Shown: positions 1 through 64,000 of the stretch, piece by piece | Layout of the letters: each line of letters opens with the position of its first letter | Numbering within the stretch: position 1 is the stretch's first letter | Origin: Onchidella celtica | Lineage: Eukaryota > Mollusca > Gastropoda > Systellommatophora > Onchidiidae | Direction of reading: 5' to 3' | Length of the DNA stretch: 64,000 nucleotides | NCBI GenBank assembly: GCA_963931925.1 | Contig: OZ007569.1 | Location: 74,534,400 to 74,598,399 of the forward strand | Notes under the pieces: generated by a model | Told to the model about the DNA's origin: nothing | The model's input: the letters and a program-made list of their open reading frames with translations, nothing else | Databases searched by the model: none | Made by a program: the position numbers and the translations under genes

Positions 1-1942
1 TGGCCAACATGGCCCACTGACTGTCCATAACACAGACGCTGCATCCCAATGCAGGCCATCCTCATAGGCCCACTCCCATTATTAGTATTAACCCGCCCCA
101 GGGCCATTGTATTGGTTACTTCCCTTCCCAATGGATACTGAAGGGTCATGCCCTTTGACCTTAGCCGCGGAGCTATGCCGCCAGGCTAACATGTGTATGA
201 CACACCACTAGATACATAAAGTAATGTGTACATTCCTTAAAATGAAACTGCCCTTCACACACTTACGAAACTCATAGAAGCATAATACATCTGGATAACT
301 ATAATACATGCACATGATATATATATGTATGTCGGCGAGACTCATTGCAACATGTGTAGACTCATTGAAACATTGTTCATCCACCGCCGCACATAGAACA
401 ATCCTGGGGCTCACACATGTGAGGCCCAACTAATATTATACATCTCCAATAGGCCTACATGTAATTAATTACACATCTTAAACATTAAACACACAATCAC
501 AATCACACTGCTCTCTATAGCATAGTGGTACTGGCACGGTACACAAATACCCGTAATACAATCAAGTGTATAGTGCCGCTCGCTGTAACATAAGCCATCC
601 ACATTAACATGTCAGGAAATCCTCACTGCCTACCACAACAAGGCAATGCTACACATACACTATATGCACACAAGCAAATCGTGATAGCTTGGTTAGCGAG
701 CCATCATTATCATCTAGCACCGCAAACGTTAACTTTGACAATAAAGTCACAATATCAAGACACTGCACTGCACCGCGCATCCTACACGTCTAATGACAAT
801 GGCAATTACCGTTGAGCCGGACTCATAATGGTCTCTGTAGATCAGCATTCTCTACGCGGCATCCAAGAAAGGGGGGGGGGTGCGCAAATTAAAGTCACTT
901 CTAATATAATAGTCTCCAACTTACCCAAAGTCTCTCTGCTACTGGCGCAACTGGACTAGGCCATGTTTTGGGCGAGGCGCGCCACGGCAGGCCGCCGCCG
1001 GTCTAGGTTCACTGTGCTGTCGGCTCTTGTCTCTGCGTCTTTGATGGAGTGTCCTGACCACTCGAACCGGCATCCTATCTATGAGCCAGCGCGGACGTCC
1101 GAGAGAGCTATTACGTAGTCCGGTGTTTGGACAAGTGAAAGGCTCGGACGTGGAGTCCAGCCGAACAACATAACCGGTTAGGGTCCTAACACATTCGAAT
1201 TTACAGTACTGGTTAAAAGGGTGCACACAAAAGTCAATTAGGTATCCCAGTAAACTGTAGAAATTACTCTAACGACCCCTCCAGCAATAATTGAATAAAT
1301 TTGACCCAGGTTGGATTTATCGGGGATAACATGCGTCTAACTCATAGTTTACTTTAAATCCGAGACCCTCTTATTAATTATTTCAATAGGATATGTGCAT
1401 CAAAGTACAACAAAATTAGTACCATTATAAATTGGAAACTTGCTGCTAAAATTCTAACTGACTACTTTTACCAGAAACCCGGTAATAGTTTTAATATAAA
1501 TTTTCAAAGCTTCAGGACTAACAACATTCGACAATTTTGTGCGGGATACTTTCGTCCATTAATACGACGTATCTCCATTGATAACAAACGTTATCATGAG
1601 TACCTATTCTGTACCGATAGGGTATTGCCTACTCTCAACAATGAATTCGGGTTCCCGTCTTTCTGTCGGTGGATAACAACGAAGGAGCGAGTTGTAAGAA
1701 ACTTAAAGCCATGATATAAGAGTTGGAAGCCCGGTGGTCAACATTTCCAACTGACCAATCAAAAGGCGCGCTTTTCACCGTAATGTGAATAACGGGTCCC
1801 GCGCAAGTATTACAAGGGAAATAATCCAATTAATGGTACTCGGCCAAGTGTCCCTACACTACTATGAGTGGCCGTCCCTCACTCACGCACCAGAGTTACC
1901 ATGAAAGCACATTAAAAATAGAAAGTCGTTCATCCTCTCACA
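1..1942 (-). repeat. 3' LTR of a Ty3/gypsy-like retrotransposon (cut by window start)
   Basis: This block is repeated almost base for base at 3577-3903 plus 6247-7872; I count roughly a dozen substitutions, so the copies are over 99% alike. Read on the minus strand it begins TGTGAGAGGATG, directly after a purine tract (AGCAGGGGAGAA), the usual junction of polypurine tract and 3' LTR. The last 586 bp or so of this LTR lie outside the window, judged from the length of the other copy. A 95-codon open frame (939-1226, minus) exists in both copies but resembles no protein I know, and I do not call it a gene. Confidence 0.8.
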
Positions 1943-1954
1943 TTCTCCCCTGCT
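1943..1954 (-). other. Polypurine tract of the LTR element
   Basis: On the minus strand the bases AGCAGGGGAGAA sit immediately before the LTR start TGTGAGAGG. GGGGAGAA followed by TGT is the usual form in gypsy elements. This fixes the element as minus-strand and defines the LTR edge. Confidence 0.75.
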
Positions 1955-2965
1955 AAGTCACGTAGTCCCTTACGTGACACATACATCAATTCAAAGGTTT
2001 ACAAAAGACCACTGAAGGTATAATCAAACTCTAAGGGGCTATGATACCATCACTTAGAGTAGAACAATTGCAAATTACACACAGTGAACCGAAGTACAAC
2101 AATGGTCAATCCTCTTTATAACTACTAACAGGTGGCGTGAACCGGCTAAGTTACTACTGGCATCCTGAAGATGTACACAACAGTCTCAGCTCTGGCTGTA
2201 GTAAGTTACATCATATGGACAAAACAACAGGTCCCAGACCTGTAACGGTGGTCCCAGACCACTATCGGGGTTAACGTAGGATCGAACAGTACAAAAAAAA
2301 TGCAATATGCTATAAGGGCACTAGGGCAATGAAAAAGGTAAGGTCAACATAGGCATAAAAAGTAATTGTAACTAAGCTGTGGAGAAAGCTAACATGGGCA
2401 TACTCTCTAACTTAAAATCTGGAGGCGGGGCTCACTTGATCGTCGGTCTGTCTTCTGGCCTAATGGAAACTAGGGGGGTCTTGATGGGTGCGCTCCCCTG
2501 CTCTTTCTGCACTCACCGTCAATGTCTAATGTTAATCACTAATAAGAGTCAGAGGTCCAATCTCTGGGGTTGTCTGTGGGGGCAGCTGGACCGTCGCACA
2601 GGAGGTAGGCGCTGGGAAGTTGTCATTCCAGGTTGAGGGTCCGGTCGGGCTGCAGGTGGCTGGCAAGGGTGGTGGGCTGGGAGTACCAGACACTGGTCGA
2701 CGCAGGCTGTGGGGGCGGATGTTGCGGATACGTGTAGATTGCGGGATGAAATACCCGCAATGGGTCCCTGTTGACTGCAGTGGGATGGGTGGTGTACACA
2801 GGACTGGGATACAAGTCCTGAATCTTGAGTTGATGTTGGAGGGCGTTGGTCTTCGTGGCTCCCTGGTTCCTATGGGGTGGGGCAGGGGTTGGCTGGCTGG
2901 CTGGGCTTCAAACTAAAAATTTCCATGGCTGGGTTTTCTAGACTTACAAAACTAACCCTTCTGTG

Positions 2966-2985
2966 TATCCCACTTCTTGACACCA
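2966..2985 (-). other. Primer binding site of the LTR element
   Basis: On the minus strand TGGTGTCAAGAAGTGGGATA starts five bases after the LTR end (CCCAACA). TGG at the 5' end pairs with the CCA of a tRNA 3' end, and the TGGTGTCAGAAGTGGGAT form is familiar from animal gypsy elements. I did not identify the tRNA. Confidence 0.65.
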
Positions 2986-3903
2986 GAAAATGTTGGGTGA
3001 ACTACGAGTGGCTAATGTGGTTACTGCGTGGGTTCAATAGTAACTCCCTTAAGGATACACAGGATTAACAAACACAGGGTTCTGCTGGCAATCTTATTTA
3101 TTCAAAAGCCTAACAAAGGTATCGCTACCAAAAGGCATAGGGAAAACCCTATCAAGAAAAGGAAAAAGAAACCCAGAAAAAGAAGCCCAACCAGCCATAA
3201 GCTGGAACAAGAGAAAAAGACAAAAATATGATTAGGATATAATGACAACATTAATCAGGCAATCAATGGTGGACATACATAGTAATAGTATTAAGTATTA
3301 AATCAAACAACAACAACATAATATAGAATTTAAGCAATAACCAACTGGATATGTATGCATGGAATAAAATAGCGCTAAGGTTAATGAATAACAACTACAA
3401 GTGGCTATATCATATACACAAGGAGTTTCCTAGTACACTGGCAACATAAACTAATTAATGTACTAATCAAAGTATGAAGGACATAACAAATGAAGGGGCA
3501 AGAACACAATAGTTTCGCTCCACTGAGCCGGTGTACAGCACATCCAGAGTGGCCATTCCATAAAATAATAACGCAGTGGCCAACATGGCCCACTGACCGT
3601 CCATAACACAGACGCTGCATCCCAATGCAGGCCATCCTCATAGGCCCACTCCCATTATTAGTATTAACCCGCCCCAGGGCCATTGTATTGGTTACTTCCC
3701 TTCCCAATGGATACTGAAGGGTCATGCCCTTTGACCTTAGCCGCGGAGCTATGCCGCCAGGCTAACATGTGTATGACACACCACTAGATACATAAAGTAA
3801 TGTGTACATTCCTTAAAATGAAACTGCCCTTCACACACTTACGAAACTCATAGAAGCATAATACATCTGGATAACTATAATACATGCACATGATATATAT
3901 ATA

Positions 3904-3947
3904 TGTCACGCATAATGTGTACAGTTGCCTAATGTGTACATTAGGCA
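3904..3947 (+). repeat. Left terminal inverted repeat, Ginger-like element
   Basis: It pairs with 6203-6246 over 44 bp with one mismatch (G/A at the 21st base). The inner half is the near-palindrome TTGCCTAATGTGTACATTAG. Further full or half copies follow at about 3956-3978, 4013-4035, 4056-4077 and 4108-4129. Confidence 0.85.
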
Positions 3948-4220
3948 GGCCAATTTGCCTAATGTGTACATTAGGCACGTCCTCTGCCTGTTGTTTAACT
4001 TAGGCAAAATGCTTGCCTAATGTGCACATTAGGCAAGGTTTTCAGATTAGGCAAGGGCATTTTGCCTAATGTGAACAGAGACAATGTTTTCAGATTAGGC
4101 AAGGCCATTTTGTCTAATGTGAACAGAGTTATGAAAGTATCAACTCACTTGAGTGAAACTATAAACAACAAGCTTAACCACACAACAATGTGCCTTAGTC
4201 AGTGTGTTGCCAGTGAGTGA

Positions 4221-5887
4221 AGTGAATTTAGACCTTCTTCCCTTGAAGAAGTCTTTGACATTGTCAAAGTTGCTCACGAGACTATTGGACATGGGGGCGG
4301 TAAGAAAACAATTGCAGAAGTGAAAAAAAGTATTGTAACATCACCCAAGAAGCATGTTATCTGTACATATCGTTTTGTGAACACTGCCATCAAAAGAAGG
4401 CAAGAAAGTTGCCAAAAGGTCTGGTAGTTAAACCCGTGCGCAGTCATCACATTTTTTCCAGGTGTCAAATTGATCTCATAAATTTTCAAACTTTGCCTGA
4501 CGGTGATTTCAAATATATCATGACTTATGTGAACCATTTCGGCAAATTTTGCATATTGCGTCCACTTGCGTCAAAAAGAGCAGAGGAGGTGGCAGCCAAT
4601 CTTCTTGATATATTTCTGACATTCGGGGCACCTGCCATTTTGCAATCAGACAACGGGCGAGAATTTGTAAATGCCGTTATTGCGGAGCTATCAACCCTCT
4701 GGCCAGAAATGAAATTGGTGACTGGCCGCCCACGGCATCCCCAGAGCCAAGGTGCGGTTGAGCGCCTGAATGGAGTTATTCAGGATAAACTAGTGACTTG
4801 GATGAGAGAAAACAATAGTAAAAAATGGTCAGTGGGTCTCAAATTTGTGCAATGGCAAATAAACATTAGCCAACACGAAACTACCGGCTTTAGTCCATTT
4901 AAAATTACGTTTGGCAACGATCCGCAAGTTGGACTGGGGTCGTCTCTCCTGCCAGGTGAAGCTTTGCGTGAAATATCGACCGAAGAAGATATTGAAGCAT
5001 TTTTAGAAACCAGAGGGGGAGATGTAAGAGAGACAGAGGAAGATGACGACACAGAAACAGCAGCAATGGGAGAGATAATGACAGAAACAGAAGCAGTCAC
5101 CGAGATGGTTGCTGTGACTGAAAATGCAGTGAGAGTGGAAGAAGCAGATACGATGACTAGTGCAATTGTGACAGAAAGTGACGCAGACACAGATGTATTG
5201 GCACACGAAGACGTAGAGATGGCAGAGGAAGATGACGACACAGAAACAGCAGCAATGGGAGAGATAATGTCAGAAACAGAAGCAGTCACCGAGATGGTTG
5301 CTGTGACTGAAGAGGTGGCATCACCCACAGAGGACAATGAAGTGGAAGATGATGAAGCCACTACAATGGCAGGAACATCAACATCAGCGGCAGTGGGAGC
5401 ATCAGACATAGACTATTTCCGGCAAATAAGAAACATCGCCAATGCAGGGCAATCGAATACAGCAGACAGAATGGCACGTCGCGGGAAACAACTGCTTAGG
5501 CCATTACTTGTTGGACAATGTGCAACGCTTCGAGTTCCCGACGTGGATCGAGGCCCAGCAGATCCAAAAAATATTCTAGTGGTCGTCATCAAAGAACAGG
5601 ATGGTCTGTACACAGTTGGTTGCCGCGAGGGAATACTGCATTCCAAATTTACATCAGCTGATCTGGATCGTATAGACCACGCTTTAATGACAGTCAATGA
5701 TGTTCCTGAGGTTTATTTATCATTGAGATCAGCAATAGCAAAGGCAACTGGTGGTCAAGGCTTTCAGAAATGCCAATGCAAAACAGACTGTACGTCAGGA
5801 AGGTGTACCTGCTTAAAAAAACGAATGATGTGCAACTCGCAGAGCATGCAAAAACGTCTGAAAACTATGTATTATTATGTATTATAA
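4221..5887 (+). pseudogene. Integrase-type transposase (KRBA2/SCAND3-like), frameshifted
   Basis: The product is a DDE integrase-type transposase for cut-and-paste movement of the surrounding element. Part of an N-terminal zinc-binding HH-CC module is seen at 4221-4408: AHETIGHGG in one frame, then FCEHCHQKKARK in the frame of the main body. The two are separated by a frameshift in the A-run near 4323-4329. The main frame continues to a TAA at 5885-5887. The rve core has QIDLINF (first Asp), LQSDNGREF (second Asp) and QSQGAVERLNG (Glu). An acidic Glu/Thr-rich spacer (about 5020-5350) holds a 189-bp duplication. The C-terminal part (GQCATLRVPDVDRG...GILHSKF) and a Cys tail (CQCKTDCTSGRCTC) match KRBA2-like proteins, but the tail is cut short after MMCNS. 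All catalytic residues remain, so decay is recent. Confidence 0.75.
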
Positions 5888-6202
5888 GTGCATTAAATTA
5901 TGTGATTTTGTCCCTTTGCATATTGGACATTTGATGCTTTATAATTGTTTCCCAATATTTTTAATAAATGTTCTTCTTTTCAAATTGTTCAATATGTCTT
6001 AAAGCTATTGTAAACATTGTAAATGTTATGTGTTGTATCCTATTCTAAAAAGTGAGGGTGACATATAAATTTATTTACCAACTGTACACATTAGGCAATG
6101 TTATTCACTTTCTGTTCACATTGGGCAAAATGTGCCTGCATAATGTGAACATTAGGCAATTTTCTGCCTAATGTTGACAGCATTCAACATTAGGCAACTT
6201 GA

Positions 6203-6246
6203 TGCCTAATGTACACATTAGGCAATTGTACACATTATGCGTGACA
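6203..6246 (-). repeat. Right terminal inverted repeat, Ginger-like element
   Basis: This is the inverse of 3904-3947. Additional copies or halves of the GCCTAATG motif lie just inside, from about 6085 to 6200, spaced irregularly by some 20-30 bp. Confidence 0.85.
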
Positions 6247-7872
6247 TATATATATGTCGGCGAGACTCATTGCAACATATGTGTAGACTCACTGAAACAT
6301 TGTTCATCCACCGCCGCACATAGGACAATCCTGGGGCTCACACATGTGAGGCCCAACTAATATTATACATCTCCAATAGGCCTACATGTAATTAATTACA
6401 CATCTTAAACATTAAACACACAATCACAATCACACTGCTCTCTATAGCATAGTGGTACTGGCAAGGTACACAAATACCCGTAATACAATCAAGTGTATAG
6501 TGCCGCTCGCTGTAACATAAGCCATCCACATTAACATGTCAGGAAATCCTCACTGCCTACCACAATAAGGCAATGCTACACATACACTATATGCACACAA
6601 GCAAATCGTGATAGCTTGGTTAGCGAGCCATCATTATCATCTAGCACCGCAAACGTTAACTTTGACAATAAAGTCACAATATCAAGACACTGCACTGCAC
6701 CGCGCATCCTACACGTCTAATGACAATGGCAATTACCGTTGAGCCGGACTCATAATGGTCTCTGTAGATCAGCATTCTCTACGCGGCATCCAAGAAAGGG
6801 GGGGGGGGGGTGCGCAAATTAAAGTCACTTCTAATATAATAGTCTCCAACTTACCCAAAGTCTTTCTGCTACTGGCGCAACTGGACTAGGCCATGTTTTG
6901 GGCGAGGCGCGCCACGGCAGGCCGCCGCCGGTCTAGGTTCACTGTGCTGTCGGCTCTTGTCTCTGCGTCTTTGATGGAGTGTCCTGACCACTCGAACCGG
7001 CATCCTATCTATGAGCCAGCGCGGACGTCCGAGAGAGCTATTACGTAGTCCGGTGTTTGGACAAGTGAAAGGCTCGGACGTGGAGTCCAGCCGAACAACA
7101 TAACCGGTTAGGGTCCTAACACAATCGAATTTACAGTACTGGTTAAAAGGGTGCACACAAAAGTCAATTAGGTATCCCAGTAAACTGTAGAAATTACTCT
7201 AACGACCCCTCCAGCAATAATTGAATAAATTTGACCCAGGTTGGATTTATCGGGGATAACATGCGTCTAACTCATAGTTTACTTTAAATCCGAGACCCTC
7301 TTATTAATTATTTCAATAGGATATGTGCATCAAAGTACAACAAAATTAGTACCATTATAAATTGGAAACTTGCTGCTAAAATTCTAACTGACTACTTTTA
7401 CCAGAAACCCGGTAATAGTTTTAATATAAATTTTCAAAGCTTCAGGACTAACAACATTCGACAATTTTGTGCGGGATACTTTCGTCCATTAATACGACGT
7501 ATCTCCATTGATAACAAACGTTATCATGAGTACCTATTCTGTACCGATAGGGTATTGCCTACTCTCAACAATGAATTCGGGTTCCCGTCTTTCTGTCGGT
7601 GGATAACAACGAAGGAGCGAGTTGTAAGAAACTTAAAGCCATGATATAAGAGTTGGAAGCCCGGTGGTCAACATTTCCAACTGACCAATCAAAAGGCGCG
7701 CTTTTCACCGTGATGTGAATAACGGGTCCCGCGCTAGTATTACAAGGGAAATAATCCAATTAATGGTACTCGGCCAAGTGTCCATAAACTACTATGAGTG
7801 GCCGTCCCTCACTCACGCACCAGAGTTACCATGAAAGCACATTAAAAATAGAAAGTCGTTCATCCTCTCACA

Positions 7873-8230
7873 CAGTATTTTCTTTGTAGAATGTGTGCTT
7901 GCGTAAGCAGATTGGAATGTGGTATCTGTCCACACACGACATAGGGTAGCCACACAAAGGCCACCGAATTTGGTCACCGAGCCACTAGGCGCTTTAGGTG
8001 AGAAGAATTGCACTACATAAACGGACCGAATCTAGGTGGGCTCTGTGTGCAGTTGTTGAAATTATATAGTGCAATTCTTCTCAAGTTTCACAAAGCGTCT
8101 TCTATCTGCTGAACTTGTTTGGGGAAGTTGATGCGCAGTGTTTTAGTGAAAATCTTAAAAAACTTTATCAAGCCACCATCAACTGATGGTCTGCATCGAT
8201 CCAGCCGTTTGTCATGTTTAGGCTACTTAC
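7873..8230 (-). other. Presumed start of intron 1 of the second globin gene
   Basis: This stretch lies between the LTR element edge and the exon at 8231-8427. I see no globin E/F-helix exon or other coding signal in it on either strand. It should be the 5' part of the B12.2 intron, whose remainder and downstream exons would lie on the other side of the retrotransposon. Confidence 0.4.
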
Positions 8231-8427
8231 TTTTCAAAGAGTTGAAACCCAAGTTCTCTCGCTTTCCGTCCTTCGGTAGCGTACTTCCACAGCCAGGTCA
8301 AAAGTGAAATTTCATAAGGTGTGAAATCAGTAGGCGGCGGGTCACTTCTCAAATTCCAGAATGTTTCAATACTATCGGCCTCCTTTTCCTTGTCAGTTTT
8401 TCCTTTGCGGCAGCATCCATTACCCAT
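8231..8427 (-). CDS. Membrane-anchored globin, exon 1 only (second paralogue)
   Basis: The minus-strand exon starts ATG at 8425-8427 and encodes about 65 residues beginning MGNGCC, a consensus for N-myristoylation at Gly2 with palmitoylation at Cys5/Cys6. A basic stretch (RKGKTDKEKE) follows. The A and B helices come last: TPYEISLLTWLWKYATE, then ARELGFQLFE. The exon ends at GAAAA|GTAAGT, splice phase 2, exactly the phase and position (B12.2) of the intron in the complete gene at 13666-18004. The two genes are therefore tandem paralogues on the same strand. The downstream exons are not in the window; the LTR element begins only about 360 bp downstream, so it probably sits in intron 1. The gene could equally be a truncated copy. 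Confidence 0.65.
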
Positions 8428-9005
8428 GAGTTGCTCAGTTTAAACTGTTTAAAATCTATTGCTTTTACAATTTTATCTCAACCATTTGACTGGTTAATCG
8501 TATAATCATAAAGGAGATAATCTCAAGATTGTAGTCTTAAACACGACAACTCAACTTGTCACCATGCAGTAAGTTGGGAATATCCATACCGGTACTCTAA
8601 TTAAGCTTCCAGCTGGTTTGGTCAGAGTTTAGCGATGAAAGTCTACCAGCTGGCTGCCTTGTACCTCTTCAACAAGGACCATTTCTAGCAAGGGTGACTC
8701 AAAATGCGAATAAAGAAAAACCATGCCGCCAGTGAAATATCATGTTTATCTTTTTGCACATGTTGCGGAAGCTCCAGCGACACAGTACTTCCCCTATGTG
8801 TTCATCACAGATTGTCTACGCGCGCACGGAATTCTGACAGTGTTTTGCACACCCATCGCCGATGTGTTGCCTTCGTGTGTAGGCCTACATTCACTAGACC
8901 ACTGCGAAACATTTGCGGTCCGTCTATGTGGAATCCCCCCCCCCCCCCCAAACAACAACAACAACTGTACCGCCCACAGAACAAGCACAGACTCACATCT
9001 TTCAC
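8428..9005. other. Intergenic stretch without recognised genes
   Basis: This is sequence upstream of the second globin exon 1 (5' UTR or promoter on the minus strand) followed by low-complexity DNA with a run of C at about 8935-8949. Several open frames cross it, but none resembles a protein. Confidence 0.4.
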
Positions 9006-9182
9006 CTAGGCATTGTCCATCCACCGGACGATGTAGCCCTTCGACAATGTCTTCCATTCCTTTCTGCCTGCTGTCTTGCTCATCCCTGCTGTTCCCCCTC
9101 TCCTTGTAATATGATCCTGCCATCTTCTTCCCGGTCCTCCTCGTGATTGCATTGGGAAAATTCCATGTATGTTCATCGGCAT
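9006..9182 (-). pseudogene. C-terminal end of a LINE reverse transcriptase ORF (remnant)
   Basis: The minus-strand frame contains SRGGPGRRWQDHITRRGG followed by AGRKEWKTLSKGY, then stops. The pattern G-R-x-R-x-x-W-x-D-x-I followed by an R-x-x-W block is typical of the tail after the reverse transcriptase in several LINE clades. No polymerase catalytic motif lies upstream, so this is a 5'-truncated relic. The clade cannot be named from this piece. Confidence 0.45.
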
Positions 9183-9449
9183 GTGACGGAAAAAAAGCAA
9201 AAAAGCAAACAGCCATCGACACGTAACGGAACACAGTGGCTTACTTCCCTTGTCTGCTGACAAGACGGTGCTTAAGTAGGAAGCAAAAAACTAGTCTTCT
9301 GGTGACAGTACTGGACAAAAAAAAAACACAACAAAAACGTCCTAGTCATGGCATGTTACGAGTTCATCTCATTTTCAAACGTGGTGCAGTAGGAGAAAAT
9401 CTCCTTGGAGAAGTACTTGCAGCTGACGAGAAATGCACCGAATATTCGA

Positions 9450-9725
9450 CGTCAAAATTAGGCAAAAAGAAAAAGTTGTATATGGAAAAGCCGCGCGTAA
9501 GAAATAATACCCAAACGATACAATGGAAACTAAAAGAGAAGACAGAAATTTCTGTCTTCTCTTTTAGTTTTCTATTTCTGTCTTCTCTTTTAGTTTTCAT
9601 TGTATCGTTTGGGTATTATTTCTTACGCGAGGCTTTTCCATATACCACTTTTTCTTTTTGCCCAATTTTGACGTTGCGTAGCCTTGCTGCTACCTCACAG
9701 TTTTTCTGTGGTTTTTATAATATTA
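9450..9725 (+). mobile_element. Fold-back MITE, copy 1 of 3
   Basis: Bases 9450-9673 form a long hairpin: the left arm CGTCAAAATTAGGCAAAAAG returns inverted as CTTTTTGCCCAATTTTGACG, and the arms stay paired over roughly 90 bp. A 27-bp unit near the apex (ending TCTTCTCTTTTAGTTTTC) is duplicated. After the hairpin a tail (TAGCCTTGCTGCTACCTCAC, TTTTTCTGTGG) recurs at the copy near 63.5 kb, so the element is not purely symmetrical. No coding capacity. Confidence 0.65.
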
Positions 9726-10541
9726 TCAAAAGACCCCCCCCCCCCCCCCTCTCCTCTCTGTGAGCGGGATTCCTAGGTCGTGTACCGTAGATAAGCGAGA
9801 ACAGAACAACAACAAGAGATGGTTTGAAAGGTACATAACCAATGTGAAAAAACATGGCGCTTGACACACTGAGAGACATGTACAAATATTGAATGAAGAA
9901 GCAAATCTTTTTCTGTCCGGATTTATTATTATTATTTTTTTAATCTTTAATGAGCATGGACATCAGATTCACCGTGAAAATCAAGTTATAAATTATTTTT
10001 TAAAAAAAGCAAAACAAAAATTGAGAGTGTGGGGTGAGATATGACAGTCGCTTGGTGAGAAAATCAGTCATTTTCGCCAGCAATATAAAGTTCGTGGTTA
10101 GTTATTGTTATTATCATTATTACATGTATTATTATTGTATTAAAATTTAAATATGGCACTTGTCGGCACTTCAGCCGCCCCACATCATTATTGTACATTG
10201 CTTTCTCCTGCAGAGTTAGAAATAAGTTTATGAAAGGAAAATAAACATAACAAGGAGTAATTGAAGGATAATTGAAATACCGACAGGCGAAACTTCGTTT
10301 TAGATGTTTAGGACTGTGGTCCCTGGAAAGGCCACATGCGTGTGGTTTGTACAGTACCGGTATACTTTCCATGTTGAATTACCAATTTGTGATGACCAAA
10401 AGAGGCTATTAACCTTGCAAAATTATAACTCCGATGTATAAACACAACAGTAGCCACTGGGGTAAATGTAAATTTATTGCTTGGTTTTTTTTTTTGGTTT
10501 TTTTTTTGGAGGGGGGGGGGGTTAAATTGCAGCAAACTATT

Positions 10542-10825
10542 GGGGACACGGTGGTCTAGAGGCAAGGTGCTCGCCTCTCATGCCGAAGGTACCGAGTTCG
10601 AATCCCGATCGGTGCAGGCATGTTGGAATTTTTGGATTTTTCTCATATTTTTCTGTCCCTGATCCTGTGGTAGGTAGGATCGAACACCTAGTCTTCTCGG
10701 ATAAGGACGAAAAAGTAGGAAGGCCCATGTGCACATTGCGCTAGTTAAAGATACCTTGGCAGTTGAAAATCGAAAAGAGCAGGCCGAACAGGCCGCTGCC
10801 CAGGCAAAATTATATAAAATGTATC
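10542..10825 (+). mobile_element. tRNA-derived SINE, copy 1
   Basis: The head has an A box (TGGTCTAGAGG) and a B box (GTTCGAATC). The segment CTCTCATGCCGAAGGT resembles the anticodon arm and variable region of elongator tRNA-Met (CAT). The body reads CATGTTGGAATTT, then CTTCTCGGATAAGGACGA, then AAAAGAGCAGGCCGAACA. The same head and body recur at 16495-16775. The CTTCTCGGAT block resembles the conserved central domain described for eumetazoan (Nin-type) SINEs; that assignment is from memory. Confidence 0.75.
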
Positions 10826-11723
10826 CCTACCACCCCGCTCGCCCCCACCCCCCCCCCCAAAAAAAACGCCGGCCGGTGCTGCACTGTGGCGACGACGTGT
10901 CTGCTCCAGTTGTAACTGGGCTGCAATGACACTAAGGCAAATTTCCCAAATGGGATTAAAGAAGTATACAAAATACAAAAATAACATATTTGTCCCTGTC
11001 AGAAGCTGCTGTGGACCCCCGGCCTTTTTCCAATCTCCAAGCTAAAAGTTGTGATTGGTACAAAATTAAACTACGACAACAGAAAAGAACGACGTGAGTG
11101 TATTTTCAAAAGCCCTACATTATTTAAAAAAGAAACGAAAAAAAAATATATATGAGGAAAAGAATCCTAAGACCCGTATATGTGATACACAATTATTATT
11201 TTTCGCCAGTCCCCTAAATCTGCTCATAATATAGAATATTCGGTAACTTTGGACGACACGTTATGCTCAGGCCCCCCTTCCCCCCCCCCACCCCCCCTTG
11301 GTTCTATTTAAGGTAAGGTTCTATTTTATGTGTGTTTTTTTTTTTTTTTTAGAAAGATGTGTATAAATAGCACTTCGTAAAGAGTGGGAAAATCCATCTT
11401 GGCCTCCCATATGGCGCCATTTGTACCCTAGCTAATCCACTGTATATACTATATATTTACACTGAAGTGCTTGGAGTCAAATGGGAAGGGATGAACAGAA
11501 AGGGATTGCATGGGCGGGAAGATAGGAAAACTGGTTGGCAATCCCAAGCTGGGCGAGCCAGCGTCATATTTTCTACCAAGGAACAATGGGTACAGCCCTA
11601 TAACAATTTCTTTACCAAATCACATAATTCTCTGCATGAATCTGTGGTAAAATCTTGCATACGGTACGGTACATCGTTACAAGGCTACCCTCTTCTCATC
11701 GTCATCATCGCTAGCATCATCGT

Positions 11724-11815
11724 CATAATCTCTCTCTCTCTCTTTCTCTCTCTCTCTGTCTCTCTCTCTCTTTCTCTCCCTCTCTTTTTCTCTTACTCTC
11801 TCTCTGTGTCTCTTA
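11724..11815 (+). repeat. (TC)n microsatellite
   Basis: This is an imperfect CT/TC run with TTTC and TGTC interruptions. The long open frame crossing it is an effect of the repeat. Confidence 0.8.
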
Positions 11816-13150
11816 CCCTTACACCCACACCCGTCCACCGATCCACACACTATACACGTACCCTCACCTACACCTTATATACACAATGAAGATGATTGCA
11901 CCCTCCTCCCCCCAGATACCATTTTTATCCACAGGCTGTTTCCCCGAGACAATTATTTATAGCTTAGAGTATATTAAACCATTCTCGCATCATGTAATAA
12001 CTTTTTAATACAAGTGTGCCATTCCAGGATAAAAAGGGGGTTTACCATTGCAAAAATGAAACCTCAAGTCATAAATCGTCCACCAGGAATGACAAGATTC
12101 TATGTCCACTTTTCGCCTGAACTGAGTTACACACTACACACTACTTCTACGGACTTTCTCCATTGTGTATCAAAGTATCAAACAGGTTCAGTGTGCAATT
12201 TGTAAATATTACTATAAAGTGAACAAGTATTTGCTGTAAAAGCTACGAGTGCATGAGACTTCAATCCCCGATTTCTCAAACGCTGACTTAAGGGAGGTAA
12301 AACCGTGTCATTTTAAGGGGACGAAATCCCGATATTCATTTCAAACGAGAGACTGATTGCTGGCAGTACTTCATTAAGCCTACATTATCTGTTTAAGCGG
12401 GGCTTCTTTCGCCTTTGGAATCGTAAATTATCCAGTAATTTGCCGGCGGTATTATAGGTGATTTTCTTGTAATAATAATATTATTTGTTAAAACTCTTTC
12501 CATCAGTTAAACTGATCAAGATTCAGCCTTCTAAATTTTCTTCAGTTTACTCAACTGAAACTACGCATATCCTTTCTCACTGCGAGTGCTGCCGGTGTAT
12601 GTAGACTGATCTATCCGTCTAAGACAGGGAGGACTGTATGCAATCTTACGATTTAGATCGAAGTTACAGAAGCCATAATCAAAACCAATGACGTGGAGTT
12701 GGAAATAGAATACAGATAAGACTCGATCATACTCTATATAGTTTATCACCTATGTCAGATAATTTTCGAGATACTCAAAGGTTGAGATTTGGATTGAAGG
12801 ATAGCTCAAGTTTACAACTTAACCATAAATTGATTTAAGATTTTCTCCAAGCTTGGGGCGTGGATCAATGAACTTGCTGTATCCGTCATTATCAACTAAA
12901 GATGCAGGCCTAACCAGTACCAGTAACACGTACGATTTATCTTAACCCTGTTTGTCCTAGTTATTTGTTACCTTTGGACATCAGTCCTCACATGCCCTGA
13001 TTCTGACAAGGGTCACATTCTCACACGCCCAGACAACACAAGGCCCATTGCGAATGACGTTACAGAGTTTCTGTTTTGTACTTCCGACACCTAAAATGGC
13101 GGATGGATCAGCTGACGAGTGTAACTTCGAGATACGTCTAAGTGGTTAAA
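11816..13150. other. Intergenic stretch, nothing recognised
   Basis: AT-rich unique sequence. I checked both strands for exon-like frames with splice sites and found none convincing. Confidence 0.35.
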
Positions 13151-13288
13151 ATGCCTGCTGGTTGCATTGCAGTTGACTGTTATGACAGGAGTGGAAAGGA
13201 TGGATCCAAGCTGGTCAGATTCCCTACCATCCGTGTAAACAAGGGAAAGGAAGTGAAAGAATTGACCGAACGTCTCCCATGTGCGTGA
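13151..13288 (+). pseudogene. THAP zinc-finger N-terminal fragment
   Basis: The plus-strand ATG opens a 45-codon frame starting MPAGCIAVDCYDRSGKDG and continuing KLVRFPTIRV...KEVKELTERL. Start Met-Pro, a C-x4-C pair and an (R)FP motif followed by a basic ELTER segment match the N-terminal half of a THAP (C2CH) DNA-binding domain. The second half (Trp, Cys-x2-His) is missing: the frame stops at TGA soon after ELTER and no clear donor site is seen. It could be exon 1 of a THAP gene with a weak donor or a relic of a P-element/THAP transposon. It lies downstream of the globin gene on the opposite strand. Confidence 0.5.
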
Positions 13289-13665
13289 ACACATGTGTCA
13301 TTGTTTACTGTAGTGAACGTTTTTTTTTTTTAGCTCGCCGCCGATTGGTTCGCGACGGCTGAAGTGCTCGCAGTGCAAATCAGCTAACGAATCAAAATCA
13401 ATGCTACCATCGCCATGGTTATGCATCGGTCCTGACAAATAAAATGGCCGTTATCCGCAATGGGCCTATTGATACATGTATCTGGGTGGGACCATAATCG
13501 ATCATCAAATTTTAAAACAATTCCGACTAATCATGTATCGTTTTTCAAACCCTTAACCTATCTCTCCATTTCCTATGTAAACAATATTTCCGTGTACATT
13601 AGTATTCTTTCTATCCTTCTTCGGCGAAGACAGGCGAGAACAGAAATCAAACTCTCCATTAACTG

Positions 13666-16082
13666 TCATTCTCTCCTGTAGTAATGGTCTCGGTCTGAAG
13701 AGCCTGAATCGCTGTTGAGTGTAATATAGTAATACAGCATGTGTAGCACCTTCCTGAATGCTCTTTTGCATTCTCCATCGTATGCATCGTTCAGCCATTC
13801 CTGAAGAGTGTCGTCAATTACTCGGACGAATGTCTGCAACAAAAACAACAACAACAACAACAAAATCGTGTTCTACTGATAGGGAGAGCGTGAAAGGAAG
13901 AACTCAGTCGAAAGAACGCTGGACCGAAAGTGAAGAGGGGGCGTGTGCTGTAATAATATTATGATGATTTATGATGGATAGGAATGTTCAAAATAACAAA
14001 GAAAAGACAAAGCAGACAGAGGAAAATACCAGTATAGCGGATAAATGTTTGTCTAAGTTAGTCGTGACCTGTCTGATCGTCGGTACTTCTGTCAGACTTA
14101 GTCCAATGGAATCATATGAAACTCATTTAGGCATTTTTTTCACGAAAAGAACTTGTACACAGGCAAAATAAATACCGGTACTTTGGAATCATTATTAACC
14201 AACATCTTTGTTTCGGCGGAACTCAACCTTTGCTGATAAAAGTGCAGTTTTTCTCCTTTGCACTCGTCTTTTGATTACTTATTTAACAAACTGAGTCACG
14301 GTCTATGTAGAGACTCGAGATAAAGAGTTGGGGGGAAAAATGTCTTTGTAATCAAAGATATTGGAAACGATAAAATTAGACACTCCCTTGTTCGCACCTC
14401 AATAAAAAAATAATAAAAATCGTGCGCACAGTTTGCGCGCTGATGGAGGGGGGTGCGAAATCTATGCACCAGCTGTCTCATTGTATTGTTTCTGATATCT
14501 TTGTTGTAATCACACCCAAGAAATAGTTGAGAAAGTTTCCAAAATCTTACTAACAAAGCTCGACTAACTAAAAGCACAACTGAGCTCCTAGCAGTAATTA
14601 GAAGCTTGACACATCTCCTAGCGCAGCTCGACTAACTAGAAACTTCACTAGTCTCCTAGCAGAGCTCAACAAACTAAAAGAAGCTTAACCTCCTACCTTC
14701 GACTGACTATAAGCTCGACTGATCTCCTAGCAAAGCTCGATCAAGTAGAAGCAAGGCTAATCTCCTAATAGTTCTCAACTAACTAGAAGCTTAACTAATC
14801 TCCTAGGGGAGATCCACTCACTAGAAGCTCGACTAATCTCCTAGCAGATCACGGCTAACTAATATAAGTTATCTCCTGGCAGAGCTCAACTAACTAGAAG
14901 CTTAACTAATCTCCTAGCAGTGCCCGATTAACCAGAGGCTTGACTGATCTCCTAGCAGAGCTCGACTGACTTAATTACACTTAACTAATCTCCTAGCGGA
15001 GCTTGACTATCTTAATTAAACTTAACTAATCTCTTAGCGTAGCTCCACTAGCTGGAAGCTTAACTAATCCTTTCAAGGTTCTGTGTAACTCAAAGTGTGG
15101 CGCTTTCAACACCAACATGCCCGCAAATTGAATTTAAGCTCTCTGGAAACGACTTAAACATACCATACCCGTAGCACACTGTTTGGTATTACCTCGACGT
15201 ATATCGCTTCCAAACGAGCCAGTTTATGGTGATACGCTTCCAGCGTTTGGCAGTACTCTTCCCGAGGATAGGGGTCATCACAGAGCAAGATGGCTGTGCC
15301 TACACCATCCAACACTCTGTGCATATGCGATCTGAACAAAGGGTGCTCCAGCCACTGTCTAAACTCTACAAATCCGTCTTTTTGATGTGCGAAAAACAAT
15401 TTTGTAGCTTCAGGGTGTGCTTCAAATAGTCTACAGATATAAATATAATATTTAAAGATGACAATCAGAATACAGGACATTAAACAAGAGTCACACTGCG
15501 AGTTTAAGTTGGTCGGTGCACACTGCACAGGCCTAATGAAGTCTCTTGTTTGACAAATCCATTAGTGACCCAGCCGGCCACCCTACCTCAATCCCACCTG
15601 TACGACTGACCCCAAGTTCGCTCATGGGAATGACATAGTTCCTCTATGGATCCCCTGGTTACAACACCATACCGCCCTCTAAAGTAATCCTACCAACCTT
15701 ACGGAAATCCTATACAAATCAACACCGTTTAACACACGGATGCTGGCTGGGGAATACATAAAATAATGAGAGCGATGACGGAAGTGACAGGAAATTACAA
15801 ACTGGCCGTTGTCTGTAAAATGACAATTTGATGAGAGACACCCCCCCCCCCCTTTTAAAAAAAAATAAAAAATCCTCTACTGCAATTGCAGCCTCTAGTA
15901 ATACATGTAGTTACAATAGTTGAAGCAGCGGTTTCAGATAAGTAAGTCGTCAGATAATCGGCGTTTATGGGCATCGTAGGAGAGTCAGCCAAGGCTAAAA
16001 TCTTTAAAGCATTCAAATTATTTCACAACTAGATGACCTACCGGGCATTGCCCGGAATAAACAATCATGTGCTCCCCCCCCC

Positions 16083-16139
<57 letters not shown>

Positions 16140-18004
16140 CCCCCCCTCCCCCCTCTCTCTCTCTCTCTCTCATATAATAAAAGTAATAAACTACAGTCTT
16201 GCTCCAGAACAGTACACACCAAACTGAACGCTTGATACGGTTACTTTTTATGACATGCACGGTACTATATTTTACGAAACAAACATGCAAAAATACAGAT
16301 GTTACATAGCAATAAACAATGTTATTTATTAAAAATACATGCTTGAAGTAAACAACTTTTAATTATAGCCATCGTCTTCCTTATCTCAATTGCCACCTTC
16401 CTGCCAAATTTAAGGCCTGAAGAGTGTATAGTTTGGTCAGTTAGTCATGCCAAAGGTTGCAAGTTATTGAAATATATTTCACAATGAGACCAAAGGGGAC
16501 ACAAATGTCTAAGGGCAAGCTGCTCGCTTCTCATGCCGAAGATACCGGGTTCGATTCCCGGTCGGTGCAGGCATGTTGGAATTTGGGGGGGGGGGGGGGG
16601 AGGGGGGATCCTGTCCCTCATCCTATGGTAGGCAGGATTGAGCACCCAGTCTTCTCGGATAAGGACGAAAAACTCAGAGGGCCCGTGTGCACGATAGGCT
16701 AAACAAGCCTTGGCAGCTGAAAGTCGAAAAGAGCAGGCCGAACAAGGCCGCTGCCCGGGCAAAATTCTAAAAGAAAAAAACCACCTCATCCCCACCACAA
16801 AAACACGCAGAAACAAGAATAAGAAAAATAAAAACAGAAAAGTGAGATGTAAATGCCAAGAACGGCGAAACCTCCTAAAATAAAGACCTAAACACAAGGG
16901 ATCAAAGGACAACTCGCTAGCTGCCTAGTGGCGACAATGCAGTTGAGAGACATCTAGGCCTGGTGTTGACACCTGATGGTTTATGCCACATTATTAGGTC
17001 TCTGGTTCTGTTAGTGCCACATTTCCACCCACTCTTCACACTTTATTGTGACAACATCATCGCCAACATATTATTTTGGTCTTACTCAATGTTTCCGAAG
17101 ACGCAGGAGCTCCGGCAAATTAACAACATCAGAACATAGGCCTACTGCAGCCTCATTGCATACGATATCTTATGTCGCTAACGCGTGTCGAATTCATTCC
17201 TTCAGTCAGCATTCCCATCCGTGCTTTCTCTCTACTTTGAAAGGTAAACAAAAGCAATCGGCACTGCTTCAAAAAGGTCCATTGAAAAACTCGTTAAAAA
17301 TCATATGTAGGTCTACGGAACAAAAAAAGGCAACAATTAAATACAGACAGACAGAACGAAAGAAGGTCATAAGGGGATAAAAGAAAGAAGGAGGAAAGAA
17401 AGAAAGAAAGAAAGAAAGAAGAAGCTCTACTTGATTCTGTTGAAAAGAGAGATGAGCCATACAGCTGAAGGTATCCAGCTTTATATAATAATACATAGGC
17501 CCCTTATAAAGTTCTGAGCCAACACCACACAATGCATGCTCCCTAAATATCCAAGACACTGCAAAGTCTGCATTCAGTATCTGCTTGTACTGCAGCCTGT
17601 TTATTTGGACGTTCAATTTCTTCATATCAGCCTACGAAAAAGCTTGGATGAATGGGACTGGGAACACGATACAAGAAACGCACTCGTTATAATACAAAAT
17701 TGCAATACGTGTATATAAGCTTCATCAAAGGCCAGGATTTAGCGACCAGAGATTGGTTAATTCCTTGAACAACAATGGTAAATTCTACTTACTTTGTGAA
17801 GATACATGCGCCAAATTTCATTTCATTAGGGCCTGCAATAACCATGGGCCATTTTTCTTTCAAAATGAATGCTTCACCTACAGTGAATGCGAAGTATCCG
17901 TCTGCTGGCTCTGCCGTGACATCCCATTCTGGTGAAAGCGTTCGATATCTACTGGCTGTTGGTACTTTTTGTGTTGGCTTCAAATCGCAACAAGAATTTC
18001 CCAT
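13666..18004 (-). CDS. Complete N-acylated globin gene (globin X-like), three exons
   Basis: The exons on the minus strand are 17793-18004, 15193-15430 and 13666-13833 (212+238+168 nt, 205 aa). Each joins at GT/AG sites and the frame is kept. The protein starts MGNSCC, a myristoylation plus palmitoylation signal, so it should sit on the cytosolic face of a membrane. Helices A-B end exon 1 (GEAFILKEKWPMV...GACIFT). Exon 2 gives FEAHPEATKLFF (Phe84 likely CD1), HPLFRSHMHRVLDGVGTA (distal His106, E7) and LEAYHHKLARLE (proximal His138 or 139, F8). Exon 3 is the G-H helices (FVRVIDDTLQEWL, FRKVLHMLYYY) and a polar tail. The intron phases 2 and 0 correspond to the ancestral globin sites B12.2 and G7.0. 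Acylated globins are proposed to act in redox or lipid protection rather than oxygen transport; the role here is inferred. Confidence 0.85.
14555..15070 (+). repeat. Degenerate minisatellite of about 43 bp
   Basis: About a dozen imperfect units of the form GCTCGACTAACTAGAAGC followed by TTAACTAATCTCCTAGCAG lie in the G7.0 intron of the complete globin gene. Units vary by substitutions and small indels. No coding potential. Confidence 0.75.
15834..16482. other. Globin intron 1 sequence with repeat fragments
   Basis: This stretch holds the (TC)n run at 16083-16172 and a short piece, CTAGATGACCTACCGGGCAT followed by TGCCCGG, at about 16029-16053. That piece resembles the start of the 532-bp repeat family near 33 kb. 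No exon is seen. Confidence 0.4.
16083..16172 (+). repeat. (TC)n microsatellite with C-runs
   Basis: Imperfect TCTC tract inside globin intron 1, broken by TGTC and C-runs. Open frames across it on both strands are artefacts. Confidence 0.85.
16495..16775 (+). mobile_element. tRNA-derived SINE, copy 2
   Basis: This is the same family as 10542-10825. The B box region is ACCGGGTTCGATTCCCGGTC and the shared body runs TGCAGGCATGTTGGAATTTG, AGTCTTCTCGGATAAGGACG, then AAGAGCAGGCCGAACA. The A-box part is more degraded than in copy 1, and a G-run interrupts the body. It lies in intron 1 of the complete globin gene. Confidence 0.75.
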
Positions 18005-19230
18005 ACCATCCAGTAAATATACACAAAGTTCTTGTTTATGGTGTGGATTCCTCTTTTTTCGATACGATTCTCATCGGTTGCACTTGTAAGTAATTAGCTC
18101 TCAAGCATTAAACTGTTTACTCAACAATAAAACATAAACTAAACAATCACGTCTCCGCTGTGGTAGTCGACTTGACAATTCGCAATGTTATGTTAAAGAT
18201 CTAGATCTAAACTTGCGTAGTCCCAGATAAATAAGTCGAGAAAAATGTAAGAAAAAAGAAATCCATTTCACTTGTCTCATATTTGGGCAGATGCAAAAGG
18301 ACACAGGAGAAAGAAAGCATTGAAATTTTTGTTTTCCATTCTCTCTCGTCCCTGGGCTTCAGTGGGAGAATTTCCTTTTCCTATGCTCTCACCGGAAGTT
18401 TTACAAAAATTAGAGCGCTTTCAATGTTTACATCTCCGAAATGCACTGGCTCAACACTCATTCATATCAACTGCACCTTGGTGTGCAATGTTCGAGGGAC
18501 CTGATCACAGAGAGATGGAATCTTGATCGTTTGTGTGTAGGCCTAAATAATGTACGTGTTCACCAAGCCTCATATAGGCCTAGCTCATCAGTATCAAGAT
18601 GACCATTATCAATAACAAGCACACACCCGCCAGATTATCTGACAAAGAATGAATAATTTTACTCCATTCTTCCACCTCCCAGAGGCTATCCATAAAGTAT
18701 GTACGCTCGGGAAGAGGCGCGGGGGGGGGGGGGGGGGGTCGTATTTGGGGAAAAAATGGTTTCTGCAGAGAGCATATCCATAAAAAAAACCACTCATTAT
18801 TTCTAATGTAACGGCCATTTAATCCTGGCAAAATATCACTGGAAGTGTTAAGCATCAAGACTTTGTCATGGACACTCATCATTTTGATCGTCCCGTGCTC
18901 GTACAAAGGGGCCGGAGGGAGGGGGGAGGGGCGATGGCTGAGTAAATCGAAGCGTACCTGGGGTGGGGTGGGGGGGGGGGAGTCGGGGTCAAAATTCGGC
19001 AGTCACGAGCTTATAAAGCACTTGATACTCGAGGTAGCCCCGCATCGTGAAAATACGGTCACATAGGTGCTGGTGGAACCAAATTCTTTGGGGTGAAAGC
19101 TTTCTATACATCCAGTTTATTGACTTGATGCTCTTATCTCATTCATTCGACTACGACAGCTCAGTTAACACAATAACTATAGTTATAGGTCACTGTCCGG
19201 CTGGAGGTTCCCGCGTGCAGAACAGTCATT
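18005..19230. other. Upstream of the globin gene; unique DNA and MITE fragments
   Basis: The first few hundred bases should hold the minus-strand 5' UTR and promoter of the globin gene; no clear TATA box was picked out. At about 18684-18707 CTATCCATAAAGTATGTACG matches the ends of the GGCCATCCATAAAGTA MITE family found at 51132-51498. Several long G-runs follow (18721-18738 and 18961-18980). Confidence 0.4.
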
Positions 19231-19261
19231 CTACCTACCTACCTACCTACCTACCTACCTA

Positions 19262-19292
<31 letters not shown>

Positions 19293-19342
19293 ACCTACCT
19301 ACCTACCTACCTACCTACCTACCGACCGACCGACCCACCCAA

Positions 19343-19419
<77 letters not shown>

Positions 19420-19420
19420 A
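19231..19420 (+). repeat. Compound tetranucleotide repeat (CTAC/CTGC/CTAT)
   Basis: Blocks run CTAC, CTGC, CTAC, CGAC, then CTAT in sequence. This is microsatellite evolution by point change and expansion. The threonine/tyrosine/leucine-rich open frame across it is an artefact. Confidence 0.9.
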
Positions 19421-19571
19421 TTTTATAGGATTTCTCTTAGTTGTGCCACTGAGTGTTGAATGTTCTCACATGTCGGTTCACAAAGTAACTGTCATTTTTG
19501 CCAGCATTAAATTAATTATAGCACGGCGACTATCGGGAGACAAAGAAAAATGTAGATTTTATATTACACGC

Positions 19572-19601
19572 AGATAGATAGATAGATAGATAGATATAGA
19601 T

Positions 19602-19679
<78 letters not shown>

Positions 19680-19680
19680 A
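19572..19680 (+). repeat. (GATA)n microsatellite
   Basis: About 27 units of GATA with one ATAGA irregularity, opposite in sense to the (CTAT)n 150 bp upstream. The two runs could pair as a hairpin. Confidence 0.9.
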
Positions 19681-19830
19681 TAATAATTATAGGTACATGT
19701 ACTAGATGAGTTACCCGGCCCTGTCTGGGCGAAATATCTTCATTACGTATAGATCTAATGATCTAGATCTAGGACACAAAGTAAAGTTTCTTCCACAGAC
19801 AAAGAAATACAGTGACAGAATCAGCATCGA

Positions 19831-19838
19831 CTCGGATT
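19831..19838 (+). repeat. Target site duplication of the hAT element, left copy
   Basis: CTCGGATT here is repeated exactly at 23280-23287. Eight bp is the length diagnostic for hAT insertion. Confidence 0.85.
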
Positions 19839-21407
19839 TACGGGTGTGCGAGTAACGATTCCGGAATTGAGTACTCGATTCTTAACTGCGGCGATTCCGG
19901 ACTCGAGTCTCCAATCAAATACTCGATTCTGGACTCGATTCCAACAACCCGATTCCGGACTCGACTCCTCGGTAAAGGACTCGAGTCCCATACACAAATT
20001 GGGCAAAAAATTATACTGAAAGCACGTCAAATCACCACACCACCACCACAACCACACGTGCTGGGTGAGTACAGCAAGTGGAAACCGACGGCAACAGAAC
20101 TGAAAGTGAAACTACTCTTAGAATTCCAAGAATTTACGGTGGTTTCGATTTCAAAAGAAACATTCAATACTAGCCTCAGCTCACACAAGTTGTTATAGTT
20201 TACAACAACAGCAACAACATCGCCACCATCATCACCACAACCAACCAATCAACAACAACAAACAACAAACAAATAAAAACAACAATAACAAACAAAGAAA
20301 CTAACAAACAAACAAACAACGACAATCAAAAGCATAATTATGTCCAAAATGGTGCATCTGGAATCAATTCCACTCGAGTCCCCTCGGAAATTCATGAACA
20401 CCAAAAACAGCCCTCGAGCTCAGCTCGGAAAGGGATGACATCTTTTTTTGGTTCACGTTTCAACACTTGACCAAATATGGTTGCAACATTCTGCAATTTT
20501 CCAGGAAAAGGGTGCAGCCTGCACGAGCATATCAACTAACCGAATAAGGAAAAGAAAATTCTGTTTTTCGTGGAAATTTGAAATGCTTGTCTACAAATAT
20601 GGGCACAATCTTGGATCCGATGGATCATGGGCAATCGAGACTGTATGTATAAATAACAGACAAAAGCCCAAAAATTATCATTCATCCACCAATCTTCGAT
20701 TGCATAACTTCAGACTTCAGACTCCACATCGATCAAGCATGAGTTCCAGACAGAAGAGCAACGTGTGGACATATTTCGAAAAATGTCCTGCTGCCAAGAA
20801 AGTGAAATGCAAACTATGCAAGGCTGAACTTGCAGATTGCAATAACACTTCAAATATGCTGAAACACGTCAAAGCACGACATACCCAAGAAGCCATGTCG
20901 ATGACAGCTGATGAGAGCCAAGAAGAGTCCACCACAACGAAAAGGCAGAAAATGGAGCAGCAGACCCTACACCAAGCGACCCAGCATTTGTTCAAATACA
21001 AGAAAGATGCACCTAGACAAAAACAACTGACAGAAAAGCTGATGCGCATGATTGTAAAGGACATGCAGCCCTTTTCTATGGTGGAAGATGAAGGCTTCAA
21101 GGATTTGCTGCATGCCTTGGACCCGAAATTTGACATCCCCTGTCGCACGACTATGTCTAGACATTACCTAAAAGAGTTGTATGCGAAGGAAGCTGAAGCC
21201 CTGAAAACAGACTTAGCAAAGGCCGAGTACATCGCTCTCACAACAGATGGGTGGACGTCCCGCCAGACTGTTTCATATTTAACAGTAACGTGCCACTACA
21301 TTACAGGTAAATATACCTCATTTCACTATAATATCTTTTCGTCTTGTTTCTGTGTGTGGCTGTGTCTGTTTATGTCTGTCTGTCTGTCTCTTTTCTCTCT
21401 TTCTGTC

Positions 21408-21456
<49 letters not shown>

Positions 21457-23279
21457 GCTCATATTTATACATTTTTTTAATGTTCTTTTTAGATGAATGG
21501 AAACTGAAATCTGCAACCCTGGACACCGTTCACATGAAACGAGAACACACAGCAGAGAACATTGCAGATGAAATCAAAGCCATATGTGTTTCCTGGGGCA
21601 TCGAAAGCAAGATTGTGTCAGTTGTCACGGATGGAGCCTCTAACATGATAGCAGCAATCAGAACATTGGGTCAACACCAGATGCCCTGCTTTGCACACAT
21701 GTTAAACCTTGTGGTGAAAGGAGCTTTGGACGAATCTGAACTGGCCCCTCTTCGTAGAAAAGTCCGGGAAATAGTCACCTATTTCCACCACAGCGTCAAA
21801 GCGTCCGACTGTCTTCGAGAAATACAAAGTCAATCTGGTCAACCGAACAAAAAACTCATAGCTGAAGTTGAAACACGATGGAATTCAACTTATGACATGC
21901 TTGAACGATATCACGAGCAGCACCAGGCTGTCACAAAAGCTTTGTGCTATGTGGGCAGACCAAGCCTTTGTATTGAAGACAGAGAAGTCCAGCAAATGAA
22001 GTCATCCCTAGAAATCCTGCGGCCATTTGAAGATGTCACGAGAGAGTTAATTTCGGCCGAAAAATACGACTCCCTGTCGAAAGTTATAACCCTCTGCCAG
22101 GTCCTACGCAGAAAAATGACTGGACATGCTGCAACATCGCCACTAGCACAGAAACTTCTTGACAATCTGGACAGAAGATTTCGAGATGCCGAAACCCGAT
22201 TTCACCTGGCAGCATCTGCTCTTCTCGACCCACGATTCAAGAAACTTGCATTTTCGTCTCCAGTGACTCTTGAAGCAACAAGCACAAGACTTGTGGCAGA
22301 AATGACTTCCATCATGCCTGACCCAGACCCAGAACAAGGCCCATCAACAGATGCACAAGATGTTACAGCAACTGACAACTTATGGTCGCACTTTGACGAT
22401 CTTGTTGCATCCACAACAACCAAGAGAACACAAACCGTCAACACCGAAATTGAAAAACGAAGATACTTCGAAGATGAAAACATCCCCAGAAACAGCGATC
22501 CATTGGAATACTGGAGAAAATCCGAAAACATATTCCCCAGACTTTCGAAACTTGCCAAGAAATATATGTGCATTCCAGCATCCTCCGTCCCATCACAGAG
22601 ATTGTTTTCTGCTGCCGGAGAACTGGTATCCAGCAGGAGATCAAGATTGACAGCAGAAAATGTAAATATGTTGTTGTTTCTAAACAGTAATATGTTGTAA
22701 AAAATAAAAGAAAAAAAAAAGAAAGAAAAAAAAAAAAAAACCCAACAACTTTCAATTGCTGACTATTAAGAACCTATGATGATCCCAAGCAAACTTCATG
22801 TATGAAGTGCATTCTCTGAGGTTCACAGTTATAAATTTTAGGTATGCATTTTATTTTCAGTGTACCACCACCACCAACACCAACAACAACAACAGCAGCA
22901 ACAGCAACAACAACAACAAATACAACAACAGCAGCAGTGGTGAAACAGCAGTGGCAACAACAACAACAACAACAACAGCATTAGCAGCAATAACAACAAG
23001 GTTAAAACAGTAATTGCAGCAGCAGTGCATTATTATCACCACTACCACCACCACTACCACCACCACCAACAACAGTACTGAAGTTAAAACAATAGCAACA
23101 CCAACATTTGCCATGCAAAAAAAATTGAATAACAAGTTCTCGTTAGTATAATTACTCGAGTAATTACTCGATTCCTGGCACCTTGGGAATCGAGTACTTA
23201 CTCGAGTAATTACTCGACTCCTTTTGTTATTACTCGATTCCGGTATCGAGTCCGAAATTTTTGGATTCGCACGCCCTTA
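19839..23279 (+). mobile_element. Complete hAT transposon
   Basis: The 3441-bp element begins TACGGGTGTGCGA and ends with the inverse of TAAGGGCGTGCGA (13-bp TIRs, two mismatches), flanked by the perfect 8-bp duplication CTCGGATT. Its subterminal zones (19850-19990 and 23145-23255) carry over ten variants of ACTCGAGT/ACTCGATTCC in both directions, probable transposase binding sites. The interior carries an uninterrupted transposase gene, with (CAA)n and (CCA)n simple repeats on both sides of it. Intact structure and perfect duplications suggest a recent insertion that may still be active. Confidence 0.9.
20739..22700 (+). CDS. hAT transposase with BED zinc finger (ZBED-like)
   Basis: This is the cut-and-paste transposase of the enclosing element. 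I chose ATG 20739 (MSSRQKSNVWTYFEK) because the BED finger starts just after; the frame is open further upstream but that part looks noncoding. Exons are 20739-21306 and 21493-22700, giving 591 aa. The 186-nt intron (ACAG|GTAAAT...TTTTTAG|ATGAATGG) contains a (TC)n run and is itself open, so an unspliced mRNA would also be translatable. BED finger at about residues 7-52 (CKLC...HVKARH). Catalytic motifs: TDGWTS (Asp170) and TDGASNM (Asp236), then CFAHMLNL. The C-terminal hAT dimerisation domain reads PSQRLFSAAGELVSSRRSRL. No stop or frameshift. An AATAAA follows the stop within a few bases. Confidence 0.88.
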
Positions 23280-23287
23280 CTCGGATT
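23280..23287 (+). repeat. Target site duplication of the hAT element, right copy
   Basis: CTCGGATT, identical to 19831-19838. Confidence 0.85.
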
Positions 23288-23504
23288 CCGCGCCAACTCT
23301 GGAGTTTGTTTACCTTTTTTAGCTATGGTTTACTGGCGATCTAGGCAAGAGCGCCTAGCTGGCGATCCATGTTTTCGTTAATCCACTGCTTCCTTCAGTC
23401 ACATCCAAGAAACTGCGTCACGGTACTAAAAATAGATCATAACAGCGTGTCCATGTCTTTTATTGTTCGTTTTTTTTCACTTGACAAAGGCGAAAGCCGA
23501 AAAT

Positions 23505-23640
23505 TTGTGTATTTTCTGTCTTCTCTTTAGTTTGCTTTGTATTGTTTGGGTTTTTATTTCTCACGCGGGGCTTTGCAACATATTACAACCTTTTCTTTTT
23601 TGCCCAATTTTGACCATGGAGTCGGCAGTCTTTGTTGCGA
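23505..23640 (+). mobile_element. Fold-back MITE, copy 2 (one arm only)
   Basis: The stretch TTTGTATTGTTTGGGTTTTT, then ATTTCTCACGCGGGGCTTTG, then TTGCCCAATTTTGACC corresponds to the right arm of the hairpin MITE at 9450-9673. The left arm is absent, so this copy is truncated or rearranged. Confidence 0.55.
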
Positions 23641-23720
23641 ATTTTATGTGTGAATTATGCAGAATGAATAAATTACCCAGAGTTTGCAGCATTTTTATAT
23701 TATACCCTTACATGACAATA

Positions 23721-23930
23721 AGTCGAGTTATAGGCGATGAGAATGCTTCCAGAGGTTTGGAGCCCTCCCAAAAAGGGCCTTTGAGGGCAGAACCTTCACC
23801 CTTAGCTCCATTATAGTATGAAATAAGTCGAGTTATAGGCGATGAGAATGCTTCCAGAGTTTTGGAGCCATCCCAAAAAGGGCCTTTGAGGGCAGAACGT
23901 TCACCCTTAGCTCCATAATAGTAGGCCCCT
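23721..23930 (+). repeat. 105-bp tandem duplication
   Basis: Two adjacent copies begin AGTCGAGTTATAGGCGATGA (23721 and 23826) and differ at about five positions. The period is a multiple of three, so a minus-strand frame stays open through both, but the differences change amino acids and no protein similarity is apparent. Confidence 0.75.
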
Positions 23931-24440
23931 ATGATGATTTTACCCATAGCATTGGCACTGACCATCGTAAACAGGTCTGGTGGTAAGCGAAAAACTGAGT
24001 GGGTTGTGTTTCTTTTTGGATGAAGTGTCCGCAAAATTTAACCGATTTTTCATTTCTACCATCAGGTTATAATTATATGAGTAAAGATTGTAACTAAATG
24101 ATTCGTGGTGTTATGCCTACAAGATTTAACCTGTGCATTGAATTTTCGATCCTATTTTTGATGACATATCAACTACTTCCGCTTTGTAACTTTTGTTTCG
24201 GGAATTCCCATTCCAAGTTACCATTCATCGGTTTCATGGTGATTCACATCAGAGAAACAAGAAGGAAAGAGTTCCATAAGTCTTGACACCCAATCAAGCT
24301 TTTTTTGGTGTTTTTTTGACCAAGAAAGGAATTCGTGCGGAAGGTACCAGCCAGTATCTGCCAGCCTCGGCGACAAAAGAGACGTCAAAGCAACCGGGAG
24401 ACATGGCAAATGAAAGAGGTATAATAAAGCACAATGTCAT

Positions 24441-24492
24441 TAAGAAAAGATAAGATAACTTTATTATCCCAAGAGGGAAATTCTTGGCAAAT
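24441..24492 (-). repeat. LINE 3'-end relic
   Basis: On the minus strand AAGAATTTCCCTCTTGGGAT then AATAAAGTTATCTTATCTT resembles the 3' terminus, with its short tandem tail, of L2/CR1/Rex-type LINEs. Nothing coding precedes it. Confidence 0.4.
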
Positions 24493-27400
24493 TGTCTGTA
24501 CTATATAATAATATGGGTAAGACTGCAGAGTGCGTTTCATGCCAGATTGCACGTTTTAATTTCCTTAACATTTAATCTCCGATCCACACGAAAAAGACAA
24601 AAACATCCCCATGGATGGCATAGATAGTATAATAAATTATAAAATTGAGTAGAGGACTAACTTGCAGGTGAGGCTTAGGAGGCGGGGAGGGCTCTGCCTC
24701 CATCACGGTGTACAAAAAGCGGATACTTAGTCAACTGCCGGGAATAGGTTGGAAAAGCCAGTGGTCGTTCGGCCGTGACAGTGACCTGGGTTACTCATCA
24801 GTCAGCGAATGCCATAGAATGGGTGATGAAAAACACGTTTTTTAGTAATTTAGGGGAGTTATTATGCTTTACAACATTTGATTCAGCGATTAATTGTTAG
24901 TGGGCATGCAATAGGCAAATGCTGTACTGTTTACTAGTGTAAGATTTCGAAAGAAAAGTACTTAAATATTGTTTGGATTAGTTGTAATATATAGTTAAAG
25001 TTGACCCTGTTTTACTGCTGACACTGTCGTTAGATATGACATAATATAGATCCATAATCCGGTAACGGTCCGTGGGTTCTGTTCAGATTTACAACTTATG
25101 AAGTAGACATGAACTTCCTCACCAAGTGGCTTTTTCTCTGCAGCTTTTGTAATCCGTACAGGTCAATCTAAGCAGCTACATGTTGTCACTGAGCAATTAT
25201 GTTGCTCTGAGCTTGCATTTGTCGTAATATTCGCGCATTTCTTCAACTTTGAACAACTTATTTATAAATGTATTATATAGTTTTGAACTGCCTCACAATT
25301 TGGTTCATTGTTGTGGGGAGGGGCTGGCCTCTGAATTTTTATTTTGCCGCACTGAAGGCCAGACTTTTGACTGTGCAGCTCAGTGATGGACCTACTCGCA
25401 ACAGCCTATAGATTTTCATGAGGAATTCTAGTTTATGAAAGTCATCATTGATGCCACATGCTCTTTTCTTGCAAGTGTGGCAATAGCCTGGTGGCTACTC
25501 TTGCTCACCCAGCAGACCGACCCCGAATGTATTGTCTTATGTAATATGATATGCAGTGTTGTTCTAAAATGTGCTGTTCTGGGGTTGTTTTGTTGGGAAA
25601 CCTCCTCCCGTTTGTGACCATGTAATTGTTTATCAGAGTTTGAAATAAAGCAAGTGATTCTGTGTTGATGGGTTTGTTGTGTGAGATGGCTCTGTGAACT
25701 TGACCGAAAGAGTTGAACATTGAGATAGTCGGAAGTCATTTGTAGTATACATGCCTGCTCGATGATGATTGGGTTGTGTGTGTGCATTATTGGCTGAATG
25801 ACAATCTCTTCAGTGAGATGTGTGTAACTTGCGCGCTGAGATACTTATGGCAGTGGCTACCCATAAATGACCTGCTGTACATAAGTCTGTGGTGTAACTC
25901 TGTGTGTTTTGAGAATTCCGTTGAAACAGGAAGCAAGAGAGCCAGAGTTTGAGGTAAGCTCAGAGAACATAACAGATAATGCATCTTCTGTCGGCTTCAA
26001 TTCTTGTGCTTATTTTGCTAAGTCGGCATCTGTGTAGCTGAAAATTATGCTAGTTGCATTTATATGGGATATGTCCAGGCTGGTTGTTTCAGCATGAGGT
26101 ATGTTTTGGTCAGTTATGTCTGTTTTAGAGAGACTTGTGCTGGGAGAATCTAGTGTTTTTTTGGCTGCTGAGGTGAGATTGCTGGGATGCAAACTGCTTC
26201 AGTGAGACACTGCCATGAAGCATTTGCTGCCTGTGTGAACAGACAGTACATGCAGTTTCGTCACAGTTGAGTAAATATATTCACTCCAAATGTGTCAACT
26301 GTTTTCAACAGCAGGTCGGACAGAATCAAGTGAAGCTTTTTTTTTGTCAACATTTAACATCCTCAACTATCTTGTAACATTCTGGACAAAATATATTTGG
26401 AATGTTTGTCGATGGAGCCTTCCCTAATAATATCTGGATGGCAGACAAGATAAATATTGCTAGCAGTTGATGAACACAAAAATGGTTTTTGACAATTTTT
26501 TGTTTGTTGAGATGTTAAGTCTTCCAAACACACGACACAGACTGTCCAGAGCACAAATATGCTTATAAATCTTGTGTATGCTTCATGTTATTATTATTTT
26601 TAAGCAGTTTATTACATCACAAGGAAATCTGTAGGTTGGCCAAGATAACAACAATAGGTGAGCACATCACATATAAATTAGTATAGCGTTCCAATGAAAG
26701 CTGCGGCATTGACGAAATTAGCGCTGACACAACAGAAATTATTCCTGACTATACAGATTCGTTGGCGGTTTCTATTTAATTAACAATTGTTTATCTACGA
26801 TTGGAAATGGAAAAAGCGCAAAATGTAGGCAATAAACACGTGTGTAGAACAAAGAAAAAGCATGTATGTAGAAAGCTGGGATTTGCGCATACTATAAGTA
26901 AGAGAAAGATTGTAGCTAGAGTGTTCATAGCAAGAAATCGGGATGGGCCCACGAGGACTGTCGCAAATTATATATCAAAAGAGTAGAATTTTAACATGAA
27001 ATGTGTCTCCCATTAATTGATGCCCGCGGAGCGAATCTGACCGCATTGACCCCCCAGTCAACATTTCAGTGCAGGAGATTTATGACCGCCAGCCTACGAT
27101 AACTAAGAGGGGCAAAATTTCACACATTTTGTATGCTGTGCCCTGTGGCTTCTAGGGCATGGTTGCTCCTAAAGTCATGAATGTCCTTGTGTGGCTCTGC
27201 ATACCTCAGCAGTTTGGAATATTTCATTACTGTAAGAAAACCTGGCCATGAGATGCATTTGGAAGACCTCTCTAAATATGTGTAGTCCCATTCGAATAGG
27301 ACCATGTTAATTAATTTTCTTGAAGTGAAAAGAGTTTTTTCCCATGCCCAACAACTCACAGACTGCAAAACTGCTATTCCCATATCAAAATTATATTAGA

Positions 27401-27718
27401 ATCTCCAAATGACATAGATCTAGTTGTAGTTGGAGTGAACATGATCGAGAATACGTTTAGTGTTTGAAATTCTTACTTTAAAGCCAGGGGGCAGTAGTGT
27501 AAATAAGCAACAAATAGATCTGTGTCGCTGAGCAGTAAGCAATTTCTAGCATACTAAAAACCCCATATGACCATATGTCTAGAATAATCATATAATGTCA
27601 GTTTTATTTTTAGCTCTTAGGCTCATAAAGACTTTTAATCCACACATAATTCCAAACAACATGAAACACAGGGAGTAATGTGTCCTCAAGCCAACGTGGA
27701 GAGCAAAGAAATTTGAAC
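24493..27718. other. Intergenic stretch, nothing recognised
   Basis: About 3.2 kb of AT-rich sequence upstream of the death-domain gene. Short frames occur (for example 26801-26986 plus, 61 codons, basic) but none has recognisable similarity or splice context. The promoter of the plus-strand gene should lie at its right end. Confidence 0.35.
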
Positions 27719-29952
27719 ATGACTGATGATGCTGCTCCAGATTCATATGAGTATGACGGTACTGGAGTGAAGTCAATAGATGAAAATAACCATGAAGGTT
27801 AGTTTTGTTAAAAGATTGGCTGATTTCAGCATTCTGATGGGATTGTGTAGACATACCCATTCAGGACATGGTGGTTCTCCCTAAGGACTGTTTCTTGATT
27901 AACCCCATTTCAAAAGTAATAACTAAAAAAAAATTTATAGACTTAATTAAATACATGTAGTTTAATTTTTGGACTACCACTAAGGAAATGCCTGAATGAA
28001 TATTACACACTGGTTCATATTATAGTGAGTGCACTGCAAACATAAATGAAGTGATATATATTTTTATGTTAATTTCTTTTTTATTTCTTAACAAAAGTTA
28101 GTTTTGTGCAACCTACTCTTTTAAAGGATAACATAATGTAAAAGTTGGTGACATTTTGAACTTTTTTTTAGATGGGAACCGGCCGAATTCTGGTACAAGG
28201 GAAGATCGTGAAGCAAGGCCAACACATTCAATCCCATTTGGTGCACAGTCTGTGGGTTTGTACATTTCTTATGTCATAATTTTCATATCCTTAGTAAACC
28301 ATGAAACAAATATGCTGCTATTGGTACAGTGGTATCATATATAGTGTACATAAATACCTAGTTACAAATGTGTACATACATGCATTTGTTATCCATACAT
28401 ATGCAGACTCACAAACAGGTAATTTTAGTTACCTACCTATACTTTTACTGTGCAAAGATTTACTTTTTGCATTGTTTATATTTAGGTGATTCCAGTCAAG
28501 ATATCTGTTTGGATAGCAGGCATCATCAACAAGTGCGTCCTGCGACTGTTTCACAGCCACTATATGCACAAAATCTGCCTTCCCTAGACAGCGGTCATCG
28601 TTCATCAATACAGAGAAATGGTCAGGGTAATAGAGAAGTTCTCAGTTATTGTGGCACTGATAGCTCTGGTGACACACTGGAGAGAAATCAAGTTTTCACA
28701 GGAAATTGTTTAACTCAAGAAGACAACGCTATGACTGATTCTCATCATGTGCGTTTAGCAATGTAAGTCTGTACAAATATTTTATTTGCATTTGCCTGTA
28801 TTGGAACAATATATGTATATATGTATTGACAAATTGTTACCTGATATTTTCTTTTGTGGTTTTGTTGTTCCATGCAAAGTAGAATTATAACTATAATGAC
28901 AAAATGTCTTCATCTGAAGCCAGTGCTAAATAAGGAAAATCAGTTTTACAGATGGTGGTCAGGATAGGGCTTGAAATGAGTAAATTTTCTAGATGCTGTA
29001 ATGGTTAAATAGAGAGTTTTCTAGTTTTTGCTTAGTCTGTGAATGGCAGGGTAAATACATGTGAATTAGGTACAAGGAAAGCTGCAAGTGGATTTTTATA
29101 AATTGTGAGAGAAAAATGCTTCAGAATTCATGAGGAATATACCACTTCAAAATGAACTGCTTTTTTTCTTTGCTGTCAAGAAGTACTTCTATCATCCTTT
29201 TAAATTCATAACTGTACAAGAAACAACCGAAAATGCATGAAATTTGAAATACTTTTATATCATTTATTACGCATTTTTTTTCCAGAACAGTTTTGCAAAT
29301 GTTGCCTTTTTTTTTTTCCCAGTGGAAATTTATTTTCTTAACTCTTTTAGGATGTCTCCACGATTTAAAGGTGCCAGTGAAAAACGTCTTTGGACGTATC
29401 GCCATTTATATTGTATTCTACATTCAGTTCTCTTTTGTTTGATGTATAACATTTTACTTTACTATCAATACTTTTTTTTCTCCAAGCCTTATTCTGAACC
29501 ATGTTGTTTTTTCCCAAAGTGGGAAAAACTTAATTACATCCAGACTTGCCCGAAGCTCCTAACACTGACGTCCTCAAAGAGTTAAGAAAAAGAACGAAAA
29601 CCATTTATATGTGAAAAATAATGACATTTTCAAAACTTTACCAAATGTAGAGTATTCCATTTATCACAAATTCCGTGTAACAAAATGTAATTTATTTTGT
29701 TAACACCAGTCCTGTGACAAGCAACGGAAACAGCCCTCTTTTGCACAAGAGGATTTTGTGGGGGCGGGGATGCAAAAGGGGCCTGCCGTTTCAACCCACG
29801 TGACATGGGGTTTTCTTTTTGCTTTTGCTGGTTGCGGTACGATCAGTTCTGGTCTTTATGTCTCGCAGTGGGTGAGAAATGTCATTTTGAAAGTGGTACT
29901 GAAATCCCAGATGTCCACTATGTTCTCCTATGTCCTTGACAAGCAGAATTCT

Positions 29953-29987
<35 letters not shown>

Positions 29988-32900
29988 GAGCATTTATATA
30001 GCGCCTTTCGCCAAGGCCTCAAGGCGCTTAACATTGTCCACCTAAATAAAAACTTATCAGGAAACAAGATAAGGGTATCCCACATTAAGTGTTCGTTACA
30101 ATTGATTGAGAAACAGATATTACAGACTTTTCTTTTTTTTGACCCTGGCCTTAAGCTGTGAAAGTGTATAATCGTCATGGTGCTAACCTTTTGGCCTAAG
30201 TCAGACTTAGGTCAAAACAGAATGTAGCTGTTACGTCATTGCCCCATCCATGGTGCATCTGTTAATGTAAAAATCATTCAAAAGTGCCAAGCCATTATCC
30301 TGGAAATAAAACTTTCTGTAAGTGTAATAGTCTAACTCATTCATAGACGTAGGCCATTTTGGTTCCGGGGTTGTTTTAGCCAACATGAATGATGGCCACT
30401 TTTACCTAGAATCATTTTGGCCTAAGTCTGACTGCATTGCAAAAGAATTTAAATAAGTTTTTTTCGATTTTCTCAGAAGTGCAAAAAATGACTTAGGCCA
30501 AAAGGTCAGCACCATGACGATATATTATACAGATATGTCTCCTTAAAGTCAGTTCCATAAAAAATGTACGGTATTTTTGTCCTATAGGAATATTCCTCCA
30601 TCTTTTCACGAGCCAGTATCCAGAAACAGCACTTCTTGTCAGATGGCAATGGCAGAGGGGCAACCCTCATTCAGGACACTGTCAACAAGAATTTCAAGCT
30701 TGCCATCAATTAACCCTTATGCCACAGGACAACAAGACATAATACCACATCGAAATCAGCCTTGCCACCAGTTAGCTATTACTCAGCCTTATGCGCATGA
30801 AAGTGGAATTCGCCAGCAACTACAAACAGCACCTAGTGGTACAGATCCCATGGAGGTTTCTACAACATCTTACCCTCTGAAGGATGCTGAACCATTTCTG
30901 TCTATAGAAGGTAAATAATAATAATAATAATGTATAGCATTTATATAGCGCATATCCATTTAAAATGCTCTGTGCGCTTTACAGAAACAACATGTCAACC
31001 ACAGAGCAGAATGGAGCTGCCTGCGAAGCGCTCAACACACTGCACCGCTTCTTTCTCTCTCCCTGTCTCGCTCACTCTCTCTCTCTATCTCAGAGCAAAT
31101 TGTAACGCAGCCATTTTTAAATGTTTAAGACAGTTTTCTTATTCCTCTAGCCTTTCAGGGAAAGGAAAATGCAGGAGAAAGGTCTTTTTGTACTTACTGC
31201 TAGTAAATGAGGAGTGTAATGCACTGGTTTTTGTTCTCTTATGATAACATTTTGTCACATTAACTTTTCCCCCCCAAAAATGAAACATTCACAAAAATTG
31301 GGAAGGAAATTTTTGTAGAGGTTTTGCTTGTCATATGAGCCTTCAGTTAAGGGGGGGGGGGTGTGGCTCCTGAAATCGAAATTAGGCTTAAAAATACCGA
31401 TATTGCGATTTTGTACTTTTCGGTTAGTTTATCCATTTAGGAACACTATTTTACTAACCAAATGTCAATTTTGAAGTTTTATAACCCTGAAATATGCCTT
31501 TTAGTGAGGTGGGGGGTCAAGAAAGAGGCACAAGAATCATGGCATTGGGCTGCAAAATTAGCCCTAAATAACATCTTAGTGTGGCTATCAAAACCCCTAG
31601 GCTACTCCTCCGTACACATCTGTCATAAGCCTTTGGTGGTTTGGAAATCATTGTTGAGGCTCAGCACACCAGTAATGATGACTTTAGCCATGTGTAACAC
31701 GTTTCAATAACATTTTTATTGAAAAAAACTTTCAAATACGATTTTCTCGAAGTTGCACTTTTGATCAGTGATTTGTGAACTAGTTTTTTATTTATTGACC
31801 AATTGGTATAAAATTTGGCTAACAACATGTTTGAACAAATCAAAAAATTCATACAGAAGGAAATTTGTTTAACTTTTCATTTTTTTTTTTTTGGTCGAAT
31901 TTTTTTGTGATAGAAAATAAGAAAATATGGAATTCGGCTACATACCATTTTCAAAAATTTATAACAAAAGATTTGTCAGAGATATCAAAATTCCCTTCTG
32001 TATAAAGTTTTTAATTGGATTGAATAAGACATAAGAGAAGTTTCAAATAAATCCAGTAAAATTTGGCGAAGCCTATCTATATTGAATTTGGTACTTTTTG
32101 GGGACTCAAAATCCAAGATGGCGGCACTTCCATGGCAACAATATGACAAACAATTTTTTTGCATTTTTTTTCTGCTAATTCAGACATCCTGAATTCAGTT
32201 ATAATAGTTAAAATTGTCTATTTCTCATAATAACACTCCCCCTCCCCCCCCTCCTTAAAAATAAGTCTCCTACAGGAAGGAAGTATTGAACATTCTGTTG
32301 TATGCTAAGATTAAAGCAAAGCACAAACGTTGCCCGGCCCTGCCCGGGATTCGATTTATTAGTTTTTAAGTTCTGTGTGATTATTATGGACCTGCTTCAT
32401 TTTGCCTATTCCTTTAGCTTTATTTTGTTTGTTTGTTTGTTTGTTTTTAGATAAGTTTTACTGCTCTCCCTTTGCGCGTTGACATCCTGTGCATCCCGTC
32501 AGCATCCGCCAAATGGCAATGATTTGCGCACGGTTTAGTTTGTTTTTTAGTGAACACATCAGTGATAACGTCATATGTAGGCGGAAGTGGGCTATTATTA
32601 GAAACATACATCAATATCTTATTGATCGTGAATTTCGGATCAAACACTCTCGTGAATTTAGTCTTTAATTATAACCGCATTTACCGATTAACTCAGAAAT
32701 AACAAATGGTTTTGTTTGTGTATAGCGATAGGAACAATGTCCGCCACCCCATAATTCTTTGTGCCAAATTTCAGGTGGGTCCGTTGTGTAGTTTCCGAGT
32801 CCATAGGACTATTAGGGGTTTTGTTGTAGCTTTATTATATAGATATATATATATATACTAGCTGAGTTGCCCGGCCCTGCCCGGGATAAATCGATTTATT

Positions 32901-35900
32901 AGTTTCAGTTCTGGGTGATTATTATGGACCTGCTTCATTTTGCCTGTTCCTTTAGCTTTATTTTATTTTTGTTTGTTTGTTTGTTTTTAGATAAGTTTTA
33001 CTGCTCTCCCTTTGCGCATTGACATCCTGCGCATCCCGTCAGCATCCGTCAAATGGCAATGATTTGCGTACGGGTTAGTTTGTTTGTTAGTGAACACATC
33101 GCAGGAAGTGATAACTTCATGTCTAGGCGGAAGTGGGCTATTATTAGAAACATACATCAATATCTTATTGATCGTAAATTTCGGATCAAACGCTCTTGTG
33201 AATTTAGTCTTTAATTATAACCGCATTTACCGATTAACTCAGAAATAACAAATGGTTTTGTTTGTGTATAGCGATAGGAACAATGTTCGCTATCCCATAA
33301 TTCTTTGTGCCAAATTTCAGGTCGGTGCGTTGTGTAGTTTTCGACTCCATAGGACTATTAGGGGTTTTGTTGTAGCTTTATTATATAGACTAGCTGAGTT
33401 GCCCGGCCCTGCCCGGGATAAATCGATTTATTAGTTTCAGTTCTGGGTGATTATTATGGACCTGCTTCATTTTGCCCGTTCCTTTAGCTTTATTTTTATT
33501 TTTGTTTGTTTGTTTTTTGATACGTTTTACTGCTCTCCCTTTGCGCGTTGACATCCTGCGCATCCCGTCAGCATCCGTCAAATGGCAATGATTTGCGCAC
33601 GGGTTAGTTTGTTTGTTAGTGAACACATCGCAGGAAGTGATAACGTCATGTGTAGGCGGAAGTGGGCTATTATTAGAAACATACATCACTATCTTATTGA
33701 TCGTAAATTTCGGATCAAACGCTCTCGTGAATTTAGTCTTTAATTATAATCGCATTTACCGAGTAACTCAGAAATAACAAACGGTTTTGTTTGTGTATAG
33801 CGATACGAACAATGTTCGCTATCCCATGATTCTTTGTGCCAAATTTCAGGTCGGTGCGTTGTGTAGTTTCCGAGTCCATAGGACTATTAGGGGTTTTGTT
33901 GTAGCTTTATTATATAGATATATATATATATATCTATTTCTCATATATATATAATATATATATGTTGTTTTATTAATTGTAAATTATACTTATTATTACA
34001 ATTAGTTGGTTAAAAACAAAGTTGGACCAATTCAGGAAGCAAGTAAATTAGGATTCAATTACAATGAAAGTATGAAAAACAAATATTCATGTTTCAAGTC
34101 ACAGTTCATTTTCGTTATAGATCTAGATTCTATTCTCATTTGTCATTCACTGCTTGTTTTTAGTGCGCTTATATGTCTTTGTCATTGAGGAGGTTTTGTC
34201 TGCTAGATGAGGGCTTGAGTCTCATTTTCTGGTATACGGGGGGCAAACCAAGAGTTCTCCTCTTGAATATGAGTGAATAATTGAAATTTTCACACTCACC
34301 TTAGTCTTTCTCTATATGGTTGCCCAGAACAGCTACACACTTCTGCCACAGATTGATGACCTTGAGAAGACCGCGTGCCAGAAAACCATTCTTGTACCGC
34401 TACTTTCACTGCATCATCACTTTTCAGGTGTTTTTTCAGTTTTGGGAATAAATAAAAGTCTGATGGAGCCAGATCTGGTGAATAAGGTGGATGTAGTAAA
34501 ATTTCAAAGCCTCAATCTCGCGCTGTTTCTGCTGCTTTCCTTGAAGTGTGTGCAGACGCATTGTCGTGAAGCAGTAACGCACCTTTCCTTAGCTTTTCTC
34601 TGCGTTTTTCTTCAATTGATTGCCTTAAGTTTTTCAGTTGCTTGGAATAATGGTCACCAGTGATCATATGCCCATTTTCAAGATAGTATGTTATTGTTAT
34701 CCCATCATGGTCCCAAAAAACGGATAACATTGCTTTTCCACTTGAGGGCTGCACTTTTGATTTCTTTGGTGTTGGTGATGAAGGTGATTTCCACTGTACT
34801 GAAGCAGACTTTGTCTCTGAGTTAAAGTGCTGAACCCAAGTTTCATCCATGGTTGTGAGTCTTCCAGACAACTCAGTTTGGTTTTGCTCACACAAATGAA
34901 GCAACTTTTGGCAACATTCCACTCTTGGCACTTTCTGGGGAGGAGTCAGAAGACAAGGAGTACATCTTGCAGACATCTTTGTCATATTCAAGTGAGTATT
35001 CAGGATTCTTTCAGTTGACCCATCACTGAGCCCAGTTTCCTTACTCAGCTGCTGAGTTGTCACACGTCTGTCAGAAACAACAAACTTTTTGATTTTCAGA
35101 ACATTCTTCTTTGTCACTGCTGTCCCTGGCCGTCCATCACAGCTGTCATCATCAGTGGACATACTCCACATTTGAATTTCTTACACTAGTATTTTATCAT
35201 ATCATATGACGAGAATAATTTCCATGAACTGCATGCATCTCAATGAGAATTCCGTGCAGCTGCTCACCTCGTAAAAATGAAAACTTTGTAAATGCCCTGA
35301 GCTCAATTTTCTCCATTTTGATGCTAAATTAGCAGAAGACCAACACCTCCTTTCATTCGGAGCATTCCATCCCCAAGACTGGTGAATGGAAATTTTCGTA
35401 AATTTGCCTGCACTGTAGGAAGAAGTTTGTATGCATCCTAGTATGTTTCAAGACTTTATCTGTATTCATTCATATTCAGGTGAAAACTTTTTGTTTGCCC
35501 CTCATAGGTGAAATAATGTGTTGTCTGAATTTGTTTATATCGTATACATCAATATATTATAGAAAAGTATGGACAAAACTTTAATTGCATTCTTCTCAAA
35601 GTGTGGTTGTTCACAAGGAATTTATAATCTCCTTTTCCAAATTTTTGGAGCTATTACTGTGACATTTTGCATGAAAGCAGTTCAAAACATTTTAATGAGA
35701 ACGATTATTTGATATTTTATAAAGTTTTAAAAAAAAATTGAGATTTGGGGGAGACAGTTGGGGAAAATTTGGGATTTACTTACATGATAATTTAAAAAAA
35801 TTGTGAAGGAAAAAAAATTATTCACTGTTTAAAATTTCTCCTTGAAGGTTTTTAAATATAGTGTTAAAAAGTGTGTGCGCAAAGTTTCAAGCAGTGTGGT

Positions 35901-38900
35901 CAAAAATTGTAGAAGCTTTTTGTATTGAATGTACCCTATTTACAGATATTTTGAGATCCAGATTTCAAAGTGGCATGTGCTATTGTGTTTCTGTCATTTG
36001 ATCGTGCTGAATTTGGTGGTGATAAATGAAGTTTTCTGTCTGTAGCGATTCTTAAAATCACCTCCAGGAACAGCAATATTGGAGTTCTCCTGTATGGAAA
36101 TCATAATTAACTGGCAGTTTCAGTTTGCCTTCATAATTACAGCATGGGTTTACATGTCTGTTATTGAAGTGGTCATGAAGTTGTTAGGTCTGGATATCCA
36201 CAAGGATGTGTGTATAAAAATCAGTTTACAAGTCAAGGGTCTGCAGCTGTTAACTTTGAAATAGAAAAGTGTGAGATAAAAGAGAAAGAAAAAACAGGGG
36301 TATATTCATCAGGAGAAGTTGATTGATGAGCTGTATGGCGATCTCAGTTCTTGTTTGTTCCAACTCCACTTTCTGCACAACCGATAAACATTTGCTGCTT
36401 TAGTTTGTTGCTGTTGTTAGGGAACCACAGTATTGTACATGGTCAGCTCTAGATGAACAGTGAACACAGTTCAGTATTTTCTCTATTCGGCCTACGGTCC
36501 CTTAACAACAACCCATTATGATAAGGAGTTGGAATAAATTGGAGCTGTGAAGCAGCTGCAAAAGTGCCACAACGCATTTTATACAAGTGTCAAAGAGCAA
36601 TGCATTTGTTATACCCTTCTGCTTACTACAAGATGTCCAGTTTTATCTGAGATTGCAGATAGAACAAACAAGCACTAAGGCCTCGATATGTCTGGCGATG
36701 ACGCTTGTAATACTATGGATCTCTTCCATTCCCATTGGCTGGATTACATAAGGGACCATCCATAAAGTATGAAGTAGTACGCTTGGTGGGGGTGGGGAGC
36801 TTTGCCTTCTATGAACAACTGCATGCAAAGGGGGAGGGGCACATCTTGTGCTTTTCAACACTGGTAATAAATTAAATATGTTGGTTTTATTTACTTGTTT
36901 TTCAGCAAATGAAGTTGTTAGATGATGTAAAAATTTTGACATGGTCAGCCAGTGCATGCAAATAGTCACTTATGGTTTTCAAACATCGAGGCCCTATCAT
37001 CCCAATCCTTTACCATCCTAATCTCTGTACGTTAGTATAACAGGAGGTGGGGTGGAAGCCAAGAATGTGAAAAACATGCATGGAGCAGGAGGCATGATTT
37101 GCCAAAATAGAGCATACATACTTGATTGATGGCCCCTAACATTGAAAGTTAGCATTGATAGAGTTTCTGAAACACACCAGAGACTGACATACCCTTAGGC
37201 AGTATTAACTCTGTGCTTGATGTGCTTGAATCCACTTAACCCACTTTGCAAGGGCCAAATCTTTTTGATTTTGTTAGGACTGAATGTGTATTGTGAGTGG
37301 GGTATGTGTTGTTAGTATTAACTCCTCCCATGCTGCAGTTTACTTGAATTCTGAACTGTAACTCACCTCTGACTACCATTATGAAACCAGTGATTCTCTT
37401 TTATTTGGCTCAGTAATCAAAAGTCACAAAGCAAACATATTTGTCAGGATAAAAAATGTTCAGACAATCAATTTTAAAAATTATTATAAAATGCTTTTAC
37501 ATTTATTATCGCAGTTTGCAATTAATGGTCCCTGCTAGTTTCAGTACATCAGTGAGTGGTTCAGTTGTGCTGGGTATGCAAAGAGTTAAATGTGGATATT
37601 GAGGCAAGATAATTTTCAAATTTCATTTGTCTGACAGACAATGCCCAGAATATTTCTGTTTCTCCTGCCCTGGGTAACTCATCAATGACAGCTCGTCCAG
37701 TGCAAGGACAGAGACCCTCAGCTCATGGCAACAGTGTGGGTCACAACAAGATTTCAGACTCAAGGGTCAGTGCGGGAGCCGCAGGTAAGTAGCAAAACCA
37801 GTGGAGTGAAAGATAACTAGTCACCAAATACTAAGGGTGAAAAAGGAAAGGAAGTGTTAAGATGGGAACAGTTGGCATTCTTTATACTGTATATAATACA
37901 TAATTATGATATTGTTTTCTGTCTTGAGAGATGAAAGAGTATTTTTCCTGGTTGGCCAGGAAAGGTAAGCTGAAAGCATTTTTACTGTCTGTGCCAAAGT
38001 GAATATAAAATCAAAAATTGAAAAAATAAAAAATAAACCAGTTGTTTAACAGACTTCCAAAGCTTTCTCTGGTTATTGCATTTTTAAAAAAAATAATGAA
38101 GTACTGTCCCACGCCAAAGCAATTCCAAAGCAGTCTATGCATGCTGTTTATCATGAAGTGATGTTTCTTCTTCTTCTTTCGTTCACCAATCTAAGTCTGC
38201 AAGTTTGTTCTTTTAAGAAAATCTACAGTTTTCTGCAGTTCTGGCAGAGCACCATAGAGTTTGACATTCAGGATGTGATATTTGAAATGAAGAGTTACCA
38301 ACCTTTCAAAAACAGAGCTATTGGTGAGGATTGGAGGAAGGGAAAATTGTGAGGAGGAGAGGACACACTACCACTGATGGGCAGGGTGGAAAGACATTAA
38401 TTGTTTCTGCATGTGTAAACTTTAGCAAGCAATAGACACTGACATTTTATCCATGTACGATTTTAGTTTTGCTGGTGCAAGCTGCATGAATATTAAAATC
38501 AATTGAAGATTATCGAAAGGTAACTTAAACAATACTTTTGATTACTTATTTTGACAAGTTGTGCTACTCATTTTTGTAGTAAAGTTTAGCAAAACTTTTC
38601 CTAGAGCTAATAATTTGTCCAAAAGGGGGCATAGAATTGATCAGTGATATGGCAGTTAAAAGTATAAATTTTTGTTTGGGATCAAATGTTTAAGAGTGTT
38701 AGACAAACTAGTCGGCCTTTGTGTGTGGCTGGGAAAATAAGATGGCAAACATTTTATTCCCAGTGAACTAACTATGTATTTGCAAAATATACTTTGTTTT
38801 TTTTATCACAATTTCTTTGATAATTATTTTGTGAAAATGCTAAGGCATAGAACTGTCTGCTGCTTCATCTCTCAGTACAGAAGCCCTAACAAAAATGTGA

Positions 38901-40450
38901 TGGTCAATGAAATGCCATTATATTCTGGAAGTTAAAAGTTTGATAGTGGAAAGGGACAGCGGAAAGTCAGCCAGAGTCTGGTTGCATTGTATTAAGGTTG
39001 AAGACATTACACTATTATGACTGATATAAATGAGATTGTTTCTTCGGTACTAATTTCGGTTGTTTGGTTTTTCAAAATTGAGTTTGGTGTCCTGTAAAGA
39101 AATGGAAGGAAATTCTAAAGAGTATTGGAAAATAAAAGAAGACATATATTTGAGATGAATGTTCACAAGCACAGGAGTGAAAATTTCCTCAAACTCAAAA
39201 AAATATCAAATCCTTTGATTTGGCATGTCAGGTCATAGGTTTCTTTGATTGTGACATATAAAATCCTGTATAAAATGTTCTTCTATGAACAAATACAAAT
39301 ATTTAAGAAAAAAAAATCATCAAAATTTAGCCTTGTTCATAAAAACCATTTCTTTTCCTGTCAAGAGTTTGAGTTTGGGTTTTGCTGCGCATCGGCACGA
39401 TGATGGTCACATTGCGCCTTTCATGATCTGTCTGGGTACACTATTAATGTTTGGTATTCAGATGTCTGGGTAGACTATTCATGTTTGGTATTCAGATGTC
39501 TGGGTACACTATTCATGTTTGGTATTCAGATGTCTTGGTACACTATTCATGTTTGGTATTCAGATGTCTGGGTACACTATTCATGTTTGGTATTCAGATG
39601 TCTGGGTACACTATTCATGTTTGGTATTCAGATGTCTTGGTACACTTTTCATGTTTGGTATTCAGATGTTTGGGTACACTATTCATGTTTGGTATTCAGA
39701 TGTCTGGGTACACTATTCATGTTTGGTATTCAGATGTCTTGGTACACTATTCATGTTTGGTATTCAGATATCTGGGTACACTATTCATGTTTGGTATTCA
39801 GATGTCTTGGTACACTATTCATGTTTGGTATTCAGATGTCTTGGTACACTATTCATGTTTGGTATTCAGATGTCTGGGTACACTATTCATGTTTGGTATT
39901 CAGAGCTTCTAGCAGGAGTATTCATGTTCTAGATGGAGGATATACATGACCAAATTCATAATAAGAAACAGGGTGAAACTTAATATTGTCTTTGTACAAA
40001 GAGCATCCTTCATCATTTACTTTTCATTTGCAATGACTTTGTTGTGTTTCATTTTCAGCCCCTTCAAGCAGTTCCAGCAGCATTGTGAACTCGAGAACAT
40101 TCATAAATCAGGATGTCAAAGTGATCAAGTTACCACGCAGTGTTCTCAAGCTTGTCAGTCAACACCTTGAAGTTGATATCATGACAGGAACTTGGAAGGA
40201 TCTTGTGGAGCTGCATGGCTGGAACTATGAAAGAACTTACCTGTTTGACAACCGTAATCATCGCAATGGATTGTTCTGTGCTCTGTTGCATGAACCAGAA
40301 TTTCAGGGATACACTCTGGGGCAGTTACGAGCAGATTTAGTAGATATGCCCAGACTGGACTTGCTTGAAGACCTGGATGAAGAAATTCAGATGCACAATT
40401 CACGAGTTTCTGCAAGTGTCAGTGGAAATATGAGAAATTTGGCTCTCTAG
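27719..40450 (+). CDS. Death-domain-like protein, six exons, complete
   Basis: Exons 27719-27797, 28172-28255, 28486-28762, 30588-30910, 37638-37784 and 40059-40450 join in frame at GT/AG sites (1302 nt, 433 aa). ATG 27719 (MTDDAAPDSYEYDG) is taken as start; the frame is closed by TGA at 27662. Residues 1-310 are polar and low-complexity, rich in Ser, Gln, Pro and Asn, probably disordered, ending in a six-Ser run. Residues about 325-410 look like a six-helix death domain of MyD88/IRAK/Tube type: VIKLPRSVLKLVSQHLEV, then TWKDLVELHGWNYERTYLFD, then YTLGQLRADLV and RLDLLEDLDEE. Such domains bind other death domains in innate immune or apoptotic signalling. No kinase, TIR or ankyrin part is present, so it may be an adaptor. 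The fold is inferred by pattern only; the exon model is stronger than the function. Confidence 0.65.
29955..30036 (-). repeat. 3' tail of a CR1/L2-like LINE
   Basis: (TAA)n followed by GCATTTATATAGCGCCTTTC and GGCGCTTAACA is the inverse of a LINE 3' end. The same pattern ends the coding LINE at 52697-53615, which supports the assignment. It lies in intron 3 of the death-domain gene. Confidence 0.6.
30171..30521 (+). mobile_element. MITE with 32-bp TIRs
   Basis: ATCGTCATGGTGCTAACCTT, then TTGGCCTAAGTC, is repeated inverted at 30490-30521 with one mismatch. Flanks read ATA on both sides, a possible 3-bp duplication. The inside is noncoding, with a further small palindrome on the CCTAAGTC motif. 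The right end lies 66 bp upstream of exon 4 of the death-domain gene. Confidence 0.7.
30917..30986 (-). repeat. 3' tail of a CR1/L2-like LINE
   Basis: (ATA)n then AGCATTTATATAGCGCATAT and GTGCGCTTTACAG, the same family end as at 29955-30036. It begins a few bases after the donor of exon 4 of the death-domain gene. Confidence 0.55.
31347..32258. mobile_element. Possible TTAA-flanked non-autonomous element
   Basis: TTAAGGGGGGGGGG at the left faces CCCCCCCTCCTTAA at the right, about 0.9 kb apart. TTAA on both sides recalls piggyBac-type insertion. The TIR beyond the G-run is weak and no transposase is present, so this may be coincidence of two homopolymer runs. Confidence 0.3.
32329..33920 (+). 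repeat. Triplicated dispersed repeat (about 532-bp unit)
   Basis: Three head-to-tail copies start near 32329, 32857 and 33389. Each runs GTTGCCCGGCCCTGCCCGGG, then GGACCTGCTTCATTTTGCC, (GTTT)n, CATCCCGTCAGCATCC, then GGGGTTTTGTTGTAGC and TTTATTATATAGA. The left motif also appears singly at about 16029 and 19699, so the unit is a dispersed element family of unknown class, here tandemly arrayed within intron 4 of the death-domain gene. No coding capacity. Confidence 0.8.
34237..35504 (-). mobile_element. Mariner-type transposon (defective)
   Basis: TA dinucleotides at 34235-34236 and 35505-35506 flank a 1268-bp element. Imperfect TIRs of about 39 bp read GGGGCAAAC(C/A)AA(G/A)AG and continue to TGAATATGA(G/A)TGAATA. 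Length, TA target and transposase type fit mariner. It lies in intron 4 of the death-domain gene, antisense to it. Confidence 0.75.
34300..35320 (-). pseudogene. Mariner transposase, interrupted
   Basis: On the minus strand the beginning (MEKIELRAFTKF) near 35318 is separated from the main frame by a stop and a frameshift near 35180-35215. The main frame (35171-34512) carries the second helix-turn-helix (SGR-type motif, here CDGRPGTAVT; DRRVTTQQLSKETGLSDGS), LNMTKMSARC, the first catalytic Asp in TMDETWVQHF and the second in LLHDNASAHTS. A TGA at 34512-34514 interrupts it. In the same frame GFEILLHPPYSPDLAPSDFY follows with the third Asp, 34 residues after the second, counting the stop. That is the DD34D triad of mariner. 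Confidence 0.75.
36414..36508. mobile_element. Small palindromic MITE (GGGGACC family), copy 1
   Basis: TTGTTAGGGAACC at one end and GGTCCCTTAACAA at the other. The core GAACAGTGAACACAGTTCAG recurs in the elements at 42480-42587 (inverted) and 42614-42720. GGG ends with TTA flanks recall PIF/Harbinger-type MITEs (3-bp TWA target). Confidence 0.6.
38163..38275 (-). pseudogene. LINE ORF2 C-terminal fragment with 3' end
   Basis: This minus-strand sequence matches 55745-55860. It encodes (with changes) the stretch around KLYGALPELQKTVDFLKRT that ends Jockey/I-type LINE ORF2 proteins, followed by a GAAAGAAGAAGAAG tail. It lies in intron 5 of the death-domain gene. Confidence 0.55.
39429..39904 (+). 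repeat. 34-bp minisatellite, 14 copies
   Basis: The unit TGTCTGGGTACACTATTCAT, then GTTTGGTATTCAGA, is repeated 14 times with no spacers and few substitutions (mostly TGGG/TTGG alternation). As 34 is not a multiple of three and the unit has no stop, all three plus frames are open. It lies in intron 5 of the death-domain gene. Confidence 0.95.
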
Positions 40451-41011
40451 ACCCTGAAATAGCTTTCAAATGTTGGGCAGGGATGGGAATCCTCAGAAAA
40501 TTTCACCTCGGGTAGAAAATGTATGTATGATCATATAAATATGTATGTTGGAACGATGTGTTGTGTCAAAATTTTAGGACATTTTTCTGTCAGTAGTTCC
40601 CATCCCTGCTTGGATCCTGTCGTGTGAATGAGTTGTCCTCTCTCTGCTTGTTTGATTTTGGTGACAAAAGACTGAAAGTCAGTTGGATTGAACATTCAGA
40701 GTGGCAAACATTTTACTTTTGAAATTTTGATCTGTTGTATTGATGTAAACAATTTTTATGACCCTTTTAGTCTTATTCAAGTCTTGATAAATCAAGAATG
40801 CAGTTCACCGAACCATCTTTTTTTTGTGGTTCAGCATAATGTGAAACAGAAATCGATCGTTTTTCTGTGCTACTTTGTAAATTATTTGATTGTCCAGATC
40901 AAGTGAAGCTTGTCCTTTATATCACATTTAGTGACAAATGAATTGAAGTAAACTCCAAACCTATTATTCATTTAGTACTAACTTAAGAGCCATTTAAGCC
41001 ATGTATGCCTT

Positions 41012-41017
41012 AATAAA
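41012..41017 (+). terminator. Polyadenylation signal of the death-domain gene
   Basis: AATAAA about 560 bp after the stop at 40450, followed by a TG/T-rich stretch (GTTGGTTATTC, CATGTTTG). It is the first good hexamer downstream; actual use is inferred. Confidence 0.5.
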
Positions 41018-42254
41018 GTTGGTTATTCTTCATGTTTGATTAAGAAACAACCTTGAAAGTCTGATTTTGTGCGCAAATTTTCATGTAAACATTTCACATT
41101 TTAGTTTGTGTATGAAATTTTGGTCAGCGATACAAAAATTGTATGAAAGAAATTGAATCTGCATGGATGAAATTATTGACAGTAAGATTGTCCATGGACA
41201 TTTAGCATCATTTTAATACTGACTCCTTTGTCTTCCTTTACCAAATGTAGCAGTTGAAACACACAAGGCAGTGGTCCTCAACCTCTGGTCAGGCCCCATT
41301 AGGCCTCATATTTTCTATCATCCCCTCCTTCAGTGTTGACCATGGTAAGAACACTAATAACGTAAAGCTTGTGAGATAGAATAATGCTTGTATTATATAT
41401 ATTCATTTCATTCATGTGTCTACTGATTTGCATGCTGATGAATTCTCCAAGCCACAGCTAACATATAGACAGCATCTTCACAAATGTCAAACACTGCATT
41501 TACACTGGTTTTTTTTTTTGTTACAGTAGTTTTGACATACAAAAATTGACTTTTAAAGAATGTTATTTGTCAGGAAATGTTGAATGTTTCTTCTTTCAGC
41601 ATTGTGCTATCAGTTGAATGTTTTCAGAGAGGACTTCTGTTTGGAGGATGAAAGTACATGTAGCTATAATACTGAGAGAATGTATAAACTGAGTCCGTGA
41701 AGGGTTGTTATCTTTTCTTGTATTTACAGTGATGTTCTCAGGCTTGTTAGCTGTAGGGGGAATCAATTGTTGTCATTTCTTTTCTTGTTTTATATTAATT
41801 CAAAGTGGCTGAATGTCTGGAGAGAAAGGAAAAGCAAACCTAAAAATGATCAGTGTCATGCAACATATGGCTACTAAATGGTATGACACAATGTCACCTT
41901 CATACTGCCTTATTCCATCTCCATATCAGAACATCTTGAGAATATCACTCATAAATTTTTGTAAAACATTATAAAGTATTAGCGTCAGAACAACTTTTCA
42001 ACATGGGAAATCTACTTCCAGGGATGAGATATCTTCCTGATTTTCATCTGTTGGATAGAATACACTTTTTTTGTACCATATTGCAACCTTATCTTAATTT
42101 TTTGTAAAAGATATAGCATCAAAATTTCATAAAGTTTCATGGAATTGAACTTTAATGTCCTGGTCAAACTCCCTGTAGACTGACAGATTTGAGATTTTGG
42201 AAAACTATACTCGTGATGTAAGTTTATTTATATTTATACTCAAAGAACAGATGA
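41018..42254. other. Intergenic stretch, nothing recognised
   Basis: AT-rich sequence downstream of the death-domain gene; no coding or repeat structure that I can name. Confidence 0.35.
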
Positions 42255-42479
42255 GTGTGCGACTGAAGGAAGGTCCCAGTTGTCGGTAAAGCTATTTTTG
42301 AGCTGGGGGTGAAAAGGTCGAAAAAGTTGTGCCTAGTCAGAAATGTAATTCTAGCAGAAAACACAAGTTTTTTCTAAATAGCAAATGAAAAGGATTTTGG
42401 AATATTTTATGTTTAAATATTATTTTATTAATTATTTGTACAACATGTGACTCTTCACGAAGTAATATTGGAATGATTG

Positions 42480-42587
42480 TTGTTAGGGGACCGTGGACTA
42501 ATTACAAAGCCGTTAGAGAGATAATACTGAGTAGTGTTCACTGCTCATCTATAGTTTACCGTGTAACATGCCACGGTCCCCTAAAAA
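42480..42587 (-). mobile_element. Small palindromic MITE (GGGGACC family), copy 2
   Basis: TTAGGGGACCGTGG at the left and CCACGGTCCCCTAA at the right are perfect inverted repeats. The core CTGAGTAGTGTTCACTGCTC is the inverse of the core in copies 1 and 3. Confidence 0.7.
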
Positions 42588-42613
42588 CAGGCGAGTCGGA
42601 AGTTTTTTGGATC

Positions 42614-42720
42614 TTGTTAGGAGAGCGCAGTATTTTACATAGAAAGCTAGAGCTGAGCAGTGAACACAGCTCAGTAGTTTCCCTATTTGCCTTTGTAATA
42701 AAACTACGCTCTCCCAACAA
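42614..42720 (+). mobile_element. Small palindromic MITE (GGGGACC family), copy 3
   Basis: TTGTTAGGAGAGCG at the left and CGCTCTCCCAACAA at the right; core GAGCAGTGAACACAGCTCAG. The ends have drifted together to GGAGAGCG, so the TIRs still match each other while differing from copies 1 and 2. Confidence 0.65.
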
Positions 42721-42960
42721 TATCCAAAACGTCTGTCATGGGAGAGAGAAAATTACCTGCCACTAATAGTGTTAAAGCTGTTTTTCTCAAAAGTTTGTTT
42801 TTGCCCTCTGTCTGACAAATTGTGTTTTATCTTCAAAACTACTTAAGATATTGGAAAAATTTTAAAAGTAGCATGTTCAGCATTGAATTTTCTAGAAGAA
42901 TATGCCCTTATCTCAAAATCCAAAATTTGAGACAACTGGGACCTTTCTCCAGGCACACAC

Positions 42961-43660
42961 ACAAATGTTGATTTCTGTTACTGAAAGCTCTTGAAAATGG
43001 AACCATGACAAAAAGAACAACACTTTTTACCTGAATTCACCCTACTTACCACACCAGACAGCTTCAGTACAGTGTATTAAAGTGGCATGAAAGAGTGTGG
43101 AGAGACCATTGGAAATGTGTTGTCAGAGCAGTTTGCAGTTCTAACGTAACATTTACACTATGCAAATGTACTGAGATGATTGTTTGTCTTTGGAATGATA
43201 CTGTAAATTTTCACTACATTTTAAGATTTGTATAACAGCAGCCAAATTAGTAAATTGTGGATTTTGTAAATTAAATCTTTTATATTTGATCTGTTGATGA
43301 TATATTTTTCATGTGATAATCTTAAGGCTGGATTTTAGCGTTTCTCACAATGTTAGGGTGAGTGCAGAGGTTATTTAAAAATATGGTAGGCAGGCCTTTA
43401 TGACATTTTTATACATGTACTCCCATAATTTGAAATGGTGTGAGCTCCTTTTTGGAATATTTAGGAACACAAAAATGCATGGGAAATGTGCCTACTAGTC
43501 CCAGATGGGCATTCACTCTGGCATAAACATCATTTTATGAGCTGAAGCAAAAGACTTGAGATGTGTGTGGTAATTTATTGAGAGAGAGCTCTGAGATAGA
43601 TCTTATTTGGTGCACATTGAATTGTCAAAGTAATACATATATATATATGTGAGAAACTCT
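42961..43660. other. Intergenic stretch, nothing recognised
   Basis: About 0.7 kb of AT-rich DNA, ending in a short (AT)n run beside the next transposon. Confidence 0.35.
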
Positions 43661-46600
43661 TAGACTCAAGGCCACTGGGACCCCCCATCCCCCCCCCCCC
43701 CCGGGGATTTTATACCACTATGTTTTTCTTATAGTTGAGACCATAGGTTTATAAATTCTGCTTGTTATCAAAATTTAAAGTGTAGCCTTACATGAGTTAC
43801 GGCCCTTTAAACATAAGCAGTTGCGCCCTTTGGAAAAATAAGGGGTAGGGTTGATAAATCACAATCAAAATGAATGTATACAATCTAAATATGCACAAGT
43901 TTGGTATCAAATCAAAGCTACTATGTACATCTACTTGATAAAACATATATAGACACTAATTTGACAATATTATGATGGTAGTGCAGGCCAAAAACGTACA
44001 TTTTAACCAAAAAAAATAATTTAAAAATCCAAACTTAACCCTCTTGCTACGGACCACGCATTTTTGCTTTCCTATACCCATGATATTAAAGTTAATTAGA
44101 GCCAGGATTAGAAATACATGTTAAAATCAGAAGAACTTCCACCAGGAAGAGGCAGCTCCAATGCAGCACCATTTTAGTATAACAGTATCACTTCAGTTCA
44201 TTAAGATGTTAATCAATCACAAAGAAACACTACTCAAGATATCTGCGAAAATATGCAATTGATCAGTGACTATGACCACACAAGAAGTGAACAGTTGTAA
44301 AACTAGTACCTCCTTTTGCAGGTGCAATACATATCTAGAAATCATTATCACTTTGAACTTCCTGCTCATCTTCGGAAGACATGATTTCATCAGACGAACC
44401 ATCGGACAGATCACACTCATTTTCACTTTCATCATCATTGCTGCCTTCATTCTGAGTGCAGTTGTCTTCTGTAATTATATCCAGTAGTTCTTTGGGGAGA
44501 AAGTCATCCTCACACCACTGGATGACAAGAGATCCTGAACTGTCAATCACCCATCTATTGTCTTCAGCTTTGGGCAAAGTTGGGTGAGATTTGGATGCTT
44601 GCCTCCAGATCAAGGTTTCGAAGTTTGCTCTCTGAATGTGCAATAGAAGGACCTTTTTGCATGGTGGCATCTGGCTGATCTAAACCGCTGTCTTACAGTA
44701 TCATATCTCACTTTGTCAACTTTGGGTATGTGATGGCTTGCCATACAGCTTGCATACGAAAGCCTCCAAGTCTGCAGTGTCACTGTCTGTAATACTTTCT
44801 GAGGTGCCGAACCTGACAAACAGATCTACCAGCTTTGAATCTTTCTGAAGCATGGTAAGGGCCTTAATCTTCCCTTTGCCTGCAAAACAGCTTGTGGTAT
44901 CACATCCTGTGAAAGCATGCAAGCCTAAAATGGCATCGCATAGTGGTTTTCCAATCTTCTCACTCATGTGTGTTATATTGATATGTCTTCTCTTGTTCCC
45001 TGTACCTGTGTCAAATATCAAAGGTTTATCTATGAGTTCGTTGAAGCAGAGCAAAAGCAGGAACACATCAGTGTCGGGTGACCTCACAACAAGTGCATCA
45101 CAGTTGGCTTGTCGTGAAGCATATAGGCAGTGGAGGATGATCCGTGTGTCTGCTTCATCTTGTGAGGAGAACAGTTCTTGGACAGGTCTAGAGTCTGTTG
45201 TAGCACCATCACTACTGCTCAGTGACACACAACGTTCTTGGCTGACAAAAATGATTTCCCGATCATGCAGTTTTCCAGCGTAATCATCTGACTCCCATTC
45301 GGTGAGAAGAAGGTTGATGAGGGACGTTTTGTTATCATCATTGGACAGGAACGTTTTCCAGTCACGTGGTAGTTTGGTAGCTGATCCACTTACAAGGTAA
45401 GCATTGGCCTCTGAAGATCCTCTTCTAAGTCGTTCTGCATTTTTGATTGAGTCCTGAACATAGGTGTCTGTTACAAAGTGAACAATCTCCGAGAGAGGCA
45501 GTGCTGACAATACCCGCTTTGCTAGATCACCAAATGTGTTTGGTAAGTCTGTGAGAGACTGCAGAAGGGCATTGCCATCAACTATGTGAACTCTATTTTT
45601 CATCTGTGGTTCACCTTGTACCTGAGGGGCGTATTTGTCTTCAAGCTTGTGAAGGAGTGTTGACTTGTTTGTTTTCAGTGGCAAACCATCTGATGTGGCC
45701 ATTGCCCATGGCACGGGGCTCAGTGGGTAGGTCAAAACCTTCTCGAGGTCAATGTTGTGGACTTGTGACAGGATGAGCAGCTGACCAAACAGGTTTCTTT
45801 GGGTCTTGATATTGATTTCCTTTTTTCCTGATGGTTTCACAGACACAACTTTGGAGAGAGATGTAAATGTTTTCAGTTTATTTCTTTTCAGGGGTTCATG
45901 AAATGGCAATATTTGAGTCTTCAGTCTGCTGTCAACAAATGATTCAAAGGATGTTCTACCATTTTCTTCAGCCTTGAGCAGATCACTGGCAACATCTTCA
46001 GAGACTTTCAGACCAGATGAGAGACAAACAAGATCTTCTTGCTGGACTTCAAAAGGATTTATAAATGCAGTAAATGCCTTCATGGTCTCTTGCACTCCGT
46101 TTTCACTCTGCAGTTTTCGTGCTGGAGTGAGTTCCTTGTGGCTGTCATTACTTGAATCACCAATATCAGCCATATCATGGGTGGCGGAAACATAGCTTGC
46201 ACGGTTGTGTCTGGTCACCGACCATCTGTAATAAGCTGGCAGGCTTCTGCTGAAGCCAACAATCCCACCTCTTGTTTTGGCATGCCTGTTGATAGTTTGC
46301 TCAATTGTAAGATCAACTGCTGTTCGTGATGCTGGAACATCTGATCTGCACACACTGAAACCATTGTTGCGCAACAAGGATTCAGCACCAGGATGGGAGT
46401 CTGACAGATTGAGCAGGGAGATGAAATATACACTCAGATATTTGGCGTAGTTGTGATGGTCCATACTGAATAGGAGTGGGCAGAGTTGTTGTAGGCAACT
46501 GATGTGAAGATCCAAGTCATTCAATTTTGTCGCTCTCAGAAAACGCAGCAGCAACCAGACCCTATCCATATACTGGACCCAGAATTGTGATGTCTTCCCA

Positions 46601-49600
46601 TGTCGGCCGGTCCTCACTTCTTCTTTGAAGTACTCATACTGAGCAAACAGTTGATCAAATGCTTGAGATGCTAGGTTTTTCTCTGCTGCATTGCTGCTTA
46701 AATTTGTCACAAGCTCTTTGGCTTCTACCACCAGTTTCTCACATAGACCTACTGATCCTGTATTTTGCTCAAAGGCGGTGAAGAGCAATCTTTCAAGGGC
46801 TTCCAGCATGATGGTATGCACTCTAAGTGCTCTGTTGTAATGTTTACCATTCATTATCTTGTCAAGAGAACCACTAGCACATACGCCTGCTTCGGTAATG
46901 ATGTTTTCAAATCCTGATCCTTTCATGAGTTTTCCAAGAGCACCGAGGTAGGACAGTATAGTATGGAACACACCCAAGTGAATGACTACGTTCTTGTAAC
47001 GTTCTGCATCATGCCAGACAAGAGCATATGTTTTCTTTGCCACAGCAAGATCAAATGTGACAAATGTGTATTCCTGCTCTACTTCATCTGTAGCTTCCTG
47101 TGATATCTGAATGGTCGAATTTTCGTTGATGGAAGCATTGATGGGTGCCATGTAATCGATGACTGACTTGGTGTTTGTTTTGGTTTCTTGTGTCGCTGAT
47201 AGCCAACCTTTCCAGCTTGGAAAGTTGCACTTGCTTTCATTTAACTTCAGTCGACAAAACATCCACAAAAAATCAGACTTCAAACGCTTGTATCAAATGT
47301 TGGATGTTCGTATTTTGTTTTTGACACTGTCAGATCTGGCTCTACCTTGAGGCCCACAAAACACGGTTGTAACTCAACAGGAGTGTAAACAGCAGATCGT
47401 CTCTTTGACCTCTTCCCTTGACTTTGCATTGGTTCAGATCCACTGAGCATCATGTTTTCTGTTGGATTATCCTCTACCTCTGTCACTTTGTCATCTACTT
47501 CTCTTGACTCATCTTCAATCTCTGTTGATTTGTCTTTTACCTCTGTTGACCCATCTTCGATCGTTGTCGATTTGGCTATCACCTGTGTTGACTCATCTTC
47601 AACCCCTGATGATGCTACCTGTGTTGACTCATCTTCAACCCCTGATGATGCTACCTGTGTTGACTCATCTTCAACCTCTGCTGAATCTATCTCTGTTAAC
47701 TCATCTTGAGCACCCGCACACATATCTTTTACCACTGTTGACTTTTTCTTCACCTCTTGAATTACTATACCGTGGGTTGAATGGGTGGTTCCTGCGCCAC
47801 TGGGGGTTTCTTCATTCATATCAAAGTTATCCCAGCAGAATTGTGTGACAATGTTTTCGTCCTTTACCACGCCATCTGGAATGTTTGTTGGACTTTGAAC
47901 TACAGCATCACACATGGCAGTCTCTAATTCTAGTAAGGTAGAATGGGAGACACAGTGGCCGAAGCGATTCAGAATGTTGATGAGCTGTGCACTTCCAGTG
48001 ATATGCCTTACAGTCATCCCCAACAAAAGTTGCTTTGGCATCTTCCATTGTCCACATGTGACATTGTAGCATATGTCCTGACCGATGGACTGGTCAAGTC
48101 TGTCACATCGAATGCTACATGTACTCGCCGAGGCCCTCTTTGATAAAAGGCTTCTGAGAAACTTGGTTAGCATAGCGGGGGCCTGAATCTGGTCTGAGAG
48201 AAGATAGTCAGCACTTGGTGGCCAGGGCATTTCTGGGGCATTTTTGAAGCTGTCGAAAATCAATCTCCGTAAAACCAATGCTGCTTCCTCCAGTCTCCTT
48301 TCATCAGATGATGCACACTCAAATGCAGCTTCAACAGCACAGCCTTTTGGAACTTCGGCAGAATATACTAGCTCACTTCGATAGTTAGGCTGCCAAAACT
48401 GAAGTTTACTTCCAAAAGCTTTGTGAAGTTTTTCCTTTAGTTTGTAAGTCTTGTAATTTGGATTATAGACTTCAGGGTGATGGGACTGCATGTAGAGACA
48501 ATACTTTTCTGTCAACATACTCATTCTCTCGACTTGACAGTTTTCAATGATATACTTTTTGACATATCCTTTTATATGGGTGAAGGCATCTGCATGTGCT
48601 TTTTCAGATTTGAGTAGAGCTGGATCAGTTGCTGCTTGGTGGCGGTCGTCTTTCCTAGTGTAGTCACGACAACACGAGTCATGATAATGAGCTTCTTTTG
48701 CAACTAAACAGTAATTGCCAGTGATTCCCTTTAATCTGCTATCATCCTTTCTTTCAGTGGCTTCTTTTATAGAATTCTTGGCTGTTTCTGTTATACATTT
48801 CACCAGGTTCTCTCTCTTTCTTTTTACAAACTTTGATCGCTTGTCACATATGATACACAAGTCCTTTGAAAATAATGTCCCAGTGGTTTCTATTGCACGC
48901 TTTTTTCGTTGGGAGCAAGTTGGTTCCTGGTCATCAGCTGCTCTTTTCTTCAGAAATCTGGTGTAAGTAAATGTCTGATAGCAAGGTCAATGATAGCCAT
49001 GTTTGGTCTTGTCAAGCGAATCAGGGATTTTTTCACAAATGTCCATGAGTTTGTTTTTTGGATCCTCGCTGGTCATCCTTAGTCTTTTCATCTCGCACAC
49101 TCTCTCCCATCCATAGTCAGTGAATGGTTTAACATCTCCATAATCATGCAGGTTGTCATTGTGAATTATACACTTTGTACCTCCGCCAGAATGTCTCAAA
49201 CGTTTGTGTTTTTTCAATGGCACAGGCTTTTCCTCAGCCATAACGGATTCAAATGGAACTGTCTTTGCTTCTTAGAACTGGAATATGATTATCTGAAAAT
49301 ATAAAGGTAAAGAATAGGTAAATCTCAAATGGTGAACAGTTTTTAATTTCTTCACATTGCATTGCTTAAAATGAAACAATAGCAAAATTCCCTGCCACAA
49401 CTGTTTGTAACATTCGATATCGGATTGCGGTATACAAATGATGCATCAGCAAAGACAAATCGCTGAATCCAAAGGGAATAGTACGACCTCAGTTTGAATT
49501 ATATGGGATATAAACTTTCTTGTGGTCTTTCATTTATTTAGTTTTATTTTATTTCAGACTGTGTCAGCACTTTAACAGATGTTTTAGTGCATTTTGGTGA

Positions 49601-49967
49601 AACAGATGACAATATTCACAGTCAGATGAATGTTTCGAGTAAATTCACTTTATAAACTGATGTGTGCTATATATTCCAATTAAAATATAACACCAAATTA
49701 ATTGTAGGTCAAAATATATAATAGATATTCACTTCTAGTAAAGTTTAAATGGAAGGTGTGTACATGGGCACATTTTTTTTAAAAAAGTACATTTTCACAA
49801 AAAAATGCACCCATTGACCTTTCAAGGGGCAATAACTCATACAAAAGACACTTTAAATTTTGATAACAACCGGCGTTGCACTTGGTATATGTCCTAGTTT
49901 CAGAAAATGTATGTCTCATAAAATCCCCAAGGGGGGGTGAGGGTGTCGCCCACTGGCCCTGGGTCTA
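43661..49967 (-). mobile_element. Large DNA transposon with FEN1-like nuclease gene (Academ-like)
   Basis: The ends TAGACTCAAGGCCACTGGG and, inverted, TAGACCCAGGGCCAGTGGG begin imperfect TIRs of about 165 bp. Shared blocks are a C-run, GGGGATTTTAT, TTGTTATCAAAATTTAAAGT and ATGAGTTA. TCT stands on both sides (43658-43660 and 49968-49970), a 3-bp target duplication. Length 6307 bp. One large minus-strand gene, now broken, fills most of the inside. A 3-4-bp target and an XPG-type nuclease are features reported for the Academ superfamily, but I could not compare directly. Confidence 0.7.
44335..49241 (-). pseudogene. Zinc-finger plus FEN1/XPG-like nuclease protein of the transposon
   Basis: Starting at ATG 49239-49241 (MAEEKPVPLKKHKRLRHS), about 1635 codons run to 44335 with four breaks: TGA at 48987-48989, a frameshift near 47280, and frameshifts near 44735 and 44665. 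The N-terminal third has Cys/His clusters (KHGYH...CYQTFT; LCIICDKRSKF; AKEAHYHDSCCRDYTR) and an acidic repeat (about 47460-47700). The middle is the unnamed core of a widespread invertebrate and fish family (VVIHLGVFHTILSYLGALGK, HYNRALRVHTIMLEALERL). The C-terminal third looks like a FEN1/XPG nuclease: VHIVDGNALLQSL, SSQDEADTRIILH, VVRSPDTDVFLLLL and GLHAFTGCDTTSCFAGKGK (compare the GCD-G-G turn of FEN1). An acidic tail follows. Databases tend to label relatives CXC domain-containing. The nuclease reading is my inference. Confidence 0.6.
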
Positions 49968-51131
49968 TCTTCTTAGAATGAATACATTGACATGTATGGT
50001 TCAGAAACTCACTTTGCATGATTTACAAGTTGAGAGGCTGTGACACTTTGGATTATACAATGCATTATACATGTATGTCATTGCAGTATATGGTCATGTG
50101 ATGATATACATTGATTATTTTTATTTCTTGATATTATATCTCATAGACATGTCAATGGTGTTGGGTGCAAACCAGCCAAGTCAAAGATAAGCAAATTTTA
50201 CAGGAGGAACAAAACGTTGCGGATAACACAAAAGGGAAATGTACTTAACTGGTTTGATCACATGTCTATTTTGAATGTTTCTATTGAATTATGGTAAGAG
50301 CTATTTTTACAGATGATGTGGGGTTCCAATCTCCATAAATTGGTACTATAAAAAGAAATATGAAATTTTCGGACTTAGCTGGTTTGCGCCCGACACTATC
50401 GATGTATATTTCTTAGTTTGTATGTTTGCCAAACCTCTATCATTATCAGGCTGAAATATAGTTGGGGGGGATTTGACACTAGGATGGTCATTGAAGGGCT
50501 GGATCAGCCTGTTAGCGGTCACTTTATCTGTTTGTTTGTTCATTTCTGTGTTTATTTTTAGGACAGTAGACTATGTGACCTTATGGTAACAGATGAGTAT
50601 TTTACTGTCTGTCATAAGAGTTCATTCAGTTTGGTGCACTTTCATAACCAAGAAAGGAGTGCACGCCACAGTGAGGCGCACATGCTATCAACAGGCTTGT
50701 ATTTGTCTTGGACTTTTTAACTTGGTGCAATTCTTTTGCCTAGAAAGGATTGCATAGTGCACTAGCGTACTTGGGATCTGTAACAAGTGTACTTACAGAG
50801 GGAGACTTTCCACATTGTTTCCCTTTCATGAAAACATGATCCTTTCATACTTTCATAGCTTTGGTGCTCACATTCTGCTGTGAATACTTTTTGTTGTTGT
50901 TGTTTTCACATTATCTAAACACATTTTCCAATAATAAACTCTTATTTTCCTCTTCAGTGTACACATGTATTTGGTACTTCAGCCAGGGGGAAAAAATGAT
51001 TCACTGCTGAACATGTACACAGAATTTTCTTCCGGTGATTCCAGTCTTTCTCTCCTCCACACAAGTTGTCTTTCAGTATTATCTTTATAGTGGTTTGTCC
51101 CAAAAAAAAAACCCCAAAAAAAACCACATTA
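49968..51131. other. Intergenic stretch, nothing recognised
   Basis: Unique AT-rich sequence. A short stretch (about 50487-50520, GGTCATTGAAGGGCTGGATC then AGCCTGTTAGCGG) faintly resembles the tail of the tRNA-Thr SINE at 57027-57335. Confidence 0.35.
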
Positions 51132-51498
51132 GGGGCCATCCATAAAGTACATACATTCAATTTTGGGTGATTTTTTAGCCCCCTCCCTAATGTGTCCTTT
51201 TCATACATTTGGTTTCAATCTTCCTCCTCTCTTGTGGAAGTACATGACTATAACAGTGGTGCATGTCTGTGCTAAGGTCTTGATCTTTTTAAAACTATAA
51301 ATGGCAATTGGCATGAACTGTTTGACTGTTCCATAAGGAAAATAGAGCTTATAATAATATTTGATTTTTGTTCAATTCTACAACTTCTTCATTCATTGCC
51401 ATAATTGAAAAGTGCATTTACGCTTCCCAGAACGCTTTTCATACACTGGAATCAAATTCCCCTCCCCCCACTGACCATACATATTTTATGGATGGCCC
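51132..51498. mobile_element. MITE of the GGCCATCCATAAAGTA family
   Basis: GGGGCCATCCATAAAGTACA at the left faces the inverse of GGGCCATCCATAAAATATGT at the right, flanked by TTA on both sides. The 3-bp TTA target with GGG ends fits PIF/Harbinger-type MITEs. Part-copies of the same end occur near 18684 and 36752. Confidence 0.7.
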
Positions 51499-51502
51499 TT
51501 AG

Positions 51503-52029
51503 GTTAATATGGATTCACTTATATACTGTACATACATAAGTTCAATATGGACAAATTATGAACTACTGCAACAACCTTGCACCAGGCCAGCACATCATAG
51601 CAAAGTTTGTTTTCTTCAATGGGATCTTTCAGCACTAAAATTTAATTAAATGAAAAGCACCCTGTGAATTTTAATTTAGAAACCAGTAGACATGGACCAC
51701 AATGAAAATTGGAAGCCAGTGACTTCTTTATCATGTGCTATGTTTGTAGTAAAGAATTAAGCTGCATCAGCTTTTTATATAAAACTTTTTGTTTTCATTT
51801 TGTACGTCCTGGATATGGTATTTCTGTTTTTATCACCATGTGAAGCGTTTATTGTGAAATGCGGTCTACCACAACTGAATGCAAATTGATTGAAAAAAAA
51901 AATGATGGCTTGCCCCAATTTCTACTATCATAAATATTTGAGAGGGCAAAGTTCTATCAAGTTATTGAACAAACTTTTAAAAATTTAAATAATTTTAAAT
52001 TTGACTGAAAGATGATATATCTTGTATGA
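51503..52029. other. Intergenic stretch, nothing recognised
   Basis: AT-rich sequence without visible genes or repeats. Confidence 0.35.
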
Positions 52030-52260
52030 CTTCATTGTTTGTGTACTTGACTGACAACTGTACACGACTTAATTGTAAGTGCACCTGACGAACAGATCTA
52101 CATGACCTAATTGTCTGTAAATTTGGCTGACATCTGTATATGGCCTAATCGTGTGTGTACATGACTGACAGCTGTACATGACCTAATTGTGTATGCACCT
52201 TGACTATGGCTGTACATGACCTCATTGTATGTATACTTGACTGACAGCTGAACATGTTGA
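52030..52260 (+). repeat. Degenerate tandem repeat of about 40-45 bp
   Basis: Five to six imperfect units carry TGACTGACAGCTGTACATGA then CCTAATTGTGTGTAC. Units differ considerably, so this is an old minisatellite. Confidence 0.6.
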
Positions 52261-52696
52261 TATTGCCATAATGATAAGAATAAAAATATTTTACTTAAAT
52301 ATCTGTCCATCTTTGTCTTTTTTTTTTTGTTTGTTCATGTTGTTTACTTTTGATACAATTAATAGAAGTCATGTCCCATGTAATTCCTACAAAGTTGTGA
52401 TTTGCAGTGCTGTCAGTTTCATTAATTTCAGACATGGGAATGGCAAGCCAAAGATGCCACTACAATAACCCCTTAACAGGCAATATTGAGTGATGGGATA
52501 GGCCCATGTGTTGTACGGGCTACAGGCAGTGAAGGGGTTAAGTGCGCCCTCGAGGATATATAGGCAAATTTGTACGGGTAGTCATTTTTAAGCAAAATCT
52601 ACCCGGCATATCAGTGTGTAATACAGCTGGCAGTGAAGGGGTTAATATGGAAGCATCAAATGAAAGCAACTTCCAGTTCTTCAGAGATTAACTGTT

Positions 52697-53615
52697 AATA
52701 CTAATAATAATAATAATAATATATTGCATTTATATAGCGCCCAACCCCGTCGATGACAAGCTCTGGGCGCTTTAACAAACTCTTACACACACACACACAC
52801 ACGCATACACAAAAGAAATTCAAAAATATTTACTATTGTTGCTGCCGAAAAACACCTAGCCTAGTTTGTCTGAAAGAAATGGGTCTTCAGATGGCGTTTG
52901 AAAGAACCAATGTCATTAATTTCCCTGGTTGTCTTTGGAAGAGTGTTCCAGATGGTAGGGCCAAGAAATGAAAAGGACTTTTCTCCTACAGTGGACAGAT
53001 TCATTTTAGGTACTTTCAATTTTGTAGTGTCAGATGATGATCTTAGTTGACGAGATGGAACATAGTAATCAGTTAAATCAACTAGATACGATGGAGCAGT
53101 ATTATTGACACATTTGTGACAAATGGATGACAATTTGTACATTATTCTTTTCTCGACTGGCAGCCAGTGCAAACTCTGCAGAAGTGGCAGTGCTGAATCT
53201 CTTTTCTTTTTCTTCAAAACAAGTCTCGCTGCATTGTTTTGAGCAATTTGGAGTTTTCTAATATTTTTTTGTGAAATTCCAGCCAAAAGGGAGTTGCAAT
53301 AGTCAAGCTTTGAAAGTACAAAAGAATTTACTAAAACAGCCGCAGTTTCAGTTGAAATAAGATGTCTGATTTTACCAATTTTCCAGATTTCCATGTATAG
53401 AATACGAATGAGGTGACTAACCTGAGATGACATAGAAAGATTTGAATCAATGTAAACCCCTAGGTTTTTTACTTTTTTTGAAATTTCTATTGAATTAGTG
53501 CCAATTATCGTCTCAGTTCTGTCCACTTCTTGCAGAACCCGCTCACGGCCTAATAAAATAACCTCAGTTTTATCCTCATTTAGTGCCAGTTTGTTTACTT
53601 CATTTATGTTATACA
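52697..53615 (-). mobile_element. 5'-truncated CR1/L2-like LINE
   Basis: The minus-strand element ends in GGGCGCTATATAAATGCAAT followed by (ATT)n, its 3' tail, and is cut at the 5' side near 53615. It keeps the C-terminal part of the reverse-transcriptase ORF. A (TG)n run interrupts the 3' UTR. The tail matches the relics at 29955-30036 and 30917-30986. Confidence 0.8.
52861..53609 (-). CDS. LINE reverse transcriptase, C-terminal thumb and connection part
   Basis: The frame is open from the truncated 5' end (NEVNKLALNEDKTEVILLG) through VKNLGVYIDSNLSMSSQVSH, SKLDYCNSLLAGIS, LQIAQNNAARLVL and LHWLPVEKRIMYKL to the stop after FKRHLKTHFFQTN. These are the conserved blocks after the polymerase active site in CR1/L2/Crack-type LINEs. 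The YxDD catalytic motif and endonuclease lie in the missing part, so the copy is dead, yet the remaining frame of about 250 codons has no stop, which suggests recent insertion. Confidence 0.8.
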
Positions 53616-54826
53616 GTTATGTATCCATTAGCACAGGCTGACGATGTCCTGACTTTTTCCTTCTGGGGCATGCTATTGTAAAAGATCATTATTTTAAAAG
53701 TTCTGCATGTGGAAAAGAGGAGGGGGGCGGGGTGTCCGAGAAGCTTTGTACATTATAACTGTATATGAATTTTATTTCTTAAATTAAAATCTTACTGAAT
53801 GGTATTATTTACATAATACGTCAACTAAGGCCTATTTTGTATTTGTAATTGGGTGGTTTCGGTCATCTGGCAGGCTACCAAGCCAGTTCACTATCAGCAT
53901 AGATTTATTGATCTTTTGCTATAGTGCTCTGTATTATTTGTCACTTTGACCTGACACTACTAACAGTAACAGCCCCTTGCCGGGTCCAGTCTGAGTCAGT
54001 TCTATTGAGGAAAAATTCTGAGGATGGCTGTGCATGAGTCAGTTCAATTTATTCAATCTCATGGAATCATTGGAACTGATCTAGGCCAGTCTCATTTTGT
54101 GGCAACCATTCCAGAGGATTGTCAGGCGGCCAATAGATAGGTTCATGTAACATTTTATGGTGGCGGCCAATAGCCGCATAGTCAGTGAGACTAGTGATGT
54201 ATCGGCTCGTAATTTTTATAGTCGAATAATATTTTACTTGGACATCTCCTCTGATCAAGTATTCGAGTGACTTTTGATACATAATAAATGATAAACACAA
54301 TAATGAAAAGAAATTTTGCGACGCGCCTATCTCAGAAAACATGACAAAATGAAATAAACGAACTTGTGGTGATCCGGCACACCAGAAAGAAAGCAAACTA
54401 TGTTAAGCTGTAGTCGATGGCTTTGAAATTCATACAGCTTGTGAACTGCTCATAGCTAGTTTTGAGTTAATATTCAGTAATTGATCGGATTTTGGGGGGG
54501 GGGGGGGTCCTCTTTTTTCTGCAGGTCCAGTTAATAACATAAATAATCTTTCTTTTTTAAGTGTACACGGAAAAAGTAGTTGGGCTCTGTCGACTTTCGA
54601 CTTGTTCTGGTATTCGACTAGATCTAATCGAAAAATTATATTCGACTACCGTCATCCCTGCGATTCGCTACAATGGCTGCGCCCTACGTTACATCACAAG
54701 ACTTCTCGTTTCATTTCCTTTGCCACCTGTTGCCGGCCTTTTAGGGTACGTGTCCGTCAACGGGGGTGTCAACATCGGTGCATACTGTCATGCAGTGCAG
54801 GACTGAAAGCAAAAGTGAAATGATTT
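53616..54826. other. Intergenic stretch, nothing recognised
   Basis: Unique sequence with a G-run at about 54494-54508. Open frames at 54067-54396 (minus) and 54561-54823 (plus) show no known features. Confidence 0.35.
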
Positions 54827-55055
54827 GAACTAGATCTAGATCTAGATTTAGATCTAGATCTAGATATATCTAATATCTAGATCTAGTCTAGATCTAGAAT
54901 CTAGATCTACTGCTATTTGAAAAAGACGAAACTAGACTAGAATCTAATCTAGATCTAGATCTAGATCTAGACTCGACTAGTCTAGATCTAGATCTAGAGT
55001 TAGATCTAATCTAGAGTGTAGAATGTAATTTAGATCTAATCTAGAATGTAGAGTT
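54827..55055 (+). repeat. AGATCT/CTAGAT-rich low-complexity array
   Basis: Irregular runs of the hexamer TCTAGA / AGATCT with TTAGATCTAATC variants over about 230 bp. The motif is self-complementary, so the array is densely palindromic. Confidence 0.85.
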
Positions 55056-55110
55056 CTGGGCGCTTTTTCGGGGAGGAGTAGGCCTACCTTACTTGAGCGC
55101 CACTTTGTCA

Positions 55111-55514
55111 GATTGTCAGATTGATATAATGATAAGTAACGACGTGAGGGTCTAGTCAGTTTGTATCATCGAGGCCGTAGGCTGATGTTCGTCTGGGCAG
55201 TAGCCAGATTGACATATATCAGGGAAAGCCCCCGGGGTAGCTATGTATCATCTCTTTTAGTTAGTTTCTGGTCTTTGGCGCTCGAGTACGGAACTCCTTC
55301 CCTTTTTCGGTTGTTCCCACCCCTCCCCACTTAACCGAAGGACTTCCGAATGCGTTCTATAGTCCGAGTGAAAACAATGTCAATATAATATAGCTACCCC
55401 AGCGGCTTTCCCCTGATATGTCAATCTGACTACTGCCCAGACGAACATCGGCCTACGGCCTCAATGATACAAACTGACTAGACCCTCACGTCGTTACATA
55501 TCAATCTGACAATC
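55111..55514. mobile_element. Fold-back element with arms of about 130 bp
   Basis: GATTGTCAGATTGATAT at the left and its inverse at the right start arms that match over about 130 bp (through AACGACGTGAGGGTCTAGTC, GTTCGTCTGGGCAGTAG and CCGGGGTAGCTA). The loop (about 55245-55385) is unique. No coding capacity; a MITE with long TIRs. Confidence 0.75.
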
Positions 55515-55744
55515 GACTAATAAATATAGCCTAGGTAAGTTAGGGTGAGAAATACCGAAAAAGCGCCGAATTCTGTCTCTGAAGTTGCTTTTGTGCCGCT
55601 AGGTTATGGCATGCGAGCTGTGTCTAGTTATGCATTTGAATAAAAATAAAGGTGGGTTTGTAACACGCCCGGCCAGCCAGTTGCATATCTCTTGTTGGGT
55701 AAATGTGATGTGCCAATGAGGAATGGAATGCAGAAATTTGAAAT

Positions 55745-56020
55745 CTTCTTCTTCTTTCGTTCACAAATCTAAATCTGCAGATTTGTTCTTTTAAGAAAAT
55801 CTACGGTTTTCTGCAGTTCTGGCAGAGCACCATAGAGTTTGATGTTCAGGTCGGTGGGTTGGGGCCAATACATTTCTCGCAGTGCTGAGAAGAGTGTGCA
55901 GTTCTGCAATGTATGCTCCGTGTTTTGAGGAGATTGGCTGCACTCACATTATATGGCAGAGGTTCTTATTTTAAACTTGGTGAACATATGGTGGTGGAGC
56001 CTATTGTGGCCAGTATGAAG
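55745..56020 (-). pseudogene. LINE ORF2 C-terminus (Jockey/I type), relic
   Basis: On the minus strand the frame reads ALHTGHNRLHHHMFTKFKI, a stop, CECSQSPQNTEHTLQNC, then LREMYWPQPTDLNIKLYGAL and LQKTVDFLKRTNLQI, stop. This is the Cys/His cluster and C-terminal signature after the reverse transcriptase of Jockey/I-type LINEs. The 3' tail is GAACGAAAGAAGAAG. A shorter relative lies at 38163-38275. Confidence 0.65.
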
Positions 56021-56784
56021 TGCTTACTCGCAGGCAGACGTAGGCCTTTGTTGTTTTGAAATCAGAGACGTGTGACCTAGGAGTCAGTAGGAGTTCTCAG
56101 TGGACTCCTTCCCCATTGGTTTTGGGGTTGAAATGTAGTTCACAAACGAGAAAAAAAGTCAGTCAGTTATGAACGTTATATAATAATATGCATAGGTATT
56201 TTATGTAAATGAAACCATTATAAATCAGACAAAATCAAGACTGAAGACAATTGTGAACGACAAACTGATGGTTTTCTTAGCATTACATAAGCACATAAGG
56301 AATCCTCAGCGGTGAAAAAAAAAGCACAGTAGGCCAAATAATCCTGTGAAAAGCCTTCAAATGTGTCTCGTGCCAGTATTGGCAGATTGCACCAATGTAG
56401 ATCTATAGCAGTCAATCTTCAAGCATCGCATTAAAACATTGCTATTGAGGAGTAACTAGCCTGGGGGGACTCCGTCCTCCTGCAACCACCTACGCATGTC
56501 CTAAAGTGGCATTCTTATGGAGATTCGTGTATTATAAATCCCTGGAGTTTGGAGTATCTCATTACTGTAAAAATAATCTGGCTGTGAGATGCAGTCAAAA
56601 GACCTCCTATTTTTAATTTTATATCCTTGCTTGCCTGGTAGGAGACAAGGTTGGATTGGGGTTGGATTTTTATTTTCTTGTTCTGGTACCCATAGTCTTT
56701 CCCCGAGCTGTGCTCAGCGGGGCGGAATTTTATGATTTTGCTAAATTAATATAGCTTGAAAGTAATCGTTGTTAATTTGCCTTA
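56021..56784. other. Intergenic stretch, nothing recognised
   Basis: Unique AT-rich sequence between the LINE relic and the next MITE. Confidence 0.35.
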
Positions 56785-57506
56785 GGGAACGTTCTTATAT
56801 TATGTCATCACATAAGGGGGGGGGGGGGCTCTTGAATGATGACAAGTGATGACATGGGGGATGGTGGGTGTTGAGTCCAAAGATGATGTCATCAATGTGG
56901 TTTGGTAAATTTGAAAAAAGAAGAACAAATTATAGATCAAATTCATATTTTTATTAAGTTTAGTATAATTTTGGTTCTATTTTTGCATAATTTCAGAGAG
57001 TCAGATCAATGCTATCTTATAATTTGGGGGGCAGCATAGCGCAGTGGTTAGCGCGTCGGATTTGTAATCCGGTGGTTGCGAGTTCGAACTTGTCTGCTGT
57101 AGTTGGTATGGGAAAACAATGTACCTTTAACTTCCTCCATCCACCCGTCTGTAAAACTAGTACCTGACATATAGGTAGTGGAAAGGTCTTGCCAGTTTGC
57201 TAACAGGCAACTTCTCTGTATGCTCGTTGTGAGTTAAGATGGTATTAAATGGTTGAATCAGCCTGTCAGGGACACCTTCTAAAGCGCTTAGAGCATTAGT
57301 GAATATTAGTTAATGATTTTATTTTATTTATAATCTGTTAGTTTGAATTAAAATAAATAGCAAACAGCACTATAGGGGTATTTTTTAGTCATTATTTGTC
57401 GGGGGGGGGGGGGGGGTGGATAGCCATTTGATGACATGTGATGATAAGGGGGGGAGGGGGGTCAAAATTCGTCAGTTTTTGATGACATAATATGTGAACG
57501 GTCCCC
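56785..57506. mobile_element. MITE (GGGGACCGTTC ends) interrupted by a SINE
   Basis: The left end GGGAACGTTCTTATATTATG then TCATCA pairs with the inverse of GGGGACCGTTCACATATTAT then GTCATCA at the right. TTA/CTA flank it. G-runs next to ATGATGACA-type motifs occur near both ends. The SINE at 57027-57335 sits inside, so it arrived later. Confidence 0.6.
57027..57335 (+). mobile_element. tRNA-Thr-like SINE
   Basis: The head GGGGCAGCATAGCGCAGTGG then TTAGCGCGTCGG has an A box (TAGCGCAGTGG). The anticodon loop TTTGTAA (TGT, Thr) follows, then a B box (GAGTTCGAAC). The 5' acceptor half pairs poorly with what follows and a long unrelated body ends in TAAAGCGCTTAGAGCATTAG and a TTATTTTAT tail, so this is a SINE and not a tRNA gene. 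Confidence 0.75.
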
Positions 57507-58921
57507 TAGATTGCTTCTTTTATTTACTCCCATTCACTTTTAAGAAAGAAAATGTTGGTTCATAGCATTAATATTAGGTAACCATGAGTATTTCAAGTCC
57601 AGTAAAATTAACTCTTTCCCTAACACACATTCTGGGCAGTATTCCATGGTTGGACCAAGCTATATTTGAGCCAACATTTTGTTCCCTCAATAGACAACCA
57701 AAAAATATAAAATTGTGTGAAAATGAATGTAGATTCAAAATATTCAGGTTTGAATGTACAACAGTGAATTTTATTTACAAAAATTGTGTTTCGTAAACAC
57801 TGAATTGGAATTGAACATGAATTTCATGAGCCGCATTTTGCGGCTCGCGGTAGGAATCGGGATTTTGCTTGAGCATGCGGCTCGTGGGAGGGAAAGAGTT
57901 AAATGGGATCTTTTTAAGGGGTGTGTTTTGCCAGCGAAAACTAAAATCTACTTCCCACCTCTTTAATGCATTTTATGCCCTGACTAAGGTGAAAGAGAAA
58001 GATGGAGAGCCCTGTACCCTGCCCTATGTGCCAGGTTTTGACACTGAAGGATAAGAAGAAGTTGAAATAAATAGCAAAGGGGTTCAATTTGACTATAACT
58101 CCAACCATTGCCATGGTAATCGATCATCTGCCATAAATCTGATTTTATACAACATTAAAATCATGCATATTATAGAGGATCAGAAATCAGAATTTTTGGT
58201 AAAATTTTTAGTTTCTTCCTTTGCACAATGCTCGCAGCTGAAGAGAAGAGAAGAGTGAGGGAACTGTGGAACAAAAGATTACTTGAATGCTAGCTTAATA
58301 TGATTGTGAGAACCAAAATAAGATGAAGTCTTAGATTGATAAAACAAGAAGGAAGCAGAGACAATATTGATAAATGAAGAAAGAATAAAAAGCCTAGATC
58401 TCTGTCTATCCATCTCCCTGATTGTGCCAACGCGCCGTTAAATCCAAACTCAAACTCAAAGTATACATGAAACTCTAATTGCGGTATGTGAGTGTGACAG
58501 TTGGAACAATTTTATTGGTTGATGTAGCAGTTTGTTCCTTACACAAAAATAAGCACGTATACAAATATTCATATTATACATGTTCAAGAATGGTAAGGTG
58601 TACTACTAATTGTGATAATGATTACTGTTACACTGTAGTTACAGCACCTGGTCTGAAATACATACGTAGTGAGTCCATAAAGCCTAAACGTGTATTATTT
58701 TGTCTCCACAGGTTGATAAATGAAAGGGACTGGAATAGATGAGACACAGAAGCTATGGTCATTGGCTTGGAGCCTGAAGAAAACAGTATGAAAGATTCAG
58801 AAGCAATCAGAACTTGTGTCCTTCACTCAGCAGAAGAAATCAATGTAGTGCTGTTGCTTTCAGTGAGGCAGCTAGAGGTATCTGTGAGATAGTCATTAAT
58901 TTAACGATTTGGAAGCGAATC
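57507..58921. other. Upstream region of the ABCB10-like gene
   Basis: No other gene recognised. The promoter and 5' UTR of the plus-strand transporter gene should be here; the reading frame of exon 1 is open back to about 58814. Confidence 0.35.
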
Positions 58922-61900
58922 ATGGCTTGGCTAATGAGAACAACTTTGTGGGGTTCTTGCCTACATAGAACTTCATCAGTTATTCAAGGACATAGACATG
59001 CAGTGCATTATCTTCAATGTTGTAGATTTCATGAATTGATGCCCATTCATAGGAGTTCAGTGCCATTGTTCAGGCATTTATTGGCATCTCGTTCACACTG
59101 TACCTTTCAGCCTGTGAAGAGCTTTCATAATTTCGCCAAAGGAGGATTCACACATTGCAATAAAACCTTCAAAAAACCTGTTTGGGTTTTGAAACGCATT
59201 TTCACAACAACATGTCGCAGAAGCAATAGTGGGAATGCAAAGAACATAAAAAAAGGTGGCCATAAACAAGAGCAGAGCACTAGGAAAGCACGTTCACCAA
59301 AGTTTGCGGAATTTCAGCGGTTATTAGGTTTAGCAAAACCTGAAAAGTGGCATATGGCAGGTAGGCTATTTAGAGTCATTTATCAATTAGGATACATTAT
59401 GGAGTAATGTTTATTGTAAGTAATGCATCATTGTTTAGAGTAGAATTTAGTGTGGTTTGAGAGGTATGATTGCAGTGTATGTACTGAAAAGTTGGGAAGG
59501 GGTAATTGTTCAGTATTTTACCTGCCTTCTCAATCCTGGATCTTCATATTTATTATGGATGGAAAAGCTGTTTGAAATATTGCAACAGAAATAATTTTGA
59601 ACATCACCACCTGTTGGAGAGGGAGTTGTTCTTACTGCGTAGGGAAATTTATAAGTCTGTTTACAAGGCAGCAGAGAGACAGAAGCTCTTTTTGGCTAGA
59701 TTGTCTGACTGTTGTGTTTTACGTCAGTGAAAATAGCAATGAAGGCACTCTGACTTGTCAGGATGGGAGGATCCAGGATTGCTGTTCTGCTACTGTTCTG
59801 TTCCTAGCACAGAGAAGCAGAGACAACTAGCTGTAAATTTGTATGTTTGTTTGATCCATATACACTTTGGTATTGCACTAGAATGGCTTTTTTTTTTTAC
59901 ATATGGCTGCTTAAATGAAAATTATTCCATTATTTCAATAATTTTTTACTTAGAACAGCCCTCATATTACTCTCTCTCTCTCTCTCTCTCCCGAGAGAAC
60001 CTGCAGTATGTCATTATTAAACATTATACCTCGCTAAAATGAAAATACACTGTGTATGGGATTACATGTATTCCTTAATAAATGTAATAACTGTCTACAG
60101 TTAATATAAATGTTTCATGTTTGCTGAGAAAGTGTGTGCTGTCCTCATTTCAGATTAGCCCTTAACAGTATTTAGATGTTCTTGAAGTCATTTTTGTTCT
60201 GTATACAATCATTATGGATTCTTCATGTTGTTGCTGTCTTCTTTACAGGTGCAGTAGGTTGCTTAATTGTTTCCAGTATAATTTCCATGTCAGTGCCTTT
60301 CTTTATCGGCAAAATCATTGATTTGATCTACACAAGTAAAAAAGAAGAAATTGTCAGCAGGCTGAACCAAGTGTGTGGATCTCTTTTAATTTTGTTCATG
60401 ATTGGTGGCCTGGCTAATTTTGGTCGAGCTTACATCATTCATGCGTCATGCCAAAGGATAGTCAAGACAATGCGTGAAACCTTGTTTACCAGAATAATGC
60501 GCCAGGACACTGGATTCTTTGACAAGTCCAAAACAGGCGAACTGGTGAATAGACTATCTTCAGACACCCTGGTTGTGGCAGGGTCCTTGTCTCAAAATAT
60601 ATCTGATGGCCTGCGGTCTGTCTTTCAAGCATGCACTGGGCTTGGCATGATGGTATGTTTTGAATTTCTGCTGAAAGGATTATAGTATGGAGAAGTTTCG
60701 TTAAAGAGACAAAAATTGTTACTTTTGAAGTATTAAACTATTGATGTTATAGCATTTTTGGGAAAATAATAATAATTTTTGGTTTTTTTTTTTTTTTGAT
60801 AATAAGTGACACACCCAGTCTGTTGTAGTTTTATGCTAATTGAGAAATGCTAATTAATGTCTTAAATAGGCCCGGTATGTAAAGTTGGAATTGTTCATGT
60901 TGGTAGGACAGTTCAGTATGAATGCTGGACTTGAATGATCAATTTGCTCTGTTTGGCGCACAAACGATACAAATTTACTAGCACAAATGTCAGGGCTAAA
61001 TGGTACCTTGAGGGGACATAATCATTTTGAGTGCTCCATGTTATTTACCTCACTTTGAATAGGATCTCCCTTTGAAGTTGGAGATCAGTGTAGACTAAAG
61101 AATGGTTATTGAGAAAGCACAAACATTGCCACCCAAATCTGTAGGAAGAACTGTGATTATATTCATTGGATCCTATTGCTTCAATCCATTGACTTAATTT
61201 ACCACAGAATTATCAGTATATAAAATTATATTCAATACATGTATAAGAAAGAACTGTCGTCTTCTGCCTTAAAGCCATCTATTCTGAAGTAGGATGGGCC
61301 TAGCCTAGTGATAAAGAATAAGTCTAAGTGCAATAATTCAGACTATAAAAGACCTATTCAGTGCTACACATAATGGCTGGGGGAAAAGGTGGAACTCTCC
61401 ATTGGCTTAGTGGCAAAAAATCCAAGTTCACTCCTGACTTTGTCCAAATGAAGCTGTTTGGCTTGTGTAACCCTATCATTTCCCCACACTAACTCAATCG
61501 TACATGAACGATGGGCTTGTTCAAGCCAAATTGTCAGTTTTGCTTGTGTATATGTGGCCTGCTCTAGCTGCATTGTGTTTTGTGGTTGGTAACTTTGAAA
61601 GCTCAAGGACACATCTGCGATGACATGCTGAGGGTAGAGTGGAAGTCATATAGTTTAAACTTGGGGTTACTTTGTTTGTGTAGATTTGGTTCATGTGTGC
61701 TAAGACTCAACAGTTTCATGCAATGTTGGAACATTTGTAAAACTTTTTTTTGCAATTTCAGTAATTCTGTTTTCTTCTTCTTTTCTTTCTTGTTTTTTAT
61801 TTCCCATGAAAGATTTATGTGTCCACCAAACTCACCGTGATTTCAATGGGCATAGTGCCTCCAGTCGCTATTGGATCTATAATTTATGGACGCTATCTAA

Positions 61901-63400
61901 GGAAAATCACAAAAAAAGTTCAGGATTCTCTGGCAGAAGCAACTCATGTAAGTATGTGGTCTTGTCGTCCATACCCTTCTATTTCAGGCCTGAGATTAGT
62001 GAGAAGATTTGAATGACCATCTATCATGTGACAGTAAAACTGAGGCCTTGTATTTCTTTGGTTACCTTTGAGTTAATTCTACTGTGATTTTATTCTCCAT
62101 TCTTTAAGAGGTGAAGAAGTTAATTCTTACAGTTACACAGTCTATACAAAAAAAAAACTTTGAAAAATGGCTGCATTTTATATTGAAAAAAAAAGTCCTT
62201 TCTGAAGAAGGTTACAGCTGTCCTTGTGGAACAGTTGGCACTGGGTCACTTCCAGTTTGGAATGCATTTTTACTATTAAGTGTTTTGAATTGGTTTTTTG
62301 GTATGACAAACTCATTCTTAAAAGTATGGTAAAAGGAGATCACCTGCTGGCTTTATTTGCCAAACTTTTAAAAGGGCCTATGACGATTGATAACAAATTT
62401 GTTTGAAGTCTGTAAAACAGTGAACAGGACATATGATTCTTAGGACTATTAAGTGACATAAAGATGTAAGTAGACCATCGCCTTTGGACTTCCATTTAGC
62501 CTTTGTCTATCTGTGTTTGATAGATCTTTGTGAGAATGTAACCCTGTTGATAGGTATCCCTAGGACCGGACCAAATTGTACTTATTAAAAGACTTCAGCT
62601 ATTAGTTGTAACTGGATAGCAAATTGATGCTGTTCAACCTCTGCGATTGGTATAGACTTACATAGTGGTGTGGCATATGAAAGGGAGAGAATGAGAGGGA
62701 GACCATGCACACAGTTTGTTAGCTATGGTCATGATGAGTTGGAGAGGGAGGTGGATGAACATGCAGATGTCAGAGAGGCAAGCATTGCTGAGAAAAAAAC
62801 AACTCTGTCCATGTTTGTTACGAAAACCTGTCAAAAAGGCGCTTTCCCTCACAGTTAACCATGAGTAGGGGCATACACTAGTGAAGATACTCCATGGTAC
62901 AATAAATGAGAGCCTAAGGTTCCACCATGTATTTAGAAAGCATGGGAAAAAAACAAGCATTAACACCTCCAGGCATAGAGATCAGTGTTCCATTCTGGAG
63001 AACACAAGCCCTCGGTACTTCTGTCAGCAGTAACAGCAAACACTTACAGTCACTTTGTTTGCCGACCAACAGTTATAGTGGATTTTCAGTTTACTCTTGA
63101 GAAGTATTCAGTTTTTCCTCTCTTGTTCATTTCCCCACAGATTCTCTCTTCCAAATGAATTAAATAGTGAGTTGGCCTTTTTACAAAATGGCTTGAGACA
63201 TTTATGTGTTTAGATGCACTTCTTTTCATTAATATTTTACAACAATTCCTAAGGTTGCAGAAGAAAGAATATCGACTGTGAGAACAGTTCGGGCATTTGC
63301 ACATGAGAAGAAAGAATGCAAAACTTATGAAGAAGGAGTCCAGCATGTCTTAGAGCTGTCCTACAAGGAAGCCTTAGCACGAGGCGTTTTCTGGGGCTTT
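58922..63400 (+). CDS. ABCB10: Mitochondrial ABC transporter, ABCB10-type, exons 1-4 (partial)
   Basis: Exons 58922-59360, 60249-60652, 61813-61947 and 63254-63400 join in frame (375 codons); the gene continues past the window. I chose ATG 58922 (MAWLMRTTLWGSCLHRTS) because the next 110 residues are rich in Arg, Lys, His and Ser and poor in acids, as in a mitochondrial presequence. FAEFQRLLGLAKPEKW leads into TM1 (VGCLIVSSIISMSVPFFIGK). TM2 (SLLILFMIGGLANFGRAYII), QRIVKTMRETLFTRIMRQD, FFDKSKTGELVNRLSSDT, TM4 with VPPVAIGSIIYGRYLRK and EERISTVRTVRAF follow, all signatures of ABCB10. Both nucleotide-binding motifs lie downstream, outside. ABCB10 sits in the inner mitochondrial membrane, homodimeric, and is linked to haem synthesis and biliverdin export. 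Confidence 0.85.
59980..59992 (+). repeat. Short (CT)n run in ABCB10 intron 1
   Basis: TCTCTCTCTCTCTCTC at about 59975-59992; a minor microsatellite. Confidence 0.6.
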
Positions 63401-63458
63401 GTAAGTAGTCATTAGTGCTTGAATATACCATTTCCAGGCATTTTCTGTGTGTCAAAAA

Positions 63459-63725
63459 CTGGCAAAAAGAAAATGTTATATGGAGCAAAACTCGCGTAGG
63501 AAATAAAACCCAAATGATACAAATGAAAGGCAAACTAAAAGGGAAGGCAGAAAATAACCAATATTTCGGCAACAGCCTTTTAGTTTGCCTTTCATTGTAT
63601 CGTTTGGGTATTGTTTCTTATGCAAGGGTTTGCTGCATACAACTTTTTCTTTTTGTCAATTTTTGGCTTTGCTTTAAGCCTTGCTGCAACCCTACAGTCT
63701 TTTTGTGGTTTTTGTACTATTTCGT
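63459..63725 (+). mobile_element. Fold-back MITE, copy 3
   Basis: The left arm GGCAAAAAGAAAATGTTATA...ACCCAAATGATACAAATGAA and the right arm TTCATTGTATCGTTTGGGTA...CTTTTTCTTTTTG pair as in the copy at 9450-9673. The tail AAGCCTTGCTGCAACCCTAC, then TCTTTTTGTGGTTTTTGTAC, is shared with that copy. It sits in the intron after exon 4 of the ABCB10 gene. Confidence 0.65.
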
Positions 63726-64000
63726 CAATTTTCTGTTTGTGCATTCTTGCTGATTGTGATATCTGCGAGATTCTAGGAATGAATATTTGTACTTAGACAT
63801 CTAAGTTTTTGCTGTATCCATTAAAAATCAATTATGTAGTAAATATATCTTTATGTAAATACCCAGTATACATGCTGTGTTTTGCATTTGTGGCTGCTTG
63901 GAGGTGTAGGAGTGAAGAAAAATGACTGCGGGGAAAGTTATAGTTGTGGGGCCCTTCAGGTGCGGGCAGATGCAAGAAAAGCAAATTTCAAAGTTAAATG

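Follow-up and report, generated by a model that had tools for sequence, protein, structure and literature searches.

The nuclease of the AcademX transposons is of the XPG type, a Cys8 zinc finger is found in Academ proteins, and FEN-like nucleases (FEN1, EXO1, XPG) act on 5' flaps and junctions. In the published description of the Academ superfamily (PMC10045372), AcademX is a lineage (Kojima 2020) that encodes a nuclease and makes a 3- or 4-bp target-site duplication (TSD), while AcademH, of the same superfamily, encodes a helicase and makes a 9- or 10-bp TSD; for Academ itself Kapitonov and Jurka 2010 is cited (PMC4455052). Academ elements are described as frequent in bivalves, with 100 curated families of mean length 5565 bp (PMC10294476). 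A DDE transposase joined with a nuclease has been described also for the lineages KolobokE, KolobokD and KolobokP, but their accessory nucleases (lambda-exonuclease-like, DEDDh or His-Me finger) are not FEN-like (PMC9587614). The link between nuclease and transposon is not new, because AcademX is described by it. A literature search for Academ and XPG as whole words occurring together found no paper among those searched.

The window (the whole stretch of DNA that was analysed, 64,000 nucleotides, C3:74534400-74598399 of the 1.14-Gb genome of Onchidella celtica) contains a 6307-bp segment at 43661..49967 with a minus-strand gene, which is most likely an AcademX-type DNA transposon that moves by cut and paste, encoding a DDE-like core and a C-terminal FEN1/XPG-like PIN nuclease. 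The low-coordinate end at 43661 reads TAGACTCAAGGCCACTGGG, the high-coordinate end at 49967 reads TAGACCCAGGGCCAGTGGG in reverse complement, and both termini carry TAGACYCARGGCCASTGGG in inverted orientation. The paired ends claimed in the earlier note are thus present in the sequence, and the trinucleotide TCT, claimed for both sides, lies directly outside both ends (43658..43660 and 49968..49970, read in the sequence and rechecked jointly with the other insertions). The terminal inverted repeats (TIRs) are indeed imperfect, as a gapped alignment of the ends revealed, but shorter than the approximately 165 bp proposed: local alignment and the inverted repeat pairs I1 and I2 gave 151 aligned nt at the 3' end of the gene (43661..43811, plus strand) and 147 nt at its 5' end (49821..49967, minus strand), including 22 nt found to be perfectly complementary in the inverted repeat search (43762-43783 and 49848-49869).

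The rest of the window also carries traces of mobile DNA: a hAT transposase with a BED finger (20439-22700, plus strand), a fragment of a mariner-type Transposase_1 (34512-35180, minus strand) and an integrase-core (rve) protein with a Cys-rich tail (4304-5887, plus strand). A 251-aa frame at 52861-53616 (minus strand), which resembles the end of a non-LTR reverse transcriptase, has no Pfam match at E 0.001. A tandem array of a 34-bp unit (39429-39904, 14 copies, 96% matches) makes a repetitive 181-aa frame at 39404-39949.

A second full-length copy, L039 (C12:46800500-46808500), matches the window element over its whole length with 96.4% identity (6376 columns, of which 74 are mismatches and 156 gap positions), and its two ends fall at the same bases. 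Its flanks differ from those in the window, with TTC directly outside on both sides, and it is nested inside a related element. When L039 and one TTC are removed, the joined flanks give a gap-free 102-aa match across the junction, with 57% identity to the window's own 568-aa frame; the joined flanks with one TTC thus represent the empty site, and the duplication made by this insertion is 3 bp long. A partial third copy, L064, retains about 500 bp including the 5' (high-coordinate) end of the element, and is 93.8% identical to it over 500 columns. Hence the ends recur elsewhere in the genome (both of them in L039, one in L064), TIRs are common to copies at different sites, and the 3-bp duplication assumed by the earlier note recurs at L039, together with its empty site. 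The element is a mobile cut-and-paste DNA transposon with a 3-bp duplication, a different one at each of the two sites (TCT in the window, TTC at L039), and with a nested second copy. The 14-mer TAGACYCARGGCCA was considered as a measure of copy number and rejected: it has 20 matches in the genome versus 3 for the reversed control, and among eight that were fetched two are the window element's own ends, while the other six, judged by eye, do not continue into its terminal sequence. Two of the 12 unfetched matches are ends of L039 and L064; the end pattern is not specific.

Ends were found in four lineages besides that of the window element, and all insertions with two ends were rechecked together. 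In all five lineages the usual end starts with TAG (single deviating ends occur in L040, L041 and L082), and 10 of the 12 two-ended insertions are flanked by a direct repeat of fixed length, nine times 3 bp (one of these, at C8:31.98 Mb, only if one extra terminal base is allowed) and once 4 bp. The second close family, with the ends TAGTGCATGGGCCAGTGGG and TAGTACTTAGGCCACTGGG, has the TSDs TGT (C8:17.90 Mb), TGA (the above-mentioned C8:31.98 Mb) and TTA, the last one seen in copies on C7, C11, C14 and C15 and counted once; the flanks of its copy at C17:2.88 Mb show no matching TSD. The third family, with the ends TAGACSGGAGGCCAGC and TAGAGCTTGGGCCAATGGG, was examined at both ends in two copies, which have the TSDs TAT and AAA. 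Two deep lineages, whose nuclease domain is only 27-30% identical to that of the window element, start with TAGTGGGCTTG and have the TSDs TTT, TAT and the 4-bp AGTA; the deep-lineage copy at C17:4.32 Mb has no TSD match. For a further copy on C2 no 5' end could be located, and of L045 just one end was seen. A search with a 19-letter end pattern gave 19 matches, versus 1 for the reversed control, and reached mainly two families.

The four second-family copies that share TTA (L062, L068, L073, L075 and their partners, at C7:0.12 Mb, C11:0.04 Mb, C14:52.46 Mb and C15:1.71 Mb) have both flanks identical over the 20 bases compared, and probably go back to a single ancestral insertion that was multiplied when a larger segment was duplicated; two of the four lie near the start of a contig. 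The C11 copy may itself have received an insertion, since its two ends are 22.6 kb apart. Two short elements on C8 with second-family ends, L010 and L011 (2.7 and 3.2 kb), occupy different sites and are 97-98% identical, L011 being about 0.5 kb longer; in both, the nuclease half is open and the part with the D, D and E residues is gone. Members of the third family (the L016-L034 group, L079 and L080) are about 4.4 kb long, and 11 of the 15 copies compared have the same 3' end and are about 97-99% identical. In the two copies with the 5' end found, the element begins about 0.4 kb upstream of the MAEETPSG motif and thus lacks the N-terminal zinc region. A C-run followed by a G-run lies near the ends of the window element (43680-43712 and 49918-49945) and at the same place in two other families; the 5' end of L080 has the C-run without the G-run, and the pattern was not seen near the ends of the deep lineages. 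The idea that these blocks form special hairpins was not supported, as the folding of six ends was not significant (z-scores from +0.56 to -1.63).

The coding sequence of the window element is not the one huge minus-strand gene of the earlier note, but is split into two long overlapping frames and shorter ones, all on the minus strand: a 94-aa N-terminal frame (48987..49271, stop to stop, with no Pfam match), a 568-aa frame with the zinc motif, the N-terminal region and the first conserved Asp motif (47280..48986), an 858-aa frame with the remaining DDE-like core and the nuclease domain (44716..47292), and a 114-aa C-terminal frame with an acidic tail (44335..44679). It is thus interrupted at about 47280-47292 and again before the C-terminal frame. 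The window copy is the broken one at the former position, since in L039 a single 990-aa frame spans the 568/858 junction, which begins ahead of the DN.D.N motif and covers the nuclease domain up to residue 183 of 325. The remainder of the domain lies in a 309-aa frame of L039, which also includes the counterpart of the 114-aa C-terminal frame, so neither of the two copies has the whole protein in one frame. The window element is a recently moved and now damaged DNA transposon and, being broken, it would depend for any movement on protein from an intact relative. For the nuclease domain, five between-family pairs exhibit dN of 0.31-0.49 with dS of 2.5 or saturated, which indicates purifying selection on this domain during the divergence of the families. 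In eight close pairs, and in the pair of the window element and L039 over the 858-aa frame, both dN and dS are small and similar, and the ratio, where computable, ranges from 0.48 to 3.3 on few changes. This is the pattern usually seen for a transposon gene, which is under selection as long as the element is active and can decay freely once it has inserted.

The C-terminal nuclease domain (325 aa, 44719..45693, minus strand) was delineated from matches in the same genome, alignment, profile and fold. It has at least 125 matches in the genome, a lower bound for the repeats in which some matches are pieces of one copy (L039 accounts for two). The alignment comprises 22 of these matches, of full or nearly full length and with no stop, some near-duplicates having been left out; the motifs DG, TD.Y..S.K, EEADTR, D.D and GCD..S.F.GKGK are invariant or nearly so, with single rows lacking one or another motif residue. 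The conserved acids and the helix-turn are found in the order typical of FEN nucleases, with an uncertain register at one block. The 22-row profile, compared with 177,635 PDB sequences, gave four matches at E<=10, all of them to EXO1 (E 0.49-0.89) and in the helix-turn region; the 858-aa frame alone gave no match in the PDB sequence search. Comparison with six FEN1/EXO1 sequences by hhalign (score 33.3, P 0.0012, probability 19.7%; at most 21.5 for 30 column shuffles) aligned four of the five motif blocks, all in matching order; the register at EEADT is uncertain, and the first Asp falls outside the local alignment.

The fold was modeled by AlphaFold from four sequences (the window element, L054 and two pieces of L055), and the best of five models was of modest quality (pLDDT 66.9, pTM 0.69); a single-sequence model (pLDDT 35) was not used. 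With this model, Foldseek identified Rat1 (E 0.002, probability 0.99), T5 FEN (0.97) and human XPG (0.95) as the first three PDB rows and FEN1 at ranks 6, 7 and 11; a probability of at least 0.7 was reached in nine rows among the best 50 of 754 at E<=10, eight of them FEN/XPG/Rat1 and the ninth 2qip. The TM-scores were about 0.4 and the identity 10-13% in these rows, no match reached E 0.001, and unrelated low-probability chains were mixed in from rank 4. When the 22 rows were scanned with Pfam, no XPG family was matched, XRN_N was matched once at 0.023 and two further matches were weak and unrelated; none of the four matches of Pfam XPG_I across the genome falls at the loci of the 125 domain matches. 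The domain shares with FEN1, EXO1, XPG and XRN the order of the conserved acids, the helical turn and the fold matches, and differs from them in the very low identity, in being unseen by Pfam XPG_I and in being part of a transposon protein. Each of these lines is weak by itself, but all of them (motif order, EXO1 profile matches, hhalign and Foldseek) agree, and together they provide good evidence of a diverged PIN domain of the FEN/XPG type at the C-terminus, as the earlier note had guessed from the motifs.

Beyond this genome, scans of viral contigs revealed no relative, and a scan of bacterial and archaeal genomes revealed two loci, L054 and L055, with relatives of the nuclease domain on contigs labeled as Planctomycetota MAG and Bathymodiolus gill symbiont, which probably stem from animal DNA that entered bacterial assemblies. 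In L055 the nuclease domain is followed by a Cys-rich stretch.

Or perhaps the C-terminal domain is a non-catalytic remnant of the PIN type, kept for binding of DNA or of another protein? The first conserved Asp is missing from L039 (GGNALL in place of DGNALL), and some rows of the alignment lack one acid (e.g. EEAVT in L014). However, each of the acids is kept in all or at least 90% of the 22 rows, which reach down to 27% identity, the divergence between families shows purifying selection, and the losses concern single young copies, as expected if these are dead, so we regard this explanation as unlikely. The preferred reading is that the domain would be an active nuclease, whose activity and substrate are predicted here from its relationship to the FEN family.

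The region upstream of the nuclease carries a DDE-like core of the DUF6589 type, which had no place in the earlier note. DUF6589 matches the window element at 46288..46833 (minus strand) with 19.5 bits, below the cut-off of 27, and was matched in four of the six proteins scanned, the others scoring 21.3 (L043), 18.2 (L039) and 29.1 bits (L042, above the cut-off); the deep relatives L044 and L045 have no Pfam match to it. A literature search for DUF6589 found no paper among those searched. The candidate catalytic residues, all on the minus strand, are the first Asp in DNFDMN (47814..47831; DNIDHN in L044 and L045), the second Asp in FDLAVAKK (47050..47052) and the Glu in IEQTIN...GGI.G (46300..46302). 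When the window element, L044 and L045 are aligned, they have in common the D of DN.D.N, the D of FDLAVAKK / VDQPL..L.K and the E of IEQTIN / HEQ or HEH followed by GG.IG, which suggests that these conserved positions constitute a DDE triad. A C2HC-like zinc motif, CIIC...HYHDSC (48672..48857, minus strand), has counterparts in L044 and L045. The core would be responsible for catalysis and the zinc motif for DNA binding.

In the nuclease and in the TSD (3 bp in nine and 4 bp in one of 12 related insertions) the window element fits AcademX, because both match the published description of that lineage (PMC10045372), and its length of 6307 bp is near the mean of the bivalve Academ families (PMC10294476). 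The Academ guess of the earlier note thus fits that description: the nuclease is borne out by several modest lines and is unmatched by Pfam XPG_I, and membership in Academ is predicted from this description. The Cys8 zinc finger of Academ proteins was not seen between the core and the nuclease in the window, where there is no Cys cluster, and the 858-aa frame has no Cys pair spaced by 1-3 residues. AcademH shares the superfamily but differs in its helicase and its 9- or 10-bp TSD as described (PMC10045372), neither of which characterizes the window element: no helicase was matched by Pfam in the window frames, and L042 has only a weak DEAD_assoc match below the cut-off.

It is unlikely that the element represents a separate unnamed superfamily, which would owe the FEN-like domain and the short TSD that it has in common with AcademX to convergence or an exchange of domains. 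Such a reading would be in line with the comparison to AcademX being one of description, with DUF6589 having no transposase name in Pfam and with the missing Cys cluster, but the combination of a nuclease with a 3- or 4-bp TSD is that published for AcademX (PMC10045372), and the frequency of Academ in bivalves and the similar length of the elements (PMC10294476) argue against it as well. That this is a family of host genes whose inverted repeats arose by chance is hardly credible in spite of the 1392-aa open frame in one relative, as it is already contradicted by the empty site and disagrees also with two full copies that have exact common ends and different TSDs, and with the TSD in 10 of the 12 related insertions.

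For the transposon reading, the following mechanism can be proposed. The protein would bind the TAG...CTA ends, perhaps through its N-terminal zinc motif, and the DDE-like core would make a staggered cut and carry out strand transfer, with a stagger of 3 bp, or of 4 bp as in one of the related insertions. The FEN1/XPG-like nuclease could then act on a flap or a junction of the intermediate formed during transposition, e.g. the 5' end of the non-transferred strand; its simplest use would be to trim that strand, either at excision or after joining. We consider it possible, but somewhat doubtful, that this flap or junction endonuclease within the transposase polypeptide performs a required step of transposition, in which case these elements would not depend on host FEN1 for that step.

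Since the element fits AcademX, an already described group, it adds a good example to a known kind of transposon and does not represent a new one. Our analysis suggests that many of the at least 125 domain matches, to which the XPG_I profile is blind, are transposon proteins or their fragments, the ends having been checked in the copies described here. A single genome here offers a well-delimited family of AcademX type, whose ends and target duplications are known exactly and which comes with a clean empty site as well as several deep relatives; this makes the role of a FEN1-like nuclease inside a DDE transposase protein testable.
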